The notes beneath the pieces were generated by a model. It ran no database searches. It was not told the DNA's origin and saw only the letters and a list, made by a program, of their open reading frames with translations. The position numbers and the translations under genes are program-made. A DNA stretch of 64,000 nt, from the NCBI RefSeq assembly GCF_902833225.1, contig NZ_CADFEI010000014.1, forward strand, positions 1 through 64,000, read 5' to 3'. This document shows, piece after piece, positions 1 through 64,000 of this stretch (positions are counted from its first letter, which is position 1; every line of letters starts with the position of its first letter). The DNA comes from Burkholderia sp. BCC1644 (GTDB lineage: Bacteria > Pseudomonadota > Gammaproteobacteria > Burkholderiales > Burkholderiaceae).

Positions 1-269
1 AGGTAGGTCACTTCGCCGCCGGTCGGCTCGATCAGGCCGGCGATGATGCGCAGCAGCGTCGACTTGCCCGAGCCGGAACGGCCGAGCAGCCCGACGATCT
101 CGCCTTCGCGCAGCGACAGGTTCGCATCGTCGAGCACGAGCAGCTCGCCCTGCGACTTGTTGAAGCCGCGATTCACGTGCTCCACGCGCAGGATTTCTTC
201 GCCGAGACGCGGCGGCTGGAGCGGCTGGGACGTCTTGGCGGGTGCGTTGATAACGGTCGAATTTTGCAT
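1..269 (-). CDS. ABC transporter ATP-binding protein, NitT/TauT type (partial)
   Basis: This is the N-terminal 89 residues of an ABC ATPase; the rest lies beyond the left edge. The Walker A motif GRSGSGKST is at about residues 63-71, after a roughly 25-residue leader and the first beta strands of the nucleotide-binding domain. It starts 11 bp after the stop of the double permease, so the two form an operon and the ATPase should power that permease on the cytoplasmic face. Nitrate/sulfonate/taurine-type importers have this arrangement. Substrate cannot be told from what is visible, and no solute-binding protein is seen here. Confidence 0.9.
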   Translation of the reverse strand, partial: MQNSTVINAPAKTSQPLQPPRLGEEILRVEHVNRGFNKSQGELLVLDDANLSLREGEIVGLLGRSGSGKSTLLRIIAGLIEPTGGEVTY

Positions 270-280
270 CGCGCTTACTC

Positions 281-2035
281 TCAATCGAGACGGAGCCGGG
301 ATTCCGCGTAGGCGTACATCGGACGCCACAGCAGACGGTTGAATAAGGTAACGAACAGGGACATCACGGCGATGCCCAGGATGATCTTCGGAAAATCGCC
401 GGCGGCGGTCGTCTGTGCAATGTACGAGCCAAGGCCGTGCGCGACGACCTTCGTGTCGCCCCACTGCACGAACTCGGACACGATGCTCGCGTTCCATGCG
501 CCGCCCGACGCGGTGATGGCACCCGTCACGTAGTACGGGAAGATGCCCGGCAGGATCGCCTGCCGCCACCACTGCCAGCCGCGGATGCGGAAATTCTTCG
601 TCGCTTCCTTGTAATCGTTCGGATAGGACATCGCGCCGGCGATCACGTTGAACAGGATGTACCACTGCGTGCCGAGCACGATCAGCGGCGACAGCCAGAT
701 ATCCGCGTTCAGGTGGAAGTGGACGATCACGATCACGAACACCGGAAACAGCAGGTTGGCCGGGAACGCCGCGAGGAACTGCGCGAGCGGCTGGATCTTC
801 TCGGCCAGCTTCGGACGCAGCCCGATCAGCACGCCGAGCGGCACCCATACCACCGACGCGATCGCGATCAGCACCAGCACGCGCAGCAGCGTGATGAGCC
901 CGAGCACGAGCACGTGCCCGACCTCGCCCATCGTCACGCCGGTCGCGACGAAACTGACGACGCGCCACGCGACGTACGCCGTCAACAGGATCACGAACGT
1001 GCCCCACACGATGTCGCCGATGCGCGACGAACGGCGTGCCGACGCGCCGCGCGAGCGCGTGCCCTTCATCGACGGCAGGCGCAGCGGAATCCGCGCGGCC
1101 TGCGACAGCAGCCAGCCGGCCGGCACGAGCAGCTGATGGATCAGGTGGGTGCGGCGCATCATGTCGAGCAGCCAGGACTGCGGCGCATCGCCCGACGCGG
1201 TGTTCTCCATCCGGAACTTGTCGGCCCATGCGACGAGCGGACGGAACAGGAACTGGTCGTACGCCAGGATCACGACCGACATCGCGACGATCACCCAGCC
1301 GACCGCGCCGAGGTTCTTGTCCGAGATCGCCTGTGCGAGATACGCGCCGATGCCCGGCAGCGTGATGGTCTGGTTGCCGACGGTGATCGCCTCCGACGCG
1401 ACGACGAAGAACCAGCCGCCCGACATCGACATCATCATGTTCCAGATCAGGCCCGGCATCGAGAACGGCACCTCTAGCTTCCAGAAGCGCTGCCACGGCG
1501 TCAGGTGGAAGCCGCGCGACACTTCGCTCAGGTCGCGCGGCACCGTGCGCAGCGACTGGTAGAAGCTGAACGTCATGTTCCACGCCTGGCTCGTGAAGAT
1601 CGCGAAGATCGCCGCGAGCTCGGCGCCGAGCACGCGGCCCGGAAACAGCGCGAGGAAGAACGTGACGGTGAACGAGATGTAGCCGAGCACCGGCACCGAC
1701 TGCAGGATGTCGAGGATCGGGATCAGCACCATGCCCGCGCGGCGGCTTTTCGCGGCGAGCGTGCCGTAGACGAGCGTGAACGCGAGCGACGCGACCATTG
1801 CCGCGAGCATCCGCAGCGTGGTGCGCAGCGCGTATTCAGGCAGGTTCGACGGATCGAGCGAGATCTTCTGCGTCTGCAGTACGCCGATCGGCGCCATCGT
1901 TTCGTGGAAACCGACGATCGCCATCGCGAGTATGCCGATGATCAGCGGAAACGCGACGGCGTCCCAGCGATTGGGGAGCACGCGCCACGCGGACGCGTTG
2001 GCGGTGCGGTTCGGGTCGAAGAAACTGAGATCCAT
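281..2035 (-). CDS. ABC transporter permease with two fused permease domains
   Basis: The 584-residue membrane protein holds two BPD_transp_1-type permease halves, roughly residues 65-275 and 375-575, joined by a polar linker near residues 290-345. This is about twice the usual length of a NitT/TauT permease, so one chain probably supplies both halves of the inner-membrane channel. The ATPase follows 11 bp downstream. The pit gene ends 81 bp upstream on the same strand, so co-transcription is possible but not shown. The family resembles nitrate/sulfonate/bicarbonate permeases; the real substrate is unknown. Confidence 0.88.
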   Translation of the reverse strand: MDLSFFDPNRTANASAWRVLPNRWDAVAFPLIIGILAMAIVGFHETMAPIGVLQTQKISLDPSNLPEYALRTTLRMLAAMVASLAFTLVYGTLAAKSRRAGMVLIPILDILQSVPVLGYISFTVTFFLALFPGRVLGAELAAIFAIFTSQAWNMTFSFYQSLRTVPRDLSEVSRGFHLTPWQRFWKLEVPFSMPGLIWNMMMSMSGGWFFVVASEAITVGNQTITLPGIGAYLAQAISDKNLGAVGWVIVAMSVVILAYDQFLFRPLVAWADKFRMENTASGDAPQSWLLDMMRRTHLIHQLLVPAGWLLSQAARIPLRLPSMKGTRSRGASARRSSRIGDIVWGTFVILLTAYVAWRVVSFVATGVTMGEVGHVLVLGLITLLRVLVLIAIASVVWVPLGVLIGLRPKLAEKIQPLAQFLAAFPANLLFPVFVIVIVHFHLNADIWLSPLIVLGTQWYILFNVIAGAMSYPNDYKEATKNFRIRGWQWWRQAILPGIFPYYVTGAITASGGAWNASIVSEFVQWGDTKVVAHGLGSYIAQTTAAGDFPKIILGIAVMSLFVTLFNRLLWRPMYAYAESRLRLD

Positions 2036-2116
2036 CGGTAGCGTCTTGTGTCGAATTGAAAGTCGATGGGTCCGGCCGCGTCCCGCGCGGCCGGGCGTCG
2101 CGCCCCCCGGCGCGAA

Positions 2117-3706
2117 TCAGAACAGCCCGTGCAGCGCCCAGTACAACGCAGCCGACAGTGCGATCGATGCGGGCAGCGTCAGCACCCACGCGAGCACGAG
2201 GTTGCGCACGGTATCCCAGCGCAGGCCCGCGCCGCTCGCCGTCATCGTGCCGGCCACGCCCGACGCGAGCACGTGCGTGGTCGACACCGGCAGCCCGTAT
2301 GCGTCGGCCATCCCGATCGTCAGCATCGCGACGGCTTCGGCCGACGCGCCCTGCCCGTACGTGAGATGCGACTTGCCGATCTTCTCGCCGACCGTCACGA
2401 CGATCCGCTTCCAGCCGACCATCGTGCCGAGGCCGAGTGCAATCGCGACCGCGACCTTCACCCAGGTCGGGATGAATTTCGTCGCGCGGTCCATCTGCTT
2501 CTTGAACGCTTCGAGCGCGCTCGCGTCCTCGACCGAGAACGCCGGCGCCTTCGCCTTCTCCATCAGGCGGATCGCCTCGGACGCGACGTACATGTTGTTG
2601 CGCACGTTGTCGACGAGGTTCTGCGGCACGCTCGAGATGCCGCCGGCCTGCGCGACCTGGTCGGCGATCGTGTCGGTGAGCTTGCCGAGCGCGGGAATCG
2701 TCACGGGCGCCAGCTTGTGCGTGCGCACGTACGCTTCGACATCGGCACGCGGGTTGGCGGACTGCACGGCCGGGTCCGCGTACTTGACGAGCGTGGTCGA
2801 CGCATGGCGCGCGACCGCGACGAACGTGCTCGTCTGGTCCGGCGTCACGGCCTTGTTCAGTGCATACGCGGTCGGCATCACGCCGATCAGGATCAGCATG
2901 ATCAGGCCCATGCCCTTCTGACCGTCGTTCGAGCCGTGCGCGAACGACACGCCCGTGCAGGTCAGGATCAGCAGCAGGCGAATCCAGAACGGCGGCGGCT
3001 TGTTGCCCTTCGGCTCCTGGTACAGCGCCGGCACGCGCACGAGCGCCTTCAGCAACAACAGCACCAGCGCGGACAGCACGAAGCCGATCAGCGGCGAGAA
3101 CAGCAGCGCCTTGCCGACGCCGAGCGCCTGGTTCCAGTCGACGCCGCTCGTGCCCGACGGGCCGCTGACGATCTGGTTCATCAGGCCGACGCCGATGATC
3201 GAGCCGACGAGCGTGTGCGAGCTCGACGACGGCAGGCCGAAATACCAGGTCGCGAGGTTCCACGTGACGGCCGCGATCAGCAGCGCGAACACCATCGCGA
3301 AGCCCGAGCCGCTGCCGACCTGCAGGATCAGCTCGACCGGCAGCAACTGCAGGATGCCGAACGCGACGGCGCCGCTCGACACGAGCACGCCGCACAGGTT
3401 CCACAGGCCCGACCAGACGACCGCGAGGTGCGGGTCGAGCGAATGCGTATAGATGACGGTCGCGACCGCGTTCGCGGTGTCGTGAAAGCCGTTCACGAAT
3501 TCGAAGCCGAGCGCGATCAGCAACGCGACGATCAGCAGCAGAAACGGGAGGACCGAGCTTTCCTTGACGGGGCTGAGATCGGCACTGAGATGAACGCCGA
3601 CATAGACGATGCCGCAGGCAATGATCAGAAAAAACAGCGCGAGGCTGATGGTGCGCGTGCGGTTGCTGACCGCACCGCTGGTTTCCGTTGCCGCGAGATT
3701 CGGCAT
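2117..3706 (-). CDS. pit: inorganic phosphate transporter, PitA/PHO4 family
   Basis: The 529-residue multi-spanning protein carries the PHO4-family signatures: an N-terminal FVNGFHDTANAVAT-like segment near residues 70-85, GLPSSSSHTLVGS in the first half and GLPVSTTHVLASG in the second. These repeats line the transport path of metal-phosphate:proton symporters. A long hydrophilic loop of about 130 residues separates the halves, as in E. coli PitA. It should import inorganic phosphate across the inner membrane. It lies just upstream of the ABC permease on the same strand. The symbol is generic because PitA and PitB cannot be separated here. Confidence 0.92.
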   Translation of the reverse strand: MPNLAATETSGAVSNRTRTISLALFFLIIACGIVYVGVHLSADLSPVKESSVLPFLLLIVALLIALGFEFVNGFHDTANAVATVIYTHSLDPHLAVVWSGLWNLCGVLVSSGAVAFGILQLLPVELILQVGSGSGFAMVFALLIAAVTWNLATWYFGLPSSSSHTLVGSIIGVGLMNQIVSGPSGTSGVDWNQALGVGKALLFSPLIGFVLSALVLLLLKALVRVPALYQEPKGNKPPPFWIRLLLILTCTGVSFAHGSNDGQKGMGLIMLILIGVMPTAYALNKAVTPDQTSTFVAVARHASTTLVKYADPAVQSANPRADVEAYVRTHKLAPVTIPALGKLTDTIADQVAQAGGISSVPQNLVDNVRNNMYVASEAIRLMEKAKAPAFSVEDASALEAFKKQMDRATKFIPTWVKVAVAIALGLGTMVGWKRIVVTVGEKIGKSHLTYGQGASAEAVAMLTIGMADAYGLPVSTTHVLASGVAGTMTASGAGLRWDTVRNLVLAWVLTLPASIALSAALYWALHGLF

Positions 3707-3775
3707 GAAGGGCTCCGGAGAGGTGATTCGGAGTGGCAGGCTATCGGGCGGCCGTGACGCAAATGTGACGTGTCA

Positions 3776-3793
3776 CTTACAAGACATTGACAG
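3776..3793 (-). promoter_or_regulatory. possible Pho-box-like element upstream of pit
   Basis: Read on the minus strand, CTGTCAA, four bases, then TTGTAAG lies about 70-90 bp upstream of pit. The PhoB box is two CTGTCAT-like heptamers with a 4-bp gap. The first heptamer matches 6 of 7 bases and the second only 4 of 7, so this is a weak candidate suggested mainly by its position. Confidence 0.2.
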
Positions 3794-3960
3794 GTCATCC
3801 TTCGGGAATCGCGCATCGCCCCGCAGGCAGCACACACGGGTGTTCGACCTTGTAACGCACGGGAATAAATCCGCCGCTTCGCCGGTATGGCATGCGAAGG
3901 CGCCGGCTTATTCCAGGACGATCCGGCCGTCCGGTTTCGTCACACGATTGCGAGGCTCAC

Positions 3961-4905
3961 ATGTCTTCATCGACCCCTACCCGCCCGTCACGCCGCAAAG
4001 CCCTGCAATGCATGGCCTTCGGCGGCCTCGGCACGCTGTTTACGCTGTCGGGCGGCATCCTGACGCCGTTCGACCTCGCGCTCGCGCAGACCGGCGACGC
4101 GCGCCCGGCCGATGCGGGCAAGCCGCTGTTCGTGCAGATCAGCGACACGCACATCGGCTTCAACAAGGACGCGAATCCCGACGTATCGGCCACGCTGAAG
4201 CAGACGATCGATCTGGTCAACGGGATGCCCGCGATGCCCGCGCTGGCGATCCATACGGGCGACATCACACACCTGTCCAAGCCCGAGGAATTCGACCACG
4301 CGTCGCAGCTGCTGTCCGCGCTGCGCGTGCCGGAACTGCACACGGTGCCTGGCGAACACGACGTCACCGATGGTTCGGGCGCCGAATATTTCGGCCGGTT
4401 CGGCAAGGCGTCGGACAACCGCGGCTACTACAGCTTCGATCACGCGGGCGTGCATTTCATCGGCCTCGTCAACGTGATGCATTTCAAGCCGAACGGGCTC
4501 GGCAGCTTCGGCGACGAACAGCTCGCGTGGCTCGCGCAGGACCTGAAGGGGCGCTCGTCGAGCACGCCGATCGTGGTGTTCTCGCACATGCCGATGTGGA
4601 CCATCTACGAACCGTGGGGCTGGGGCACCGGCGACGCGCCGCAGACGATGGCGCTGCTGCGCCGCTTCGGCTCGGTCACCGTGCTGAACGGGCACATCCA
4701 CCAGATCGTGTCGAAAGTCGAAGGCAACGTGACGTTCCACACCGCGCGCTCCACCGCGTTCCCGCAGCCGACGGCCGGCAACGGCCCGGGCCCCGTGCCG
4801 CTCACGGTGCCGCATGACCGGCTGCCGTCGATGCTCGGCGTGACGACCGTCGAATTCGCCGGCCATCCGGTCACGTCGTCGCTGCACGATGCGACGCTGG
4901 CCTGA
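3961..4905 (+). CDS. exported metallophosphoesterase (calcineurin-like)
   Basis: The 314-residue product starts with a twin-arginine-type leader (SRRKALQ followed by a hydrophobic stretch to about residue 45), so it is probably exported folded. Two-metal phosphoesterase motifs follow in order: QISDTHIG (about 59-66), HTGDITH (about 98-104), VPGEHD (about 129), FSHMPMW (about 208) and NGHIHQ (about 245). In the third motif, usually GNHD/E, the metal-bridging Asn is Glu. The start at 3961 is chosen because the Tat leader begins there; an upstream in-frame ATG at 3892 would add 23 residues unlike a leader. The cupredoxin gene follows after 19 bp. The phosphoester substrate is unknown. Confidence 0.85.
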   Translation: MSSSTPTRPSRRKALQCMAFGGLGTLFTLSGGILTPFDLALAQTGDARPADAGKPLFVQISDTHIGFNKDANPDVSATLKQTIDLVNGMPAMPALAIHTGDITHLSKPEEFDHASQLLSALRVPELHTVPGEHDVTDGSGAEYFGRFGKASDNRGYYSFDHAGVHFIGLVNVMHFKPNGLGSFGDEQLAWLAQDLKGRSSSTPIVVFSHMPMWTIYEPWGWGTGDAPQTMALLRRFGSVTVLNGHIHQIVSKVEGNVTFHTARSTAFPQPTAGNGPGPVPLTVPHDRLPSMLGVTTVEFAGHPVTSSLHDATLA

Positions 4906-4924
4906 TCGACATAAGGAGACCGAC

Positions 4925-5266
4925 ATGATCCGCTTCAAGCCATCCCGAATCGTCGCGGCGCTGATCCTGTGCGCGGCAGCCGCCGGCACGCCGCTCGCCG
5001 CATTCGCGCAGGGCCCGGACGGCACGCTCGTGACGATCCGCAATTTCATGTTTTCGCCGATGTCGACCACGATCAAGGCCGGCACGACGATCACGTGGAA
5101 GAATCTCGACGGGGAACCGCACACCGTCGTCAACGATGCCGGCATCTTTCACTCGTCGGCACTCGACCAGGGCGACACGTACTCGTTCCGCTTCGACAAG
5201 CCCGGTGTCTACAAGGTGTTCTGCGGGATTCACCCGTACATGAAGGAGACCATCACCGTCGAATGA
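4925..5266 (+). CDS. periplasmic cupredoxin (plastocyanin/amicyanin-like)
   Basis: The 113-residue protein has a signal peptide ending near AFAQ (about residue 36) and one cupredoxin domain. A full type-1 copper ligand set is visible: His in GEPHTV, and Cys, His and Met in FCGIHPYM. It should bind one copper ion and carry electrons, or handle copper, in the periplasm. The ATG at 4925 has an AAGGAG ribosome site 6 bp upstream, which fixes the start over an in-frame codon inside the previous gene. The 19-bp gap suggests co-transcription with the exported metallophosphoesterase, though the link between them is unclear. Confidence 0.9.
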   Translation: MIRFKPSRIVAALILCAAAAGTPLAAFAQGPDGTLVTIRNFMFSPMSTTIKAGTTITWKNLDGEPHTVVNDAGIFHSSALDQGDTYSFRFDKPGVYKVFCGIHPYMKETITVE

Positions 5267-5360
5267 CGCGGCCCGCCGCGCAACACGCGGACGAACGGCG
5301 GGCGGCGGCCGCCTACAATGGCCACCGTCCCATTCGCCCGCGTGGCAGACGGAGCCGCCC

Positions 5361-5822
5361 ATGCCCAGGATCGACCTCAGCACCGTGCCCGAGCGCCGCG
5401 GCAGCGGCTATCCGCGGCCGTTCGACGCGCCGTGCGCGCAGCGCGTCCGCCAGCGTCTCGGCGACGCCGGCGGGCTGCGCGATTTCGGCGTCAACCTGAT
5501 GCGCGTGCCGCCGGGCGGCTGGTCGGCGCAGCGCCACTGGCATTCCGACGAGGACGAATTCGTCTATGTACTCGAAGGCGAACTCGTGATGATCGAGGAC
5601 GGCGGCGAGACCGTGCTGCGCGCCGGCGACTGCGCGGCGTTTCCGAAAAACTCGGGCAACGGTCATCACCTGGTCAACCGCTCGGACGCGCTCGCCGTCT
5701 ATCTCGAGGTGGGCTCGCGTTCGCCGGACGACGTGATCACCTGCGCGGACATCGACATGATGAGCCCGAGCCGCGACGGCCGGTTCCTCCACAAGGACGG
5801 CACGCCTTACCCGGATGCGTGA
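5361..5822 (+). CDS. cupin-domain protein
   Basis: The 153-residue protein carries a single small beta-barrel cupin domain. Its first motif, RHWHSDEDEFVYVLEG, has the two histidines and the glutamate that bind the metal. The second motif has a histidine in NGHHLVN, and the strand between them (LRAGDCAAFPKN) is typical. There is no signal peptide, so it is cytosolic. Cupins of this size are metal-dependent isomerases, dioxygenases or ligand sensors; nothing nearby shows which. It stands alone between the cupredoxin and the patatin. Confidence 0.82.
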   Translation: MPRIDLSTVPERRGSGYPRPFDAPCAQRVRQRLGDAGGLRDFGVNLMRVPPGGWSAQRHWHSDEDEFVYVLEGELVMIEDGGETVLRAGDCAAFPKNSGNGHHLVNRSDALAVYLEVGSRSPDDVITCADIDMMSPSRDGRFLHKDGTPYPDA

Positions 5823-5984
5823 CGCGTGACGCCCGCTGGCGACCGGCCGCATCAAAGGGTCGGAAGCATCGGCCGAAGTCGACACCGCGCGTCATTGCAT
5901 GGCGGGCGACCCCGCGCCGTCGATCGCCTAAACTGAATCGAACTGTTCGGATCCGACCCACCGTCACACGCAGCGAGGCAAGCC

Positions 5985-7124
5985 ATGACCGCGAGCCAGC
6001 CGGCACGCATGGACCTCCCCGGGCAAGTCGTGCTCGTGCTCCAGGGCGGCGGCGCACTGGGCGCGTTCCAGCTCGGCGTCTTCCAGGCGATGGACGAAGC
6101 CGGGATCCGGCCCGACTGGGTGGTCGGCACGTCGATCGGCGCGATCAACGCGGCGCTGATCGCCGGCAATCCGCCGGAACGGCGCTACGAAAAACTGTCG
6201 GCGTTCTGGCAGCGCGTGACCGAACATACCCGTTTCGACACCGCGCCGCTGCTGCCCGGCTGGGACCGGACACTGGCCGAGCTGATGATCATCGGCGGCG
6301 GCATCGCGGGATTCTTCCAGCCCAATCCGGCGTCGTGGCTCGGGCCGATGGCGCGCCTCGGCGTCGACCGCGCGTCGTATTACCGGATCGCGCCGCTGCG
6401 CGACACGCTCGCGTCGCTGATCGATCCCGACCTGCTGAACGCGGGCCATCCGCGCCTGACCGTCAGCGCGGTCAATGCGTGCACCGGCACGATGCGCTAT
6501 TTCGATTCGCGCGATACGCGGCTCGGGATCGAGCACATCATGAGCTCGGGCGCGCTGCCGCCCGCGTTTCCGGCGATACGGATCGACGGCGAGCCTTTCT
6601 GGGACGGCGGTGTGTATTCGAATACGCCGGTCGAGGTCGTGCTCGACGACAACCCGCGCCGCAGCTCGATCATCTTCTCGGTGCAGATGTGGAATCCCGC
6701 GGGCCCCGAACCCGAGAGCATCTGGGAAGTGTCGGAACGGCAGAAGGACATCCAGTACGCGAGCCGCACCGACAGCCACATCGCGCGCCAGCAACAGATT
6801 CACCGGCTGCGCCACGTGATCCGCGAACTGGTCCGGCACGTGCCGGAAGCCGAACGCGCGTCGCCGGCCGTGCGCCGGCTTGCCGCGTGGGGATGCGAGA
6901 CGACGATGCACCTGGTCAAGCTCGCGGCGCCGCGCCTCGCCAGCGACAACCAGTTGAAGGACATCGATTTCACGCCGGCCGGCATCGCGGCGCGCCGGCA
7001 GGCCGGCTACGACGCGGCGAAACGGGCGATCGCCGCGCGTCCGTGGGACATGCCGACAGACCCGACGGAAGGCTTGACGGTGTTCGATCCGGACGCCACG
7101 CCGGCCGCAGAAAAAACGGCATGA
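5985..7124 (+). CDS. patatin-like phospholipase with DUF3734-type tail
   Basis: The 379-residue protein has the patatin Ser-Asp dyad: the glycine-rich oxyanion-hole loop LQGGGALGAF (about 15-24), the nucleophile elbow GTSIGA (about 47-52) and the Asp motif WDGGVYSN (about 205). The last third, with a basic coil around HIARQQQIHRLRHVIREL, matches the DUF3734 extension of bacterial patatins. It probably hydrolyses acyl groups of phospholipids or stored lipids in the cytosol or at the inner membrane. No signal peptide is visible. It converges on the dehydrogenase at 7164. Confidence 0.9.
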   Translation: MTASQPARMDLPGQVVLVLQGGGALGAFQLGVFQAMDEAGIRPDWVVGTSIGAINAALIAGNPPERRYEKLSAFWQRVTEHTRFDTAPLLPGWDRTLAELMIIGGGIAGFFQPNPASWLGPMARLGVDRASYYRIAPLRDTLASLIDPDLLNAGHPRLTVSAVNACTGTMRYFDSRDTRLGIEHIMSSGALPPAFPAIRIDGEPFWDGGVYSNTPVEVVLDDNPRRSSIIFSVQMWNPAGPEPESIWEVSERQKDIQYASRTDSHIARQQQIHRLRHVIRELVRHVPEAERASPAVRRLAAWGCETTMHLVKLAAPRLASDNQLKDIDFTPAGIAARRQAGYDAAKRAIAARPWDMPTDPTEGLTVFDPDATPAAEKTA

Positions 7125-7163
7125 CGCGCGGGGGCACCGCCGCGCGCCGGCCGCCCCCTACGG

Positions 7164-8366
7164 TCAGGCGCGCGCGGCCCGGACATGGGCGCGGCCGGCT
7201 TCGCTCACTTCGACCTCCGCCACGCCGCCCGGCGCATGGTGGCGTACCACGTAGCCGCGCGCGCACGCCTCTTCCCACACCGGCAGGCGCGGGCATGATG
7301 TGCGCCATGCGTCGATCACCTCGTCGTACGGCCGCGCGCCGGGGCCGATCCATTCGAGCAGGTCGAGGATCAGCGGCTCGATCGATGCCGCTTCACGCGC
7401 GAGCACGTCCGGATTGACCACGTGGATCGGCTGTCCGGCCGCATAGGACACGATCTGGTCGAACACATCGGAGAACTGCGTTTCGTACTCGTCTTCGGTC
7501 ACGTAGCCGATATGCGGCGTGCACACGACATTGGGCAAGCGCAGCAACGGATGCTGCGGGTCGCGCAGCGGCTCCGTCTCGTACACGTCGACCGCCGCCA
7601 TCCCGGGCCGGCCGGCCTGCAATGCCGCTTCGAGCGCACCCGGTGCGACGAGGCCCGCGCGGCTCGTGTTCACCAGCAGCGCGGCGGGCTTCATCCACGC
7701 CAGATCCTCGGCCGTCACGATGCCGCGCGTGGCCGGCACGAGCCGCATGTGCAGCGAAAGCACGTCGCAGGTTTCGAAGAAGGTGCGTTCGTCCGGCGCC
7801 GTATGCCAGCCGTCGTCGCGTGCGCGCTGCCGCGACGCTTCGCTCGCCCAGACCAGCACGTTCATCCCGAACGCGGCGCCGTATCGCGCGACCTCCGCAC
7901 CGATCCGGCCATAGCCGTAAATGCCCAGCGTGCGCCCGCGCAACGTGCGTCCGACGCCGATCTGCCAGTTGCCGGCCTGCAACGCGCGCATCTGCTGCGG
8001 AATCTGGCGCATCGCGGCCAGCACGAGGCCCCACGTGAGTTCGGCGGCCGCATGGGAAGGCGTGCCTGCATGCTGGTTCGACGACACGATCACGCCGTGC
8101 GCGGTGCACGCCTCGATGTCGATATGCGGATAGACGCTGCGCTGGCTGATCAGCCGCAGCTTCGGCAACCGGGCGATGAGCGGCGCGCGAATCTGCGTCC
8201 GCTCGCGAATCAGCACCAGCACCTCCGTATCGCGCAGGCGTTCGGCCAGTGCGTCGACATCCTGCACGTGGTCGTTCCAGATCGTGACCGCATGCCCGTC
8301 CAGCTTGCCGAAGCTCGGCAGCGTGCGCAGCGTGTCGAAATAATCGTCGAGGATCGTGATGTTCAT
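7164..8366 (-). CDS. D-2-hydroxyacid dehydrogenase with extra C-terminal module
   Basis: The first about 325 of 400 residues are a complete NAD-dependent D-isomer 2-hydroxyacid dehydrogenase: dinucleotide motif GYGRIG at 151-156, substrate/catalytic Arg236 (NTSRAG), Glu264 (VYETEPL) and His285 (TPHIGY). It should interconvert a D-2-hydroxyacid and a 2-oxoacid. Residues about 335-398 form a separate module ([19 protein letters not shown] onward) that the family normally lacks; it looks like a small winged-helix-like domain. The gene ends a leftward run with an esterase, an MFS carrier and a HAD phosphatase, which may share a hydroxyacid substrate. The exact substrate is unknown. Confidence 0.9.
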
Positions 8367-8425
8367 GGGGGCGCTCCTGGGAACGCCGTCATCCTGAACC
8401 GCAACCGCCGCACAGGGAAATGAAT

Positions 8426-9634
8426 TTATCTTGCCGATTCATGCATTTTTCTGATCGATCGGTTTTCGTCGGGCGCGGGCAAGTCCGGCGCGGTGCCGGC
8501 CACCACCGGACACGATTGCGGCAAGGCCTGCCCGAACAGCACGGCCAGCCCGCAGGCGGACGTGAACATGCCGAGACCGTCGTGCCCGACACCCGGTACT
8601 TCGACGACCTGTTGCGCGAGATCGTCCGGGTGCCGCTTCTTCAGGTAATCGAAATACGCGAGCCCGCGCGCGAGCCGATACGGGCCCTGCGCCATCGCCG
8701 CGCACGAACGGTCGATGAAATGCGTGTACGGGTTCGTGTCGGCCTGCCCGAGCAGGTACACGACATGGCGCGCGACGTAGCGCGTTTCGAGTTCGTGCGC
8801 GTCCTGCGACGCGACATAAGGCGGCGCCGACTTCAGCCCGTATTTCCATTGCGTCGCGCGCGGGCAGGCGCCACCCGCGATCGCGTCGGCGTTCGGCCGT
8901 TCGTCGTCGAAATACAGGTAGCTCGACGGGTTCGCGACCACGTAGCGCACGGCGATGCCGGCGCGCGCGAGCGCGTCGCCTTCGCGCCCGGCCACCGCGT
9001 AGCGCTGCAGCAACTGCGCGCCGGCGGAATGGCCGATCACGACGACCGTCGACAGAGACGGATACAGGCTTCGGTCGGCGAAATGCGCGAGCAACGCGTC
9101 GAGCGCGGCAAACGAGCTGATCGGGCCCGGCTGGCGGGCCGGTTCGCCGCCCTTCCATCCTTCCTGGGTCCACGCGAGCGTCGATGCGGGCAACGAGAAC
9201 GCGCGCGTATCGGCGCGTGTCAGGAACTGCGGCGCGACGACCATCGTGCCGTCGCCAGCCGCACCGGCTTTCTCGACGACCTGGCGCCCCGACGCGTAGT
9301 AGGCGTCGGCGTTGCGCAGCGTGCCGTGAATCACGATGAACACGCGCGTGACGTCGGGTGCCGCTTTGTCGACCGGATGGTCGGCATACACGGGCAACAT
9401 CGCGGGCGGCATCGCGCTGCCCTGCGGCGTATCGACGGTCAAGCGCTGGTCGGCGACGGCCTTCACCGGCGCTTCGAGACGTTCGCGCTGGGTGGGCGTC
9501 GCGGCTTCGGCCCGGTGCGCGCCACCCAGGACGCAGATGGCTACCGCGAGCGGAATCGCGAGCGACAGGAAGCGGGCGACCGGCGGCACGCGTGAGCGCC
9601 GGATGCTTGCAAAGGCAACGGAAATGAGGGACAT
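8426..9634 (-). CDS. exported alpha/beta hydrolase
   Basis: The 402-residue protein begins with a long leader; a hydrophobic core near residues 20-40 ends at HRAEAA, so it is likely secreted to the periplasm. The hydrolase fold shows [12 protein letters not shown] (oxyanion side), [12 protein letters not shown] with the nucleophile Ser in GHSAG, and a late His in VPGVGHDGL. It should cleave an ester or related bond. The upstream MFS gene is 85 bp away and the downstream dehydrogenase 59 bp away, all leftward, so an operon is plausible. No specific substrate can be named. Confidence 0.82.
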
Positions 9635-9719
9635 GGCGGCGGATCGAGTGGCGGATATCGCTTTAACGACGATGGTCGCAGAATCCGTCGCGCGCTGCCG
9701 GGCCGTTGCGCAATACGGC

Positions 9720-11084
9720 TCAGTCGGCCGGCTCGGAAACCCGCCCGGCGTCGGCTCGGGTGTCGCGCGCGTCGCCGTGCGGCGCGTTCCGGCCCCCTGC
9801 CGCCGGCGGCAAACCGCCCGCCGCCACGGCGAGTAACGGGCGCTCGGGATGCACGAACAGCCACAGCACCGCGCCGCAAGCCGCCGCGGCGCCGATCACG
9901 ACCATCCCGCTGCCCCAGCTGCCGGTGACCTTGACGACGAGCGCGAGCGCCATCGGACCCGCGACGTTCGACAGCGCGCCCCACACGTTGGTCCAGCCCG
10001 ACATCACGCCGGCGAACGGCCGCCCGAGATCCTGCGCGGCCGACCACACGACGACCTGCACGAACCCGACGGCCGCAAACGACAGGCACAGCAGCGCGAT
10101 GACGGCGGCCATCGCCTCCGCGCGCGACGCGGCGACCAGTGCCAGCGCGCTCACGACGAATCCCGCGATCGCGACCGGCGTGCGCGCCCAGTAGATCGAG
10201 CCCGTTTTCCTCAGTAACCGGTCGCTGACGGCGCCCGCGACGAATACCGCCACGAACACGGCAACCCACGGCAGCGACGCATACACCCCCATCGCCTTCA
10301 GCGACAGTCCGCGCGCGCGCATCAGGTAGGTCGGCAGCCACGTCGTGTAGAAACTCTGGATCAGCACCAGCAGGAAATACTGGATGCCGAAGATCCAGAA
10401 GCGCCCCAACCGCAGGCAACGCACGAGCGAACCCGACCCGACTGTCTGGCCGGGCGGCTGGCCGGCCGCGATGTAGTCGGCTTCGGCCTGCGTGATGAGC
10501 GGATGCGACGCCGGCGCATCGCGGTAGCAAAACCACCAGATTGCGCCGAGCAGCAGGCCGAGCGCACCGAATCCGTAGAAGACGGCATGCCAGCCGAAAT
10601 GGACGATCGTCCAGGCCGTGAGCGGCGCCGACACGATCGGGCCCAGATACAGCCCCGCGAGCAGCACCGCGTTGCCTTTCGCGCGCTCGCCGGCTGGAAA
10701 CCAGCGCTTGAGCGCGACGACGCTGCTCGACCAGTCGGCCGACTGCGCGCCGCCGAGCACCAGCCGGCAACCGAACAGCCAGGCGAACGAACTGCCGAAC
10801 GGCGTGACGATCATCATCAGCGACCACAGCGTGCTCGTGCCGAACAGCACGCTGCGCGACCCGAAGCGTTCGGCCGCGCGTCCGGCCGGAATCTGGCCGA
10901 TCGCATAGGCCCAGAAGTAGATCGTCAGGATCATCGACATCTCGACGATCGACAGGCCGAGTTCGCCCTGGATCGTCGGTGCGGCCACGGCCATCGCCGC
11001 GCGATCGAGCGTCATCACGAAGGTCAGCGGCGCGACCAGCAACGCGACGATCTTCCAGCGGAGATGGTTGACGTGGCGCGGCAT
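9720..11084 (-). CDS. MFS transporter, anion:cation symporter-like
   Basis: The 454-residue protein has about 12 membrane segments and the MFS loop signature GRAAERFGSRSVLFG after helix 2. The N-terminal pattern (LDRAAMAVAAPTIQGELGLS) is typical of the ACS family that imports organic anions such as tartrate, glucarate or hydroxyacids. The C-terminus beyond the last helix is polar. It lies 22 bp after the HAD phosphatase gene, so the two are probably co-transcribed. Import of a small carboxylate for the downstream dehydrogenase is an inference from context. Confidence 0.87.
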   Translation of the reverse strand: MPRHVNHLRWKIVALLVAPLTFVMTLDRAAMAVAAPTIQGELGLSIVEMSMILTIYFWAYAIGQIPAGRAAERFGSRSVLFGTSTLWSLMMIVTPFGSSFAWLFGCRLVLGGAQSADWSSSVVALKRWFPAGERAKGNAVLLAGLYLGPIVSAPLTAWTIVHFGWHAVFYGFGALGLLLGAIWWFCYRDAPASHPLITQAEADYIAAGQPPGQTVGSGSLVRCLRLGRFWIFGIQYFLLVLIQSFYTTWLPTYLMRARGLSLKAMGVYASLPWVAVFVAVFVAGAVSDRLLRKTGSIYWARTPVAIAGFVVSALALVAASRAEAMAAVIALLCLSFAAVGFVQVVVWSAAQDLGRPFAGVMSGWTNVWGALSNVAGPMALALVVKVTGSWGSGMVVIGAAAACGAVLWLFVHPERPLLAVAAGGLPPAAGGRNAPHGDARDTRADAGRVSEPAD

Positions 11085-11106
11085 CGTGCGGCTCCCGAAT
11101 CCGGTG

Positions 11107-11799
11107 TCAGGCGTCGCGCGGGCCGGACGCCAGGCCCGACTCGCGCTGCATCTGCTGCACGATCGCGGCCAGTTCGCCGATATGCGTGGGGACCGCCTGC
11201 TTGCCCGCGCGCGCCCAGGCGTCGAACGACGTCACGCCGGTCACCGCGCCGACGAACCGCACGCCGGCGCGCTCGGCGGCCTGCGCATCCACCGCATGGT
11301 CGCCTACGTAGATCGCCGCGCGGGCCGGCAGATCGAGCCGCGAGAGTGCCTGCACGAGCCCCTCGGGATCCGGCTTGTGACGCTGCACGTCTTCCCCGCC
11401 GATCAACACGTCGACCAGCGTCTGCAAACCGTTGCGTTCGAGAATCGCCTCGATCCGGTAGCGAAACTTGGACGACACGATCGCGACCGCGAGCCCCTGC
11501 TCACGCAACTGCGCGAGCAGCGGCGGCACCTCGGGATAGATGCGCGTACCGGGCACCATGATCTCGTCGGCACGTGCCACGAAGTGCCGCGCGAACGCGT
11601 CGGCGCGCGCCGGTTCGGTTTCGCCCGTCAACGAGCGGAACATCTGCGGCAGCGTCAGCCCGATCACGGCACCGATCTGCGCCGGCGTCGCGCTTGCCGC
11701 GCCAAGCTGATGCAACGCGTATTCCGTGCATTCGATGATCGCCGCGGACGAATCCGCCAGCGTCAGATCGAAGTCGAAGATGACGGCGCGAACAGACAT
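11107..11799 (-). CDS. HAD-superfamily phosphatase (Gph/PGMB-like)
   Basis: The 230-residue protein has the HAD motifs: nucleophile motif I FDFDLTLADS at the N-terminus, motif II VSSK (about 112), the Lys of motif III in QRHKPDPEG (about 144) and the acidic motif IV YVGDHAVDAQ (about 165). The helical cap between motifs I and II fits the phosphoglycolate phosphatase/beta-phosphoglucomutase type. The ATG at 11799 has GGAG 6 bp upstream; an in-frame TTG at 11814 lacks a proper site. The MFS gene follows after 22 bp. It probably dephosphorylates a small sugar or hydroxyacid phosphate. Confidence 0.87.
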   Translation of the reverse strand: MSVRAVIFDFDLTLADSSAAIIECTEYALHQLGAASATPAQIGAVIGLTLPQMFRSLTGETEPARADAFARHFVARADEIMVPGTRIYPEVPPLLAQLREQGLAVAIVSSKFRYRIEAILERNGLQTLVDVLIGGEDVQRHKPDPEGLVQALSRLDLPARAAIYVGDHAVDAQAAERAGVRFVGAVTGVTSFDAWARAGKQAVPTHIGELAAIVQQMQRESGLASGPRDA

Positions 11800-11882
11800 G
11801 AAAGGACTCCGCAAACAAAAAATGGATCACGCTCGACGCGTGACCCGGAACGAGGGCGCGACGCGCACCCGGGCGCGAACGA

Positions 11883-12251
11883 TCAGCGCGCCCGGCCAGA
11901 TTGCTCGCGATCGGCCGCGTCCAAGCCGTCCGGGTCGCGCTTCGCCCACTGTCTTGCCCACCCCAGCAACGGCTGCAGCGCCGCTTCGAGCCGCCGGCCT
12001 TCGGCGGTCATGCAATAACCGCCCTCCCCGTGCTCGACGAGGCCCGACGCCTTGAGCTCGGCCAGCCGCGTGTTGAGCAGGCGCGCGTTCGTTTCGCAGG
12101 CTTCCTGCAATGCGCGGAACGTGAGCGGCGAGCCGCGCAGTTCCCACAGAATGCGCAGCGCGGTGCGGCGCCCAAGCAGATCCAGCACGACCATGATGGG
12201 CCGCCCTGTCGTCGATCCGCGAACGCGTTGTCCGATTCTTGGTGTCGTCAT
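11883..12251 (-). CDS. HxlR-type winged-helix regulator
   Basis: The 122-residue protein matches a short HxlR/MarR-like winged helix: LLGRRTALRILWELRGSPLT (about 25-44), the recognition region LQEACETNARLLNTRLAELK and the wing GLVEHGEGGYCMT. The usual N-terminal effector cysteine of HypR/QorR-type members is absent; a cysteine does occur in QEACE. The ATG at 12251 is embedded in a perfect 19-bp palindrome and no ribosome site precedes it, so the mRNA is probably leaderless and self-repressed. The divergent YdhR-like monooxygenase is the likely second target. Confidence 0.88.
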   Translation of the reverse strand: MTTPRIGQRVRGSTTGRPIMVVLDLLGRRTALRILWELRGSPLTFRALQEACETNARLLNTRLAELKASGLVEHGEGGYCMTAEGRRLEAALQPLLGWARQWAKRDPDGLDAADREQSGRAR

Positions 12252-12269
12252 GCTTTACTTTTTAAAGCA
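12251..12269. promoter_or_regulatory. palindromic operator copy 1, overlapping the hxlR start codon
   Basis: TGCTTTACTTTTTAAAGCA has 7-bp inverted arms (TGCTTTA/TAAAGCA) around a 5-bp centre. It covers the first base of the hxlR ATG and the predicted minus-strand -10. An identical copy lies exactly 60 bp further on. It is very AT-rich in a GC-rich genome, as expected of a winged-helix operator. Confidence 0.8.
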
Positions 12270-12287
12270 ATCGACAGGCAGAGTCAA
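12259..12287 (-). promoter_or_regulatory. predicted hxlR promoter (leaderless)
   Basis: On the minus strand TTGACT (12287-12282), a 17-bp spacer and TAAAAA (12264-12259) form a sigma-70-like promoter. Transcription would begin about 7 bp downstream, at or next to the A of the ATG at 12251. No Shine-Dalgarno sequence precedes the ATG. The -10 lies inside operator copy 1. Confidence 0.5.
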
Positions 12288-12310
12288 CGGCGCGAATCGA
12301 GCGTCGCCTC

Positions 12311-12329
12311 TGCTTTACTTTTTAAAGCA
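12311..12329. promoter_or_regulatory. palindromic operator copy 2
   Basis: This is an exact second copy of the 19-bp palindrome, 60 bp from copy 1 and about 110 bp upstream of the monooxygenase start. Sites repeated around divergent promoters are typical of autoregulated HxlR systems. It could control the rightward gene, or bind cooperatively with copy 1. Confidence 0.75.
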
Positions 12330-12437
12330 GGGTGCCTACGCTACCACGCAGGCGCCTGAAGCGCAGGCGGCACGACTACCGTCCTGAGCGACGGCGCGAG
12401 CGCTTCGTTTCCGCAATTTTCCTACGGAGGATTGACC

Positions 12438-12767
12438 GTGATTACCGAAATCGTTTTCTTCAAGCTACAACCCGACGTCGATGTCGCCACGCTGAGGATG
12501 CGCTATGAAAGCACCGCGGCGAAGTGGGCGCAGAACCCGGATCTGCTGCACAAGTGGTACTTTTACGACGCGGCCACGCACGAAGGCGGCGACGTGTACG
12601 TGTGGCGCACGCGAGAAGCCGCGGCACGCTGGCACGGCGACGAATACAAGACGATGGTCGAGCGGGTGTACGGCCACCCGCCCGTGATACGCGTGCTCGA
12701 TACGCTCGCGCACGTCGATGCGACGCAAGGGCGGTACGAGATCGTGGGGAGCGCGCTGACTGGTTGA
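12438..12767 (+). CDS. YdhR-like putative monooxygenase (dimeric alpha/beta barrel)
   Basis: The 109-residue protein has the ferredoxin-like fold pattern of small monooxygenases: ITEIVFFKLQ as the first strand, then LLHKWYFYDAATHEGGDVYVW and VIRVLDTLAHVD. The closest style is the YdhR family, whose reaction is not established. GTG at 12438 is taken as the start because GGAGG ends 7 bp before it; an in-frame TTG at 12432 is only 1 bp from that site. It diverges from the HxlR gene and lies next to two identical palindromes, so HxlR probably represses it. Confidence 0.72.
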   Translation: MITEIVFFKLQPDVDVATLRMRYESTAAKWAQNPDLLHKWYFYDAATHEGGDVYVWRTREAAARWHGDEYKTMVERVYGHPPVIRVLDTLAHVDATQGRYEIVGSALTG

Positions 12768-12775
12768 AGCGATCT

Positions 12776-12811
12776 GCCGCCCGGGACGGCCAGTGACGGG
12801 CGGCTTTGCGC
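12776..12811 (+). terminator. likely terminator after the monooxygenase gene
   Basis: GCCGCCCG (12776-12783) and CGGGCGGC (12797-12804) form a perfect 8-bp GC stem with a 13-base loop, followed by a short T-containing tail. It starts 8 bp after the stop codon. It also faces the deiminase gene ending at 12829 and may act in both directions. Confidence 0.6.
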
Positions 12812-12828
12812 TTGTGCCGGGCGCCCGT

Positions 12829-14334
12829 CTACGCGGGAACTTCGCGCGTCGCGCAATGCACGCCGCCGCCCCCTGACGCAATGCCCAGAATATCGACCTG
12901 AACGATATCCCGCGAACCCGCATACGGCTGGATCGCCGTCAGCGCAGCGGAGTCGGCCGATGCATCGTTGAATTTCGGCATGATGATCGCGCCGTTGCAT
13001 TTGTAGAAGTTGATGTAGCCGGCCGCGAAATTCGTCATCTGGCGCGTGGTCAACGTCACGCCGTTCGAGGTCCCGTAGTTTGCCGGCGTCGTCAGCTCGA
13101 TCAATTGCAACGTTCGCCCGCTGGCGTCAGTCTGATTGTTCAGGCGCTGCCAGTTGGCTTCGCTCAGCGCCCGTTCCCCCATCGAATTCGACGCGTCATA
13201 ACAGTACGCGACGACGCCCGGAGCAAGGAACTTTGCGTAGAAATCGACATGCCCGTTCGTGATGTCGGTCTCGTTTGCCGGCGTGGCGGCGCCGCCTTGC
13301 CCACCGGCTCCGCAGCCCTGCGGAAAGATCGCCGTTCCGGGAATCCAGATGATCTTCTGCACGCCGAGCGTGCGCTGCAGTTCCGCGAGCACCGTGTCCC
13401 TGGCCGTCGGCAGCAGTGTCGCGTTAGCGACGACGCCACCCGGAATATTGAACAACTGCGGATTGCGGTTGACGTGCAGCACGGCGGATTCGGTCAGGAT
13501 CGCTGTTGCTTCCCCGTCGAATTCGATCGCCCCGCCTTCCAGCGTCAACGTACTCTGTATCAAAGTCGCGTTGTTTGCCTGCGCCATCCATCTCGCCAGC
13601 GTACGATCGTTGACGAACGGCTGGAAGAATTTGCCAGCCTTGGACTTGTTGCTGCTCGCGGCAACGGCAGGCGGCACCGTCATTCCCGCATTGAGGTTCA
13701 AGCCGTCGGTGTTCGCATTGCCCCAGCCATTGAAGTTGAAGTTCACCGCGCACAATGCGTTGCCGTTGGCCGTATCCTTCACGAAGACACAGCCGGTGTC
13801 GCGCGTCCACAGATCGTCGAAACCATCGGCCAGCGCAACCAGGTTGACGCCGCCCACGCCGGCGCCGCGCGCCAGGTAGTTCGCGTGGATCGCCGGGTTC
13901 GCGCCACTGGCCGTCGCCAGCAACGCCTGCGCGGCGCTCAGGTCGACCGGCAACACCAGCATGTTGACCGGCTCGTAGGTGCCGATCGCCTTCGCGACGT
14001 CCATCAGATCGGCGCGAACGCGGTCGATACCCGCATCCGTGCTCTGCGCGGCGAGCGGCGTCCAGATGCCTTCCGAACCCGACGCGAATGCCATGTACGT
14101 CGCCGAGTGCGGCGCATCCTCGCCCGGCAACAGATACGCCGCCGGATTGGCCGCCTGGCGCCTGGACGAGCGAAGTGCCGCGGGATTCGCCGACGCATCA
14201 TCGCCGCCGCATCCCGCCAACGCGCCCACCCACGACGCGCCGAGCAGCACCGCCGATCCCTTGATAAAGCCGCGACGCGTGAGCGGCGACTCGCCGGTTG
14301 CCGCACACGACAGTTTGGTGCCCTTGTTTTTCAT
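12829..14334 (-). CDS. agmatine deiminase-family protein, Tat-exported lipoprotein
   Basis: The 501-residue protein has a twin-arginine leader (LTRRGFIKGSA, Arg20-Arg21) ending in a lipobox, LAGC, with Cys42, so it is predicted to be exported folded and lipid-anchored. The body is a peptidyl-arginine/agmatine deiminase fold: LWTRDTGCVFV, FNFNGWGN, LEGGAIEFDG, HVDFYAKFL, and the catalytic cysteine near the end in GGGGVHCATRE (Cys494). Agmatine deiminases convert agmatine to N-carbamoylputrescine. An outer-membrane protein and a polyamine-binding protein lie upstream on the same strand, which supports a polyamine substrate. Arginine-derived peptides remain possible substrates. Confidence 0.85.
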   Translation of the reverse strand: MKNKGTKLSCAATGESPLTRRGFIKGSAVLLGASWVGALAGCGGDDASANPAALRSSRRQAANPAAYLLPGEDAPHSATYMAFASGSEGIWTPLAAQSTDAGIDRVRADLMDVAKAIGTYEPVNMLVLPVDLSAAQALLATASGANPAIHANYLARGAGVGGVNLVALADGFDDLWTRDTGCVFVKDTANGNALCAVNFNFNGWGNANTDGLNLNAGMTVPPAVAASSNKSKAGKFFQPFVNDRTLARWMAQANNATLIQSTLTLEGGAIEFDGEATAILTESAVLHVNRNPQLFNIPGGVVANATLLPTARDTVLAELQRTLGVQKIIWIPGTAIFPQGCGAGGQGGAATPANETDITNGHVDFYAKFLAPGVVAYCYDASNSMGERALSEANWQRLNNQTDASGRTLQLIELTTPANYGTSNGVTLTTRQMTNFAAGYINFYKCNGAIIMPKFNDASADSAALTAIQPYAGSRDIVQVDILGIASGGGGVHCATREVPA

Positions 14335-14369
14335 GGCATCTCCATTAGCAATGAACCTACTGGATGGGT

Positions 14370-14398
14370 CCGGCCGACGGCGAATCGCCGGCGGCCGG
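14370..14398 (-). terminator. strong intergenic hairpin between the outer-membrane protein and deiminase genes
   Basis: Positions 14370-14398 form a hairpin of 7 and 6 paired bases with one mismatch and a 1-3 base loop (outer arms CCGGCCG/CGGCCGG). There is no clear U-run after it on the minus strand. It could stabilise the upstream mRNA or partly terminate it before the deiminase gene. Confidence 0.45.
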
Positions 14399-14420
14399 CA
14401 CGACAGCGCTTTGTCCGGCG

Positions 14421-15965
14421 CTAGAACGAGTAGATGAACTGGGTCGCGAGCAAGTCGTTGCTCTTGCTGTACGAGCCGTCGTTTCGCAGGAACACCTTGT
14501 TATTGGCCCAGTCGTGTCGATACTCGACCTTCACCGTGATCTGGGCGGTCGGGAAAAACAGCAGATCGAGTGCGACGTCCTGACGATTCGAACCCTTGCA
14601 CTGAAGGCCCATGCCACCGCTTGCCTGCGAATTGGCGAAACAGTCCGCGCCGATACCGAAGCCGTTGTACGGGTCGCGCCCCTGCCCGTTCAGCGCGACA
14701 CCGCCGCCACCGCCGCCGTTCTTGCTGTCGGCGAGGAAGTCGTAGCGAAGCGTCGCGCCCATCCTGCCGACGCCCGGCAAGCTGAACTTCCGGTGTGCGA
14801 GCAGCGAAATGCCATACCATTGCGCCTGGCCGCCGTTGAACGCGGCATTCTGCTGCTGGCCGTAGTCGATTTCTGCGTTGTACTGAACGTCGGCGAGCTG
14901 ATAAGTCAGATCGGCTTCCGAGAAGAAAAATGCGCCGAATCCACTGGGCGCCTGGCCGCCGATGCCATAGTTCACGGTACCGGTCGCGGGGTTGACCGCA
15001 CTCGGCAACGTCTGCCGGCCGATGTTGAACGACGCGCCGATATCGAGCGCACTGGACCACGCGTAATCTGCGCGTGCGGTAAAAGTCGGCACCTTGTTGC
15101 TGGTCGTGACCGGATCGCCCAGCGCGTTGGTCCCCGTCTGCGTGATGGCGCCATTGGTCCGGTACTGTTCATTGCCGAGCAGGAACTTCCAGGTCCAGCT
15201 GCCCTTCGTATAGTTCGCACCGAGGCCGACATAGCCGCCGGGATCGGAAAAGTCGTACAGCAGGTTGTGGGTCAGCGTGAGCATCTGATTCGACTGCTGC
15301 ACTTCGTAGCCGCCGAAGCTGGGCATCAGGCCCGCGACGAACGTCGTCGTGCCGGTGAGCGGCACACTGACGACCGCCGTATTCAGGATGTTGTTGCCGA
15401 TCTGACCATGTTCGTTCTGCATCAGCGTGATGCCGTTGCCTCGGTTGGGCATCAGCGTGATTTCGGCCGATGGCGCCATCGGCCCGACACCGAAGGTCTT
15501 CTTGATGTCCAGGTACAGATCGCCGAACGTGCTGTTGAAGTAGCCGCCGGTACTTTCGTGATTGGCGAACAGGAACGACGAACCGCCTTGCGCGCGGTTG
15601 TACACATAGGTCGGATCGATGTAGCCCGTCACCGAGAGGCCCGCGATCGGGCCGGTGTTCGCCGCGTCCTCGAGCGTGTTCACCTTCAGCTGCTGGACGG
15701 CAAGCTGTTGCTTCATGGCCGTGACGTCGTCGTTGGTGAGTGCCGCCTGCGCCTTGCCATAGGCAGGCGACGACGGATCGAGCGGTGCGGGTGCAGGCTC
15801 GACGCCTGCCGGTCTCGCCGACGCGTGCGCCCGCAATCCCGCCACCTCTTTCTGCAATACGTCGAGTTGCGCCTGCAACGCCCGGATCTGGTCAGACAGG
15901 GTGTCCGCCGCCGCGACACCGGGCAGGCAGCCCGCCACCAGCAAACCGATCAGCTTTCTTCTCAT
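14421..15965 (-). CDS. outer-membrane beta-barrel protein (DUF3138/porin-like)
   Basis: The 514-residue protein starts with a signal peptide (RRKLIGLLVAGCLPGVAAA) and a short coiled coil (LSDQIRALQAQLDVLQKEVA), then an aromatic-rich region of alternating strands that ends FIYSF. A terminal aromatic residue after strands is the outer-membrane insertion signature. The coiled coil plus barrel resembles DUF3138-type proteins and trimeric porins. Start 15965 has GGAG 7 bp upstream; longer in-frame extensions lack this and the leader. Lying between a deiminase and a PotF-like binding protein, it may admit polyamines through the outer membrane; that role is inferred. Confidence 0.75.
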   Translation of the reverse strand: MRRKLIGLLVAGCLPGVAAADTLSDQIRALQAQLDVLQKEVAGLRAHASARPAGVEPAPAPLDPSSPAYGKAQAALTNDDVTAMKQQLAVQQLKVNTLEDAANTGPIAGLSVTGYIDPTYVYNRAQGGSSFLFANHESTGGYFNSTFGDLYLDIKKTFGVGPMAPSAEITLMPNRGNGITLMQNEHGQIGNNILNTAVVSVPLTGTTTFVAGLMPSFGGYEVQQSNQMLTLTHNLLYDFSDPGGYVGLGANYTKGSWTWKFLLGNEQYRTNGAITQTGTNALGDPVTTSNKVPTFTARADYAWSSALDIGASFNIGRQTLPSAVNPATGTVNYGIGGQAPSGFGAFFFSEADLTYQLADVQYNAEIDYGQQQNAAFNGGQAQWYGISLLAHRKFSLPGVGRMGATLRYDFLADSKNGGGGGGVALNGQGRDPYNGFGIGADCFANSQASGGMGLQCKGSNRQDVALDLLFFPTAQITVKVEYRHDWANNKVFLRNDGSYSKSNDLLATQFIYSF

Positions 15966-16200
15966 ACGAAGTCTCCATGTTTTTTTATTGCGGTTAACGC
16001 CGCTTTGGCCGGGCTGTCGAAGCAGCGGGTTCCGCTGGCGCGCACACGAACGCGCCCGTACGAGGCGCGCGAGGCGGCTCACAGGTGGCGCGGTGTTCGA
16101 GGAATGCGCCCGCTCGCTACCGGCGCAGGCAGCCCGGCGTGACTGCGGTTTCAGTGCGCACGGCAATCGGCGCTTGCCGCAGCCGCGCTATTCGATGCCG

Positions 16201-17322
16201 TCAGCGTCCGGCCTTCAGCTGCGCCCAGAGGCGGTTCTCGAGACGGACGATTTCGATCGGCAACGGCTTCATCAGCGTCATCCTGCGCAGCACGTCGTCG
16301 GGCGGATACACGCTCAGGTCCCGCGACACGACGGGGTTGACGAGCGGTCGAGCGGCGCGGTTCGCGGTCGGATAGAACACTTCATTGGTGATCGCCGCAT
16401 TGACCTTCGGGTCTTCGATATAGTCGATCCACTTCATGGCTGCTTCGGGATGGGGCGCATCCTTCGGAATCGCCATCATGTCGAACCACATCAGGCCGCC
16501 CTCCTTGACGTTCGAGAAACGGATTTCGTAGGACCGCTTCGCATCTGCCGCGCGCCGCCGCGCAATACCCACGTCGCCCGACCAGCCGATCGCGACGCAG
16601 ACATCGTTGTTGGCGAGGTCGTTGATGTAGCCGGACGAGTTGAACTGGGTGATGTACGGGCGCACCTTCTTCAGCAAATCGAAGGCTGCCTGATAGTCCG
16701 CGGGATTCGCGCTGTTCGGATCCTTGTGCAGGTACTGCAACGCGCTCGCGAACGCATCGGCGGCCTGATCCAGGAACGACACGCCGCACTGCTTCAGCTT
16801 CGACACGTTTTCCACGTCGTACACCAGCGCCCAGCTGTCGACCGGCGCGTTGTCGCCGAGTGCTTTCTTCACTTCCCGGACGTTGTAGCCGATCCCGTCC
16901 GTGCCGAACGCCCAGGGCACGCCGTACTGCGCGCCGGGGTCGACATCCGCGATCATTTTCATCAGGAGCGGGTCGAGATGCCTCAGGTTCGGAATTTTCG
17001 ACTTGTCGAGCTTCTGAAGCATGCCGGCCTGAATCTGCCTCGCCATGTACAACGACGACGGCACCACGATGTCATAACCCGAACTCCCGGCCAGCAGCTT
17101 GGCCTGAAGCGTGTCGTCGCTGTCGTAGTTGTCGTACCGCACGTGAATGCCGGACTCCTTCTCGAAGTTCGGGATCGTGTCCTTGGCGATGTAGTCGGAC
17201 CAGTTGTAGACGTTGAGCTCGGGAGCGGCCGCGAGCGCCGGCAGCGAACAGCATGGAAGAAGTCCTGCAATTGCAACGAGCGCAACACCCGCGACCTGCT
17301 GGCGAAGATGACAGAAGCGCAT
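16201..17322 (-). CDS. polyamine ABC transporter substrate-binding protein, PotF/SpuD-like
   Basis: The 373-residue periplasmic protein has a signal peptide ending near LPALAAA. PotF-type motifs follow: LNVYNWSDYIAKDT with the Trp-Ser-Asp-Tyr ligand loop, FEKESGIHVRYDNYDSDD, YDIVVPSSLYMARQI, GVPWAFGTDGIGYN and an acid-aromatic pair in AIGWSGDV. It should bind putrescine, spermidine or agmatine. No permease or ATPase gene accompanies it, so it must use partners elsewhere. The start 17322 is chosen because the signal peptide begins there. The outer-membrane protein gene follows after 235 bp with no gene in between. Confidence 0.88.
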   Translation of the reverse strand: MRFCHLRQQVAGVALVAIAGLLPCCSLPALAAAPELNVYNWSDYIAKDTIPNFEKESGIHVRYDNYDSDDTLQAKLLAGSSGYDIVVPSSLYMARQIQAGMLQKLDKSKIPNLRHLDPLLMKMIADVDPGAQYGVPWAFGTDGIGYNVREVKKALGDNAPVDSWALVYDVENVSKLKQCGVSFLDQAADAFASALQYLHKDPNSANPADYQAAFDLLKKVRPYITQFNSSGYINDLANNDVCVAIGWSGDVGIARRRAADAKRSYEIRFSNVKEGGLMWFDMMAIPKDAPHPEAAMKWIDYIEDPKVNAAITNEVFYPTANRAARPLVNPVVSRDLSVYPPDDVLRRMTLMKPLPIEIVRLENRLWAQLKAGR

Positions 17323-17832
17323 TGCGGTTTTCCTTGAAGGTAATGGATCGGCGTGAGGATCGACGGCAAATTGAAAGAAGCCGGTGCGCTCCGGCGTACA
17401 GGCTCCGGCGATGCTTTCTCTTGCATCGCAATTCGATGACAATTTGCTTTCTAGTCCTATATAATCGGACGATATGAACGGCGACGGGATTGAATGGAAC
17501 CCGTTGCCCATCAGGTGCCGCTGTACTCGCCTGGCCGACGAGTGAGCCATTGTGGGTAGAACAATGTCTGGTGAAAATTGATGTTTTTTGGTTGATTCGA
17601 TCAATTTTCCTCATGTCTCGCGGGCGTTCGGCAGGCGCCCCCGACCGGCCGGCGCGCAATCCGGGGCCGATACGCATACCTCCCTCACGCATCCCGACAA
17701 GCGCGTCCGGCCATGCTGCCGGCACCTATCAACCCCATTGACAGCAGTGCCTTCCCACATATCGTCGATTTACGATATAAGATTCGCCCATCGACGATAC
17801 CCGTTTGCCCGACCGAAACGCCACACCCATCC
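17323..17832. other. 510-bp intergenic region with AT-rich inverted repeats
   Basis: No gene was found here. It is the upstream region of both the PotF-like gene (leftward) and the arsR gene (rightward). It is AT-rich for this genome. Visible structures are TGACAA-N17-TATAAT on the plus strand (17437-17465), CATTGT-N7-ACAATG (17548-17566), AAAATTGAT-N17-ATCAATTTT (17574-17608) and the arsR promoter/operator at its right end. The two middle inverted repeats could be operators or the stem of a short RNA. Confidence 0.6.
17738..17778 (+). promoter_or_regulatory. arsR promoter with overlapping palindromic operator
   Basis: TTGACA at 17738-17743 and TATCGT at 17760-17765 (16-bp spacer) form a promoter. 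The -10 sits in the left arm of a perfect palindrome, ATATCGT-N6-ACGATAT (17759-17778). ArsR-family repressors bind such dyads, so the upstream gene product probably represses its own arsR/old-yellow-enzyme operon. Confidence 0.7.
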
Positions 17833-18141
17833 ATGCCGACCGAACTCGACATCGACGCCATCCTGAAAGCGCTCTCGAACCCCGTGCGCCGGGAGATCCT
17901 CGTCTGGCTGAAAACGCCCGGCGAGCATTTCCCGCAACAGACGCTGCCGTACGAACACGGCGTCTGCGCGGGCCAGATCGATGCGCGCTGCGGGCTGTCG
18001 CAGTCGACCGTCTCCGCGCACCTCGCCACGCTGCAACGCGCGGGGCTCGTGACGTCGACAAGGATCGGCCAGTGGGCGTTTTTCCAGCGCAACGAGGCCG
18101 TCATCGACGCATTTCACGACGCCCTGCGCCGCGAACTCTAG
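17833..18141 (+). CDS. ArsR/SmtB-type winged-helix repressor
   Basis: The 102-residue protein is one ArsR-like winged helix: [20 protein letters not shown] at the start, the recognition helix [20 protein letters not shown] and the wing [15 protein letters not shown] Cys-Ala-Gly-Gln and a later Cys occur, but no classical metal site is evident. ATG 17833 is chosen as it opens the fold; an upstream ATG at 17713 would read through the operator. An old yellow enzyme gene follows after 81 bp on the same strand, so the pair likely forms an electrophile-responsive unit. Confidence 0.87.
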
Positions 18142-18222
18142 CCAACGGCCTAACCGGCCATGCGGTGCGCCGCCGCACATGACGCGACGGTGCTCCCGCC
18201 TTTCGTGAAGAGGTTTTCTGCC

Positions 18223-19284
18223 ATGCCTACGCTGTTCGATCCCGTTACCCTCGGCGACCTGACCCTGCCGAACCGCATCGTGATGGCGCCGCTCACCCGC
18301 TCCCGTGCGGGCGCGGCGCGCGTGCCGAACGCACTGATGGCGCGCTATTACACCGAGCGCGCATCGGCCGGCCTGATCATTACCGAAGCAACGTCGGTCA
18401 CGCCGCAGGGCGTCGGCTATGCGGACACGCCGGGCATCTGGTCCGACGAGCAGGTCGAAGGATGGAAGCAGGTGACGCAGGCCGTGCACGCGGCCGGCGG
18501 CCGCATCGTGCTGCAGCTCTGGCACGTGGGCCGGATCTCCGATCCGGTGTTCCTGGACGGCGACCTGCCGGTCGCGCCGAGCGCGATCGCCGCAGGCGGC
18601 CACGTGAGCCTCGTGCGCCCGCAGCGCCCGTACGTGACGCCGCGCGCACTCGAACTCGACGAAATCCCGGGCATCGTCGCCGCCTACCGCAAGGGTGCCG
18701 AGAACGCGAAGGCGGCCGGCTTCGACGGCGTCGAGATCCACGGCGCGAACGGCTACCTGCTCGACCAGTTCCTGCAGGACAGCACCAACCGCCGCACCGA
18801 TGCGTACGGCGGCCCGATCGAGAACCGCGCACGCCTGCTGCTCGAAGTGGTCGACGCAGCGATCGACGTGTGGGGCGCCGGCCGTGTCGGCGTGCACCTC
18901 GCGCCGCGCGGCGACGCGCACACGATGGGTGATTCCGATCCGGCAGCGACGTTCGGTTATGTCGCGCGCGAACTCGGCCGCCGCAAGATCGCGTTCATCT
19001 TCACGCGCGAGTCGTATTCGGGCGACCACCTGAGCCCGCGGCTGAAGGAAGCGTTCGGCGGCCCGCTGATCGCAAACGAGCAGTTCACGCTCGACACCGC
19101 GCAGGCCGCGCTCGCAAGCGGCAACGCCGACGCGATCGCGTGGGGCAAGCTGTTCATCGCGAACCCGGACCTGCCGCGCCGCCTCGAACTCGGTGCACCG
19201 CTCAACAAGCCGGTGCCGGAGACGTTCTATGCGGAAGGCGAAACGGGTTACACCGATTACCCGGCGCTGAGCGACGCGGCCTGA
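18223..19284 (+). CDS. old yellow enzyme family alkene reductase (NemA-like)
   Basis: The 353-residue TIM-barrel flavoprotein shows OYE hallmarks: [10 protein letters not shown] near the N-terminus, the FMN and substrate region [10 protein letters not shown], the His/Asn pair in [14 protein letters not shown] and NRRTDAYGG. It should use FMN and NAD(P)H to reduce activated alkenes, maleimides or nitro compounds in the cytosol. It follows an ArsR-type repressor gene, like other repressor/reductase pairs induced by electrophiles. The length is normal for NemA/XenB-type members. The precise substrate is unknown. Confidence 0.92.
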
Positions 19285-19302
19285 CGGCCGGGCAGCACGT
19301 GT

Positions 19303-19830
19303 TCAGGCGCGCACGTCCGCGCGCATGAACACGCGCCGTGTTTCGTCGAGACCGAGCGCGACGTGGTGCGCGCGGATCGCGCGCAGCGTATCGTCGAGCG
19401 ATGCGTCGTCGACGACGCTGAAACCGAGGCGCGCGTAGTACGGCGCATTCCACGGCGCATCGCGGAACGTCGACAGCACGACCTGCTCGACGTGTTCCTG
19501 CGCCGCGCGCGCCATCACCTGCTCGATCAGGCGCGCGCCGATCCGCTGTCCGGCATGCGACGGCGCGACATCCAGTTCCTCCAGATACAACCGCTGCGCA
19601 TCGAGCAGCCGGTAGAACGCAAACCCGACGCACGCGCCCTGCGGATCGACCGCGACATACGCGCGGCCATCGTTGATGCGCATGAGCACGGCGGCCGCAT
19701 CGGTCGGCTCGCCGTCGGCGATGTCGGTCATGCCGATCTCGCGAAACCGCTGCGCGGCGGCGACTTCCACGGCGGCCATCGCGGCCGCGTCTTCCCGCGT
19801 GGCGGGGCGAATCAGGATCGATGCAGTCAT
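19303..19830 (-). CDS. GNAT-family N-acetyltransferase
   Basis: The 175-residue protein has a GNAT fold: the N-terminal IRPATREDAAAMAAVE, the strand YVAVDPQGACVGFAFYRL and the acetyl-CoA pyrophosphate loop VAPSHAGQRIGARLIEQ (Q-R-I-G-A). The C-terminus NAPYYARLGFSVV is the usual last motif. It is cytosolic and probably acetylates an amine of a small molecule or protein. It converges on the old yellow enzyme gene with an 18-bp gap and diverges from the LysE gene. The substrate cannot be inferred. Confidence 0.87.
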   Translation of the reverse strand: MTASILIRPATREDAAAMAAVEVAAAQRFREIGMTDIADGEPTDAAAVLMRINDGRAYVAVDPQGACVGFAFYRLLDAQRLYLEELDVAPSHAGQRIGARLIEQVMARAAQEHVEQVVLSTFRDAPWNAPYYARLGFSVVDDASLDDTLRAIRAHHVALGLDETRRVFMRADVRA

Positions 19831-19917
19831 GACGGCAATTCAGGCAGGCAGTCTGGAACGGCCGTCACTATAATCGAAACTTCATACGTTTCTAACGCCC
19901 CACTCACGAGGCTCGCC

Positions 19918-20529
19918 ATGACGCTGTCCGCCCTCGCCGTCTTCGCCTTCGCGCTGCTCGTCACGGCCGGCACGCCCGGGCCCAGCATCGCCGCGCTCGT
20001 CGCACGCGTGCTGACGAACGGCGTGCGCGACGTGCTGCCGTTCCTCGCGGCGATGTGGCTCGGCGAAGCGCTGTGGCTCACGCTCGCGGTCGCGGGGCTG
20101 TCCGCGTTTGCGCGCACGTTCGCGACGGGCCTGGTCGTGCTGAAGCTGCTCGGCGTCGCGTACCTGCTGTTTCTTGCATGGAAGATGTGGACCGCGCCGA
20201 CCGACACGGGTGCGGACGACCTGCCGCGCGGCCAGTCGCCGTGGCGCATGTTCGTCGCCGGCATGCTCGTGACGCTCGGCAATCCGAAGATCATGGTGTT
20301 CTATCTCGCACTGCTGCCGACCATCGTCGACCTCACGCATGTCGGTGTCGCTGCGTGGGCCGAGCTGGTCGGTACGATGCTCGCCGTGTTGATCCTGGCC
20401 GACTGCTTCTGGTCATTGCTCGCGTCGCGCGCACGCGCGTTCCTGACGTCGGCGCGCGCGAAACGGATGGCGAATCGCACAAGCGCAATCGCGATGGCCG
20501 GTGCGGCAGTGGCGATCGCGACGCGGTAA
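19918..20529 (+). CDS. LysE/RhtB-family amino acid exporter
   Basis: The 203-residue membrane protein has about six hydrophobic segments and the LysE family opening VTAGTPGPSIAALVARVLTN near residues 15-35. The second half has TLGNPKIMVFYLALLP, another family hallmark. It should export amino acids or related metabolites from the cytoplasm. The start is the ATG at 19918, 87 bp from the divergent GNAT gene. The exported hydrolase gene begins 54 bp after it on the same strand; whether they share a transcript is uncertain. Confidence 0.9.
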   Translation: MTLSALAVFAFALLVTAGTPGPSIAALVARVLTNGVRDVLPFLAAMWLGEALWLTLAVAGLSAFARTFATGLVVLKLLGVAYLLFLAWKMWTAPTDTGADDLPRGQSPWRMFVAGMLVTLGNPKIMVFYLALLPTIVDLTHVGVAAWAELVGTMLAVLILADCFWSLLASRARAFLTSARAKRMANRTSAIAMAGAAVAIATR

Positions 20530-20583
20530 GCGCCCCGTTCCGGCGCACATCGCGCGCCCGCTCCCCTTGCCTCAGGACTGCAC

Positions 20584-21540
20584 ATGAAAACCTGGCTGCC
20601 GGCGCTCCTCCTCTGCCTGTCCGCCACGCTCGCACACGCGGCCGGCATCAAGCTCGTCCGGATTCCGGCCGACGCCGGCGGCCCCGAACTGAAGGCGGTC
20701 GTGTGGACACCCTGCGCAGACGCTGCCCAGACGCTCACGATCGGCCCCTACGAATTGAAAGGGAAACGAGACTGCCCGACCGTCGGCGACAAGCTGCCGC
20801 TCGTCGTGATCTCGCACGGCCACGGCGGCACGTTCCTCGACCACCACGATCTTCCGGAAACGCTCGCCGACGCGGGCTATGTGGTCGCGGCCATCAACCA
20901 TCCCGGCGACACGGCGCTCGACATGAGCCATGCGGCCGACATTCACGAGTTCGTCGAACGCCCCGTCGACATCAAGCGCCTGATCGACTACATGCTCGTC
21001 AACTCGGCCGAGGCCGCTCGAATCGACCCCGCCCGGATCGGCTTCTTCGGATTCTCGCGCGGCGGTTACACCGGACTGGTGCTGGCCGGCGGCAATCCCG
21101 ATTACGTGCATGCGCCGGTCGCGTGCACGGACCCGACCTTGCTCATCTGCCAGCAGATTCGCGACCGCGACCTCGTCCTGCCACCCCTGACACACGACCC
21201 GCGAATCAAGGCCTACGTGCTGGCCGATCCGCTCGACGAATTTCCGACCGCCGACTCGGTAAAGCATGTCCACGCGCCGATCCAGCTCTGGGCATCGGAG
21301 GATGGCGGCGACGGCGTCGAGCCGGCCACCATCCCCGCGCTGGCCGGCCTGTTGCCTCAGCGGCCGGAATTCCACGTCGTTCGGGATGCCGCGCATTTCG
21401 CGTTCGTCGCGCCGTGTTCCGACGCATTGAAAAAAATATCGCCGCGCGTGTGCGTCGACGCGGGCGAATTCGATCGCGCCGCCTTTCACCGGACACTCGA
21501 CGCCCGCGCGCTCGCGTTCTTCAACGCGAATCTGCGCTGA
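20584..21540 (+). CDS. exported alpha/beta hydrolase (PAF-acetylhydrolase/dienelactone hydrolase-like)
   Basis: The 318-residue protein has a signal peptide ending ATLAHAA (about residue 20). The fold shows VVISHGHGG for the oxyanion hole, a nucleophile elbow IGFFGFSRGGY and a late His in VRDAAHFAFV. The AAD/ERPVDIKRLIDYM region resembles platelet-activating-factor acetylhydrolase-like esterases. It should act in the periplasm on an ester or lactone. Its stop codon (21538-21540) abuts that of the convergent PI-PLC-like gene with no gap. Confidence 0.82.
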   Translation: MKTWLPALLLCLSATLAHAAGIKLVRIPADAGGPELKAVVWTPCADAAQTLTIGPYELKGKRDCPTVGDKLPLVVISHGHGGTFLDHHDLPETLADAGYVVAAINHPGDTALDMSHAADIHEFVERPVDIKRLIDYMLVNSAEAARIDPARIGFFGFSRGGYTGLVLAGGNPDYVHAPVACTDPTLLICQQIRDRDLVLPPLTHDPRIKAYVLADPLDEFPTADSVKHVHAPIQLWASEDGGDGVEPATIPALAGLLPQRPEFHVVRDAAHFAFVAPCSDALKKISPRVCVDAGEFDRAAFHRTLDARALAFFNANLR

Positions 21541-22434
21541 CTAGCAGCGAAACGCCTTGCGCCAGACGCCCTGCTCCGGCGCATGGTCGTTGCACGCGAT
21601 CAGCGCGCGCACCAGCGCCCAGTCGTCGTCATCGCAGAAATCGAGCAGCATCGCGCCATACGAGCCGCGCTGCTCGCGCAACCGTTCGGCCAGTCGCGCA
21701 TGAATGCCCTGCACCCGTCCGTCGCCGTGCGCGACGACGGACGGATTCGCGCCCATCCCCGTCCCGCTGCAGAAGCTGATCGCCCAGCGGCCGCTGTCGG
21801 GCAACGGCAGGTGCGTCAGCAGCGCATCGATCGCGCGCCACTTCCACGCGATCGATCCCGCCACCGGCACGCGATATTCGTCCTGGATCACGAACGCGCC
21901 GTCGGGATGATCGATCGTGAACGTCGCGTTGTCGGGCCACGCAGTCAGGTCGATGCCGAGCGGCCGGCCGCTGCGAAAGCGCCGCAGCAGCACGATCGCG
22001 CCGCGCACGTCGCCGAGCGCAGGCAGCGTGCCGCCGGCGTGCCAGCGCAGCCGCGGATGCCGCGCGCGATGCGCGTCGAACGTCGCGTCGAAACCGCGCG
22101 TGCATGCCTGCGCGGGCCACTCGTCCTTCACCGACATCACGATGCATTCGCGCGGATGCGCGTCGAGAAAGCGCGTACAGGTTGCCAGCACGTCGTCGAA
22201 CGTCATCCCGAGCGCGATACCGCCGTGATGGATGTCGAATGCATCGCGCACGTGCCGGCAGCGGATGTCGAGCAGCCGCACGCCATGCGCGAGCTGCGCG
22301 TCGAGCGGCGCGCGCTGCGTGCGCACGAGCAAATCGTCGACCGTATACGCACAGGTGTCATGGCTGCCCGGTAGGGTCAGCGTATGCAGCAGCCGCGCAT
22401 CGTCGAGCGCCGACATCCAGTCGGTGAGCGGCAT
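21541..22434 (-). CDS. PI-PLC-like phosphodiesterase domain protein
   Basis: The 297-residue protein matches bacterial phosphatidylinositol-specific phospholipase C X domains: TLPGSHDTCAYT with the first catalytic His, GVRLLDIRCRH, then FDIHHGG with the second His, and IVMSVKDEW. It is expected to cleave a phosphodiester, possibly of inositol phospholipid. No signal peptide is seen. An in-frame ATG at 22461 would add nine residues and leave only 6 bp to the divergent lacI start; neither start has a good ribosome site. The neighbouring LacI regulator may control it, but no operator was found here. Confidence 0.8.
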   Translation of the reverse strand: MPLTDWMSALDDARLLHTLTLPGSHDTCAYTVDDLLVRTQRAPLDAQLAHGVRLLDIRCRHVRDAFDIHHGGIALGMTFDDVLATCTRFLDAHPRECIVMSVKDEWPAQACTRGFDATFDAHRARHPRLRWHAGGTLPALGDVRGAIVLLRRFRSGRPLGIDLTAWPDNATFTIDHPDGAFVIQDEYRVPVAGSIAWKWRAIDALLTHLPLPDSGRWAISFCSGTGMGANPSVVAHGDGRVQGIHARLAERLREQRGSYGAMLLDFCDDDDWALVRALIACNDHAPEQGVWRKAFRC

Positions 22435-22467
22435 GCACGTTTCGTGGCTCGAAGGGATCATGAATCG

Positions 22468-23490
22468 ATGAATGACAAGGAAAGAAAACCGTGGGTCACG
22501 GCGTCGGATGTCGCGGCGCGGGCCGGTGTCTCGCGCTCCGCGGTGTCGCGCGCATTTTCGCCGACGGCAAGCATCGCACCGCAGACGCGCGAACGCGTGA
22601 TGGTCGCCGCGCGTGCGCTCGGCTACCAGGTCAACCTGATCGCGCGCGACATGATCACGCAGCGCAGCAGCATGATCGGCGTCGTGACGGCCGGGTTCGA
22701 GAACCCGTTCCGCGCACGGTTGCTGTCGGACCTGATGGCCACGCTCGGGCAGCGTGCGCTCACGCCGCTCGTGACCAACGCGGAAGATCCGCGCCAGGTC
22801 CGGCAATCGCTCGAGCAACTGCTCAGCTACCGGATCGCGGGGCTCGTGATGACGTCCGCGTCGCCGCCGCTGTCGGTCGCGCAGCAGTATCTCGAACACC
22901 GGATTCCGGTCGTGATGATCAATCGCGAGGCGAACCTGCCGGGCGCCGATGTCGTCGTCAGCGACAACGCGGCGGGCGCCGTCCATGCGGCGCAGCGGCT
23001 CGTGCGGGCCGGCGCGCGCCGGCTCGCGTTCGTCGGGCCGCGCGGCGCGAGCTACAGCGCGCGGTCGCGCGCCGCGGCATTCGAACACGCGATCGGGCAA
23101 GGCGATGCATTCGACGCGACGCTCGCGCACGTGATCGACACACCGTCCGACACCCATGCCAGCGGGATCGACGCGGCGCGGCGACTGTTCGCAGCGAGCG
23201 AACGGCCTGATGGCGTGTTCTGCTCGTCCGACCTGCTCGCGCTCGGCGTGATCGATGTCGCGCGCGGCGAATTCGGGTTGCGCGTGCCGGACGACCTGTG
23301 CGTGATCGGCTTCGACGACATCCCGGCCGCCGAGTACGACGCGTATCGGCTGACGACGCTGCGGCAGGACACGCGCGGCCTCGCGCACGCGGCGATCGAC
23401 CTGCTCGCCGACCGCATGCAGACCTTCGACGGCCCGTCGCGCACGCGCGTCGTGCCGGTCACGCAGGTGGTACGGGACAGCTGCGTGTGA
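22468..23490 (+). CDS. LacI-family transcriptional regulator
   Basis: The 340-residue protein has an N-terminal LacI helix-turn-helix and hinge (VTASDVAARAGVSRSAVSRAF) and a periplasmic-binding-type effector domain (SSMIGVVTAGFENPF, VVMINREANLPGADVVVSDN, GVFCSSDLLALGVID, LCVIGFDDIPAAEYDAY). It should repress sugar-type genes until a small ligand binds. A perfect LacI-type palindrome lies upstream of the substrate-binding protein gene at 26522, its probable target. It starts at most 33 bp from the divergent PI-PLC-like gene and converges on the importer genes. ATG 22468 has AAGGGA 10 bp upstream. Confidence 0.9.
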   Translation: MNDKERKPWVTASDVAARAGVSRSAVSRAFSPTASIAPQTRERVMVAARALGYQVNLIARDMITQRSSMIGVVTAGFENPFRARLLSDLMATLGQRALTPLVTNAEDPRQVRQSLEQLLSYRIAGLVMTSASPPLSVAQQYLEHRIPVVMINREANLPGADVVVSDNAAGAVHAAQRLVRAGARRLAFVGPRGASYSARSRAAAFEHAIGQGDAFDATLAHVIDTPSDTHASGIDAARRLFAASERPDGVFCSSDLLALGVIDVARGEFGLRVPDDLCVIGFDDIPAAEYDAYRLTTLRQDTRGLAHAAIDLLADRMQTFDGPSRTRVVPVTQVVRDSCV

Positions 23491-23522
23491 CGAAGTGAAA
23501 TCGGGCGCGGCGCGGCCGCGCG

Positions 23523-24383
23523 TCACTTCAGCCCGCCCGCGAACCCGCGCAACAGGTAGCGCTGCACATAGCCGGCCACGGCCAGCGTGGGCAGCGACGC
23601 CATCAGCCCCGCGCTCATCAGGTCGCCCCAGTCGATGCCGTTCTCCGTCACGTAGCCGGCAATCGCGAGCGGCAGCGTGAAACGGCTCGGCGTCGACACG
23701 AACAGCAACGCGATCAGGAATTCGTTCCACGCGGCGATGAACACGAAGATCGCGGTTGCGATCAGCCCCGGCGCGCACAGCGGCAGCACGATCTGCACGA
23801 GCCGTCGCGCGAGCCCCGCACCGTCGATGCAGGCCGCTTCTTCGTACTCGATCGGCACTTCGCGAACGAATGCGAGCAGCATCCAGATCGCCATCGGCAA
23901 CGCATAAATCTGATACGCGAGCATCAGGCCAAGCGTCGAATCAAGCAGGTGCAGCCGCTTCGCGAGTGCGAACAGCGGCACCGCGATCGTGATCGGCGGC
24001 ATCAGCTTCAACGCGAGCACGAGCACCAGGAACAGCAGGTCGAGCCGTGCCGGAAACCGCAGCCGCACGAGCGCATACGCGGCCGGAAACGCGAGCGCCA
24101 GCGCGAGCAGCGTCGTGCCGAAACCGACCAGCAGCGAATTGAACAGCGGCGCGCCAATGCCGTTGGACCATACCGATGCGAAATGCTCGAGCGTCGGCGC
24201 GGCCGGCCAGATTCGCAACGGATGATCGAGGCGTTCGAGCGTCGGCATGAAAGCCGCGCCGGCCATCCACAGGCATGGCAGCAGCAACAGCGCGAGCGCG
24301 ACGATGCGCAACACCCACGGCATCGCGCGACCGAATGCGGCGCCCGTTCGCGCGCCCGTGATGCCTGCGGGATGCGCCGTCAT
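23523..24383 (-). CDS. carbohydrate-type ABC permease, second subunit (MalG-like)
   Basis: The 286-residue protein has six membrane segments and the EAA loop signature EYEEAACIDGAGLARRLVQIVLP, read in two parts: EYEEAACIDGAG then the loop end. This is the typical MalG/UgpE-type inner-membrane permease for a sugar-like solute. Its ATG overlaps the TGA of the first permease gene by 4 bp (ATGA), which indicates coupled translation. It is the last gene of the operon; no ATPase gene follows, since the lacI gene comes next in the opposite direction. Confidence 0.92.
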   Translation of the reverse strand: MTAHPAGITGARTGAAFGRAMPWVLRIVALALLLLPCLWMAGAAFMPTLERLDHPLRIWPAAPTLEHFASVWSNGIGAPLFNSLLVGFGTTLLALALAFPAAYALVRLRFPARLDLLFLVLVLALKLMPPITIAVPLFALAKRLHLLDSTLGLMLAYQIYALPMAIWMLLAFVREVPIEYEEAACIDGAGLARRLVQIVLPLCAPGLIATAIFVFIAAWNEFLIALLFVSTPSRFTLPLAIAGYVTENGIDWGDLMSAGLMASLPTLAVAGYVQRYLLRGFAGGLK

Positions 24384-25249
24384 GCGCGCCGCTTGCGAAC
24401 CGTCTGCCATACGTACCCCGAAACCAGCACCGCGGACGCCGCGAGCATCAGCACCGACGCGGCGCTCGCCGGCCCGACGTTGAAGAAGCGGAAGCCCGTG
24501 TCGTAGATATAGGTCGACAAGGTCTGCGTCGCATTGCCGGGGCCGCCGCCCGTCAGCGCATAGACCTTGTCGAACAGCTTGAACGTGTCGATCGAGCGCA
24601 GCAGCAGCGCAAGGCCGATCTGCGGCGCCGCGAGCGGCAGCGTGATGTCGCGCAGGCACTGCCACTCGCTCGCGCCGTCGGTGCGTGCGGCTTCGTACAG
24701 TTCCTGCGGAATCGACTGCAGCCCGGCCAGCACGATCAGGAACGCCATCGGCGTCCACTGCCATACGTCGACGAGCGCGAGCGACCAAAGCGCGAGATGC
24801 GGATCGGACAGCCAGCGCACGCCGTCGATGCCGAACACCGCTAGCAGCGCGTTCAGGAAGCCGTCGAAGTTGAGCCAGTTGCGCCAGATCGCCGAGCACA
24901 CGAGCGTGGACAGCATCATCGGCAGGATCGCGAGCGGCAGCGCGATGCGCCGCCCCGGAAACGCGCGCACGAACAGCAGCGCGAGGCCGAAACCCAGCGC
25001 GACTTCGGCGAGCGACGCGACGATCGTGAAGCGCAGCGTGTTGCCGAAGCCGGCCGTGAACGCGTCGTCGCCGAGCACCGCGCGATAGTTCGCGAGCCCG
25101 GTGAACGCGCGGCGCCCGGCCGAGTAGTCGACCTGGCAGAACGAATCGATCAGCACCTGCGCGACCGGATACAGCGCGAGCGCGGCGAGCACCAGCAGCG
25201 CGGGCCCGAGCAGCGCGACGAACGGCAGGCTGCGGCCGACGGACTTCAT
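24380..25249 (-). CDS. carbohydrate-type ABC permease, first subunit (MalF-like)
   Basis: The 289-residue protein has six membrane segments and an EAA loop with ELYEAARTDGASEWQCLRD. It is the MalF/UgpA partner of the downstream permease and forms the heterodimeric channel in the inner membrane. It begins 34 bp after the substrate-binding protein gene and overlaps the next permease by 4 bp. Its substrate is probably a sugar or polyol, judged from the family only. Confidence 0.92.
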   Translation of the reverse strand: MKSVGRSLPFVALLGPALLVLAALALYPVAQVLIDSFCQVDYSAGRRAFTGLANYRAVLGDDAFTAGFGNTLRFTIVASLAEVALGFGLALLFVRAFPGRRIALPLAILPMMLSTLVCSAIWRNWLNFDGFLNALLAVFGIDGVRWLSDPHLALWSLALVDVWQWTPMAFLIVLAGLQSIPQELYEAARTDGASEWQCLRDITLPLAAPQIGLALLLRSIDTFKLFDKVYALTGGGPGNATQTLSTYIYDTGFRFFNVGPASAASVLMLAASAVLVSGYVWQTVRKRRA

Positions 25250-25283
25250 GCGCGACCTCCGGCCGCCGAGTCGACGCGCGCCG

Positions 25284-26522
25284 TCACTTGCCGGCCGCGG
25301 CCATCGCCTGCGCGATCTTCTGCTGCGCCTGGCGCAGCGCCGCGTCGGGTGCGGCCTGCCCCGTCAGCGCGAGCTGCAGCTGGTCGCCGAGAATGCTTTC
25401 GACCTGCTGCCAGTCCTTCACGCGCGGCCGCGCACGGCCGGCTTCGAGCGCCTTCAGCTGATCGGGATACCAGCGGTACTGGCGCACCAGTGCCGGATCG
25501 TTGAACACGCTGCGGCGGGTCGGCGGAATGCCGATGCCGGCGAGGCGCGTCTGTGTATCGCGGTTGGTCAGGTACGCCAGGAAGTCCTGCGCGAGCTTCG
25601 CGTGCGGCGCATCCTTCGGAATGCCCATCTGCCAGATGCCGAGCATCGGCGCCGGGCCGGCGGTCTGCCCGGGCGGCGGCTGCAGCGCGATCTGCCCGAC
25701 CACGCGCGACTGCTTCGGATCGTCGAGCGCCGGCACCCATGCCGGCCACACCTCGATCGACTGCGCTGCCGTGCCGCGCTGCAGCGCATCGCGCACTTCG
25801 GCCGCGCCGTACACGTCGACATCCTTCGGCGCGGACGCCTTCAGCGCGAGGAACGTCTTCAGCGCGGCCTGCGCTTCGCGCGAATCGATCGTCACGTTGC
25901 CGGCGTGGTCGAACACGTCGCCGCCGTACGCCCACAGGATCGGCAGGAAGCCCGTCACGACCGGGTTGCCCTTGGTGCCGCGGAATACGACACCCGACAC
26001 GCTCTTGTCCGCGCCGCCGACGGTCTGCGCGATCTTCAGCACGTCGTCCCAGTTGCGCGGCGGCTGCAGCTTGTACTTCGCGAGCAGGTCCTTGCGGTAC
26101 GCGAACATCTCGACGTTGCCGACGATCGGCAGCGCGTACAGCGCACCGGCCGCGTTGCGGCCGAGCGCGACGGCGGACGGCACGAGATCGGCGTCCGCGA
26201 GCGATGCCGGCAGCGGCTTCAGCCAGCCGTTGCCGATGAATTCGGGCGCCCACGTGTCGTCCATCATCACGAGGTCGTACGCGCCGGTGCCTTCGCGCAT
26301 CGACAGCTTGAGCTTCTGGTACAGGTTCGCGTTCGGCAGCTTGAGCAGCTCGATCTCGGTGCCCGGGTGCAGCTTGTTGAAGCCGGCGACGGCGTCGGCC
26401 AGCCCCTTGCCATAGATGTCGTCGCGGCCCGCGATGACGAGATCCGCGGCACCGGCGTGCGTGGCGGCGAAGGACAACGCAAGGGCGGCGGACAGCGCGC
26501 GCAGGCGGCTCAGCAAGGTCAT
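25284..26522 (-). CDS. ABC transporter extracellular substrate-binding protein, family 1
   Basis: The 412-residue protein has a signal peptide ending AATHAGAAD and a cluster-B binding fold: LVIAGRDDIYGKGLADAV, FNKLHPGTEIELLKLP, LVMMDDTWAPEFIGNGWL and the C-lobe GIWQMGIPKDAPHAKLAQDF. Such proteins bind sugars, glycerol phosphates or polyols in the periplasm. It is the first gene of the importer operon and its start at 26522 is 42 bp from a LacI-type operator, so it is probably induced by its own ligand. The usual MalK-type ATPase gene is missing from the cluster. Confidence 0.88.
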   Translation of the reverse strand: MTLLSRLRALSAALALSFAATHAGAADLVIAGRDDIYGKGLADAVAGFNKLHPGTEIELLKLPNANLYQKLKLSMREGTGAYDLVMMDDTWAPEFIGNGWLKPLPASLADADLVPSAVALGRNAAGALYALPIVGNVEMFAYRKDLLAKYKLQPPRNWDDVLKIAQTVGGADKSVSGVVFRGTKGNPVVTGFLPILWAYGGDVFDHAGNVTIDSREAQAALKTFLALKASAPKDVDVYGAAEVRDALQRGTAAQSIEVWPAWVPALDDPKQSRVVGQIALQPPPGQTAGPAPMLGIWQMGIPKDAPHAKLAQDFLAYLTNRDTQTRLAGIGIPPTRRSVFNDPALVRQYRWYPDQLKALEAGRARPRVKDWQQVESILGDQLQLALTGQAAPDAALRQAQQKIAQAMAAAGK

Positions 26523-26563
26523 GAGGTCTCTCTCGTTCGACGTGGTGGCGGGACAGCCATGCA

Positions 26564-26579
26564 TTGCACACGTGTGCAA
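26564..26579. promoter_or_regulatory. LacI-type operator before the ABC importer operon
   Basis: TTGCACACGTGTGCAA is a perfect 16-bp palindrome with a central CG, the form typical of LacI-family operators. It ends 42 bp upstream of the substrate-binding protein start and fits repression by the LacI protein encoded at 22468-23490. No second copy was found near lacI. Confidence 0.75.
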
Positions 26580-26720
26580 CGCGGGCGGCGCTTCTGGCCG
26601 CCTGATGCGAACGCCATTGTTCACGCCGATCGTTAAGAATTTATGGCACGCGGCGAGAGAGGCCGCCGCCGTACCTGGCCGCCCCGCCCGCCTGGCTGCC
26701 TCGGTCCGGCCGCCACGGGA

Positions 26721-26776
26721 AGACATCTCCGGGCAGACCTCCCCGGCCGGACCTCCCCGGCCAGACCTCCCCGGCC
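26721..26776. repeat. 14-bp tandem repeat downstream of the porin gene
   Basis: Three nearly identical units, RGACCTCCCCGGCC, run from 26735 to 26776, preceded by a degraded unit at 26721-26734. The array ends 3 bp before the porin stop codon complement. Read on the minus strand it directly follows the gene, so it may affect transcript ends; it could also be a simple slippage product. Confidence 0.7.
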
Positions 26777-26779
26777 AGG

Positions 26780-27988
26780 TCAGAAATTCACGCGGATCCC
26801 GGCCATCACGGCCAGTTGCCGGCTCGAATTGCTGTTCGCGAGCACCGGAATCTGCGCGTAGTTCACCGCGTTGCCGTCCGCGTCGGTGCCCAGCCCCGTC
26901 CCGCTCGCGATCTGACCGATCGCGACCGCATACAGCGCCGTGCGCTTCGACAGGCTGTAGTTCGTGCCGACGTTCACCTGGTGGAACCGCGTCGTGCCGC
27001 GTCCGTCGGTATGCGCCGCGTTGAAGATGTACGCGACGCCGCCCTGCAGCGCGGGCGTGAACATGTACGTGACGTTCAGCTCGCCGATGTCGAACGTGAA
27101 CGCCTGCGTGCGCGGCTGCGCCGTGGTCGAGAAATAGCGGCTGTCGCCGAGGCGCGTATGCGTGTAGGTCAGCGCGACCGTCGCCGCGCCGAGCGTGACC
27201 GAGCCGCCCGCGCCGAACGCGCGCATCGAGCCGGCATCCTGCAGCAGGCAGTACATCGCACCCGGGTTGCTGCACGCGAAATCGCCGATGTAGCCGCTCG
27301 CGCCGCCGAGCGCCGCGTCGAGCGGCTGGTGCAGGTCGAGGTAGCCGACCGAGAACGCCACCGGCGCACGCGTGTACGTCGCGGCCACCGCATAACCACG
27401 CTTCGCGGAAAAATCGCCGGCCTGCCCGCCGAAGCTGAACGTGCCGCCGAACGTGAGGCCGTTGAAATCGGCGCTGGTGAACTTCACCGCGTTGTTGAAG
27501 TTGAATGCGGCGTTCAGGTTGTCGACGTCGCCGATGTGCGACCCGTACGGCGTCGCCCAGTTGTTGCTCGACACGTACGCGCCGAGCATGTCCGTGTATG
27601 AGTCGTATTGGCGGCCGAGGCCGAGCGTGCCGATGCCGTCCTGGCGCAGCCCGACCCACGCCTGCCGGCTGAATGCCGTGCCGCCCTGCAGCGCCTGCCC
27701 GTTCGCGGACAGGAACTGCTGCTCGAGCGTGAACACCGCGTCGAGCCCGCCGCCGAGCGGCTCGGCGCCCTGGAAGCCGAAGCGGGATGGTACGAGGTTG
27801 CCGCCGCCCATCTGCCACGCATGGCCGCCGCCCGTGCTGCCGTCGGCGCGCGTGAACTGCTGGTTCGTCGAGTAGATGATGCCGGTATCCACCGTGCCGT
27901 ACAGCGTCACGCTCCCCGAGGTCTGCGCGTGTGCGTGCATGCATCCCAGCGTCGCCGCGGCTGCGGCCAGTCGTCGTCCGATTTTCAT
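26780..27988 (-). CDS. Gram-negative trimeric porin (OmpC/PorB-like)
   Basis: The 402-residue protein has a signal peptide ending MHAHAQ and the opening SSVTLYG-type strand (SGSVTLYGTVDTGII), a general diffusion porin pattern in Burkholderia. The constriction-loop region LGRQYDSYTDMLG and the last strand MAGIRVNF, which ends in Phe, support a 16-strand outer-membrane barrel. The start 27988 has a purine-rich GAGGGCGGG upstream. Upstream lies the shared TTTGCCGATTTG element (28085-28098), so this porin probably belongs to the amine regulon to its right rather than to the ABC operon 257 bp downstream. Confidence 0.9.
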   Translation of the reverse strand: MKIGRRLAAAAATLGCMHAHAQTSGSVTLYGTVDTGIIYSTNQQFTRADGSTGGGHAWQMGGGNLVPSRFGFQGAEPLGGGLDAVFTLEQQFLSANGQALQGGTAFSRQAWVGLRQDGIGTLGLGRQYDSYTDMLGAYVSSNNWATPYGSHIGDVDNLNAAFNFNNAVKFTSADFNGLTFGGTFSFGGQAGDFSAKRGYAVAATYTRAPVAFSVGYLDLHQPLDAALGGASGYIGDFACSNPGAMYCLLQDAGSMRAFGAGGSVTLGAATVALTYTHTRLGDSRYFSTTAQPRTQAFTFDIGELNVTYMFTPALQGGVAYIFNAAHTDGRGTTRFHQVNVGTNYSLSKRTALYAVAIGQIASGTGLGTDADGNAVNYAQIPVLANSNSSRQLAVMAGIRVNF

Positions 27989-28084
27989 GTCCCGCCCTCT
28001 GTGGTCATCGATTCGCAGTGCAAATCGATGGTGTTGTCGATATGGGTGACAGGACTCTATCCAGCGAAAATTCAGGACCTCTAT

Positions 28085-28098
28085 CGCAAATCGGCAAA
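28085..28098 (-). promoter_or_regulatory. shared regulon element, site 1 (porin)
   Basis: On the minus strand the element reads TTTGCCGATTTGCG, about 97-110 bp upstream of the porin start. It matches three other sites in this window, each in front of a leftward transcript. The spacing to the start is similar to that of the aldehyde dehydrogenase and LuxR genes. Confidence 0.7.
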
Positions 28099-28154
28099 CG
28101 GTGGAATGCGCTGCGCGCAACGGTGCCGGGCGGCGCCGTTGCAGCGTGCGCGCG

Positions 28155-29093
28155 TCACTCGGGACGCGTCGTCTGGGAAGGCAGTTCGCCGAACAGGTCG
28201 CGATACTCGCGCGCAAAATAGCCGAGATGCGTGAATCCCCAGCTTGCAGCGGCCTCGCCGACGCCGAGCTGCTGCACCGACGTCGTACGCAGCATGCGGC
28301 GCACGGCATTCAGCCGGATCGTGCGCAGATAGCCGACCGGCGTGACGTCGGCCACGCGTTGAAAACTCGTTTGCAGCGTGCGGCGGCTGCAGCGCAGCGC
28401 GCGGCACAGTTCGAGCACGGTGACGGGTTCCTCGGGCCGGTCGCGCAGATGCTTCTCGCAACGGCTCACGATATCGCTGTAGGTCGCGTGCGTGATGTCG
28501 CGGCGCTCGACGCCGATGCCCTGTTCGAGCGCGTCGAGGAACATGCCGAGCATCGCGTCGCGGAACATTTTGCGTGTGGCCGCGTATTCGAGGTGGCCCG
28601 GATTGCGCTGCGCTTCGTCGATCAGCGCCGACAGCCGCACGCCGAGCGCGACGCCCTGTTCGTCGGACAGCCGCGTCACATGCCGCAGCTTGCGCGCGCC
28701 GGACGCGCCGAATTCGGCCTCGCACAGCTCGTCGACCATGTCGGACGCCGCGCTGATCCCGACGAGCCCCATCCCTTCCGGCGTGTGGAATTCGAAATCC
28801 TCGCCGGCGCGCAGCGCGAGCAGCGCATAACCGTCGATCGGCTGACCCTGGAAGGTGCCCGCGAGCGGCACGGATAGCGGCACCGCGAGCGACGTGCGTC
28901 CGGCCGGCGCGAGCCCCGTTTGCGCGACGCGCCGGTTGGTCGTTTCGCGGAAGAAGTGGAAATCGTCGTACAGCACCTGCGTGACGGTGCCCTTGAAGCG
29001 GCCGGGCGTCATCTGGCGGTAGACCTGATGCCAGCCCGCGATCGCGAGCCCGTGATCGTGCACGTCTTCGTGTGAGCGTGACTGGAACAGCAT
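28155..29093 (-). CDS. AraC-family transcriptional regulator, EutR-like
   Basis: The 312-residue protein ends with an AraC/XylS double helix-turn-helix (VTVLELCRALRCSRRTLQTS and GFTHLGYFAREYRDLFGELP). The N-terminal sensor (FKGTVTQVLYDDFHFF onward) resembles ethanolamine-utilisation regulators and lacks a cupin-type HxH motif. The ATG at 29093 has GGAG 6 bp upstream; the nearby in-frame ATG at 29099 abuts that site. It lies just past the DUF3156 gene, in the same direction, and is a candidate binder of the shared element, together with the LuxR protein at 34917. Confidence 0.85.
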   Translation of the reverse strand: MLFQSRSHEDVHDHGLAIAGWHQVYRQMTPGRFKGTVTQVLYDDFHFFRETTNRRVAQTGLAPAGRTSLAVPLSVPLAGTFQGQPIDGYALLALRAGEDFEFHTPEGMGLVGISAASDMVDELCEAEFGASGARKLRHVTRLSDEQGVALGVRLSALIDEAQRNPGHLEYAATRKMFRDAMLGMFLDALEQGIGVERRDITHATYSDIVSRCEKHLRDRPEEPVTVLELCRALRCSRRTLQTSFQRVADVTPVGYLRTIRLNAVRRMLRTTSVQQLGVGEAAASWGFTHLGYFAREYRDLFGELPSQTTRPE

Positions 29094-29156
29094 CGGCATC
29101 TCCGGTAAAACCCTTAAACGCGGCCGCCGGGTGCCCCCGGCGCGCAACGCCACAGC

Positions 29157-29744
29157 TTACCCGTGCAAAATCCTGCGTAGTGCGGTTTCGAACGCAAGCA
29201 AGGCCGCCGACAATGCGGCGGCCTGCTCGCCCGTCAGGCGAACGTAGCGGCGAAACGACGGCATCCGGTTCACGACCTCGCTGCCGCCGAACGGCACGAT
29301 CGCGAGCGTCCAGCGGCCGTCGCACGCGTCGATCGTGCAATCGGTCAGGTGCAGCGGCCGCAGCGCGTCGGCCAGCGACGGTTCGGCGACCAGCGCGGTC
29401 AGCGTGCGGGCGAATACGGGGTCGCATCCCGATGCAGGCATGGCGTCGATCCCCGTGCTGCGCAGCCAGCCGGTCTGCCGCACCCGGGCACTGCCCTGCG
29501 CGGCCGGACCGCGTGCGGTCGCCGCCACCTTCACGCTGACCGTATGCATCAGGAACTGACGCTCGACACGCTCGTCCACGCTCACGCGCACGCCGTTCGG
29601 CAGCCGCGCCGTGGCACCGCCGACACCGTCGGCGTCGCGCGCGGCCTGCAGATCGGCGAGCACGCGCGCGGCGATCGCGCCGGGCCGATGGCCGGGCGGC
29701 GGTGCGTCGGGCGCCGCGCGCCAGCGGGCGAGCGCGGCCCTCAC
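29157..29744 (-). CDS. DUF3156-family protein
   Basis: The 195-residue protein is a conserved protein without a known function; the core GGSEVVNRMPSFRRYVRLT near residue 155-170 is the DUF3156 signature. There is no signal peptide or membrane segment. GTG at 29744 overlaps the TGA of the APC permease as GTGA, so the two are translationally coupled. The pairing with an amine permease recurs in related bacteria from memory, which points to a role in amine or amino acid use, not to a known reaction. Confidence 0.8.
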   Translation of the reverse strand: MRAALARWRAAPDAPPPGHRPGAIAARVLADLQAARDADGVGGATARLPNGVRVSVDERVERQFLMHTVSVKVAATARGPAAQGSARVRQTGWLRSTGIDAMPASGCDPVFARTLTALVAEPSLADALRPLHLTDCTIDACDGRWTLAIVPFGGSEVVNRMPSFRRYVRLTGEQAAALSAALLAFETALRRILHG

Positions 29745-31243
29745 GATGCGACGTGCTCGTTGCGCAGCACTTCCTCGACCGGCACCGGCTTGAACGGATG
29801 CCGGCGCTGCACGACGAGCGTCCAGAACAGCGCGTACAGCGCGGTGAGCCCGAGCATCGCGCCGAACGGCACGTAGATGTCGCGCGGATTCATGCCGGGC
29901 GGCGTGATGTACCAGATCGCGAGCACGATGCCGACGCTCGACACGATCTGCGGCAGCGGGAACAGCGGCGACCGGTACGGGCGCGGCAGGTCCGGACGGC
30001 GGATGCGCAGCATCACGACCGACGCGGTGACGAGCAGGTACGCGGTGCCCCACGCGCAGGTCGCCGCGAGCACGAGGTGCAGGATGCTGTCGAGATTGCC
30101 GTTGATCAGCCACGCGTGGAAGATCGGCACGATCGCCGCCGCCACGATGCCGACCACCGGCGTCTTGAAGCGCGGATGCAGGTACGCGAAGCAGCGCGGC
30201 AGCGCGCCGTCGATCGCCATCCCGTACAGGATGCGCGGCAGCCCGGCCATCAGCGTGTTGATCGTCGCGGCGCCCGCGCACAGGAACGCGATGCCGAACC
30301 AGATGCGACCGAAGGGCCCAAGCACCTGCAACGCGAACGCGGGAATCGCGCCCGGCGTGTCGAGCAGGTGCGTGAGGCCGTCGGGGCTCACCGGCACGTT
30401 CGCGACCTGGCGGCGAATCGCCGCGCCGTACAGGAACATGCAGATCGCGACGCCGACGAGGCCGAGCGCCATCGCGCGCGGGATCGTCCTGCCCGGCGCC
30501 TTCATCTCCGGCGCGAGCGGCGTGACGAATTCGCAGCCGACGAACATGAACATCGCCATCCCGACGAGCGACAGCACGGCCGGCACCGACGTGCCGACTT
30601 CCGAGCCGCCGAACCAGCCGTCGAGATGCACCGCCGGCGCGGCCGCGAGCCCGAGGATCCCGAAGATCATCAGCGACAGCCACATGCCGGCCGTCAGCAC
30701 GATTTCGAGCTTGCTGAACACCTTGATGCCGATGATGTTGGTGATCGCGAACGTGACCACGAGGCCGACGCCGACGAGCCACGAGCTGTTGTGCTTCTCG
30801 AACGCCGCGTTCAGCGATTCGAAGTTGACGAGCGCCATGATGCCGCTCAGGATCGTTTCCGCCGTCCCGGCGAACACGTGCACGAGGAAATACGCGGAGA
30901 TCGTGCCGGTAATGGCCCAGAAGCGGCCCAGCCCGCACGACAGGTAATCGTAGACCGAGCCGGCCGTCGGCAGCATCGCGGCCGCTTCGGAGAACGTGGT
31001 GGCCTGCGCCTGCATCATCACGAACGCGATGATCATCGCGACCGCGAACGCCCAGCCGCCCATCCCGAAGCCCGACGTCGCGGTGAGGATCACCGGGCTC
31101 GCCATGATGAGGCCGACGGCGCTCGCCAGCGCGGTCGGAAAACCGACCGCACCGGCCTTCAGCCCGATGCCGCCGCCCGCTTCCGCCGGCGAGCCTGCGG
31201 GCGACTCGCCCGCGGCGCCGGTCACTCCTGACCATCCCGACAT
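29741..31243 (-). CDS. APC-superfamily amino acid/amine permease
   Basis: The 500-residue protein has about twelve hydrophobic segments and APC features: GFPTALASAVGLIMASPVIL, the early TM1 glycine-rich helix ASAVGLIMASPV, and CEFVTPLAPEMKAPGRTIPR between later helices. The family includes ethanolamine, GABA and other amine importers. The ATG 31243 opens directly before a proline/alanine-rich leader. It starts an operon with DUF3156 (4-bp overlap) and is preceded by an inverted repeat and by shared site 2. The solute is probably a primary amine handled by the neighbouring aminotransferase. Confidence 0.9.
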   Translation of the reverse strand: MSGWSGVTGAAGESPAGSPAEAGGGIGLKAGAVGFPTALASAVGLIMASPVILTATSGFGMGGWAFAVAMIIAFVMMQAQATTFSEAAAMLPTAGSVYDYLSCGLGRFWAITGTISAYFLVHVFAGTAETILSGIMALVNFESLNAAFEKHNSSWLVGVGLVVTFAITNIIGIKVFSKLEIVLTAGMWLSLMIFGILGLAAAPAVHLDGWFGGSEVGTSVPAVLSLVGMAMFMFVGCEFVTPLAPEMKAPGRTIPRAMALGLVGVAICMFLYGAAIRRQVANVPVSPDGLTHLLDTPGAIPAFALQVLGPFGRIWFGIAFLCAGAATINTLMAGLPRILYGMAIDGALPRCFAYLHPRFKTPVVGIVAAAIVPIFHAWLINGNLDSILHLVLAATCAWGTAYLLVTASVVMLRIRRPDLPRPYRSPLFPLPQIVSSVGIVLAIWYITPPGMNPRDIYVPFGAMLGLTALYALFWTLVVQRRHPFKPVPVEEVLRNEHVAS

Positions 31244-31357
31244 CCTTGTCTCCTTCCTTGACTGGCCTGAACCGGCGCTTCGTCGGCGGCTGAGGCCACA
31301 TGCTTTGCGGTCGGCCCGGGGCGGCGCTTCAGCGCTTCGGTACCCGGGTCCCCTGTC

Positions 31358-31378
31358 GATCACATCGTGATCCGATGT
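31358..31378. promoter_or_regulatory. overlapping inverted repeats upstream of the APC permease
   Basis: Two perfect dyads overlap here: GATCAC-N3-GTGATC (31358-31372) and ACATCG-N5-CGATGT (31362-31378). They lie about 115-135 bp upstream of the permease start, between it and shared site 2. This is a candidate site for a second regulator. Confidence 0.5.
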
Positions 31379-31412
31379 CGAAAAAATACGCAGGCAAAAT
31401 AATCCGGTCATA

Positions 31413-31427
31413 GCGCAAATCGGCAAA
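31413..31427 (-). promoter_or_regulatory. shared regulon element, site 2 (APC permease operon)
   Basis: Minus-strand TTTGCCGATTTGCGC followed by TATGACCGG lies about 170-184 bp upstream of the APC permease start. An AT-rich stretch just downstream (ATTATTTTGCC, GTATTTTTT) could hold the promoter -10. Confidence 0.75.
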
Positions 31428-31488
31428 CCCGCAGCGGCATGCACGCTCCGCCCCAGGTTTGCCGTCGTGCGACTACCCCGTCATGCGG

Positions 31489-32829
31489 TCATGCGAACGG
31501 CACGGCCTCGAAACCGGCCGCCAGCGCGTCGACGATCCGGTCGAGCTGTTCGCGCTGGATCACGAGCGGCGGCGACAGGATGATCTTCGTGCCGACCGGG
31601 CGCACCAGCACGCCGTTCTCGCGCGCGACTTCCGCGACCGCGTTCGCATAGCCGGACAGCGGGTCGATCGGCTCGCGCGTGTCCTTGTTCGCGACGAGGT
31701 CGAGCGCAAGCATCAGCCCCTTGCCGCGCACTTCGCCGACCGCCGCGAAGCGTTCCGCGAACGGCTTCAGCGCCTCGAGCAGATACGCGCCCTGCTTCGC
31801 CGCATTCGCCGGCAAGTCTTCCTTCACGACGATGTCGAGGCTCGCGATCGCGGCCGCGCATGCGACCGGGTGGCCCGCATACGTGTAGCCGTGCATGATC
31901 GCACCGCCAAAATCGGCGTTCGCGGCAAACGCGTCCTCGATCCGCGCGTTCACGACCGTCGCGCCGAGCGGCACGTAACCCGACGAAATCCCCTTCGCGA
32001 GACACATGATGTCCGGGCGCACGCCCCAGCCGCGGCTGCCGAACATGCTGCCGCTGCGGCCGAAGCCCGTCACGACTTCGTCGGCGATCAGCAGCACACC
32101 GTAGCGATCGCACACCTCGCGCACGAGCGGCCAGTAGTTGGCCGGCGGCACGATTACGCCGCCCGCGCCCTGGATCGGCTCCGCGATGAACGCGGCGACC
32201 GTGTCGGGGCTCTGGAACTGGATCTCGCGCTCGAGCATTTCCGCGCAGATCCGGCCCAGTTCCTCGGGGTCCTGCGTGAACGGATTGCGGTACAGCCACG
32301 GCGTCTCGACGTGGAAGCAGCCCGGCAGGTTCGGTTCGTAGTTGCGGCGGAACACCGTGTTGCCGTTCACCGACGCACCGCCGAAGTGCGTGCCGTGATA
32401 GCCCTGCTTCAGCGAGATGAACTTCGTGCGGTCGGCCTGGCCGCGCACCTTCCAGTACTGGCGTGCGATCTTCAGCGCGGTCTCGATCGAATCGGAGCCG
32501 CCCGAGCTGTACAGCACGCGGCGCATCCCTTCCGGTTCGAGCATGTCGATCACCTTCTTCGACAGTTCTTCCGCGCGCGGATGCGAAATGCCGTCGAACA
32601 GCTGGAAGTATTCGAGTTCGTCGAGCTGGCGCACGATCGCGTCCTTCACTTCCTGGCGGTTGTGGCCGACGTTCACGTTCCACAGGCCCGCGACGCCGTC
32701 GACGAGCTTGCGCCCCTCTTCGTCGAACACGTAGCAGCCGTCGCCGCGCACGATGCGGATCGGCTTGCGCTGCTTCATCTCGTTCGGGTGCACCATCGGA
32801 TGCCAGAATTTCGCTTCGTTGTAGCTCAT
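31489..32829 (-). CDS. class III PLP aminotransferase
   Basis: The 446-residue enzyme has all fold-type I class III features: SSGGSDSIETALK (about 108-120), the PLP-binding Asp in LIADEVVTGFGR (Asp250) and the Schiff-base Lys279 in CLAKGISSGY. It belongs with pyruvate-dependent omega-aminotransferases that act on polyamines, beta-alanine or other terminal amines and give an aldehyde. ATG 32829 has GGAG 6 bp upstream, better than an in-frame GTG at 32841. It lies 72 bp downstream of an aldehyde dehydrogenase gene, a natural next step, with a hairpin between them. Confidence 0.9.
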   Translation of the reverse strand: MSYNEAKFWHPMVHPNEMKQRKPIRIVRGDGCYVFDEEGRKLVDGVAGLWNVNVGHNRQEVKDAIVRQLDELEYFQLFDGISHPRAEELSKKVIDMLEPEGMRRVLYSSGGSDSIETALKIARQYWKVRGQADRTKFISLKQGYHGTHFGGASVNGNTVFRRNYEPNLPGCFHVETPWLYRNPFTQDPEELGRICAEMLEREIQFQSPDTVAAFIAEPIQGAGGVIVPPANYWPLVREVCDRYGVLLIADEVVTGFGRSGSMFGSRGWGVRPDIMCLAKGISSGYVPLGATVVNARIEDAFAANADFGGAIMHGYTYAGHPVACAAAIASLDIVVKEDLPANAAKQGAYLLEALKPFAERFAAVGEVRGKGLMLALDLVANKDTREPIDPLSGYANAVAEVARENGVLVRPVGTKIILSPPLVIQREQLDRIVDALAAGFEAVPFA

Positions 32830-32855
32830 TGCAGTCTCCACTGTCGGATCGTTTG

Positions 32856-32874
32856 AACCTCGATCGCCGAGGTT
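32856..32874. promoter_or_regulatory. hairpin between aldehyde dehydrogenase and aminotransferase genes
   Basis: AACCTCG-N5-CGAGGTT is a perfect 7-bp inverted repeat in the 72-bp gap. There is no T-run, so it is more likely an RNA-stabilising stem or an operator than a terminator. Confidence 0.45.
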
Positions 32875-32901
32875 CGCGGTTTTCGTAATCGGAGCAACGC
32901 G

Positions 32902-34404
32902 TCAGTGCGCGATGCAGACGGATTTGGTTTCGGTGAAGCCTTCGATCGCGTACTGGCCGAATTCGCGGCCGATGCCCGATTGCTTGTAGCCGCCGAACGG
33001 CATCGACGGATCGAGCGGGATATGGCAGTTCACCCACACGGTGCCGGCCTCGATCTGCGGCACGAGGTTCATCACGCGCTTCAGGTCGTTGCTCCAGATG
33101 CTCGCGGCGAGACCGTACGGCGACGCATTCGCGAGACGCACGGCATCGGCCGCGTCGTCGAACGGCACGACGACGATCACCGGGCCGAACACCTCGTCGC
33201 GCACGATCGCGCTGTCCGGATGCGGATCGGCGATCACGGCCGGCTTCACGTAGTAGCCGGGCAGGTCGTCGGCCGGCGTGCCGCCCGCGAGGAACGTGAG
33301 GCCCGCGCGGCGCGCGCCCTCGATGTGCTGGACGACCTTGTCGCGATGGTGCGCGGATACCAGCGGGTTGATCTGCGCGGTCGTGTCGAGCCCCGCGCCG
33401 AGCTTCATCGACTGCGCGACGCCCGCGAGGCCGTCGGCCAGCTGCGCGAACTTGCTGCGGTGCACATAGATGCGCGACGCGGCCGCGCACACCTGGCCCT
33501 GGTTGAAGAACGCGCCGGCCGCGACGCCGTCGAGCGCTTGCGCGACGTCGACGTCGTCGAGCATCACGATCGGGTTCTTGCCGCCGAGCTCCAGCGAGAA
33601 GCGCGTCATGTTCTGCACGGCCGCCGCGCCGACCAGCTTGCCCGTCGCGGTCGAGCCCGTGAACGAGATCTTCGCGATCGACGGATGGCTCGCGAGCGCC
33701 GAGCCGCAGACGCGGCCGCCCGTGACGACGTTGAACACGCCGGGCGGCACGCCGGCCTCGCGTGCGAGTTCGGCGAGGCGCAGCGCGGTGAGCGGCGTTT
33801 CCGGCGACGGTTTCAACACGATCGTGCAGCCGGCCGCGAGCGCGGGAATCAGCTTCCACACCGCGATCATCAGCGGGAAATTCCACGGCACGATCGCCGC
33901 GACCACGCCGACGGGCTCCTTGCGCGTATAGGCCGTATAGCGCGCGCCGGGCGGGAACGGAATCGACACGTCGAGCGTCTGGCCGGTGATCTTGGTCGCC
34001 CAGCCGGCCATGTAGCGCACGTATTCGACGCTCGCGCCGACTTCGATCGCGCGCGACACGTGGATCGACTTGCCCTGGTTCAGCGTTTCGAGCTGCGCAA
34101 GCGTTTCGGCGTCGCCTTCGATCAGGTCGGCGAGTTTCAGCAGGATGCGTTCGCGGTCGGCCGGGCGCAACCCGCTCCACACGCGCGTGTCGAACGCGTG
34201 CTTCGCGCTGGCGACCGCACGGTCGACGTCGTGTGCGTCGGCATCCGCGACCGTTGCGAGCCGTTCGCCCGTGGCGGGGTCGTACACGTCGAGCCGCGCA
34301 GCCGCGTGCGCGGGCTGCATTTCACCGTCGATGAAGAGGCCGAAATCGCGCGCAACGAAGGTGCGCACGGTGTCGCTGACGGCGACGAAGTTCGTGTTGC
34401 TCAT
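32902..34404 (-). CDS. NAD-dependent aldehyde dehydrogenase, phenylacetaldehyde/betaine type
   Basis: The 500-residue enzyme has the ALDH catalytic set: Glu272 in LELGGKNP, nucleophile Cys306 in FNQGQVCAAA, the NAD-binding loop SFTGSTATGK and PWNFPLMIAVWK. The N-terminus GLFIDGEMQ and the tail GYKQSGIGREFGQYAIEGF resemble phenylacetaldehyde and gamma-aminobutyraldehyde dehydrogenases. It should oxidise the aldehyde from the downstream aminotransferase to an acid in the cytosol. The start 34404 follows a purine-rich site; shared site 3 lies about 92-105 bp upstream. Confidence 0.92.
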   Translation of the reverse strand: MSNTNFVAVSDTVRTFVARDFGLFIDGEMQPAHAAARLDVYDPATGERLATVADADAHDVDRAVASAKHAFDTRVWSGLRPADRERILLKLADLIEGDAETLAQLETLNQGKSIHVSRAIEVGASVEYVRYMAGWATKITGQTLDVSIPFPPGARYTAYTRKEPVGVVAAIVPWNFPLMIAVWKLIPALAAGCTIVLKPSPETPLTALRLAELAREAGVPPGVFNVVTGGRVCGSALASHPSIAKISFTGSTATGKLVGAAAVQNMTRFSLELGGKNPIVMLDDVDVAQALDGVAAGAFFNQGQVCAAASRIYVHRSKFAQLADGLAGVAQSMKLGAGLDTTAQINPLVSAHHRDKVVQHIEGARRAGLTFLAGGTPADDLPGYYVKPAVIADPHPDSAIVRDEVFGPVIVVVPFDDAADAVRLANASPYGLAASIWSNDLKRVMNLVPQIEAGTVWVNCHIPLDPSMPFGGYKQSGIGREFGQYAIEGFTETKSVCIAH

Positions 34405-34495
34405 GGGCGTCTCGAGGATTGTCGTGGCTGGACCGCGTGCCGGTGAGGCACGCGGGCGTCGAACCACTGTATCGACGAGGGATCACGCCCGGTGA

Positions 34496-34509
34496 GCGCA
34501 AATTGGCAG
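34496..34509 (-). promoter_or_regulatory. shared regulon element, site 3 (aldehyde dehydrogenase operon)
   Basis: Minus-strand CTGCCAATTTGCGC followed by TCACCGG differs from the other copies at two core positions, but keeps the ATTTGCGCTCACCGG end shared with site 4. It lies about 92-105 bp upstream of the aldehyde dehydrogenase start. Confidence 0.65.
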
Positions 34510-34640
34510 CGCGTGGGGGGGGAAGGTGGCGGGTTCGAACCGCGCGGGGGCGTCTGGCGGGGCGAGGCCGGAAACCGGGCCGATATCGGCCCGGACAACC
34601 GCTGTTCAGACACCTGACTGCCAGTCCGGTCGTTGAATGG

Positions 34641-34838
34641 CTAGTTTCTGAAACCGTGCGCCATCGATGCGAGGAAGTCGCATGCCTGGTAATCCAGCCA
34701 GTAAACACCGAGCGCAAGCGGGATCAGGAAGTACAGCGAATCGTACGTCCCGCTTCCGACCGTTCTGATGATGAAAATCGGCAGCGCAATGCTCAAGGCG
34801 ATGACCACAAGCGAAGCGGCAATGATCGCGACGTCCAT
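34641..34838 (-). CDS. small membrane protein, unknown function
   Basis: This 65-residue protein has two hydrophobic stretches: residues about 3-24 (VAIIAASLVVIALSIALPIF) and about 36-50 (SLYFLIPLALGVYWL). A short polar tail ends FRN. No family is recognised. ATG 34838 has an AAGGG site 8 bp upstream. It sits between the aldehyde dehydrogenase and LuxR genes on the same strand, but has no shared element directly before it, so membership in the amine system is uncertain. Confidence 0.6.
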   Translation of the reverse strand: MDVAIIAASLVVIALSIALPIFIIRTVGSGTYDSLYFLIPLALGVYWLDYQACDFLASMAHGFRN

Positions 34839-34916
34839 GTTTCGGGCCCTTGGTTGTTATGGAAACGACGATCGCGCATGGTACTGCCCGATCTCAAGGG
34901 CCAGCGAACGGAACAA

Positions 34917-35645
34917 TTACAAAAACAAAGCCCCGACCAGCTCCGTGCGGTTCGACACGCCGAGCTTGCGGTACATGCGCATCAGGTGAGTCTTGATCGT
35001 CGGTTGACCGAGCGCGAGATCGCGCGCGATCTCCTTGTTCGAGCAACCGTCGCGCACGAGGCGCGCGATCTGCTCCTCGCGATAGGTCAGACGCTCTTCG
35101 CAGCCGATCCGGTGGATCCCGCGCCGCGCGCGCAGCAGCGGGCTCAGCGCGGCTTCGGCCACCGGCTGCAGCCGCGCGAGCGCGTCGACTTCGCCGGGCG
35201 CGAACCGCCCTGCCGTGCTGTTGCCGGTCGCGTCCCCCTTCCCGAAACGCAGCAGCGAGAACGCGCCGACCGTGCGGCCCGCGTCGCGCAGCCAGATTTC
35301 GACGACGTCGGCCACGTCGTGCCGCCGCAGGAAACGGGTCCAGTACGCGGACGCCTCGCGTCTTTCGTCAGGCAATTGGGAAGCAAGCGTCACGACCGCG
35401 CATTCGCCCGCCGCGCAGCGTGACGGATGCAGCGGATCGAGCATCCGGTAGCGTGCGACATAGGTGCGGTGCATCGATTCCGGCATCCCGAACAGCTCGA
35501 AATCGGCCGGTTCGCCGCTCTGGTCGAGCCGATAAAACACGATCGCGGACGGGCTCGCGAACGCGTCGAACGCATCCACGCATGCACGCAGCGCACGCTG
35601 CCAGTCGGCGGCGTCCTGGTCGGCGGGAACGGAGAGGGTCGGCAT
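34917..35645 (-). CDS. LuxR-family transcriptional regulator
   Basis: The 242-residue protein ends with a LuxR/FixJ helix-turn-helix: LTYREEQIARLVRDG, SNKEIARDLALGQPTIKTHL and MYRKLGVSNRTELVGALFL. The N-terminal 150 residues look like a GAF-type sensor, and no receiver Asp or autoinducer pocket signature is evident. It is the outermost gene of the amine block and its own upstream region carries shared site 4, so it may be autoregulated. Ligand unknown; a catabolic amine or its product is a guess from context. Confidence 0.87.
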   Translation of the reverse strand: MPTLSVPADQDAADWQRALRACVDAFDAFASPSAIVFYRLDQSGEPADFELFGMPESMHRTYVARYRMLDPLHPSRCAAGECAVVTLASQLPDERREASAYWTRFLRRHDVADVVEIWLRDAGRTVGAFSLLRFGKGDATGNSTAGRFAPGEVDALARLQPVAEAALSPLLRARRGIHRIGCEERLTYREEQIARLVRDGCSNKEIARDLALGQPTIKTHLMRMYRKLGVSNRTELVGALFL

Positions 35646-35722
35646 GATGGAGTCGGCTGGCGTGCGAACGGATCGCGTAACGAAGTCCGGGCCAGCCTAC
35701 CGGCGCCGAAAAGCGCCGGTGA

Positions 35723-35737
35723 GCACAAATCGGCAAA
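35723..35737 (-). promoter_or_regulatory. shared regulon element, site 4 (luxR-type gene)
   Basis: Minus-strand TTTGCCGATTTGTGC followed by TCACCGG lies about 78-92 bp upstream of the LuxR gene start. The match to site 2 is 14 of 15 in the core. Confidence 0.75.
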
Positions 35738-35760
35738 TCGTCCCTGCCCGCCCACGGCGG

Positions 35761-35787
35761 CCGGTTCAGCCGGTTCAGCCGGTTCAG
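35761..35787. repeat. 9-bp tandem repeat (three units)
   Basis: CCGGTTCAG is repeated three times without change and followed by CCGG. It lies between the upstream region of the LuxR gene and the end of the metallopeptidase gene. It is short and has no evident function. Confidence 0.7.
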
Positions 35788-35827
35788 CCGGGACGATACG
35801 GGCGCGCGACGGTGCGCGCGCCGTCTT

Positions 35828-36709
35828 TCAGCGCGCGTTCGCGGCGAACGTGTCGCAGGCGCTCACCTGGCCCGACTCCATCCCGCGCCGCAGCCAGTAC
35901 ACGCGCTGGTCGCTGGTGCCGTGCGTAAAGCTTTCCGGTACGACGTAGCCCTGCCCTTGCTGCTGCAGCCGATCGTCGCCGATGGCCGCCGCCGCCTTGA
36001 GCCCCTGCTCGAAATCGCCCGGTTCCATCAGCCGCTGGTTGGCGCGCTGCGCGTTGTTCGCCCACACGCCGGCGAAGCAGTCGGCCTGCAGTTCCATCCG
36101 CACCGACAGCGCGTTCGAGCGCGCCTGGCTCGACCGCCGGCGCGCCGCGTCGACCTTGTCGGAAATGCCGAGCAGGTTCTGCACATGATGGCCGACTTCG
36201 TGCGCGACCACGTAGGCCTGTGCGAAATCGCCGCCCGCGCCGAAACGCTTGCGCAGTTCGTCGTAGAAACCGAGGTCGATATACACCTTGCGGTCGGCCG
36301 GGCAATAGAACGGCCCCATTGCCGTCTGGCCCGTGCCGCAGGCGGTCGGCGTCGAGTTCGTGAACATCACGAGCTTCGGCGCCTGATATTGCGCGTGCAG
36401 CTGGGTCGAGAAGACGCCTGTCCACGTGTCCTCGATGTTGGCGAGCACCTTGCGCGTGAACACTGCGCCCGGATCGTTCGCCGCCGCGCCCTGGCGTTGT
36501 GCCGGCGCGGGTTGCGCCTGCTGCTGGCGGCCCTGCAGCGCCGACGCGCCCTCGAGCACCACGCGCGGATCGATCCCGAAGAAATACGACGCGGCCAGCG
36601 CGACCACGATCGTGCCGATGCCGATCGTCGCACCGCGCCCGCCGCCGAAACCGCCGGCACCGCGGCGATCCTCGACGTTCATGCTTTCTCTTTCGTCGTC
36701 CAGCCTCAT
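35828..36709 (-). CDS. YpfJ-family neutral zinc metallopeptidase
   Basis: The 293-residue protein has one N-terminal membrane anchor (TIGIGTIVVALAASYFFGID, about 30-50), an Ala/Gln-rich linker, then the zinc site VVAHEVGHHVQNLLG with HExxH, and the downstream glutamate in MELQADCFAGVW. The DRKVYIDLGFYDELRKRFGA segment is typical of the YpfJ/PF04228 family, whose substrate is not well defined. It probably acts in the periplasm. ATG 36709 follows GGGAGGGG by 6 bp. It is read leftward, opposite to the SDR gene. Confidence 0.88.
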   Translation of the reverse strand: MRLDDERESMNVEDRRGAGGFGGGRGATIGIGTIVVALAASYFFGIDPRVVLEGASALQGRQQQAQPAPAQRQGAAANDPGAVFTRKVLANIEDTWTGVFSTQLHAQYQAPKLVMFTNSTPTACGTGQTAMGPFYCPADRKVYIDLGFYDELRKRFGAGGDFAQAYVVAHEVGHHVQNLLGISDKVDAARRRSSQARSNALSVRMELQADCFAGVWANNAQRANQRLMEPGDFEQGLKAAAAIGDDRLQQQGQGYVVPESFTHGTSDQRVYWLRRGMESGQVSACDTFAANAR

Positions 36710-37111
36710 TGCCGGCCCCTCCCTGTTCTTGTCGATGGTCCGGCCGCGCCAGCGCGCAACCGGGCGATACGCCGCGGCGACACGATCCATCGGCGGACGC
36801 GATACCCGTGCATCGGATGCACGCTCGCGCCGATCCTGCCGGCCTGCCGCTCCGCTCGCACGACGGAATCGACCTGCCGACGCGCCGCGCGTCGATGCGC
36901 GCGCCCGCCCGCGCTATTTTGCCGGGCTTTCGTGACTTATCGCAAAAATGTGGAGGATAGAGCGATTCGGCGCCGCACATCGTCAGCCTTTGCAAAATGG
37001 GCCATGACCGCGCCGGCCGTCCGGACGACCCTCGTTCATCCTTTCGGCCGATACCGTCGCACGCCGGCGCCGCCTAAAGTGGCCGGTAACGACACCTTTC
37101 CGGAGAACGAC
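36710..37111. other. 402-bp divergent intergenic region
   Basis: This region separates the leftward metallopeptidase from the rightward SDR and holds no supported gene. It contains GGAG at 37102-37105, the ribosome site of the SDR. An AT-richer patch near 36933-36965 may hold a promoter. No clear palindrome was seen. Confidence 0.5.
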
Positions 37112-37903
37112 ATGACGCACCCGCAACCCCGCACGATCGCGATCACCGGCGCGGGCACCGGCATCGGCGCCGCGTGCGCGCGCCGCTTCGCCAGCCGCGG
37201 CGACCGCGTCGTACTGATCGGGCGCCGCCAGGCGCCGCTCGACGCACTGGCCGCCGAAACGGGCGGCCTCATCCTCGCGGGCGACGCCGCGAGCACCGCC
37301 GACTGGGCCGGGTTCCTGCCGCGCATCGCCGAGCGCTTCGGCCGCGTCGACGCGCTCATTGCGTGCGCGGGCGGCCACGGTGTCGGCCGCGCGGATGAAA
37401 CCGACGACGCGCAGTGGCGCAACGCGATGCACGCGAACCTCGACACCGCGTTCGTCAGTGCACGCGCGTGCCTGCCCGACCTGATCGCGCAGCGCGGCAG
37501 CATCGTGCTGGTCGCGTCGATCGCGGCGCTCGCGGCCGGGCCCGGCGTATGTGGCTACACGGTCGGCAAGCATGCGCTGCTCGGGCTCGCGCGTTCGCTG
37601 GCACGCGACTACGGCCCGCACGGCGTGCGCGCGAACGCCGTGTGCCCGGGCTGGGTCCGCACGCCGATGGCCGATGCCGAAATGGAACCGCTGATGGCCG
37701 CGCATGGCGACACGCTCGACGGTGCGTACGCACGCGTCAGTGCCGACGTGCCGCTGCGGCGCGCCGCCGAACCGGACGAAATCGCGGCCGTCTGCGCGTT
37801 TCTCGCCTCGCCGGATGCGTCGTTCGTGACCGGCGCGACGCTCGTCGCCGACGGCGGCGCGATGGTCGTCGACGTGCCGACGCTCGCGTTCGACCGGCTT
37901 TGA
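37112..37903 (+). CDS. short-chain dehydrogenase/reductase
   Basis: The 263-residue protein is a classical SDR: TGAGTGIG cofactor motif (about 13-20), a variant NAG motif ACAGGHG, Ser in VLVASIAAL and the catalytic pair in YTVGK (Tyr and Lys). The C-terminus SFVTGATLVADGGAM is a normal SDR ending. It should oxidise or reduce an alcohol/ketone with NAD(P). ATG 37112 has GGAG 6 bp upstream. The LysR gene follows after 184 bp on the same strand, so a functional link to the LysR/MFS cluster is possible. Confidence 0.9.
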   Translation: MTHPQPRTIAITGAGTGIGAACARRFASRGDRVVLIGRRQAPLDALAAETGGLILAGDAASTADWAGFLPRIAERFGRVDALIACAGGHGVGRADETDDAQWRNAMHANLDTAFVSARACLPDLIAQRGSIVLVASIAALAAGPGVCGYTVGKHALLGLARSLARDYGPHGVRANAVCPGWVRTPMADAEMEPLMAAHGDTLDGAYARVSADVPLRRAAEPDEIAAVCAFLASPDASFVTGATLVADGGAMVVDVPTLAFDRL

Positions 37904-38087
37904 CGCATATCGGCCCGCCACCCGCGTGACGCGCGGTGGCAGGCAGCGTGCCGGCGCCAGGCTGCGGGCGCCCGTACCCGCCGCGACGCACTCGCCGCGT
38001 CGCCCGCTCGGTTCCCCGCGCCAAAAATCCGCTACCATCGACCGATCCCGCCGCCCCACCGGGCGCCGCCTCACTGTTCGGACATCG

Positions 38088-39131
38088 ATGAACATCCGGT
38101 TTCTTGAAACCTTCGTCTGGCTCGCGAAGCTGGAAAACTTCCGGCTCACGGCCGAAAAGCTGCACACGACGCAGGCCGCCGTATCGAGCCGCATCGCGTC
38201 GCTCGAGGAGGCGTTCGACGTACGCCTGTTCGACCGCAACACGCGCTCGGCCACGCTCACGCCCGCGGGCCGGCGCATGCTCGCGTACGCGGAGCGGATC
38301 GTGCGGCTCGACGGCGAAATGCGCCGCGACATCGATGCAGCAAGCGACGCGGGCCTGATTCGCATCGGCGTGATCGAATCGATCGTACACAGCTGGTTCC
38401 CCGCGCTGATGGCGCAACTGCGCGAGCGCTATCCGCGCCTCGACGTCGAGATCACGAGCGACACGACGCTGCACCTGATCCGTCTGCTCAGCACCGACGG
38501 CGTCGACCTGATCCTGCAGACCGACCCGGTGCCGGGCCCCGACTTCACGAACCTGCCGCTGTGCGAATTCCCGGTGCGCTGGGCCGCGAGCCCGCGCCTC
38601 GGGCTCGGCGGCCAGCCGCTCGACGTCGCGCGCCTGGCCGAGTTTCCGATCATCAGCTTCTCGCGCCACTCGGGTCCGCACGCGACGATCGAGCGGCTGT
38701 TCGCGGCCGTCGAGCGGCCGGCCAGCATCAACTGCATCACGTCGGTCGCCGCGATGATCCGCCTCGTCGCCGACGGCTTCGGCGTGGCCGCGCTGCCGCC
38801 CGCGATCATCGGGCGCGAGCTGCACGAAGGCGCACTCGAACTGCTCGACGTCGAACCCGAATTCCCCGCGCTGCCGCTCGTCGCGACGTACCGCAGCCAG
38901 GGGTTGCCGGTGGCCGCGCGCATCGCGGAACTCGCGAGCGAAGTCGCACGCGCAATGGCGGCCGCCGCCAGCCACGCGAAGCCGGCCGCACCGGCCGCGC
39001 CCGATCGCGTCGACGCAACACCCGCTCGACAGGCGACCAGGACGAAAACGAATCCGCCGGCAAAAACAACGCGCGCGACGAAAGCCGCACCGGCCACCCC
39101 CGCCGCGAAACGCCGCCCGCGCCGCTCATAA
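38088..39131 (+). CDS. LysR-type regulator with a basic Ala/Pro/Lys-rich tail
   Basis: The 347-residue protein has the LysR helix-turn-helix (FRLTAEKLHTTQAAVSSRIA, about 20-40) and a two-lobe effector domain (IRIGVIESIVHSWFPALM onward). About residues 290-347 form a low-complexity tail with repeated AKP, TKAAPA and ending KRRPRRS, like histone H1 or AlgP tails, which LysR proteins normally lack. The start at 38088 opens the DNA-binding domain. It is read in the same direction as the DUF4286, MFS and DUF2848 genes that follow and may control them. Confidence 0.88.
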   Translation: MNIRFLETFVWLAKLENFRLTAEKLHTTQAAVSSRIASLEEAFDVRLFDRNTRSATLTPAGRRMLAYAERIVRLDGEMRRDIDAASDAGLIRIGVIESIVHSWFPALMAQLRERYPRLDVEITSDTTLHLIRLLSTDGVDLILQTDPVPGPDFTNLPLCEFPVRWAASPRLGLGGQPLDVARLAEFPIISFSRHSGPHATIERLFAAVERPASINCITSVAAMIRLVADGFGVAALPPAIIGRELHEGALELLDVEPEFPALPLVATYRSQGLPVAARIAELASEVARAMAAAASHAKPAAPAAPDRVDATPARQATRTKTNPPAKTTRATKAAPATPAAKRRPRRS

Positions 39132-39231
39132 GAAAACCTGTTCACCGCGAATTTGTTTTCTTGTTGGACGGGCGCGGCCCGTCTTCGGGAAACTGCGGTT
39201 CCTGACATACCCCCGTCACGAGGAACCCGCG

Positions 39232-39921
39232 ATGACACGCTTTTCCCTTCCGCACGGCCAGCTTTGCGTCTGGACGGATATCGACCCCGCGCACGAAGCC
39301 GATTTCAACGCGTGGTACGACCGCGAGCACATGCAGGAACGTGTCGCAATTCCGGGCTTCACGCATGCGCGCCGCTTTCGCGCGACCGACAGCGGCCCGC
39401 GCAAGTACCTCGCGCTGTACGTGACGGACGCGCTCGACGTGTTCCGCGGCGAGGCGTACCGGCGCGCGTTCACGCAGCAGACCGCGTGGTCGCTCGCGAA
39501 CTTCGAACGCATGACGGGCACGCAGCGGCGCGTCGGCGAACTGACGATCGAGGCCGGCGACGGTGAAGGCGCGCACCTCGCGCTGTTCGTGCTGCCGCCG
39601 GACCAGATCGACGTGCCGCAACTGCGCGAACGATTCGACGACGCCCTGCACGAACCGGGCATCCATGCCGCACGACTCTTCCGCACCGCGCCCGACCTGT
39701 CCGCCCCGATCGGCGCCGATGCGGCCGCCCGCCCGGCCGCCGACGCGCTCGTGCTGATCGAAGGCAGCGATGCCGCCACGACGCGCCGCGTGGCCGCCGC
39801 GCTCGCCGGGCACGACGACGTCCGTACGTTCGACCTGCTGTGGCGCGCTGCCGCGCCGCTGCAGGTCGAACACCGCGACGCCGAAGCCGAACCGACTGCC
39901 GCTGCCGCATTGCCTGCCTGA
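39232..39921 (+). CDS. DUF4286-family protein
   Basis: The 229-residue protein has two halves that look like ferredoxin-like alpha/beta strands: LCVWTDIDPAHEADFNAWYD with the conserved His/Asp-Trp-Tyr pattern, then AALAGHDDVRTFDLLWRA. This matches the DUF4286 style of dimeric alpha/beta-barrel proteins (EthD-like). The His in YDREHMQER could be catalytic. No leader is visible. It precedes an MFS carrier and a DUF2848 protein in the same direction. The reaction is unknown. Confidence 0.75.
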   Translation: MTRFSLPHGQLCVWTDIDPAHEADFNAWYDREHMQERVAIPGFTHARRFRATDSGPRKYLALYVTDALDVFRGEAYRRAFTQQTAWSLANFERMTGTQRRVGELTIEAGDGEGAHLALFVLPPDQIDVPQLRERFDDALHEPGIHAARLFRTAPDLSAPIGADAAARPAADALVLIEGSDAATTRRVAAALAGHDDVRTFDLLWRAAAPLQVEHRDAEAEPTAAAALPA

Positions 39922-40031
39922 ACGTCGAGCGCCAAACGCCGAACGCCGGCGCCCGCCGTACCGCACGCGCACACGGCCGGCACGCCGGCCGTGCGCTTCC
40001 TCCTGTCATCCGTCACGACCTGCCCGATACC

Positions 40032-41339
40032 ATGAGCACTCTCGCCCAGCCCGCCGCCCACGCGCCCCGCCGCGTCCGCACTAGCCGACTCGCGACCGCG
40101 AGCATGATCGGCACGTCGCTCGAGTGGTACGACTTCACGATCTACAACACGCTCGCCGCGCTCGTTTTCAATCACCTGTTCTTCCCGTCGGTCGATCCGC
40201 TGGCCGGCACGATCCTCGCGTTCTCGACCTATGCGGTCGGCTACGTGTCACGCCCGCTCGGCGGGTTCGTGTTCGGCAACCTCGGTGACCGCATCGGCCG
40301 CCGCGCGGTGCTGATGCTCACGCTCGTGCTGATGGGCGTGACGACCGCCTTGATGGGCGCGCTGCCGACCTATGCGCAGGCCGGCATCCTGAGCCCGATC
40401 CTGCTCGTCGCGCTGCGCTTCGTGCAGGGCGTCGCGCTCGGCGGCGAATGGGCCGGTGCGGTGCTGCTGTCGGTCGAGCATGGCGACCAGAACCGGCGCG
40501 GCCTGTCCGCGTCGTGGACGCAGATCGGCCCGTCATTCGGCACGCTGCTCGGCACCGGCTGCATCGCACTCGTGACGCTGTCGACCACGTCCGACAACTT
40601 CCTGTCGTGGGGCTGGCGCGTGCCGTTCGCGGCCAGCGCGCTGCTCGTCGTGTTCGGTTTCTGGCTGCGGCGCGGCGTCGACGAAACGCCGCAGTTCGAG
40701 CAACTCGCCGAATCGCACGCGACCGCCGAAGTGCCCGTTGCCGACGTGCTGAAGTATCACTGGAAGCGCCTGTTGATCGCGGGCGGCTCGCGGATCGGCT
40801 CGGACGTGCTGTATGCGCTGATCGTCGTGTTCACGCTGACCTACGTGACGACCGTGCTGCACCTGTCGCGCCCCGTTGCACTGACGGCCGTGATGATCGG
40901 CACGGCGTGCAACGCGCTCGCGGTGCCATTCTTCGGCGCACTGTCGGACCGCTTCGGCCGACGACCCGTGTATCTCGCCGGCGCAATCGCCGGCATCGTG
41001 TGGGCGTTCGTGTTCTTCGTGATGCTCGATTCGGCACGCCCCACGGCGATCGTCGCGGCCGTTGCGATCGGTCTCGTGATCCACGCGGTGATGTACGGCC
41101 CGCAGGGCGCGTTCGTGACCGAGCAGTTCCCGACCCGCGTGCGCTATGCCGGCTCGTCGCTCGCGTACACGCTCGCGGGCATCGTCGGCGGCGGCTTCGC
41201 ACCGCTCGTGATCGCCGCGCTGTTCCGGCAGACGGGCACGACGACGGCCGTATCGCTGTACGTCACCGCCGCGCTCGTCGTCACGTCGATCGCGCTGCTC
41301 GCCGCGCGCGAGACCGCGCACCGGCCGCTCGAGGACTGA
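40032..41339 (+). CDS. MFS transporter, metabolite:H+ symporter (ShiA/KgtP-like)
   Basis: The 435-residue protein has 12 membrane helices and the MHS-family opening ASMIGTSLEWYDFTIYN, then the MFS motif GDRIGRRAVLMLTLVLMG. KgtP, ProP and ShiA have this pattern, which takes up carboxylates, osmolytes or shikimate. The start 40032 precedes the leader STLAQPAAHAPRRVR. It lies between DUF4286 and DUF2848 genes, so it probably imports the substrate of this set. No specific solute can be called. Confidence 0.9.
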   Translation: MSTLAQPAAHAPRRVRTSRLATASMIGTSLEWYDFTIYNTLAALVFNHLFFPSVDPLAGTILAFSTYAVGYVSRPLGGFVFGNLGDRIGRRAVLMLTLVLMGVTTALMGALPTYAQAGILSPILLVALRFVQGVALGGEWAGAVLLSVEHGDQNRRGLSASWTQIGPSFGTLLGTGCIALVTLSTTSDNFLSWGWRVPFAASALLVVFGFWLRRGVDETPQFEQLAESHATAEVPVADVLKYHWKRLLIAGGSRIGSDVLYALIVVFTLTYVTTVLHLSRPVALTAVMIGTACNALAVPFFGALSDRFGRRPVYLAGAIAGIVWAFVFFVMLDSARPTAIVAAVAIGLVIHAVMYGPQGAFVTEQFPTRVRYAGSSLAYTLAGIVGGGFAPLVIAALFRQTGTTTAVSLYVTAALVVTSIALLAARETAHRPLED

Positions 41340-41388
41340 GCGTCGCCGTCAGCCGCTTCCTTTCTTCGCACTTCAAACGGATATCCGC

Positions 41389-42090
41389 ATGCAAGCCCTG
41401 TCGTTCAACGTGATTTCCCGCCAAGGCGCGCCGGCCGCCGTCGACGCCGACATCGAGCGCGTCGTGATTGCCGGCTGGGCCGGCCGCGACCCGGCCGCGA
41501 TCCAGGCGCATATCGACGAACTCGCGGCGCTCGGCGTCGCGCCGCCGTCGACCACGCCGTGCTTCTATCGCGTCTCGGCCGAGCTGCTCACGCAGGCACC
41601 GTCGATCGGCGTGCTCGGCGCGCGCTCGGGCGGCGAGATCGAGTGCGTGCTCGTCGACAGCCCGGCCGGCACGCTGGTCACGGTCGGCTCCGATCATACG
41701 GATCGAGAAGTCGAGGCATACGGCGTCGCGGTGTCAAAGCAGGTGTGCGCGAAACCGCTCGGTCGCGACGCGTGGCTTTACGCGGACGTCGCGGAGCACT
41801 GGGATGCGATCGAGATGCGTTCGTGGCTGATCTCGCGCGATGGCGAGCGTGCGGCATACCAGCACGGCGCGGTCAGCAGCCTGCTCGCGCCCGACGCGCT
41901 GTGGCATCGCTTCGACGACCGCCGCACGATGCCCGCGCGCTGCGCGATGTATGGCGGCACGGTCGCCGTGCATGGCGCGATCGCGACGATGGGCGACGGC
42001 GATGCGTTCGAAATGGAGCTGCACGATCCGGTGCTCGGGCGCAGCCTGCGGCACCGTTATGCGGTGGAAGTGTTGCCGATTGTCACATGA
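41389..42090 (+). CDS. DUF2848-family protein
   Basis: The 233-residue protein matches DUF2848: TPCFYRVSAELLTQ, GEIECVLVDSPAG, VTVGSDHTDREVEAYGVAVSKQVC and the C-terminal ELHDPVLGRSLRHRY. The fold is thought to relate to fumarylacetoacetate hydrolases, where His/Asp/Glu bind a metal; the pair in GSDHTDRE fits that. It begins 50 bp after the MFS gene and ends the run. It may hydrolyse the imported carbon compound; the substrate is not known. Confidence 0.85.
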   Translation: MQALSFNVISRQGAPAAVDADIERVVIAGWAGRDPAAIQAHIDELAALGVAPPSTTPCFYRVSAELLTQAPSIGVLGARSGGEIECVLVDSPAGTLVTVGSDHTDREVEAYGVAVSKQVCAKPLGRDAWLYADVAEHWDAIEMRSWLISRDGERAAYQHGAVSSLLAPDALWHRFDDRRTMPARCAMYGGTVAVHGAIATMGDGDAFEMELHDPVLGRSLRHRYAVEVLPIVT

Positions 42091-42150
42091 CGGGCGATGA
42101 GAAATCGTGGGGCACACGGGCGCGGCGGCTTTCGGTCGTCGCGCCCGTTC

Positions 42151-42294
42151 CTACCTGTACGACTCGAAGCACTGGTAGTCCGGGAAGTTGAACTGCGAAT
42201 GTTCGCAGTTCAGTACACCTGCCAGGTTGATACACCCGCTCAATGTGAACATGATTGCTCCCGCAACCGACACTTTCCATCCGAAATACCCCAT
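42151..42294 (-). CDS. small predicted lipoprotein (47 residues)
   Basis: A 47-residue reading frame begins with a leader and a lipobox, TLSGC (Cys21). The mature part of 27 residues has two further cysteines (LNCEHS, YQCFES) and several aromatic residues. An in-frame GTG precedes the ATG by one codon; AAGGAG lies 11 bp before that GTG. It is flanked by DUF2848 and an epimerase-like gene. Short length leaves doubt, but the leader and lipobox argue that it is real. No function is known. Confidence 0.62.
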   Translation of the reverse strand: MGYFGWKVSVAGAIMFTLSGCINLAGVLNCEHSQFNFPDYQCFESYR

Positions 42295-42439
42295 CACGCC
42301 CCCGTCCTCTCCTTATCGGTGTTGACCGACATGATGCGCATCGGACGCGCTCGGGTATGTGGAGAATTGTTGTCCTGCGGATCTTCAGTTCGCGATGACG
42401 CTTTCCCGTGCCCGGGCGTGGCCAAGGCACGGCCCTGGC

Positions 42440-43417
42440 TCACTTGAGACACCCCAGCCCCGCCAGCGTCGCTTCCACCGCCGTATCGAGCGGCGTCACC
42501 GGCTCGCGGCCGAGCACCGCGGTCACGCGCGCATTGTCCATCCGGATCGGCTCGCGCCACAGGTAACGCATCTCGAGCAATTCGCGCAGCGTCGTGACGA
42601 ACGGCGCCGCGGCCCAGACGAGCCACCACGGGAAATCACGCAGCGCCGGCCGCATCCCGTGCCGCTGCGCGACGCGTTGCACGGCTTTCGCCATCTGCGT
42701 GCCGTCCGCGTCCCAATGCCCGCCCAGATGAAAGCGCGCGAACGGCTCCAGCGTCTCGCGGCGCTCGATCAGCTCGAGCATCGTGCGCGCCACGTCCGGC
42801 ACATACGCCCATTGATGGCCGACGCCGCGGCTCGGCACGCTGATCGCCGCGACGGGCCGGCCGGGCTTGACCAGCCCCTGCGAAAACCAGCTGTTGCCGA
42901 GACGCGGCCCGAAGAAATCGCCTGCACGCACGACGATCGCCCGCACGCCATGCTCGCTGGCGTCCTGCAGCCGCCGCTCCAGTTCGACGCGGATCGCGCC
43001 CTTGCGGGTCGACGGATGCTGCGGCGCATCCTCCCGCAGCACCGGGAACGCGTCGGCGCCGAAGTTGTAGACCGTGCCCGGCAGCACGACGGTCGCCTGC
43101 GCGGCACGGGCCGCCGCGATCGTGTTGTCGATCATCGGCAGCACCTGCTGCGCCCAGTTCCGGTATCCGGGCGGGTTCACCGCATGCACGATCACGCTGC
43201 AGCCGCGCGCGGCACGGACCACCGCCTCGCGATCCAGCGCGTCGCCGCGCATCCACGCAATGCCGTCACGCTCCACGACCTCCGCATCGAGCCCGCGCTT
43301 GAGCGCGCGCACCTGCCAGCCCGCATCGCGCAACTGCCGCGCGACTTCCCCGCCAATCCCGCCGCTCGCACCGAGCACGAGTGCCTGCCGTTGCGTCCCG
43401 CCTGTGTTCGTCGTCAT
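42440..43417 (-). CDS. NAD(P)-dependent epimerase/reductase-like protein (extended SDR)
   Basis: The 325-residue protein has the Rossmann motif LVLGASGGIGGEVARQL and the extended-SDR features HAVNPPGYRNW and VLPGTVYNFGAD with Tyr, though the classic YxxxK is not obvious (VYNFGAD). The C-terminal RFHLGGHWDADGTQMAKAVQ fits sugar- or flavonoid-reductase-like proteins. It diverges from the LysR gene at 43516 across about 100 bp that holds a palindrome. It is probably the LysR target. The substrate is unknown. Confidence 0.78.
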   Translation of the reverse strand: MTTNTGGTQRQALVLGASGGIGGEVARQLRDAGWQVRALKRGLDAEVVERDGIAWMRGDALDREAVVRAARGCSVIVHAVNPPGYRNWAQQVLPMIDNTIAAARAAQATVVLPGTVYNFGADAFPVLREDAPQHPSTRKGAIRVELERRLQDASEHGVRAIVVRAGDFFGPRLGNSWFSQGLVKPGRPVAAISVPSRGVGHQWAYVPDVARTMLELIERRETLEPFARFHLGGHWDADGTQMAKAVQRVAQRHGMRPALRDFPWWLVWAAAPFVTTLRELLEMRYLWREPIRMDNARVTAVLGREPVTPLDTAVEATLAGLGCLK

Positions 43418-43480
43418 TGCCGCGCCCCTTGAATGAACCATCGTGAGACGCATTCTGGCGCGCCGGCGGTCAACAATAAA

Positions 43481-43517
43481 TTGCCTAACCTGGAAGATCA
43501 TCTATACATTTATGTAT
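43481..43517 (+). promoter_or_regulatory. predicted leaderless promoter and palindrome for lysR-type gene
   Basis: TTGCCT (43481-43486), 16 bp, then TATACA (43503-43508) form a rightward promoter whose start point would be at the ATG itself. The palindrome ATACATTTATGTAT (43504-43517) covers the -10, start point and first bases of the ATG. No ribosome site precedes the ATG. Confidence 0.5.
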
Positions 43518-44418
43518 GGCCATCGACTTGAACTGGGAACGTTACCGGACCTTCCTCGCCGTGCTGACGGAGGGCTCGCTTTCCGGTGCGGCGCGCGCAC
43601 TCGGCATTACGCAGCCAACGGCCGGCCGCCACGTCGCGGCGCTCGAAGCCGCGTTCGGCCAGACGCTGTTCACGCGCTCGCCGTCGGGCCTGCTGCCGAC
43701 CGAGGCGGCGCTTGCGCTGCGCGGCCACGCGGAAGCGCTGCGCAGCGCGGCCGCTGCGTTCGAGCGCGCGGCCGCGAGCCACGGCGCGGGCGTGCGCGGC
43801 ATCGTGCGGATCTCGGCCAGCGACGTGATCGCCGTCGAGGTGCTGCCGCCGATGCTCGCGCAGTTGCGGCGCGAACATCCGGGGCTCGTGATCGAACTGG
43901 TGCCGACCGACCGCATCCAGGACGTGCTGAAGCGCGAGGCCGACATCGCGGTCCGGATGGCGCCGCCCGCGCAGGACGCACTCGTCGCGCGGCGCGTCGG
44001 CGAAATCGAGGTCGGGCTGTATGCGCGCGACGACTACCTCGCGCACAACGGGGCGCCCGCGACGATCGACGCGCTCGCGCATCACGCGCTGATCGGCTTC
44101 GATACGGTCACGCCGTTCATCCGCTCGGCGGGGCGCGGGATGCCGTTATGGAAGCGCGATGCGTTCGCGCTGCGCACCGACAGCAACCTCGCGCAACTCG
44201 CGATGATCCGCGCCGGCTTCGGAATCGGCTTCTGCCAGTCGGCACTCGCGAAACGCGATGCACGGATCGTGCGCGTGCTGCCGGACGAACTTGCGATGCG
44301 GCTGGAAACCTGGGTCGTGATGCATGAGGACCTGCGGACGAGCCCGCGCTGCCGCGCCGTGTTCGACGCACTGGCCAACGGGTTGCGGGCGTATGCCGAT
44401 GGCGAGGCCGACGAATAG
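43516..44418 (+). CDS. LysR-type transcriptional regulator
   Basis: The 300-residue protein has a LysR helix-turn-helix (GSLSGAARALGITQPTAGRH, about residues 20-40) and an effector domain (VRISASDVIAVEVLPPML and later IRAGFGIGFCQS). ATG 43516 lies in a palindrome and has no ribosome site, so the mRNA may be leaderless. It probably controls the divergent epimerase-like gene and itself. Its effector is unknown. Confidence 0.9.
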   Translation: MAIDLNWERYRTFLAVLTEGSLSGAARALGITQPTAGRHVAALEAAFGQTLFTRSPSGLLPTEAALALRGHAEALRSAAAAFERAAASHGAGVRGIVRISASDVIAVEVLPPMLAQLRREHPGLVIELVPTDRIQDVLKREADIAVRMAPPAQDALVARRVGEIEVGLYARDDYLAHNGAPATIDALAHHALIGFDTVTPFIRSAGRGMPLWKRDAFALRTDSNLAQLAMIRAGFGIGFCQSALAKRDARIVRVLPDELAMRLETWVVMHEDLRTSPRCRAVFDALANGLRAYADGEADE

Positions 44419-44449
44419 ACAGCGGCTCGCGTGAATCGCGCGGGCCGCG

Positions 44450-44770
44450 CTACTCGTAGCTTTTTCCGGCGAACAGGATGTCCGCGATACGGCGCCACGG
44501 GTTCTCGGGCACCTCGTAGAAACGCAGCCCCTCCTCCGACGCCTCGGCCCAGTCGACCATCGCCTCCAGGTACTCGCCGATCGCGCGGTTTTCCCAGCCG
44601 AGCGCGGCGCGGGCGTAGGGCGACGGCGGCACGTCGGCCTCGAGCTGCCGCTCCTTGTGCCAGTCATGGCCGAGCACGCGCAGGAAATGGATCAGCGAGC
44701 GCTCGTCGACCACACGTTCCAGCGCATCCTGCAACCTTTCGGCCATCTGGCTCTTCAGATCGTCGTTCAT
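44450..44770 (-). CDS. small cytosolic protein, DUF7660-like, unknown function
   Basis: The 106-residue acidic protein has a helical N-half (LKSQMAERLQDALERVVDER) and a C-terminal pattern WENRAIGEYLEAMVDWAE and PWRRIADILFAGKSYE that resembles the DUF7660 family, some immunity-like proteins among them. It has no leader. It converges on the LysR gene at 43516 (31-bp gap) and follows another LysR gene on the same strand. No neighbour suggests a toxin partner. Confidence 0.6.
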   Translation of the reverse strand: MNDDLKSQMAERLQDALERVVDERSLIHFLRVLGHDWHKERQLEADVPPSPYARAALGWENRAIGEYLEAMVDWAEASEEGLRFYEVPENPWRRIADILFAGKSYE

Positions 44771-44829
44771 GCTTGTCGTCCCTTGGCGCGCCTCTCGATA
44801 CGCGCCGCCGCGTGTCGCGCGGCAAGGTT

Positions 44830-45702
44830 TTACATCAGCAAGTGGCGCGACAGCACCTCGCGCGCCTGGGTGACGGTCTCGCGTTCGCCCGGTATCGGCG
44901 GCGTCAGCGAAAACACCGCTTCCGGCAGCGGCGGCAGCCGGTATTTCGCGCCGAGCCGCGTCAGACCGTCGCCGATCGCCGACGCGCACAGGCAGCCGAC
45001 CCCGAGCCCCGCCGCCAGCATCGACAGCAGCCCCGCGACACCCGACGCGCTGTGCACGAGCACGTACGGCGTGTGCTGTTCGTCGAGCGAGCGCACGGCC
45101 ACCTGATGCATCAGGCAGTCGTCCGGCAGCAGCACGAGCGGCAGCGGCTCGGGCAACTGCTCGGCGAGCGCGGGCGATGCAACCCACGACAGCGGCTCGC
45201 GCCGCAGCACCCGGCGCGTATCGGCCGACGCCGGCCGGAACGGCCCGCTCGACATGTTCATCACGACGCCGAGATCGATCTGCCCCCGCGCGTGCGCCGC
45301 CTCGATGTCCACGCTCTTCATCGCGCTCACGTGCAGGCTCAACTGCGGATAGCACTCCCGCAGCCGCGCCAGCATCCCCGCCACTTCATTCGTGCGGTAG
45401 TAGTCGGTGATCGCGACGCGCAGCTCGCCCTTGATCGCCTGCCCGCGCAGCTCGTCGAACGCGGCCTCGTTCAGCGCGACGATGCGCCGCGCGTGCTGCA
45501 GCAGCCGCGAGCCGGCCGCCGTCGGCTCGACTCCGCGCTTGCTGCGCACGAACAGCGGCACGCCGGCGCGCGATTCGAGCTTGCGCACCTGCTCGCTGAC
45601 CGTCGACTGCGACAGGTGCAGCAGCGGCGCGGCGGCCGACAGGCTGCCGGCATCCGCGACCGCCGCGAACGTGCGCAACTGGTCCAGGTCGAAACCACGC
45701 AT
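44830..45702 (-). CDS. LysR-type regulator of the adjacent exporter
   Basis: The 290-residue protein has a LysR helix-turn-helix (GSLSAAAPLLHLSQSTVSEQ) and effector domain (LRVAITDYYRTNEVAGML). ATG 45702 has GGAGG 6 bp upstream; the in-frame ATG at 45708 sits on top of that site. It diverges from a DHA2 MFS exporter gene, with an 8-bp inverted repeat in the gap, so it probably senses the exporter substrate. No ligand is known. Confidence 0.9.
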   Translation of the reverse strand: MRGFDLDQLRTFAAVADAGSLSAAAPLLHLSQSTVSEQVRKLESRAGVPLFVRSKRGVEPTAAGSRLLQHARRIVALNEAAFDELRGQAIKGELRVAITDYYRTNEVAGMLARLRECYPQLSLHVSAMKSVDIEAAHARGQIDLGVVMNMSSGPFRPASADTRRVLRREPLSWVASPALAEQLPEPLPLVLLPDDCLMHQVAVRSLDEQHTPYVLVHSASGVAGLLSMLAAGLGVGCLCASAIGDGLTRLGAKYRLPPLPEAVFSLTPPIPGERETVTQAREVLSRHLLM

Positions 45703-45713
45703 CGCCATCCTCC

Positions 45714-45736
45714 ATCCATCGAATAACCCGATGGAT
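45714..45736. promoter_or_regulatory. inverted repeat between lysR-type gene and MFS exporter
   Basis: ATCCATCG-N7-CGATGGAT is a perfect 8-bp dyad just upstream of the LysR gene, in the 147-bp divergent region. It has the size of a LysR recognition site and is a likely autoregulatory operator. Confidence 0.6.
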
Positions 45737-45849
45737 GCTACCACTCTTTCCCGCTTTTCCGAACCATAGGCCATCGCCAGAATACGGGGTCAACGGCCTG
45801 CGTGCGTTGCTTGCACATACGGCCCTCATTTTTTTCGGACCCTGCTTCC

Positions 45850-47310
45850 ATGACGAACCCCACCCTTGCTCCCTGCGCGCCGGCCGGCGCGGCTACCGCG
45901 GCGACGCCGCGCAGCCATCACGGCTGGGCGCTCGTGGTCCTGCTGGTCGGCGCCATTCTGCCGCCGCTCGACTACTTCATCGTGAATCTTGCGTTACCGG
46001 CCATCCGCGACGGCATCGGCGCGCAACCGGCCGAATTGCAGCTCGTCGTGTCGGCTTATGCGTGCGCGAGCGCGGTCGTGCAGATCACCGGCGGCCGCCT
46101 CGGCGACCTGTACGGCCGCAAGCGCATGTTCATGATCGGCATGGCCGGCTTCGTGCTCGCGTCGACGCTGTGCGGCCTCGCCGGCAACGGCACGGTGCTC
46201 GTCGGCGGCCGCGTGCTGCAGGGCCTGTTCGCCGCGATCCTCGCGCCGCAGGTGCTCGCGACGATCCGCAGCGTGTTCAGTCCGCAGGAACAGGTGCGCG
46301 TGATGGGCTTCTACGGGTTCGCGTTCGGCCTCGCGGCCGTGATCGGCCAGCTCGGCGGCGGCGCGCTGATCAGCCTGCATCCGTTCGGGCTCGGCTGGCG
46401 CGCGATCTTCCTCGTCAATTTGCCGATCGGCATCCTGGCGCTGATCGGCAGCTGGCGCTTCATTCCGGAAAACCGGCCGCCGCGCGGCCAGCGCATCGAC
46501 GTACCGGGCACGGTGCTGATGTCGCTGTTCCTGCTGATGCTCGTGTACCCGCTCACGCACGGTCGCGAGGCCGGCTGGCCGCTGTGGATGATCGCGTGCC
46601 TCGTCGGCACGCTGCCGATGCTCGGTGCGCTGCTGGCGGTCGAATCGCGCCGGCTCGCCGGCGGCCGCGATCCGCTGCTCGACGTGCGTCTGCTCCGCAA
46701 CCCGGTCGTCGCGCTCGGGCTCCTGCTCGCGTTCCTGTTCTACATGCTGAGCGCATTCTTCCTGAGCTACGGGATCTATCTGCAGGGGTGCCTGAACTGG
46801 TCGCCGCTCGCGTCGGGGTTCGCGATCCTGCCGCTCGGGCTCGGCTTCCTCGCGAGCCCGCTGCTGATGCCGCGCCTCGTCGGCCGGTTCGGCGGCTATC
46901 GCGTGCTCACGCTCGGCTTCGTGATGCTCGCGGCCGGCGTCACGCTCGCTGCCGCGCTCGCGCGCGAAGGCGCGCCAGGGCCCGGCTTCTATGCAGGCAT
47001 CGCGGCGATCGGGATCGGGCAAGGGCTCGTGCTGCCGTCGGTCGTGCGGATCGTGCTCGCGGAAGTCGACGCGGCCCGCGCGGGCGTCGCGTCCGGCATG
47101 GTCAGCGCGATGCTGCAGATCGGCGCGGCCGTCGGCGCCGCGACGATCGGCGGCGTATTCTTCGCGCGGCTCGGCATGCATCCGGCGGCGGCCGACTACG
47201 TGCTGGGATTCAGGACGTCGATGTTCACGCTGACGGTCGTGTTGCTGGCGTGCATCGCGTTGTCGACAGCGCTCGGGCCGCTGCATCGTCGGCTGCATGC
47301 AGGCGCGTGA
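45850..47310 (+). CDS. MFS drug exporter, DHA2/EmrB-like (14 helices)
   Basis: The 486-residue protein is longer than 12-helix MFS and has EmrB-type features: PPLDYFIVNLALPAIRDGIG, GRLGDLYGRKRMFMIG and GRVLQGLFAAILAPQVLATI, the DHA2 motif C region. It should expel drugs or toxic metabolites by proton antiport across the inner membrane. ATG 45850 opens the leader before helix 1. It diverges from a LysR gene; no EmrA-type membrane fusion gene is adjacent, so it works alone or with distant partners. Confidence 0.9.
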   Translation: MTNPTLAPCAPAGAATAATPRSHHGWALVVLLVGAILPPLDYFIVNLALPAIRDGIGAQPAELQLVVSAYACASAVVQITGGRLGDLYGRKRMFMIGMAGFVLASTLCGLAGNGTVLVGGRVLQGLFAAILAPQVLATIRSVFSPQEQVRVMGFYGFAFGLAAVIGQLGGGALISLHPFGLGWRAIFLVNLPIGILALIGSWRFIPENRPPRGQRIDVPGTVLMSLFLLMLVYPLTHGREAGWPLWMIACLVGTLPMLGALLAVESRRLAGGRDPLLDVRLLRNPVVALGLLLAFLFYMLSAFFLSYGIYLQGCLNWSPLASGFAILPLGLGFLASPLLMPRLVGRFGGYRVLTLGFVMLAAGVTLAAALAREGAPGPGFYAGIAAIGIGQGLVLPSVVRIVLAEVDAARAGVASGMVSAMLQIGAAVGAATIGGVFFARLGMHPAAADYVLGFRTSMFTLTVVLLACIALSTALGPLHRRLHAGA

Positions 47311-47381
47311 ACGGCCTGGATACGAGCTCGCCGGCAGGCCGACCGGGGCGGGAAACAGGAAATGCGCGCGCGGCGCCCGGT

Positions 47382-47579
47382 TCAATGGTGCTGCTTGCGC
47401 TGCGCTTGCCGCGCCTCCCATTCGGCCAGTTCGATGCGATAGCGCGCAAGCGCTTCGTCATACAGGTCGAAGACGCACGGCGAGCAGCCGCTGTTGCAGC
47501 AGTCTTCCAGTTCGGGCTGGACGGGCGGGGTCGGACGGGGATCGTCGACGGACGGATCCCCTGAAACTTGGTTCGGCAC
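47382..47579 (-). CDS. oxidoreductase-like domain protein (PF09791-type)
   Basis: The 65-residue protein carries the oxidoreductase-like motif EDCCNSGCSPCVFDLYDEAL with a CC-x4-C-x2-C cysteine set that likely binds a metal or cofactor, followed by a basic/acidic helix. The name of the family is historical and its activity is not established. GTG at 47579 is the best start, since no ATG lies in frame close by; the N-terminus is a Pro/Asp-rich leader. It converges on the DHA2 gene and is head-to-head with the RidA-family gene. Confidence 0.7.
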   Translation of the reverse strand: MPNQVSGDPSVDDPRPTPPVQPELEDCCNSGCSPCVFDLYDEALARYRIELAEWEARQAQRKQHH

Positions 47580-47741
47580 GGCGTGGTCCGGTGATGTGGA
47601 ACGGCAAGTATAGGTCGATCCGGGCCACGGCCGCTTTCGGCAAACCGGACGGGGCGACGATGAATGCCGCCATAATGCGGCGATAGCCGGGCGCCGCGAT
47701 CGGTGGCGCTCGCCCCGTTCCCGCCCCACCGGAGCCGCGCA

Positions 47742-48164
47742 ATGGCCGAAGCCTTGAATCCGCCGGAAGTCTGGGCGCCGTTCGGCGCATTCTCGATGGC
47801 CGTGATCCAGGGCGACGGGCGGATCGTGTATCTGAAGGGGCAAGTCGCGCTCGACCGCGACGGACAGGTTGTCGGCCAGGGCGACATGCGCGCCCAGGTA
47901 CGCCAGACGCTCGACAACATCCGCGCCGTGCTGGCCGCGATGGGCGGGCAGATGCAGGACGTGATCTCGCTCGTCCATTACGCGACCGACATCGACGCAT
48001 TCATGCAGGCGGGCGACATCCGCAAGCAGTATTTCGTCGAGCCCTATCCCGTGACGACGACCGTTCAGGTCGAACGGCTCTACCATCCCGACCTGCTGAT
48101 CGAAATCACGGCCATCGCCGAGATTCCGCAGGCGCGCTTTCACCGGCCCGCATCGCCCACATGA
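47742..48164 (+). CDS. RidA/YjgF-family protein lacking the catalytic arginine
   Basis: The 140-residue protein has the YjgF fold: VYLKGQVALDRDGQVVGQGD, then QVRQTLDNIRAVLAAMG, and the last strand VQVERLYHPDLLIEITAIAE. In true RidA enamine deaminases an Arg precedes the VEV-type strand; here that position is Thr (TTTVQVER), so standard imine deaminase activity is unlikely. ATG 47742 has GGAG 7 bp upstream. It sits between a small oxidoreductase-like gene and creD, with no clear pathway. Confidence 0.82.
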   Translation: MAEALNPPEVWAPFGAFSMAVIQGDGRIVYLKGQVALDRDGQVVGQGDMRAQVRQTLDNIRAVLAAMGGQMQDVISLVHYATDIDAFMQAGDIRKQYFVEPYPVTTTVQVERLYHPDLLIEITAIAEIPQARFHRPASPT

Positions 48165-48239
48165 AACGCGAAGGCGCGCACGACATCACGCGCCGGCCGC
48201 GGCATTCCCGACCGGCGCGCTGGCTCGCGACCCGTACGC

Positions 48240-49634
48240 TTACTTCGCCGGCGCTCCCGGCTTCGCGGCCGCCGCACCCTGCTTGTCGGCCAGCGGCTGC
48301 CACGCAGCGCCAAGCGAATACCAGTCGACACGGCGCGTCAGCGTCATGATGCCGGCAAGAATCGCGAACAGCAGCAGCGAACCGAGCATCAGCGCATTGT
48401 CTTCCGACAGCAGCAGCCCGTAGAGCGCCGCATACAGCATCGCGAGCAGCACCGTGAACGTCGCACCGCGCTTCACGCTGTGCAGCACGAACGACAGGTA
48501 GAAGCCGAGCAGCCCGATGCATGCGCCGCTCGCCGCGAGATACGCGTAGCCGAACGCGATGTGCTCGGACAGGCTCAGCAGCAGCAGGAAGAACAGCGCG
48601 AGCGACAGGCCGACCAGCGTGTACTGGATCGGGTGAATGCGCAGCCGCTTCACGAGTTCGTACATGAAGAAGCTCGCGAACGTGAGCATCACGAACAATG
48701 CACCGTACTTCGTCGCACGCTCGGCCTGCAGATAGACGTTCACCGGTTCGATCACCGATACCGACGCCATCTCGATCTCGCCCCCCCCGTTGCCGGACGC
48801 GACCTGTTCGCGCGCCTTCGTGTTGAACGACGTCACGTGCCAGTTGCTCGTGAAACCGCGCGCGTCGATCGTGCGCTCGGCCGGCAGGAATTCGCCGCCG
48901 AAGCTCGGATGCGGCCATGTCGATTTCAGCGAGAAGTCGTTCTGGTCGCCCACCGGTGCGAACGCAACCGATTCCGCCCCCGCCAGCGGCAGGCCGATGC
49001 TGAACGGCACGACCGCCGCGCCGGCGTTTGCCTCCGCCAGCGCCGCGAGATCGACGTTCGCGTGCACGCCCTGGCGCAGGCTGTCGAGCCGCGTGCCCTG
49101 CTCCACGTCGAGCGGCTTGCCGCCGATGCGCAGGTCGGGTTGCGCCTTCAGCCCGCGAAGATCGCCGATGCCGAGCGCGACATACGCGCCGTCGATCTTG
49201 AAGCTCACGTGGCCGTCGGCCTCAGGCAGCTTCTTCAGGTCCGGCAGCGGCAGCGTGCCCGTCATCCGGCTGTCGAGCCCGTACACCAGCGCCTTGTGGA
49301 TGCCGCGATAGCGCACGCTGACCGACAGCGTGCCGTCGAGTTTCAGCGTCTTCGGAAACACGAGCAGGCGTTTCGACTCGCTCCTCAGGCTCGTCCTGGT
49401 CTTGCCGCCGGCCGGCGAATCGTCGCGCACGCGCGTGACTTCCGTGTAACGCACGACGAGCACGGGGCCCGTCACCGTCTGCGGGCCCGCGTAGCTCGCC
49501 CAGATGCTCTGCAGCGCGCTCTGCCGGTAGTCGGCGCGTTCCCGCACGATGCTCTGGACCATCTGCAGCGGGATCAGGATCGCCAGCGCGAGAAACGCGG
49601 TGATCACGGACTTGAACAACAGGACTCGATTCAT
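48240..49634 (-). CDS. creD: cell envelope protein CreD
   Basis: The 464-residue inner-membrane protein matches CreD: an N-terminal anchor (VLLFKSVITAFLALAILIPL), a periplasmic domain with GQ/VTGPVLVVRYTEV and PFSIGLPLAGAESVAF, then a run of membrane helices from about residue 320 (GALFVMLTFASFFMYELVKR) to the end. CreD affects envelope stability and beta-lactam response in other bacteria. It is the last gene of creB-creC-creD, and the 103-bp gap before it holds a run of cre-tag boxes, so it is a direct CreB target. Confidence 0.93.
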   Translation of the reverse strand: MNRVLLFKSVITAFLALAILIPLQMVQSIVRERADYRQSALQSIWASYAGPQTVTGPVLVVRYTEVTRVRDDSPAGGKTRTSLRSESKRLLVFPKTLKLDGTLSVSVRYRGIHKALVYGLDSRMTGTLPLPDLKKLPEADGHVSFKIDGAYVALGIGDLRGLKAQPDLRIGGKPLDVEQGTRLDSLRQGVHANVDLAALAEANAGAAVVPFSIGLPLAGAESVAFAPVGDQNDFSLKSTWPHPSFGGEFLPAERTIDARGFTSNWHVTSFNTKAREQVASGNGGGEIEMASVSVIEPVNVYLQAERATKYGALFVMLTFASFFMYELVKRLRIHPIQYTLVGLSLALFFLLLLSLSEHIAFGYAYLAASGACIGLLGFYLSFVLHSVKRGATFTVLLAMLYAALYGLLLSEDNALMLGSLLLFAILAGIMTLTRRVDWYSLGAAWQPLADKQGAAAAKPGAPAK

Positions 49635-49682
49635 TGCTGACGGATACCGAAGTGGATGATGCGGTCAGCATGAGCGGCCCCG

Positions 49683-49731
49683 GTGAAGGGCGATTGAAGC
49701 CGGTGTGAAGCGAATGTGTGGCGAGGGTGAA
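49683..49731 (-). promoter_or_regulatory. cre-tag array upstream of creD (11-bp phase)
   Basis: On the minus strand, boxes TTCAC (49731-49727), CACAC (49720-49716), TTCAC (49709-49705), TTCAA (49698-49694) and TTCAC (49687-49683) are each separated by 6 bp. The known CreB site is TTCAC-N6-TTCAC. Four of five boxes match at least 4 of 5 bases, and all keep the 11-bp spacing, one helical turn. Confidence 0.85.
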
Positions 49732-49737
49732 GCGCGG

Positions 49738-51189
49738 TCAGCCGGCCGACGGCAGCGTGAGCGTCGCGCACGCGCCGCCTTCGTCGCGGTTCGCGAGCGC
49801 GACCTGGCCGCGGTGCAGCATCGCGACTTCGCGGACGAAACACAGCCCGAGGCCCGTGCTGCGATCCTGGCCGTCGGGGCGCGGCAGCGAATAGAAACGC
49901 TCGAACACGCGCCCAAGCGCGTAGTCGGGCACGCCGGGGCCGTCGTCGTCGACGCGCACGACCGCGACGTGCGCCCTGCCCGCCGGCTGCCGTTCAAGCG
50001 CGATCCGGATCGTGCTGCCCTGCGGCGCGAAATCCAGTGCGTTGTCGAGCAGGTTGCCGAGCGCCTGGCGCAGCAGGAACGGATCGCCTTCGACGACCGC
50101 CGGATCGGCCGCATCGTTCGCGTCGATCCGCAGGCTCACGCCGCGCTGCCGCGCGCGCGGCTCGATATCGTCGACGAGCTGTTCGAGCACCGGCCGCAGC
50201 GCGACCGGTTCGTGCACCGACAGGCGCTGCTTCTGCTCGACCTCGGCCAGCGCGAGCAGCTTGCGGATCATCTGTTCGAGGCGGCCGGCCTGGCGGCGGA
50301 TGTTCTCGGTGAAACGCCGGCGGTTCGCGACCGGCATGTCTTCCTGCAGCAGCTCGGCCGCGCCGCTGATCGCGGCCAGCGGGCTCTTCATCTCGTGCGT
50401 GAGCGTGTGGATGTAGGTTTCGACGTACTGCCGGTCCTCCAGCCGCTGATGCATGCTTTCCACCGCGCGCCCGAGCTCGGCCAGCTCGTTCGCGCCCTGC
50501 AGCGGCATCGCCGCGCGCTCGCCGGCCGCGATCGCGCGCGCATAGCGCTGCAGGCGCCGCAGCCCGAGCACCAGCCACCACGTGCACGCCACGCCGATCA
50601 GGATCGCGCCGCCCATCAGCAACGCGCCGTACAGCATGATCTTGCGCTGGCTGCGCGCGATGAACGGTGCGACCGTCTGATTCGGCTTCGCGATCGTCAG
50701 CACGCCGATGATCTCGTTGCCGCGCCGGATCGGCGCCGCAACGTGCATCACGGTGCTGCTGTCGTCGTTCGGATCGCTGCGCGTGCTGCGCGCGCCGTAT
50801 TCGCCGCGCAGCGTCCGGTACACGTCGTTCCAGCGCGAATAGTCTTGCCCGACCGCGCTGCCGGACGAGTCGTAGCGCACGATGCCGTGCGCGTCGGTGA
50901 TGTAGAGGCGGTAGCCGATCGCGTTCTTCTGGATGCCCCACACGTTCGCGCTGACCGGACGCTCGTGCAGCTTCCCGAGCTGCCGCGCGAACGCGCCGTC
51001 GGCGATATGCCCGTTCGCCATGTCGTCGGCGGCCAGCGTCGCGAGCACCTGCGCGGTATCGACGAGCGTGTCCTCCATCGCCTCGCGCACGCCGGGCTTC
51101 ACCTCCTGCACGAACACGCGCAGCGTGATCAGCGCAGCGAGACCGACGATCAGGAAAAAACCGAAGAAGATGCGCAGGCCGATATGCAT
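49738..51189 (-). CDS. creC: sensor histidine kinase CreC
   Basis: The 483-residue kinase has an N-terminal helix (RIFFGFFLIVGLAALITL), a periplasmic sensor to about residue 185, a second helix (LYGALLMGGAILIGVACTWW), HAMP-like linker, the phospho-His in THEMKSPLAAI and ATPase boxes DNALDFA, DDDGPGVPD and GLGLCFV. It should sense an envelope or metabolic cue and phosphorylate CreB. It begins 16 bp after creB, so the two are co-transcribed. The cue is not known here. Confidence 0.93.
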   Translation of the reverse strand: MHIGLRIFFGFFLIVGLAALITLRVFVQEVKPGVREAMEDTLVDTAQVLATLAADDMANGHIADGAFARQLGKLHERPVSANVWGIQKNAIGYRLYITDAHGIVRYDSSGSAVGQDYSRWNDVYRTLRGEYGARSTRSDPNDDSSTVMHVAAPIRRGNEIIGVLTIAKPNQTVAPFIARSQRKIMLYGALLMGGAILIGVACTWWLVLGLRRLQRYARAIAAGERAAMPLQGANELAELGRAVESMHQRLEDRQYVETYIHTLTHEMKSPLAAISGAAELLQEDMPVANRRRFTENIRRQAGRLEQMIRKLLALAEVEQKQRLSVHEPVALRPVLEQLVDDIEPRARQRGVSLRIDANDAADPAVVEGDPFLLRQALGNLLDNALDFAPQGSTIRIALERQPAGRAHVAVVRVDDDGPGVPDYALGRVFERFYSLPRPDGQDRSTGLGLCFVREVAMLHRGQVALANRDEGGACATLTLPSAG

Positions 51190-51204
51190 GGGCGGTGCCG
51201 GTCG

Positions 51205-51921
51205 TTACGGTTGCAGCGAATAACCCATTCCGCGATGCGTGCGGATCGGGTCGCGCTCGGGATCGATCGCGCGCAGCTTGGCGCGCAGCGTCTTGATGTG
51301 CGTGTCGACCGTGCGATCGGCCGAATCGAATGCCTCGTGCCACACGAGGTCCATCAGCTGTTCACGCGAATAGATGCGCCCCGGATGCCGGACCAGCAGC
51401 GCCAGCAGGCCGAATTCGTAGCGCGTGAGGTCCAGCGCGTGGCCGAGCCACGAGACGCGCGCGCCGTCCGTATCGAGCGTGAAGCCGGGGGCGGTCGTTT
51501 CGGCCGGCGATCCCGCGGGCGCGGGTGCAGGCGCCGGTTCCGGCGCGGCCGTCCGGTAGAAGCGGCGCAGGATCACGCGCACCCGCGCCGCCAGCTCGCG
51601 CGGCGAGAACGGCTTGACCACGTAATCGTCGGCGCCGATTTCGAGCCCGACGATCCGGTCGATCTCGTCGTGCCGCGCGGTCAGGAAGATCACCGGAATA
51701 TCGGTGAACGTGCGCAGACGCCGGCACACTTCGAAGCCGCTCAGGTCCGGCAGGCCGACGTCGAGCACCACGAGATCGAAACGCGTGTCGCGCAAGTGGT
51801 CGAGCGCCGCCTGTCCGAGCGTGCAGTGGACGGTCTGCATGCCGTCGGTGCCGAGGGCGTAGACGATCGTGTCCGCGATCGCCATTTCGTCTTCGACGAT
51901 CAGGATATTGGGCTGATTCAT
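51205..51921 (-). CDS. creB: response regulator CreB (OmpR family)
   Basis: The 238-residue protein has a receiver domain with acidic pocket VEDEM, phospho-Asp in LVVLDVGLPD, Thr in FLTARHD and Lys in VVKPFSPRE, then an Ala/Pro-rich linker and an OmpR-type winged helix (SREQLMDLVWHEAF, VDTHIKTLRAKL, RGMGYSLQ). It heads creB-creC-creD and should bind the cre-tag run before creD. creA is absent from this locus. ATG 51921 opens the receiver domain. Confidence 0.93.
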   Translation of the reverse strand: MNQPNILIVEDEMAIADTIVYALGTDGMQTVHCTLGQAALDHLRDTRFDLVVLDVGLPDLSGFEVCRRLRTFTDIPVIFLTARHDEIDRIVGLEIGADDYVVKPFSPRELAARVRVILRRFYRTAAPEPAPAPAPAGSPAETTAPGFTLDTDGARVSWLGHALDLTRYEFGLLALLVRHPGRIYSREQLMDLVWHEAFDSADRTVDTHIKTLRAKLRAIDPERDPIRTHRGMGYSLQP

Positions 51922-51997
51922 GGTCTCGGGTTTGGGTCGCGCAAGCCGGTGCGACATTGTACGCACGGCCGGCCCCGGTCAGCCCCGCCCGGGCGCG

Positions 51998-52711
51998 TTA
52001 CGCCACGCGGCCGCTCACCGGAATCGATGCGCCGGTGATCGCCTGCGCATCGGCCGACAGCAGGAACCCGATCGTCGCCGCGATCTGTTCCGGCCGCACC
52101 CAGCGCGAAAAATCCGCGTCCGGCATGTCCGCGCGGTTCGGCGGCGTATCGATGATGCTCGGCAGGATCGCGTTCACCGTCACGCCGCGGTCGAGCAGTT
52201 CGGCCGCCAATGCCTCGGTGAGCCGCGCGACGCCGGCCTTCGCGGCCGCATACGCGCCCATGCCCGCGCCGGCCTTGAACGCCGCGCCCGCGCCGATGTT
52301 GACGACGCGGCCGGCCGGGCTCGCCAGCAGGTACGGCAGCGCGGCCTTCGACGCGTTCAGCGCCGTCTTCACGTTCAGCTCGTACATGCGGTCCCACGTG
52401 GCGGCATCGCCGTCGGCGATGGTCTGCCACACGAATGCGCCGGCGATGTTCAGCAGTGCGTCGACCCGGCCGAATTCGCGGTTGATCGATTCGAGCGCCC
52501 GCACGGCAGCCTGCGGATCGACGAGATCGATTCCGCCGATGCGCAGCGCATCTGCCGGCACGCCGGGCAGCGCCTGCGCCGCCGGGGCCGCACCGCGCCC
52601 GATCAACGCGACGCGTGCGCCGCGCTCGGCGAGCCACACCGCCGTTGCGACGCCCAGATGGCCGAATCCGCCGGTGATCGCAACTGCCTTGCCTTTCAGG
52701 TCGTGTTCCAT
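51998..52711 (-). CDS. short-chain dehydrogenase/reductase
   Basis: The 237-residue protein has SDR features: ITGGFGHLGVATAV (a TGGxGHLG variant of the glycine motif), LLNIAGAF for the NAG motif, and YAAAKAGVARL with Tyr and Lys. The C-terminus AITGASIPVSGRV is typical. It should act on a small alcohol or carbonyl. It lies 77 bp upstream of creB on the same strand and downstream of the sterol desaturase-like gene. A role with either is not supported. Confidence 0.87.
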   Translation of the reverse strand: MEHDLKGKAVAITGGFGHLGVATAVWLAERGARVALIGRGAAPAAQALPGVPADALRIGGIDLVDPQAAVRALESINREFGRVDALLNIAGAFVWQTIADGDAATWDRMYELNVKTALNASKAALPYLLASPAGRVVNIGAGAAFKAGAGMGAYAAAKAGVARLTEALAAELLDRGVTVNAILPSIIDTPPNRADMPDADFSRWVRPEQIAATIGFLLSADAQAITGASIPVSGRVA

Positions 52712-52768
52712 CGATAGGTTCTCCAGGATCGAGGGTGAATGGTCGAAGTTCCGACAGCGTAGCGCCGT

Positions 52769-53677
52769 TCACGCATCCGTGCGCACGGCGACGAGCCTGC
52801 GGCGGCGCAGTTCCTCCGTCGTTTCGCCCTGGTTGCCCGGCCGCCAGCCCGGCGGCAACATCACGAAACGGATCGCGGTCCACACGTCGCGGGCCGTCGC
52901 GACGTCGCGTGCCAGGCTCGCCCAGTGCTCGAGCTCGACGACGAACGGATTGCGCGAACGCGTCGGCGTGACGAGGCCGTAGCGGCACGGCTCGTCGGCG
53001 CGCTCGGCGACATAGGTGCCGAACAGCCGGTCGAACACGATCAGCACGCCGCCGTAGTTCGCATCGAGGTAATCGAGGTTCGACGCATGGTGCACGCGAT
53101 GCGCGGACGGCGTGTTGAACACGTATTCGAGCCAGCCGAGCTTCGGCATCCACGTGTTGTGCAGCCAGAACTGGTACATCAGGTTGAACGACAGGATCGC
53201 GAGCACGGCTTCCGGACGCACGCCGAGCCACACGAGCGGCGTGAAGAACATCGCGGCCCCGGCGATCTTGCCGGTCCAGCCGAGGCGGAACGCCGACGAC
53301 AGCGTCAACTGGTTCGGCGAATGATGCACCGCATGCGTCGACCAGAAGAAGCGCACGCGGTGCGACGCGCGGTGATACCAGTAGTAGCAGAACTCCTGCC
53401 CGACGAACACGAGCAGCGCGAGCGCGACGCTGTGGAGCGGGATCGTGAAGAGCCGGTGCGCCCATGCGAAATCGAACAGCGGCGTGGCGAGCGACAGCGG
53501 CACCAGCGCGAGCAGCTTGCGGCCCGCGAGATCGGCCAGCGACAGCCACACCTCGTTCCAGTCGAACGGTTCGGGCTGGCGGCTGCGGCGCCAGGTGAGC
53601 ACGGCCGCCTCGACGAGCGAGACGGCGACGATGAAGAGCGTGACGAAGTACGCGAGCTTTCCGGTGGTGGTGAGCAT
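52769..53677 (-). CDS. sterol desaturase/fatty acid hydroxylase-family membrane protein
   Basis: The 302-residue protein has about four hydrophobic segments and the di-iron histidine clusters HRASH (in YYWYHRASHR), HAVHH and HRVHH, the ERG3/fatty-acid-hydroxylase signature. It probably hydroxylates or desaturates a lipid in the inner membrane. ATG 53677 follows AAGGAAAG; an upstream in-frame ATG at 53713 would add twelve residues. The long region upstream holds repeated GTCGCGG decamers, so it may be co-regulated with the rightward two-component operon. Confidence 0.87.
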   Translation of the reverse strand: MLTTTGKLAYFVTLFIVAVSLVEAAVLTWRRSRQPEPFDWNEVWLSLADLAGRKLLALVPLSLATPLFDFAWAHRLFTIPLHSVALALLVFVGQEFCYYWYHRASHRVRFFWSTHAVHHSPNQLTLSSAFRLGWTGKIAGAAMFFTPLVWLGVRPEAVLAILSFNLMYQFWLHNTWMPKLGWLEYVFNTPSAHRVHHASNLDYLDANYGGVLIVFDRLFGTYVAERADEPCRYGLVTPTRSRNPFVVELEHWASLARDVATARDVWTAIRFVMLPPGWRPGNQGETTEELRRRRLVAVRTDA

Positions 53678-53790
53678 GATGGGTCTTTCCTTCGGTTGAA
53701 TCGGACGCGTCATGGGCGGCACGTGCTGCCGTCGCGTCGAATGGAACGCACTGTAGTGGGCGACGAACGGAAAAACCACGCAGGAAATAT

Positions 53791-53820
53791 GTCGCCGTGT
53801 GTCGCGGTATGTCGCGGTGA
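53791..53820 (+). promoter_or_regulatory. three tandem 10-bp GTCGCGG units
   Basis: GTCGCCGTGT, GTCGCGGTAT and GTCGCGGTGA follow one another with exact 10-bp spacing. Direct repeats near one helical turn are typical binding sites for OmpR/PhoB-type regulators, and such a regulator is encoded downstream at 55844. Confidence 0.6.
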
Positions 53821-53913
53821 AATGCGTTCGCGCGGTGGACGGCGGTCGCGGGCATTCATGGGCGCGCGATCGGACCGGCGGTTGTCGGGCGTGTGTGCGT
53901 CCGGCGAGAACTG

Positions 53914-53933
53914 TGTCGCGGCACGTCGCGGCG
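53914..53933 (+). promoter_or_regulatory. two tandem 10-bp GTCGCGG units
   Basis: GTCGCGGCAC and GTCGCGGCGG form a second pair with the same 10-bp phase and the same strand as the first cluster. Confidence 0.55.
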
Positions 53934-54035
53934 GAGCCAGCCGGCAGCGTGCGAAATGGATGTCGATGGATTCGACGGCGACTGTGCGACCCATGTGGAT
54001 CGACACGGCTCGTCCATGAACCGGTGGGCAAATGT

Positions 54036-54060
54036 GTCGTCGCATGTCGCCGCGACACAT
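54036..54060. promoter_or_regulatory. third decamer cluster, with an inverted half
   Basis: GTCGTCGCAT and GTCGCCGCGA are tandem, then GCGACACAT reads back as ATGTGTCGC on the other strand. A single inverted copy of the unit (ACACCGCGACAT) occurs further on at about 54213-54224. Confidence 0.5.
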
Positions 54061-54316
54061 ATCCGGACCGTGTACGACATGCGCCGGCCGATGCCGCCCA
54101 ACATCAACCGGTCGTCACCGCATCGCCGTCAGCCTTGCCTGGCGCGCCACACCTGCGATCGACGCGACCGATGCACGCATTCGTCGTACCGAAAAACACC
54201 GCGCCGCGTGTAACACCGCGACATCTTTCATGACGCGACGGGCGCGCGTCGCCGTCCTAAAGTTCGTCCCGTCGCCACGCCACCGCGTGCACCGAAACGA
54301 ACCGCAAGGACACCCG

Positions 54317-55402
54317 ATGAAAACCCGCTTCCTCGTCACCGCCGCCGCCCTCGTCACACTCGCCAGCGCGCCGGCCTTCGCCGGCTGGTCCGGCCACGGC
54401 ACGGCCTACACGCCGCGCGGCACCTACAGCGGCGCGCATGCCGGCTCGTGCGGCGCTGGCAGCTGCTCGCATGCGGGCGGCGTGATCGGCCCCGGCGGTG
54501 GTCTCGCCACCAATACGGGCACCGTCACGCGCACCGCGCCGGGCCAGTTCTCGAACAGCGGCACGGCCGTCGGCCCGAACGGGCGCTCGGTCGAGCACAA
54601 CGGCGACACGAGCTGCGCGGGCGGCACCTGCTCGCACACCGGTTCGCTGACGGGCTCGGACGGTCGCAGCGCGTCGACGTCCGGCAGCGTGACGCGCACC
54701 GGCCCGGGCCAGTACACGTCGAGCGGCACGATCACGGGTTCGGGCGGCAACACGGCCAGCCACACCGCCTCGACGAACTGTGCAGGCTCGACCTGCTCGC
54801 GCTCGGGCACCGTGACCGGCACGGACGGCGGGAGCGTCACGCATTCCGGCAGCGCGACGCGCGTGGCGCCGGGCGTCGTGACGACGTCGGGTGGTTCGAC
54901 GATCGTCCATGGCGGCACGGTGTCGGCCGGCGGCACGACGGTGATCCACGGCAGCACGGCCGCAGGCGGCGCGGTTGTCGTGGCCGGCGGGCCGGTGCCG
55001 GTGCCGATCCCGGTTCCGGTTCCGGTCGCGCCGCCCCCGCCGGCCGCCGTGGTCGTGGCGGCGCCGCCGGCTACCGCCACGGTCGCCGTTGCGCCGTCCG
55101 CGCCAGCACCGGCCGCTGTCGTGGTCGCGGCGCCGCCGCCCGCCCCGGCGGCCGTCATCGTCACGCCGCCGCCGCCGAAAGTCGTGCATGTCGCACCGCC
55201 GAAGGCCGTCGTGGTCGCCCCCGCGCCGCGCGTCGTCTACGTCGCTCCGCCGCCGCCGAAAGTGCTGTACCTCGCGCCGCCGCTGCCGCGCTCCGTGTAC
55301 GTCGCCCCACGCGCCGTGTATGTCGCTCACCCGCCGCGCGCCGTCGTCTGGGTGCCGGCCCACTGGGCCGGCCGCGTCTGGGTTCCCGCGCACTGGGCGT
55401 AA
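54317..55402 (+). CDS. exported Gly/Ser/Thr repeat protein with WXXGXW-like tail
   Basis: The 361-residue protein has a signal peptide ending APAFAG. Residues about 25-190 contain degenerate repeats of about 46 residues, each with a paired-cysteine motif (CGAGSCSH, CAGGTCSH, CAGSTCSR) and a VTRT-P-GQ-tail pattern. A long Pro/Val-rich region follows, and the end repeats VWVPAHWA twice, similar to WXXGXW/YXWIPGHW tails of surface proteins. It is likely surface-located or secreted. It is the first gene of an operon with an EF-hand protein, a response regulator and a kinase. No closer family is recognised. Confidence 0.72.
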   Translation: MKTRFLVTAAALVTLASAPAFAGWSGHGTAYTPRGTYSGAHAGSCGAGSCSHAGGVIGPGGGLATNTGTVTRTAPGQFSNSGTAVGPNGRSVEHNGDTSCAGGTCSHTGSLTGSDGRSASTSGSVTRTGPGQYTSSGTITGSGGNTASHTASTNCAGSTCSRSGTVTGTDGGSVTHSGSATRVAPGVVTTSGGSTIVHGGTVSAGGTTVIHGSTAAGGAVVVAGGPVPVPIPVPVPVAPPPPAAVVVAAPPATATVAVAPSAPAPAAVVVAAPPPAPAAVIVTPPPPKVVHVAPPKAVVVAPAPRVVYVAPPPPKVLYLAPPLPRSVYVAPRAVYVAHPPRAVVWVPAHWAGRVWVPAHWA

Positions 55403-55492
55403 TCCCGCAGCGATCCGTTTCGCATGCCATCCGATTCAGTTTCATCAACCACCCGGCCGGCGCAGACCGTCGGCCACGCAAGGAGAAACCCC

Positions 55493-55798
55493 ATGAAGTC
55501 CATCAAGAAGATGATTGCCGCCGTCGTTTTGTGTATCGTCTCAGCAGCAGCGTCGGCCCAGCAGGTGCCGCCGGGTGCGGCGGCCGGCGGCGCACGCGCC
55601 GAACATGCGCTGATGCAGTTGCAGACCCGCTTCGCCAACGCGAACACGACGCACGACGGCAAGCTCACCCGCGAGCAGGCCGCCGCGGGCATGCCGATGG
55701 TGGCGCAGCATTTCGACGAGATCGACGTGCAGCACAACGGCTACGTCACGCTCGCGCAGCTCGCCGGTTTCATGCGCCAGCGCATGGCGGCCCGCTGA
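55493..55798 (+). CDS. exported EF-hand-like protein
   Basis: The 101-residue protein has a signal peptide ending ASAQQ. Two EF-hand-like loops are visible, NTTHDGKLTREQ and DVQHNGYVTLAQ, but each lacks acidic residues at several calcium positions and the 12th is Gln, so calcium binding may be weak. AAGGAG lies 6 bp before the ATG at 55493. It precedes the response regulator gene by 45 bp, so it is part of the same operon and may be a periplasmic sensor or partner. Confidence 0.75.
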   Translation: MKSIKKMIAAVVLCIVSAAASAQQVPPGAAAGGARAEHALMQLQTRFANANTTHDGKLTREQAAAGMPMVAQHFDEIDVQHNGYVTLAQLAGFMRQRMAAR

Positions 55799-55843
55799 TC
55801 GCGGCGCGAGTCCGGCCGCGCGGCACGCACCGGGAGGCAGCCG

Positions 55844-56557
55844 ATGGAACAGACCTGCAGGATCGTCGTGCTCGACGACGAAGCCGAGTTGCGCAACATG
55901 CTGCAGCGCTTCCTGACCGGCCACGGCTTCCAGGTCCGCGCGGTGGCCGACGGCAAGCGGCTCGACCGCCTGCTGCAGCGCGAACCGTACGACCTGCTGG
56001 TGCTCGACCTGATGATGGAGCCCGAGGACGGCTTGAGCGTGTGCCGGCGACTGCGTGCCGAAGGCCAGACGCTGCCGATCCTGATGCTCACCGCGAAAGG
56101 CGACGCGGCGGACAAGGTCGTCGGCCTCGAGACGGGCGCCGACGATTACCTGGCCAAGCCGTTTCTCCCCGACGAACTCGTGGCCCGCATCCGGGCGCTG
56201 TTGCGGCGGCAGAAGATGGCCGCCGGCGAACCGACGGTGACGTCGCAGCGGTTGCGCTTCGGCGCATTCACGTTCGACGTCGGCCAGCAGACGCTGATGC
56301 GCGACGGCGTGCCCGTCGAGATCCATTCGGCGCAGATGCTGCTGTTGCATGCGCTCGGCTCGTCGCCGAACCGCGCGGTGAGCCGCGAGAACCTGCTCGC
56401 CCGCGCTCGCGGCCGCGACCACGCCGCGCTCGACCGCAGCGTCGACGTACAGATCCTGCGGCTGCGCCAGATCGTCGAGGACGATCCCGGCAAGCCGCGC
56501 TTCATCAAGACGGTCTGGGGCATCGGCTACATGCTGGTGGCCGGCGTCGAAGCGTGA
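55844..56557 (+). CDS. OmpR-family response regulator
   Basis: The 237-residue protein has a receiver domain (VLDDEAEL, phospho-Asp in LLVLDLMME, Thr in MLTAKGD, Lys in YLAKPF) and a winged-helix output (NRAVSRENLLARARG, VDVQILRLRQIV, WGIGYML). GGGAGG precedes the ATG by 6 bp. The kinase gene overlaps by 1 bp (TGATG). It is a candidate binder of the GTCGCGG decamers found 1.8-2.1 kb upstream and may control the exported repeat protein. Confidence 0.92.
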   Translation: MEQTCRIVVLDDEAELRNMLQRFLTGHGFQVRAVADGKRLDRLLQREPYDLLVLDLMMEPEDGLSVCRRLRAEGQTLPILMLTAKGDAADKVVGLETGADDYLAKPFLPDELVARIRALLRRQKMAAGEPTVTSQRLRFGAFTFDVGQQTLMRDGVPVEIHSAQMLLLHALGSSPNRAVSRENLLARARGRDHAALDRSVDVQILRLRQIVEDDPGKPRFIKTVWGIGYMLVAGVEA

Positions 56558-57903
56558 TGCGCATCCCGCTGCCGCGCTCGCTGCTCGCGCGCAACATCGC
56601 GCTGCTGGTCGCGCTCGTCGCGCTGTCGCTCGTCTGTTCCCTCGGCGTTCTGTTGCACTACGTGCAGCGTCCGCGCATCGAGCGCGCGTCGATCATCTTT
56701 TCCGACTACGTGCAGTTGCTCGACCGGACACTGGCCGGCATGCCGCCCGACGCGGGCCGTACGATCGTCGCGCAGCTCGGCGGCCAGGCTTCGCCGCCGC
56801 CTGCTGCGCCGCCGCATGCGCCGAACCTCGCGGCCTTCTTCCGCACCTGGCAACGCGACGTGTTCATGCAGGCGCTCGAACGCCATTTGCCGCCCGACCT
56901 GCCGGCACGCTGGCAGTCGGGCGACGACGAACGCCTGTGGATCCGGCTTCATGCTGCCGGCACGCCGGTGTGGGTACCGCTGCCGATGGCGGCCGACGCG
57001 CAGGCGAGCGGCATCACGACGGCCCTCGTGCTGTCGGTCGCGCTGGCGCTGCTCGCGGCGCTGACGGGCTACCTGATCCAGCTCCACCTGAACCGGCCGC
57101 TCGACGCGCTGGCACGCGCGGCGCAGCGCGTCAGCGCCGGCGAGCGCCCGCCGCCGCTGCCGACCGACGGCCCGACCGAAATCGCCGATGTGAGCCGCGC
57201 GTTCAACCGGATGGCCGACGCGCTGCAACAGGCGGAAGCGACCCGCTCGCTGATGCTGGCCGGCGTGTCGCACGACATTCGCACGCCGCTCACGAAGCTG
57301 CGCCTGGCGATCGCGATGGCGCTGCCGCGCGGCACGCATGACGCGCTCACCGCGTCGGCCGAGCACTACCTCGACCAGATCGATACGATCCTGCAGCAAT
57401 TCATGGATTACGCGGGCAGCGGCGAGCGCGAGACCCCGCAAACCGGCGACCTGAATGCGCTGATCGGCCAGCTCGTCGCGGATTTCGCGGGGCTCGGACA
57501 CGAATTCGATTTCGACGAAGGCGACGTGCCCGCGTTTGCGTTCCGCCCGATCAGCCTGATGCGGCTGCTGATGAACCTGATGCAGAACGCGGTCGTGTAC
57601 GGCCGCACGGGCCTCGGCGTACGGACCTGGACCGAACGCGGTATCGCGTATGCAGTCGTCAGCGATCGCGGCAACGGTATCGGCGCCGCCGAACTCGAAC
57701 GTCTCAAGGCGCCATTCAACCGCGGCGCGAATGCGCGCAGCCATGCTGGCGGCACGGGGCTCGGCCTAGCGATCGTCGAACGGATCGCCCGCCTGCATGG
57801 CGGTTCGCTGACGTTTCGCGACCGCGATGGCGGCGGCCTTGAGGCCGTCGTCGCACTGCCCCTCGATTCACCCGCGCCGGCCCCGCCGTCACTCTCGGCG
57901 TGA
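56557..57903 (+). CDS. sensor histidine kinase
   Basis: The 448-residue kinase has an N-terminal membrane helix (NIALLVALVALSLVCSLGVL), a periplasmic region to about residue 150, a second helix (GITTALVLSVALALLAALTG), HAMP (LNRPLDALARAAQRVSAGER), the phospho-His in VSHDIRTPLTKL and ATPase boxes NLMQNAVVY, DRGNGIG and GTGLGLAIVE. It should phosphorylate the upstream regulator. Its stop codon is part of the first unit of a heptamer repeat. The signal is unknown. Confidence 0.92.
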   Translation: MRIPLPRSLLARNIALLVALVALSLVCSLGVLLHYVQRPRIERASIIFSDYVQLLDRTLAGMPPDAGRTIVAQLGGQASPPPAAPPHAPNLAAFFRTWQRDVFMQALERHLPPDLPARWQSGDDERLWIRLHAAGTPVWVPLPMAADAQASGITTALVLSVALALLAALTGYLIQLHLNRPLDALARAAQRVSAGERPPPLPTDGPTEIADVSRAFNRMADALQQAEATRSLMLAGVSHDIRTPLTKLRLAIAMALPRGTHDALTASAEHYLDQIDTILQQFMDYAGSGERETPQTGDLNALIGQLVADFAGLGHEFDFDEGDVPAFAFRPISLMRLLMNLMQNAVVYGRTGLGVRTWTERGIAYAVVSDRGNGIGAAELERLKAPFNRGANARSHAGGTGLGLAIVERIARLHGGSLTFRDRDGGGLEAVVALPLDSPAPAPPSLSA

Positions 57904-58010
57904 TGGCTGATGGCTGATGGCTGATGGCTGATGGCTGATGGCTGATGGCTGATGGCTGACGGCTGACGGCGTGACGGCTGATAGCTTGATAGCCTGACGG
58001 CCTGATGGCC
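57901..58010. repeat. TGATGGC heptamer tandem repeat at the end of the kinase gene
   Basis: Eight perfect TGATGGC units (57901-57956), two TGACGGC units and five decayed 7-8-bp units follow in sequence. The TGA of the first unit is the kinase stop codon, so changes in copy number do not alter the protein. The array looks able to slip, and would change the distance to the next gene. Confidence 0.85.
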
Positions 58011-58225
58011 CGAGTTCGTTGCGCTGCCACGGACTCCGGCACGTGACATGCGCCGACATAATTCCTGCGTGGCGCGTGACACCCGACCTCCGCATACTTG
58101 CGCCTGCGTGTTGCGCAGCGGCATGAAACCTCTCCCTCGCCAGCAATCACGCCCCGCTTCCGATCGTTCGCGTTCCTGAATGCCGCGACAGTATCGGCAA
58201 ATTCATCCAGGCCACGGAGATCGAC
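57904..58225. other. 322-bp intergenic region after the kinase
   Basis: It holds the heptamer array and then about 215 bp of ordinary GC-rich sequence without a supported gene. The last part is the presumed promoter of the lipoprotein gene at 58226. No clear terminator was seen. Confidence 0.5.
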
Positions 58226-58993
58226 ATGTTCACTTCCCTTCACACATTGGCTGCCCATGCCAAACGTCTGACCACCACCGCGCTGATTGCCGGCGCACTC
58301 GCGATGACCGGTTGCGCATCGACGGCAACCACGACCACGGCCGCAGCGCCCGCGGCCCGCACGCTGCCGCAGGTTCATGCGGACGTCGTCTACGTATCCG
58401 CGTTCGACGTGGATACCACCGACGTCAAGGTCGACGGGGGAATGATCAACAAGCTCACGATGCTCGCCACCGGTTCGTCCGCCGACGCGAAGCGCCAGCA
58501 GAGCGCGCTGAAGACCCGCGATCAGCTTGCCGACGCGCTCGTGCGCGAACTCCGGTCGCAAGGCATTCCCGCGCTGCGCGGCCCGGTACCCGACGGCCGC
58601 GACGCACTGGTAATCGAAGGCCGGTTGGATACGATCGACGCCGGCAACCGCCGCCGCCGCATCCTGATCGGGCTCGGCGCGGGCAAGAGCGAAGTGGGCG
58701 CATCGGTCACCGTGCTGTTCCAGCCGGTGCACGGCGCACCGCAGCCGCTCGGCACGTTCTCGGCCAGCGCGAACAGCGGCCACCTGCCCGGCATGGTCGA
58801 AACCGCCGGGGTGGGCGCGGCGGCCGGCCGGCTCGCGACGTCGGCGGCAGTCGGCGCCGGCCTGCACGGTGCGTCGGAAGCGAAGCACGACACGGTGGCA
58901 TCCGATACGGACCGCCTCGCGCGCTCGATCGCGAAGCAACTCGCCGCGCAGAATGCGGCGAATGCATGGCTGCCGACGGCATCGGCAAGCTGA
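58226..58993 (+). CDS. DUF4410-like lipoprotein
   Basis: The 255-residue protein has a leader ending in a lipobox, MTGCAS, so it is lipid-anchored, probably to the outer membrane. The mature part (VYVSAFDVDTTDVKVDGG, LVIEGRLDTIDAGNRRRRIL and IGLGAGKSEVGASVTV) matches the DUF4410 style. The C-terminal helix region contains Ala-rich residues. It lies after the heptamer array in the same direction as the two-component operon; co-regulation is possible but not shown. Confidence 0.75.
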   Translation: MFTSLHTLAAHAKRLTTTALIAGALAMTGCASTATTTTAAAPAARTLPQVHADVVYVSAFDVDTTDVKVDGGMINKLTMLATGSSADAKRQQSALKTRDQLADALVRELRSQGIPALRGPVPDGRDALVIEGRLDTIDAGNRRRRILIGLGAGKSEVGASVTVLFQPVHGAPQPLGTFSASANSGHLPGMVETAGVGAAAGRLATSAAVGAGLHGASEAKHDTVASDTDRLARSIAKQLAAQNAANAWLPTASAS

Positions 58994-59156
58994 CGCCCCG
59001 CGACGTCATGGGCACGGCCCGGCGGGCACGGATGCGGGCGGCCGGGCATAATGCGCGAGGCTGGTCCGGCGCGACGCGCGCCGCGACCGCCGTACCGGGC
59101 TACCCGACGGCCCGCGCCACCCCGGCTCGAATCCTGAATCCCAACCCGTCAATTCC

Positions 59157-59879
59157 ATGCAAGTAATCGTCGTAGGAACCGGCAAGCTGGCCAACGAGCT
59201 GCTCGATGCGCACAAGCTCGACCCGGCAACCTGTCGCGTGATGCCGTGGTCGGACAGCACGCGAACCGACGCGACGCGTAGCGACGCCCGACGTAGCGAC
59301 GCCCGACGTATCGACGCCCGTTCGATCGTCGTGCATGCCGGTTCCGGCCGCGAACTCCCCGCCGCGATCGCGTTCTGCCAGGCCACCGCGTCGCCGCTCA
59401 TCGAGTTGTCCACCGGCTCCGACCTCGAAACCGCGTCGCACGATTTCCCGGTCGTGCTCTGTCCGAACACGAACATCCTGATGCTCAAGTTCATGAGCAT
59501 GCTGGAAACCAGCGGCCACCTGTTTCGCGATTGCGAAATCAGCCTGACCGAGTCGCATCAGGCCGGCAAGACGTCCGTCCCCGGCACGGCCGTCGGCATC
59601 GGCCAGTCGCTCGGCGTGCGGCCGGAGGACATCCGTTCCGTGCGCGACCCCGACGTGCAGCGCAGCGAATTCGGCATCCCCGACGATCAGCTCGGCCGCC
59701 ATGCGGTGCACCGGATCCGCATCGACGACGGCGCATGCAGCCTGCAGTTCGAGTCGCGCGTGTACGGCGCGACGCCCTATGCGGATGGCGTATCGCGTAT
59801 CGTCGAAGCTGTCCGGCAGCACGATCTCGAGAATCGCCAATATTCGATCGTCGAATTCATCCGCAACGGCTGGCTGTAA
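59157..59879 (+). CDS. DapB-like oxidoreductase with an in-frame repeat insertion
   Basis: The 240-residue protein begins with a Rossmann motif VVGTGKLANELL and ends with a C-terminal region resembling dihydrodipicolinate reductase (HRIRIDDGACSLQFESRVYG and GVSRIVEAVRQHDLENRQ). The real DapB is usually longer and essential; this one lacks several DapB motifs and is probably a paralogue with another substrate. Residues about 36-55 are a run of RSDAR-type repeats encoded by a 15-bp DNA repeat. It stands alone after a DUF4410 gene. Confidence 0.7.
   Translation: MQVIVVGTGKLANELLDAHKLDPATCRVMPWSDSTRTDATRSDARRSDARRIDARSIVVHAGSGRELPAAIAFCQATASPLIELSTGSDLETASHDFPVVLCPNTNILMLKFMSMLETSGHLFRDCEISLTESHQAGKTSVPGTAVGIGQSLGVRPEDIRSVRDPDVQRSEFGIPDDQLGRHAVHRIRIDDGACSLQFESRVYGATPYADGVSRIVEAVRQHDLENRQYSIVEFIRNGWL
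59262..59321. repeat. 15-bp coding repeat in the DapB-like gene
   Basis: Two perfect units CGTAGCGACGCCCGA (59277-59291 and 59292-59306), a third with two differences (59307-59321) and a degraded unit before them are in frame and encode RSDAR-type pentapeptides. Copy change would keep the reading frame. Confidence 0.85.
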
Positions 59880-59970
59880 TCGTGGCGGCGTGCGGGCCGG
59901 CGCTTGCTCGGCTCGCCACGCAAGCCGCGCCGTTGCCGCAGCGGCTGCTCACACCGGCTCGCGGCCACCG

Positions 59971-60780
59971 TTACCCGTCTCCCAGCACTGCACCGCTCTC
60001 CGGCAAGGTCGCGCCGCCGTCGACGACGATCGTCTGCCCCGTGATGTACGCCGCGTCGGCCGATGCGAGAAACAGCATCGCGTTCGCGATGTCCTCCGGC
60101 TCGCCCATCCGCGCGAGCGGGATGTCGCGTGCGATCTGCGCCGCGACCGACGCGTCGCCGAGATTGCCGGCCGCCGGCGTGCGGATCATCCCCGGCTCGA
60201 CGCCGTTGACCGTCACGTTGCGACGCGCGAGCTCCAGCGCCGCCGCACGAATGAAGCCGTTCACGCCGGCCTTCGACGCCGCGTAATGCGCGAGCCCCGG
60301 ATAGACGACGCGCGGCCCCGTCACCGACGACGTGACGAGCAGCCGCCCGGCCCCTGCACGCTCGAATGCCGGCAACGCGGCCTGCGCGAGCCAGAACAGC
60401 GCCGACAGGTTGACCGACAGCGTTCGTTCGAGCGTCGGCTCGTCGATCTGCGCGAACGGTGTCAGCGGGAAATACGCGGCGTTATGAATGACGACGTCGA
60501 GCCGACCGCCATCGCGCTCGACCGCCGCGACGAGTGCGCCCAGTTCGTCGCGGCTGGCTGCGTCGACCCGGTACGCGCGCACATCGCCACCCGCACTGGC
60601 CAGCGCATCGGCCTGCGCGGCAGCCGCGTCGCCGTTCAGGTCGGCGATTGCGACGAACGCGTCGGATTCCGCGAAACGGCGTGCGATCGCCGCGCCGATC
60701 CCCTGCGCGGCGCCCGTGACGAGCACGACGCGCCCGCTGAAATCCGCACGCACGCGGCCGCTGCCCAGCACGGCATTCAT
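59971..60780 (-). CDS. short-chain dehydrogenase, MoaE-like
   Basis: The 269-residue protein has TGAAQGIGAAIARRF, HNAAYF for the NAG motif, and YAASKAGVNGFI with Tyr and Lys, plus the C-terminus YITGQTIVVDGGA. In Klebsiella the monoamine-regulon gene moaE encodes a short-chain dehydrogenase next to moaF; here the same pair occurs, with a 4-bp overlap (ATGA). It probably oxidises an alcohol or ketone intermediate. Do not confuse it with the molybdopterin synthase MoaE. Confidence 0.82.
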   Translation of the reverse strand: MNAVLGSGRVRADFSGRVVLVTGAAQGIGAAIARRFAESDAFVAIADLNGDAAAAQADALASAGGDVRAYRVDAASRDELGALVAAVERDGGRLDVVIHNAAYFPLTPFAQIDEPTLERTLSVNLSALFWLAQAALPAFERAGAGRLLVTSSVTGPRVVYPGLAHYAASKAGVNGFIRAAALELARRNVTVNGVEPGMIRTPAAGNLGDASVAAQIARDIPLARMGEPEDIANAMLFLASADAAYITGQTIVVDGGATLPESGAVLGDG

Positions 60781-61610
60781 CGCTGCGCCTCGCCGCCGAA
60801 CGGATGCACGGTTTCGTTCAGCACCTGCGCGTAGGCGCCGATCTGGAAGTTCGACAGCGACCCGAAATCACCGCCCTGATAGCCGAAGATCTTGCCGTCG
60901 GTCTTGCGCTGCGCGAGGTCGATCAGGACGACGCCCAGCGTCGGCACCACCTTTTCGCGCCACACGAACAGATACAGTTCGTCGGCGATCCTGAAGTAAT
61001 GACAGCGGTCGACATCGGCCAGCCCGCCTTCGACGCCCTGCAGGCACTGCCACGCGTAGAAGTTCTCGTTCAGGTAGATGTGCTCGTAGCATTCGGTCGG
61101 GCTGTAACGGTACATCGTCCGCTTGCCGATCAGCTCGCGCGTGGGCGCGTGCAGCGGCCCCGGCTGCGCGTGGCCACCGAGCGTGCCGTGCCGGAATGCC
61201 GCGTCGACACCCGTCAGCGGCAGCCCGCGCGCGACGCGCGTGAATGCGTCGATGCGCGTGTCGGCTTCGGTCGGCAGCACGCCGACGACCGACGTCCATA
61301 CGCCATTGTCGAGATCGATCACGAGACTGGCCGACGTCGCGCGGGCAGCCGTGTCGATGTAGTCGACGAAGTACAGCCCGTCGCGCAGCCGCGTCACGCG
61401 GCACGGCTCGCGGCCGCCCGTGCCGGTCGCCGCGTCACGCCACTGCAGCGCGCCCGGCTCGAACGAATAGACGCGCCATGCGCCCGATGCGTCGCCGAGT
61501 GCGAGCGTTCGCCCGGCGAGCGCGTCGACGGACGCGAGGATGTTCGCTTCCGGCGCGAAGCCGTCCGCGAGCGCGCCAACCTGAATGAATACCGGATCCT
61601 GTCGTTCCAC
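60777..61610 (-). CDS. moaF: MoaF-family protein (monoamine regulon)
   Basis: The 277-residue protein matches MoaF: an N-terminal lipocalin-like half (RTLALGDASGAWRVYSFEPG) and a C-terminal half (GKRTMYRYSPTECYEHIYLN, HYFRIADELYLFVWREKVVP). Databases often label it molybdenum cofactor biosynthesis, but the name comes from the Klebsiella monoamine regulon. GTG 61610 has GGGAG 7 bp upstream and starts at the natural N-terminus. It overlaps the SDR gene by 4 bp and diverges from an AraC gene. Confidence 0.85.
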   Translation of the reverse strand: MERQDPVFIQVGALADGFAPEANILASVDALAGRTLALGDASGAWRVYSFEPGALQWRDAATGTGGREPCRVTRLRDGLYFVDYIDTAARATSASLVIDLDNGVWTSVVGVLPTEADTRIDAFTRVARGLPLTGVDAAFRHGTLGGHAQPGPLHAPTRELIGKRTMYRYSPTECYEHIYLNENFYAWQCLQGVEGGLADVDRCHYFRIADELYLFVWREKVVPTLGVVLIDLAQRKTDGKIFGYQGGDFGSLSNFQIGAYAQVLNETVHPFGGEAQR

Positions 61611-61780
61611 CTGCCGTCTCCCGCGCAGCTTCAGGCCCGGCGGGCCATGTACGCTGCCGATGTGCACATGGTGCGGGCTGCGCGCCCCGCGCGGTATCCG
61701 CCAAAAGGATGAAGGGCGCGCGGCGGCGGAACGCGCTAAAGTGCACGTCATCCGCGCCGCGACCGGCGCGAGGAGCGCAC

Positions 61781-62575
61781 ATGCACCGTGTCACCCACTA
61801 CCGACGCACCGGCGAAGGCATCGAGGCGATCAGCCTCGAATCCGACCGCGCGTTCCCGCGCCACGCGCACGACGAATTCGGGGTCGGCGTGATCGTCAGC
61901 GGTGCGCACCGGTCGTGGAGCGGCCGCGGGCAGGTCGACGCGCTGGCCGGCGACGCGATCATGGTCAACCCGGGCGAAATGCACGACGGTTCGCCGATCG
62001 ATGCCGGCACGGGCCGGCGCTGGCGGATGCTGTACCTCGCCCCCGCGCTGGTCGCGGGCGTCGCGGCGGAAGAAGGCCTCGGCGGCGTCGAGCTGGCGCA
62101 CCCGGCCGTGCGCGACGCGCGGCTCGCAGCCGCCGTCGGCCGGCTGCATGCTCGCATCGTCGCGGGAGAATCCCAGCCGCTCGCCCGCGACGAGGCACTC
62201 GTGATGCTCGTCGCCGGGTTGCTCGCCCGGCATGCGAACCGCACGCTGCCGGCGTCCGGCGTCGCGCCGGCGGTCCGCTTCGCCCGGGAGCGGCTCGACG
62301 CCGCGCCGGCCGCCCCCGTTTCGCTCGCCGAGCTGGCCGGCCTGAGCGGCGTGAGCCGCTTTCAGCTGCTGCGCGGCTTCGCGCGCGAGCTCGGCATCAC
62401 GCCGCATGCGTACCTGATCCAGTCGCGCGCCCGGCTGGCACGTGCGCTGCTCGCCAGCGGGATGCCGATCGCGGATGCCGCGGCCGAAGCCGGTTTTGCC
62501 GATCAGAGCCACCTGACGCGTGCGTTCGCGCGCCAGTTCGGGATCACGCCGGGGCGATTTGCGCAGGCGGTCTGA
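61781..62575 (+). CDS. AraC-family transcriptional regulator
   Basis: The 264-residue protein has an N-terminal cupin-like arm (RHAHDEFGVGVIVSGAHR, GDAIMVNPGEMHDGSPID) and an AraC double helix-turn-helix (VSLAELAGLSGVSRFQLLRG and AGFADQSHLTRAFARQFGIT). ATG 61781 follows AGGAG by 5 bp. It diverges from the moaF/SDR pair across about 170 bp, so it is their likely activator, perhaps responding to an amine. GTGCAC occurs at 61662 and 61741 in the gap. Confidence 0.88.
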   Translation: MHRVTHYRRTGEGIEAISLESDRAFPRHAHDEFGVGVIVSGAHRSWSGRGQVDALAGDAIMVNPGEMHDGSPIDAGTGRRWRMLYLAPALVAGVAAEEGLGGVELAHPAVRDARLAAAVGRLHARIVAGESQPLARDEALVMLVAGLLARHANRTLPASGVAPAVRFARERLDAAPAAPVSLAELAGLSGVSRFQLLRGFARELGITPHAYLIQSRARLARALLASGMPIADAAAEAGFADQSHLTRAFARQFGITPGRFAQAV

Positions 62576-62753
62576 CGCCAGCGCTCTCCCGGCGCAACGG
62601 GCCGCCGGCCACACCGCATTCGACGGTGGCTGCCACGGCGACGGCAACCGTTCCCCGTACCCGCCCGCGCACGCACGCACCGCATTCAACGCGCCTGCCC
62701 CGCTGCAATTTCGTTCAAGACGCACGTTGCCGCCGTACGCGACGATGCGGCGC

Positions 62754-63707
62754 ATGAAGACACGACTGATTGGCTATCTCTATCTCGCCGCCGCGATGGC
62801 GGGCGTCGGCAGCACCGTCATCGCGAGCCGCCTCGCGGCCGGCGGCCTGCCGCCGTTCGCGGCCACCGCGCTGCGCTTCCTGATCGCGACACCGCTGCTG
62901 TTCGCACTGATGCGCGCGCAACGAATGCGCTGGCCGCGCGTTTCCACGCACGACGCCATCCTGCTCGTCATCCAGGCCGCGGCGGGCGGCGTCGGTTATA
63001 CGGTGCTGCTGATCAGCGGCACGAAGCTGTCGTCGCCGCTCGACGCAGGCGTGATGCTCGGCACGCTGCCGGCCATGTCGACGCTGATCGCGGCCGTCGT
63101 GCTGCGCGAGCGGCAGACGCCGCGCGACTGGGCGGCCGCCGCGCTCGCCACGGCCGGCGTGCTGTTCGTCACGTTCGCACCTGGCCACGCGATGCCGTCG
63201 CTCCAGACGCTTGCCGGCGATGCGCTGGTGCTGGCCGCCGTCGCGTGCGAAGCCGTATTCATCCTGCTCAACCGGCGGCTTGCCGCGCCGCTGCCGCCGC
63301 TCGCGCTATCCACCGCAATGTCGGGCCTCGGCTTCGTGCTTGCGCTCGTGCCGGCTGCATTCGAATGGCGCGCGGTCGCAGACGGCTGGACCGTCAGCGC
63401 CGTGTCGGCGATCGCCTACTATGCGCTGGTGCCGACCGTGCTCGGCTACCTGTGCTGGTACGCCGGCTCGGCGCGCACCAGCGGAACCGAGGCCGCGCTC
63501 TTCACGGCGGTCGCGCCGGTCTCGGCCGTGCTGTTCGCGGTCGCGCTGTTCGGTGAGACGCTGAACCTCACGCGAGTCGCCGGCATCGCGCTCGTCGTCG
63601 CGGGCATGCTCGTCGGCGCGACGCGGCGGCGCGAGCAGCCCGCTGACACGCACGATGCCCGGCCGGCCAGCCCCGCACCCACCGCCGCGCAAACCGCCGC
63701 CGACTGA
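62754..63707 (+). CDS. EamA/DMT-superfamily transporter
   Basis: The 317-residue protein has about ten hydrophobic segments in two EamA halves: YLAAAMAGVGSTVIASRLAA at the start and YYALVPTVLGYLCWYAGSAR in the second half. It ends with a polar Ala/Pro/Thr tail. It should export a metabolite or drug across the inner membrane. The ATG at 62754 is chosen at the first helix; an in-frame ATG at 62745 is three codons upstream. It follows the AraC gene in the same direction with 178 bp between. Confidence 0.87.
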   Translation: MKTRLIGYLYLAAAMAGVGSTVIASRLAAGGLPPFAATALRFLIATPLLFALMRAQRMRWPRVSTHDAILLVIQAAAGGVGYTVLLISGTKLSSPLDAGVMLGTLPAMSTLIAAVVLRERQTPRDWAAAALATAGVLFVTFAPGHAMPSLQTLAGDALVLAAVACEAVFILLNRRLAAPLPPLALSTAMSGLGFVLALVPAAFEWRAVADGWTVSAVSAIAYYALVPTVLGYLCWYAGSARTSGTEAALFTAVAPVSAVLFAVALFGETLNLTRVAGIALVVAGMLVGATRRREQPADTHDARPASPAPTAAQTAAD

Positions 63708-63894
63708 CCCGCGGTCATCACGGGATTGCGGCAACGGCGGCCACTTCCTCCCCTCACATGGCCCCTGGCCCGCGCGCCCCGGCGACTGTAGGAATGTGTC
63801 CGTGTACCGCAAATCGATTGCGCGCCACCCCGCAAGATGCAATATTCGCGTGGCCGGACCCTTTGACAACCATCGAAAAACAATCCGCCACGCA

Positions 63895-64000
63895 ATGAAC
63901 AGGAAGGAAGCCAAAACAAGAATCGCGGTGCTGCTCTCCGCGGGAACGAGGAAGGCCGACGCACTGGCCGAACTGTCCGGACAGGGGCTCAAGGACCGCG
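63895..64000 (+). CDS. start of an unidentified gene (partial)
   Basis: An ATG at 63895 opens a frame of 35 residues that continues past the right edge without a stop. The visible protein starts with a basic stretch (MNRKEAKTRIAVLL) and an alpha-helical, Ala/Leu-rich part (ADALAELSGQGLKD). Upstream, a lower-GC patch may be its promoter. No family can be recognised from this piece. Confidence 0.45.
   Translation, partial: MNRKEAKTRIAVLLSAGTRKADALAELSGQGLKDR

Follow-up and report, generated by a model that had tools for sequence, protein, structure and literature searches.

A single-box element shared by four transcription units of Burkholderia sp. BCC1644 is probably the operator of a EutR-like AraC regulator

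Results

In the window analyzed here, a stretch of 64,000 nucleotides from Burkholderia sp. BCC1644, a short element recurs in front of four transcripts of a gene cluster that encodes both an AraC-type and a LuxR-type regulator. Which of the two reads the element, and what is switched by it? The genes concerned are all located on the minus strand and encode a porin (26780-27988; Pfam Porin_4), the EutR-like AraC/XylS regulator proposed as the binder (28155-29096; Pfam HTH_18, best NCBIfam match EutR), a DUF3156 protein (29157-29744; Pfam), an APC-type amine/amino acid permease (29741-31243; profile matches), a class III aminotransferase (31489-32829; NCBIfam PRK07481, 853.2 bits, cut-off 575), an aldehyde dehydrogenase (32902-34404) and the LuxR/GerE-type regulator proposed as a target (34917-35645; Pfam GerE). 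The aldehyde dehydrogenase was nearest to StyD-type phenylacetaldehyde dehydrogenases (697.9 bits, below the cut-off of 850). The DUF3156 gene lies between the permease gene and araC, and the spacing suggests co-transcription. Judged by its gene content, the regulon may serve amine catabolism. The C-terminal region of about 100 residues of the regulator 28155-29096 is an AraC-type DNA-binding region with HTH (HTH_18, 70.9 bits; cut-off 33.6), and the protein matched EutR over residues 6-310 with 175.9 bits, below the curated cut-off of 319. Ethanolamine ammonia-lyase (EutB/EutC) was not found among the eight window proteins scanned (26780-36790).

Four candidate AraC sites were located on the minus strand: before the porin gene (28083-28098; TTTGCCGATTTGCGAT), before permease-DUF3156-araC (31412-31427; TTTGCCGATTTGCGCT), before aldehyde dehydrogenase-aminotransferase (34495-34510; GCTGCCAATTTGCGCT) and before luxR (35722-35737; TTTGCCGATTTGTGCT). 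The end of the site is 94, 168, 90 and 76 bp away from the respective start codon. The sequence-only reading had placed a minus-strand core before these four transcripts, and this was borne out: the refined core TGCCRATTTGNGMT matches the 8.25-Mb genome at exactly four places, every one of them in the cluster, as compared to one match for the reversed-pattern control. Since this core was derived after inspection of the four sites and their orthologues, the genome count cannot by itself serve as an independent test; the independent tests are conservation in relatives and the spacing to the -10 box. The 16-mer of that reading, with up to three mismatches, gave four matches in the window (shuffle mean of 1.07; four were reached by 2/100 shuffles). 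Genome-wide, it had two exact matches, both in the cluster, and two one-mismatch matches, one of them in the cluster, while the 108 places found with up to three mismatches, against 59 for the reversed-pattern control, were swamped by noise. The genome-wide scan that had been called for revealed no random scatter inside genes in this genome. The box showed no dyad symmetry (best self-match of 6; shuffled mean of 5.84), and five core variants of the site had no textual occurrence in the literature searched.

Each site is followed on the minus strand by a potential -10 box of the form TANNNT. The distance from site to box is 23 bp for the porin gene (TAGAGT, 28054-28059; inferred +1 at 28047), the permease gene (TATTTT, 31383-31388; inferred +1 at 31376) and the aldehyde dehydrogenase gene (TACAGT, 34466-34471; inferred +1 at 34459), and 22 bp for luxR (TAGGCT, 35694-35699; inferred +1 at 35687). 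Relative to the inferred +1, the sites therefore span about -51 to -36. TANNNT at 22-23 bp was present at 4/4 cluster sites as compared to 0/11 one-mismatch core matches elsewhere in the genome; its background frequency was 0.2% of window positions (either offset) and 10/2700 intergenic positions per offset. These 11 matches were considered as further regulon members and rejected, as they lack the -10 spacing. One of them, C8:143367, is found in front of an AraC paralogue, where it is conserved, but it does not show the site/-10 geometry.

The element is conserved in Burkholderia, Paraburkholderia, Trinickia, Aquitalea, Leeia and Pseudogulbenkiania; the site before the aldehyde dehydrogenase gene is conserved, and that before the porin gene is kept in the Burkholderia relatives that have this porin. 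Among the unique downstream sequences of the relatives, TANNNT occurred at 22-23 bp in 31/35 porin, 38/38 permease (exactly 23 bp in all 38), 67/71 aldehyde dehydrogenase and 67/68 luxR promoters. Of 138 non-redundant promoters, filtered for TANNNT, 71% carried an A where +1 was expected, and none had a second upstream copy of the box. TANNNT was missing at the set spacing in 14/297 collected sites, namely four Paraburkholderia-type aldehyde dehydrogenase promoters, one luxR promoter (with a broken luxR gene), four 12/16 look-alikes before porins and five others, including the FAD oxidoreductase sites of G056 (CAGAAT), G045 (CACAAT) and G458 (GACAAT). A downstream ACCGG had been described as common to three of the sites. 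This detail was not upheld, as the permease copy is two bases out of register and the relatives do not conserve ACCGG; what they conserve is A/C-A-C directly after the site, plus the -10 box 22-23 bp on. With four core sites genome-wide, identical geometry at 4/4 and conservation across genera, the proposal of one shared element defining a local four-transcript regulon was well supported. As is typical of AraC-type operators, the box is asymmetric, and its position (-51 to -36 from the inferred +1) coincides with or immediately precedes the -35 region. Binding to two repeats is common in the AraC family; here, only one box was seen per cluster promoter.

The presence of the element was compared with that of the two regulator genes in two sets of stretches from relatives. 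Full-geometry sites (13/16 matches plus TANNNT spacing; stricter cut, 14/16) were found in all stretches with both AraC and LuxR (61/61 in set A, 55/55 in set B), in 6/6 stretches with AraC and without LuxR (5/6 at the 14/16 cut, which the Variovorax stretch L168 of set A fails), and in 1/3 and 3/25 stretches with LuxR and without AraC (2/25 at the 14/16 cut). The stretches of set B were collected by means of a LuxR query, the two sets share genomes and cannot be treated as independent, and related genomes are not independent counts. The element was missing from 22/25 LuxR+ AraC- stretches of set B (Pseudomonas, Amphritea, others). As for the exceptions in set B, L237 stops before araC, which is present in the matching genome G005 (L077); L259 (P. 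ferrariae) has an AraC (53%) elsewhere in its genome; and L211 has a single 13/16 match with a spacing of 24, which is lost at the 14/16 cut. In set A, one site each was found in L185, with AraC elsewhere in G441, and in L121, a 4.4-kb contig fragment. L215 and L210 are short contigs with their upstream parts missing, and L275 and L276 were left out of the search.

The reverse situation, AraC without LuxR, applies to the genome as a whole only in G056, G045, G458 and G424, where LuxR matches were at the level of the GerE domain (E about 1e-7). These genomes have 3, 1, 3 and 2 full-geometry sites, respectively; in both G056 and G458, the three sites counted include one 13/16 box but not a 14-16/16 box before the FAD oxidoreductase gene, which lacks TANNNT. 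In Variovorax (AraC 39%), with a LuxR status known from the stretch only, the -10 spacing is absent from two 14/16 boxes and present only at a 13/16 box.

Binding of the element and control of the four transcripts by the LuxR/GerE protein might be suspected, since it is encoded in the cluster, its own gene has a site, and it is present in 61/67 AraC+ stretches of set A and in all 55 of set B, the latter gathered with a LuxR query. However, sites are kept in the four genomes without a LuxR orthologue and lacking in 22/25 LuxR+ AraC- stretches, and related boxes occur at paralogous AraC clusters, the stretches of which yielded no LuxR. As a rule, GerE-type regulators have dyadic sites, but the box has no dyad symmetry and does not track the LuxR gene. 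Because of the AraC/LuxR presence table and the absent dyad symmetry, LuxR was rejected as the binder, and this role is highly improbable. The distribution instead points to an element that follows the EutR-like AraC gene, with the AraC protein 28155-29096 as the predicted binder and luxR as a target.

Among 200 family genomes, at least two core sites were present in 27/27 AraC+ genomes as compared to 10/173 AraC- genomes; AraC calls and core counts were taken as one draw (the listed handles agree), likewise for the set of 61, and the core matches in G366 number at least the places listed. The 173 AraC- genomes contained 63 scattered core matches (in 52 genomes), above the 17 of the reversed-pattern control. 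This excess, and the constant distance to the -10 box, like that of a -35 element, would suit a sigma-factor promoter motif or chance repetition rather than an operator. Yet the element is 16 bp long, abuts the -35 position, occurs just four times in 8.25 Mb and tracks the AraC gene across genomes, which makes such an origin very hard to credit.

Paralogous EutR-like AraC clusters have boxes of a related kind: TTGCCGATNNCGGAC sites were found in 6/6 genomes and TTGCCGGTC-type sites in 5/5, with the same 22-bp spacing. The paralogues C29 and C8 of the same genome likewise combine a TTGCCG-type box, 22 bp and TANNNT, with an aldehyde dehydrogenase in each fetched stretch, but the 3' half of the box is different. 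Moreover, the C29 cluster has a different class III aminotransferase and APC permease, and the C8 cluster lies near a methylamine-dehydrogenase-like large subunit (177.7 bits, cut-off 454.45). The first HTH (SRRT[LM]QxSFQ) is common to all three EutR-like paralogues.

Discussion

The sites, their geometry, their conservation, their co-occurrence with AraC and their local confinement are best explained if the EutR-like AraC protein 28155-29096 uses the element as its operator and acts as a single-box, class-II-type activator of four amine-catabolism units; we assign this reading a probability of about 85%. The asymmetric box bound by AraC would measure about 16-18 bp (TTTGCCRATTTGNGMTMAC) and occupy positions of about -51 to -36, adjoining the would-be -35 position; from there, AraC would recruit RNA polymerase to the -10 box located 22-23 bp further downstream. 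From this arrangement we infer that binding is direct, that AraC activates and does not repress, and what kind of effector it responds to. In the presence of an amine, or a product of it, AraC may thus turn on the porin gene, permease-DUF3156-araC, aldehyde dehydrogenase-aminotransferase and luxR, with positive autoregulation through araC in the permease unit. Operon limits, enzyme reactions and substrate are predicted as well: the amine would be imported, deaminated to the aldehyde and oxidized to the acid. As judged from sequence, amine uptake and breakdown are probably switched on by AraC.

LuxR could still act second, i.e., AraC binds the element and AraC-driven LuxR acts at the same or other promoters via another sequence. 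This feed-forward arrangement appears rather unlikely. It would fit the AraC box that luxR retains even when unlinked, as in G441, where LuxR is present but unlinked (L185), and also in P. ferrariae (L259), and the position of luxR within the operon in Aquitalea. However, no second conserved element was found in the 30 bp upstream of the box, and LuxR is absent or broken in some genomes that retain other sites.

With regard to the substrate, our first guess is tyramine or a related arylalkylamine. In the three Aquitalea-genus genomes examined (G313, G343, G177), hpa genes are adjacent to the cluster (including HpaA in G313), and therefore tyramine is pointed to there. No hpa genes were found near the Leeia cluster among 5 scanned of 15 predicted neighbors. 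Histamine, which would make the cluster a counterpart of Pseudomonas hinABCD rather than a tyramine/phenylethylamine system, is a distinctly less promising candidate. The permease, regulator, aminotransferase and aldehyde dehydrogenase of the cluster match the gene types printed for hin in the excerpts of PMC8231116 and PMC6467879, but the 4-hydroxyphenylacetate genes adjoining the Aquitalea-genus cluster and the nearness of the aldehyde dehydrogenase to phenylacetaldehyde dehydrogenases, albeit below their cut-off, speak against it.

A more general hypothesis, for which the odds fall just short of even, is that the EutR-like AraC paralogues of Burkholderiales share a promoter code. A constant 5' half-box TTGCCG[A/G]T would be read by the nearly invariant first HTH and a specificity-setting 3' half-box by the diverged second HTH, with a single box at a fixed 22-23 bp from the -10 box. 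Each paralogue would be wired to a different, unrelated deaminating enzyme (aminotransferase, TTQ-type dehydrogenase, FAD oxidase), but to the same kind of aldehyde dehydrogenase. If true, amine regulons of EutR-like AraC proteins would be predictable from sequence across Burkholderiales. For the present cluster, a motif seen by eye can now be assigned to a regulator as its putative operator, and transcript starts are predicted; the genus has many AraC proteins that await such an assignment.

In the portions consulted of the literature, including PMC8231116, PMC6467879, PMC5584837 and PMC5821096, no AraC-amine regulon of this kind was recognized. The hin genes of Pseudomonas for histamine resemble the cluster in gene types, with permease, aminotransferase, aldehyde dehydrogenase and regulator together (excerpt of PMC8231116). 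In contrast, the P. aeruginosa regulator is the LysR protein HinK, and the excerpts of PMC8231116 and PMC6467879 mention no EutR-like AraC. EutR, the ethanolamine activator of Enterobacteriaceae, is a whole-length relative of the AraC protein (175.9 bits), although the latter scores below the EutR cut-off. The cluster differs from the ethanolamine system in that no ethanolamine ammonia-lyase is encoded among the eight window proteins, deamination would proceed by an aminotransferase, and a luxR gene is among the proposed targets. According to the excerpt of PMC5821096, the EutR footprint lies immediately upstream of -35, and EutR activates an operon that ends with eutR itself; similarly, araC is third behind the permease gene, with the box upstream. 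The probable AraC operator is clearly a new example of a familiar type of gene switch.

The Core Motif and the Genes of the Cluster

The sequence-only reading had placed one shared element on the minus strand before the genes for a porin (gene at 26780-27988; site at 28085-28098), an APC permease (29741-31243; 31413-31427), an aldehyde dehydrogenase (32902-34404; 34496-34509) and a LuxR/GerE regulator (34917-35645; 35723-35737), and the four sites were located there to within two bases. Named relatives and near-identical Burkholderia proteins assign the genome, of 8,251,338 bases, to that genus. Across this genome, the 16-mer of that reading had two exact and two one-mismatch matches, three of the four inside an 8-kb block. 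The aldehyde dehydrogenase site, which had been called weaker, does carry three mismatches to that 16-mer, but it fits perfectly to TGCCRATTTGNGMT, which, judged from the orthologues, is the true core. A genome-wide scan with TGCCRATTTGNGMT gave four matches, all in this cluster, and one match for the reversed control pattern.

The cluster further comprises genes for an EutR-like AraC protein (28155-29096), a DUF3156 protein (29157-29744) and a PRK07481-subfamily class III aminotransferase (31489-32829). Since the permease gene overlaps the DUF3156 gene by four bases and the araC start lies 60 bases further on, araC is probably co-transcribed with the permease gene, which would result in positive autoregulation. 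The interval from luxR to the aldehyde dehydrogenase promoter encodes a predicted membrane protein of 65 residues (34641-34838, minus strand). A short-chain dehydrogenase gene (37112-37903, plus strand) is preceded by none of the genome's four core sites; relatives with 64-71% identity lie near the cluster in Aquitalea and Pseudogulbenkiania, in 12 of 14 listed outgroup stretches, of which some share a genome; neither Leeia stretch has one. In one relative (stretch L112, genome G006), the permease reading frame contains one in-frame TGA.

Promoter Geometry

A TANNNT hexamer (TAGAGT, TATTTT, TACAGT or TAGGCT) was observed 22 or 23 bp past the 16-bp box at every site, a spacing that played no part in finding the four sites. 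It was present at 4/4 cluster sites as compared to 0/11 one-mismatch matches elsewhere in the genome, and the background was 0.2% of window positions (either offset) or, at each single offset, 10 hits among 2700 intergenic positions. Among the relatives' unique downstream sequences, the spacing was kept before the porin (31/35), permease (38/38), aldehyde dehydrogenase (67/71) and luxR (67/68) genes; the four porin failures were 12/16 look-alikes before porins without a real site. Overall, 283 of 297 collected sites fit TANNNT at 22-24 bp, with 14 misfits. An A stood at the expected start, 51 bases from the first base of the site, in 71% of 138 non-redundant promoters pre-filtered for the hexamer. 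No second box copy was found in the upstream flank of these 138 promoters, and no TTGACA-like -35 was seen in the four window promoters. The -10 spacing and the A at the expected start would thus put the box next to the -35 place, spanning roughly -51 to -36, and this predicted placement is that of a class-II-type AraC activator.

The Proposed Regulator Reading the Box

The EutR-like AraC protein is the proposed reader of the box. Presence of either regulator was compared with that of a full-geometry site (box at 13/16 matches plus TANNNT 22-24 bp on) in 71 stretches (set A) and in 80 loci gathered with a LuxR query (set B). With both regulators present, the site was found in 61/61 (set A) and 55/55 (set B) stretches. 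With AraC only, it was found in 6/6 (set A), and with LuxR only in 1/3 (set A) and 3/25 (set B). The one set A stretch with neither regulator, a 4.4-kb contig fragment, carried a site. At a 14/16 cut, the sole losses were Variovorax stretch L168 (AraC only in set A, 5/6) and L211 (LuxR only in set B, 2/25). Most of the LuxR-only stretches that do show a site have an explanation: L237 is cut off short of araC, and for L259 and L185 an AraC is encoded in another part of the genome. Relatives of LuxR, aldehyde dehydrogenase, permease and DUF3156 were seen in P. aeruginosa PA7 and on a P. aeruginosa plasmid (L209, L167), on the plasmid beside an AraC annotated as FeaR; the box was absent from both stretches.

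In the genus sample, AraC was found at E <= 1e-70 in 56 of 61 genomes, 53 of which had at least three core sites and the remaining three one or two. The five genomes without AraC had 0, 0, 1, 1 and 1 core sites; one of the five is the fragmented G032, in which a small contig bears the permease gene together with its site. Among 200 family genomes, at least two core sites occurred in 27/27 with AraC versus 10/173 without. In nine of these ten, for which all places were listed, the two matches were far apart or on separate contigs; in the closest case (G404), 10.7 kb separated them. Against a perfect picture, 63 scattered core matches fell in 52 of the 173 genomes without AraC, as compared to 17 for the reversed control.

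In whole-genome searches, no LuxR orthologue was found in G056, G045, G458 and G424 (best matches at E ~1e-7, GerE domain only), and these genomes kept three, one, three and two full-geometry sites, respectively. Boxes in G056 precede the aldehyde dehydrogenase gene, the permease gene downstream of araC and a gene for an FAD-dependent oxidoreductase (nearest to L-pipecolate oxidase, under the family cut-off), which seems to stand in place of the aminotransferase and whose box has CAGAAT, not TANNNT, at the -10 place. LuxR was rejected as the reader: sites persist without its orthologue, 22 of the 25 set B stretches with LuxR only lack a site, and a self-symmetry test showed no dyad in the box. 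The luxR gene of G441 is not linked to the cluster and retains its box, which argues that luxR belongs to the regulon and is not the reader.

In G034 (stretch L120), luxR is disrupted, its two parts separated by about 1.5 kb; its box has drifted down to a 14/16 match without a -10, and the other three boxes retain theirs. In G056 (L122, 5024) and G458 (L169, 6605), both without LuxR, the region upstream of the aldehyde dehydrogenase unit holds an extra 13/16 box, followed by TANNNT after 23 bp, near an unrelated small gene occupying luxR's usual place.

Paralogous EutR-like Clusters

Two further EutR-like AraC genes are present in the same genome, on contigs C29 and C8. The C29 cluster encodes an aminotransferase and an aldehyde dehydrogenase (58% and 42%, respectively) and carries TTGCCGATNNCGGAC twice, before an APC permease gene and before the aldehyde dehydrogenase gene, with TANNNT 22 bp on; two TTGCCGATNNCGGAC sites per cluster of this type were found in 6/6 genomes examined. 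The C8 cluster encodes a methylamine-dehydrogenase-like subunit and a phenylacetaldehyde-dehydrogenase-like protein, both under family cut-offs, and its TTGCCGGTC-type boxes had TACAGT 22 bp on in 5/5 genomes examined. The paralogue boxes fit a putative arrangement in which the 5' half-box is constant and the 3' half-box sets specificity. The first HTH (SRRT[LM]QxSFQ) is common to the paralogues and the second is more divergent, in agreement with this arrangement; we infer the assignment of each HTH to a half-box. A conserved CGTGCCGATTCGGGATATTGG element (L293, ~5866-5881) points toward the third EutR-like araC, with the box of that cluster at its back, and may be an autoregulatory site without -10 spacing.

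Putative Substrate and Comparison with EutR

Judged from the protein families, the porin and permease would take up an amine, which the aminotransferase would convert to an aldehyde and the aldehyde dehydrogenase to an acid. In three genomes of the Aquitalea genus, hpa genes lie beside the cluster: in G313 HpaA, HpaD, HpaE, HpaH and the HpaG N-terminal subunit exceeded their cut-offs, with an HpaF-like isomerase falling narrowly short, and in G343 and G177 HpaE and HpaD were found. This neighborhood favors tyramine as the substrate, which would give 4-hydroxyphenylacetate; histamine in its place is possible. In Leeia, no hpa gene was found among the 5 of 15 neighboring predicted genes scanned. 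In G313 (L124, 8969-10666; L201), the cluster is followed by an arylsulfatase-like gene (134.7 bits against a cut-off of 481) and has the 4-hydroxyphenylacetate genes on its other side.

Five core variants of the site had no text match in the searched literature, outside which most subscription journals lie. For EutR of enteric bacteria, binding just upstream of the -35 has been described, with eutR at the end of an operon under its own activation (PMC5821096), so this mode of action is already known. The window's AraC falls under the EutR family cut-off and by context is no ethanolamine regulator. The AraC-box system is rated as a further, well-resolved example of a known mode of action.
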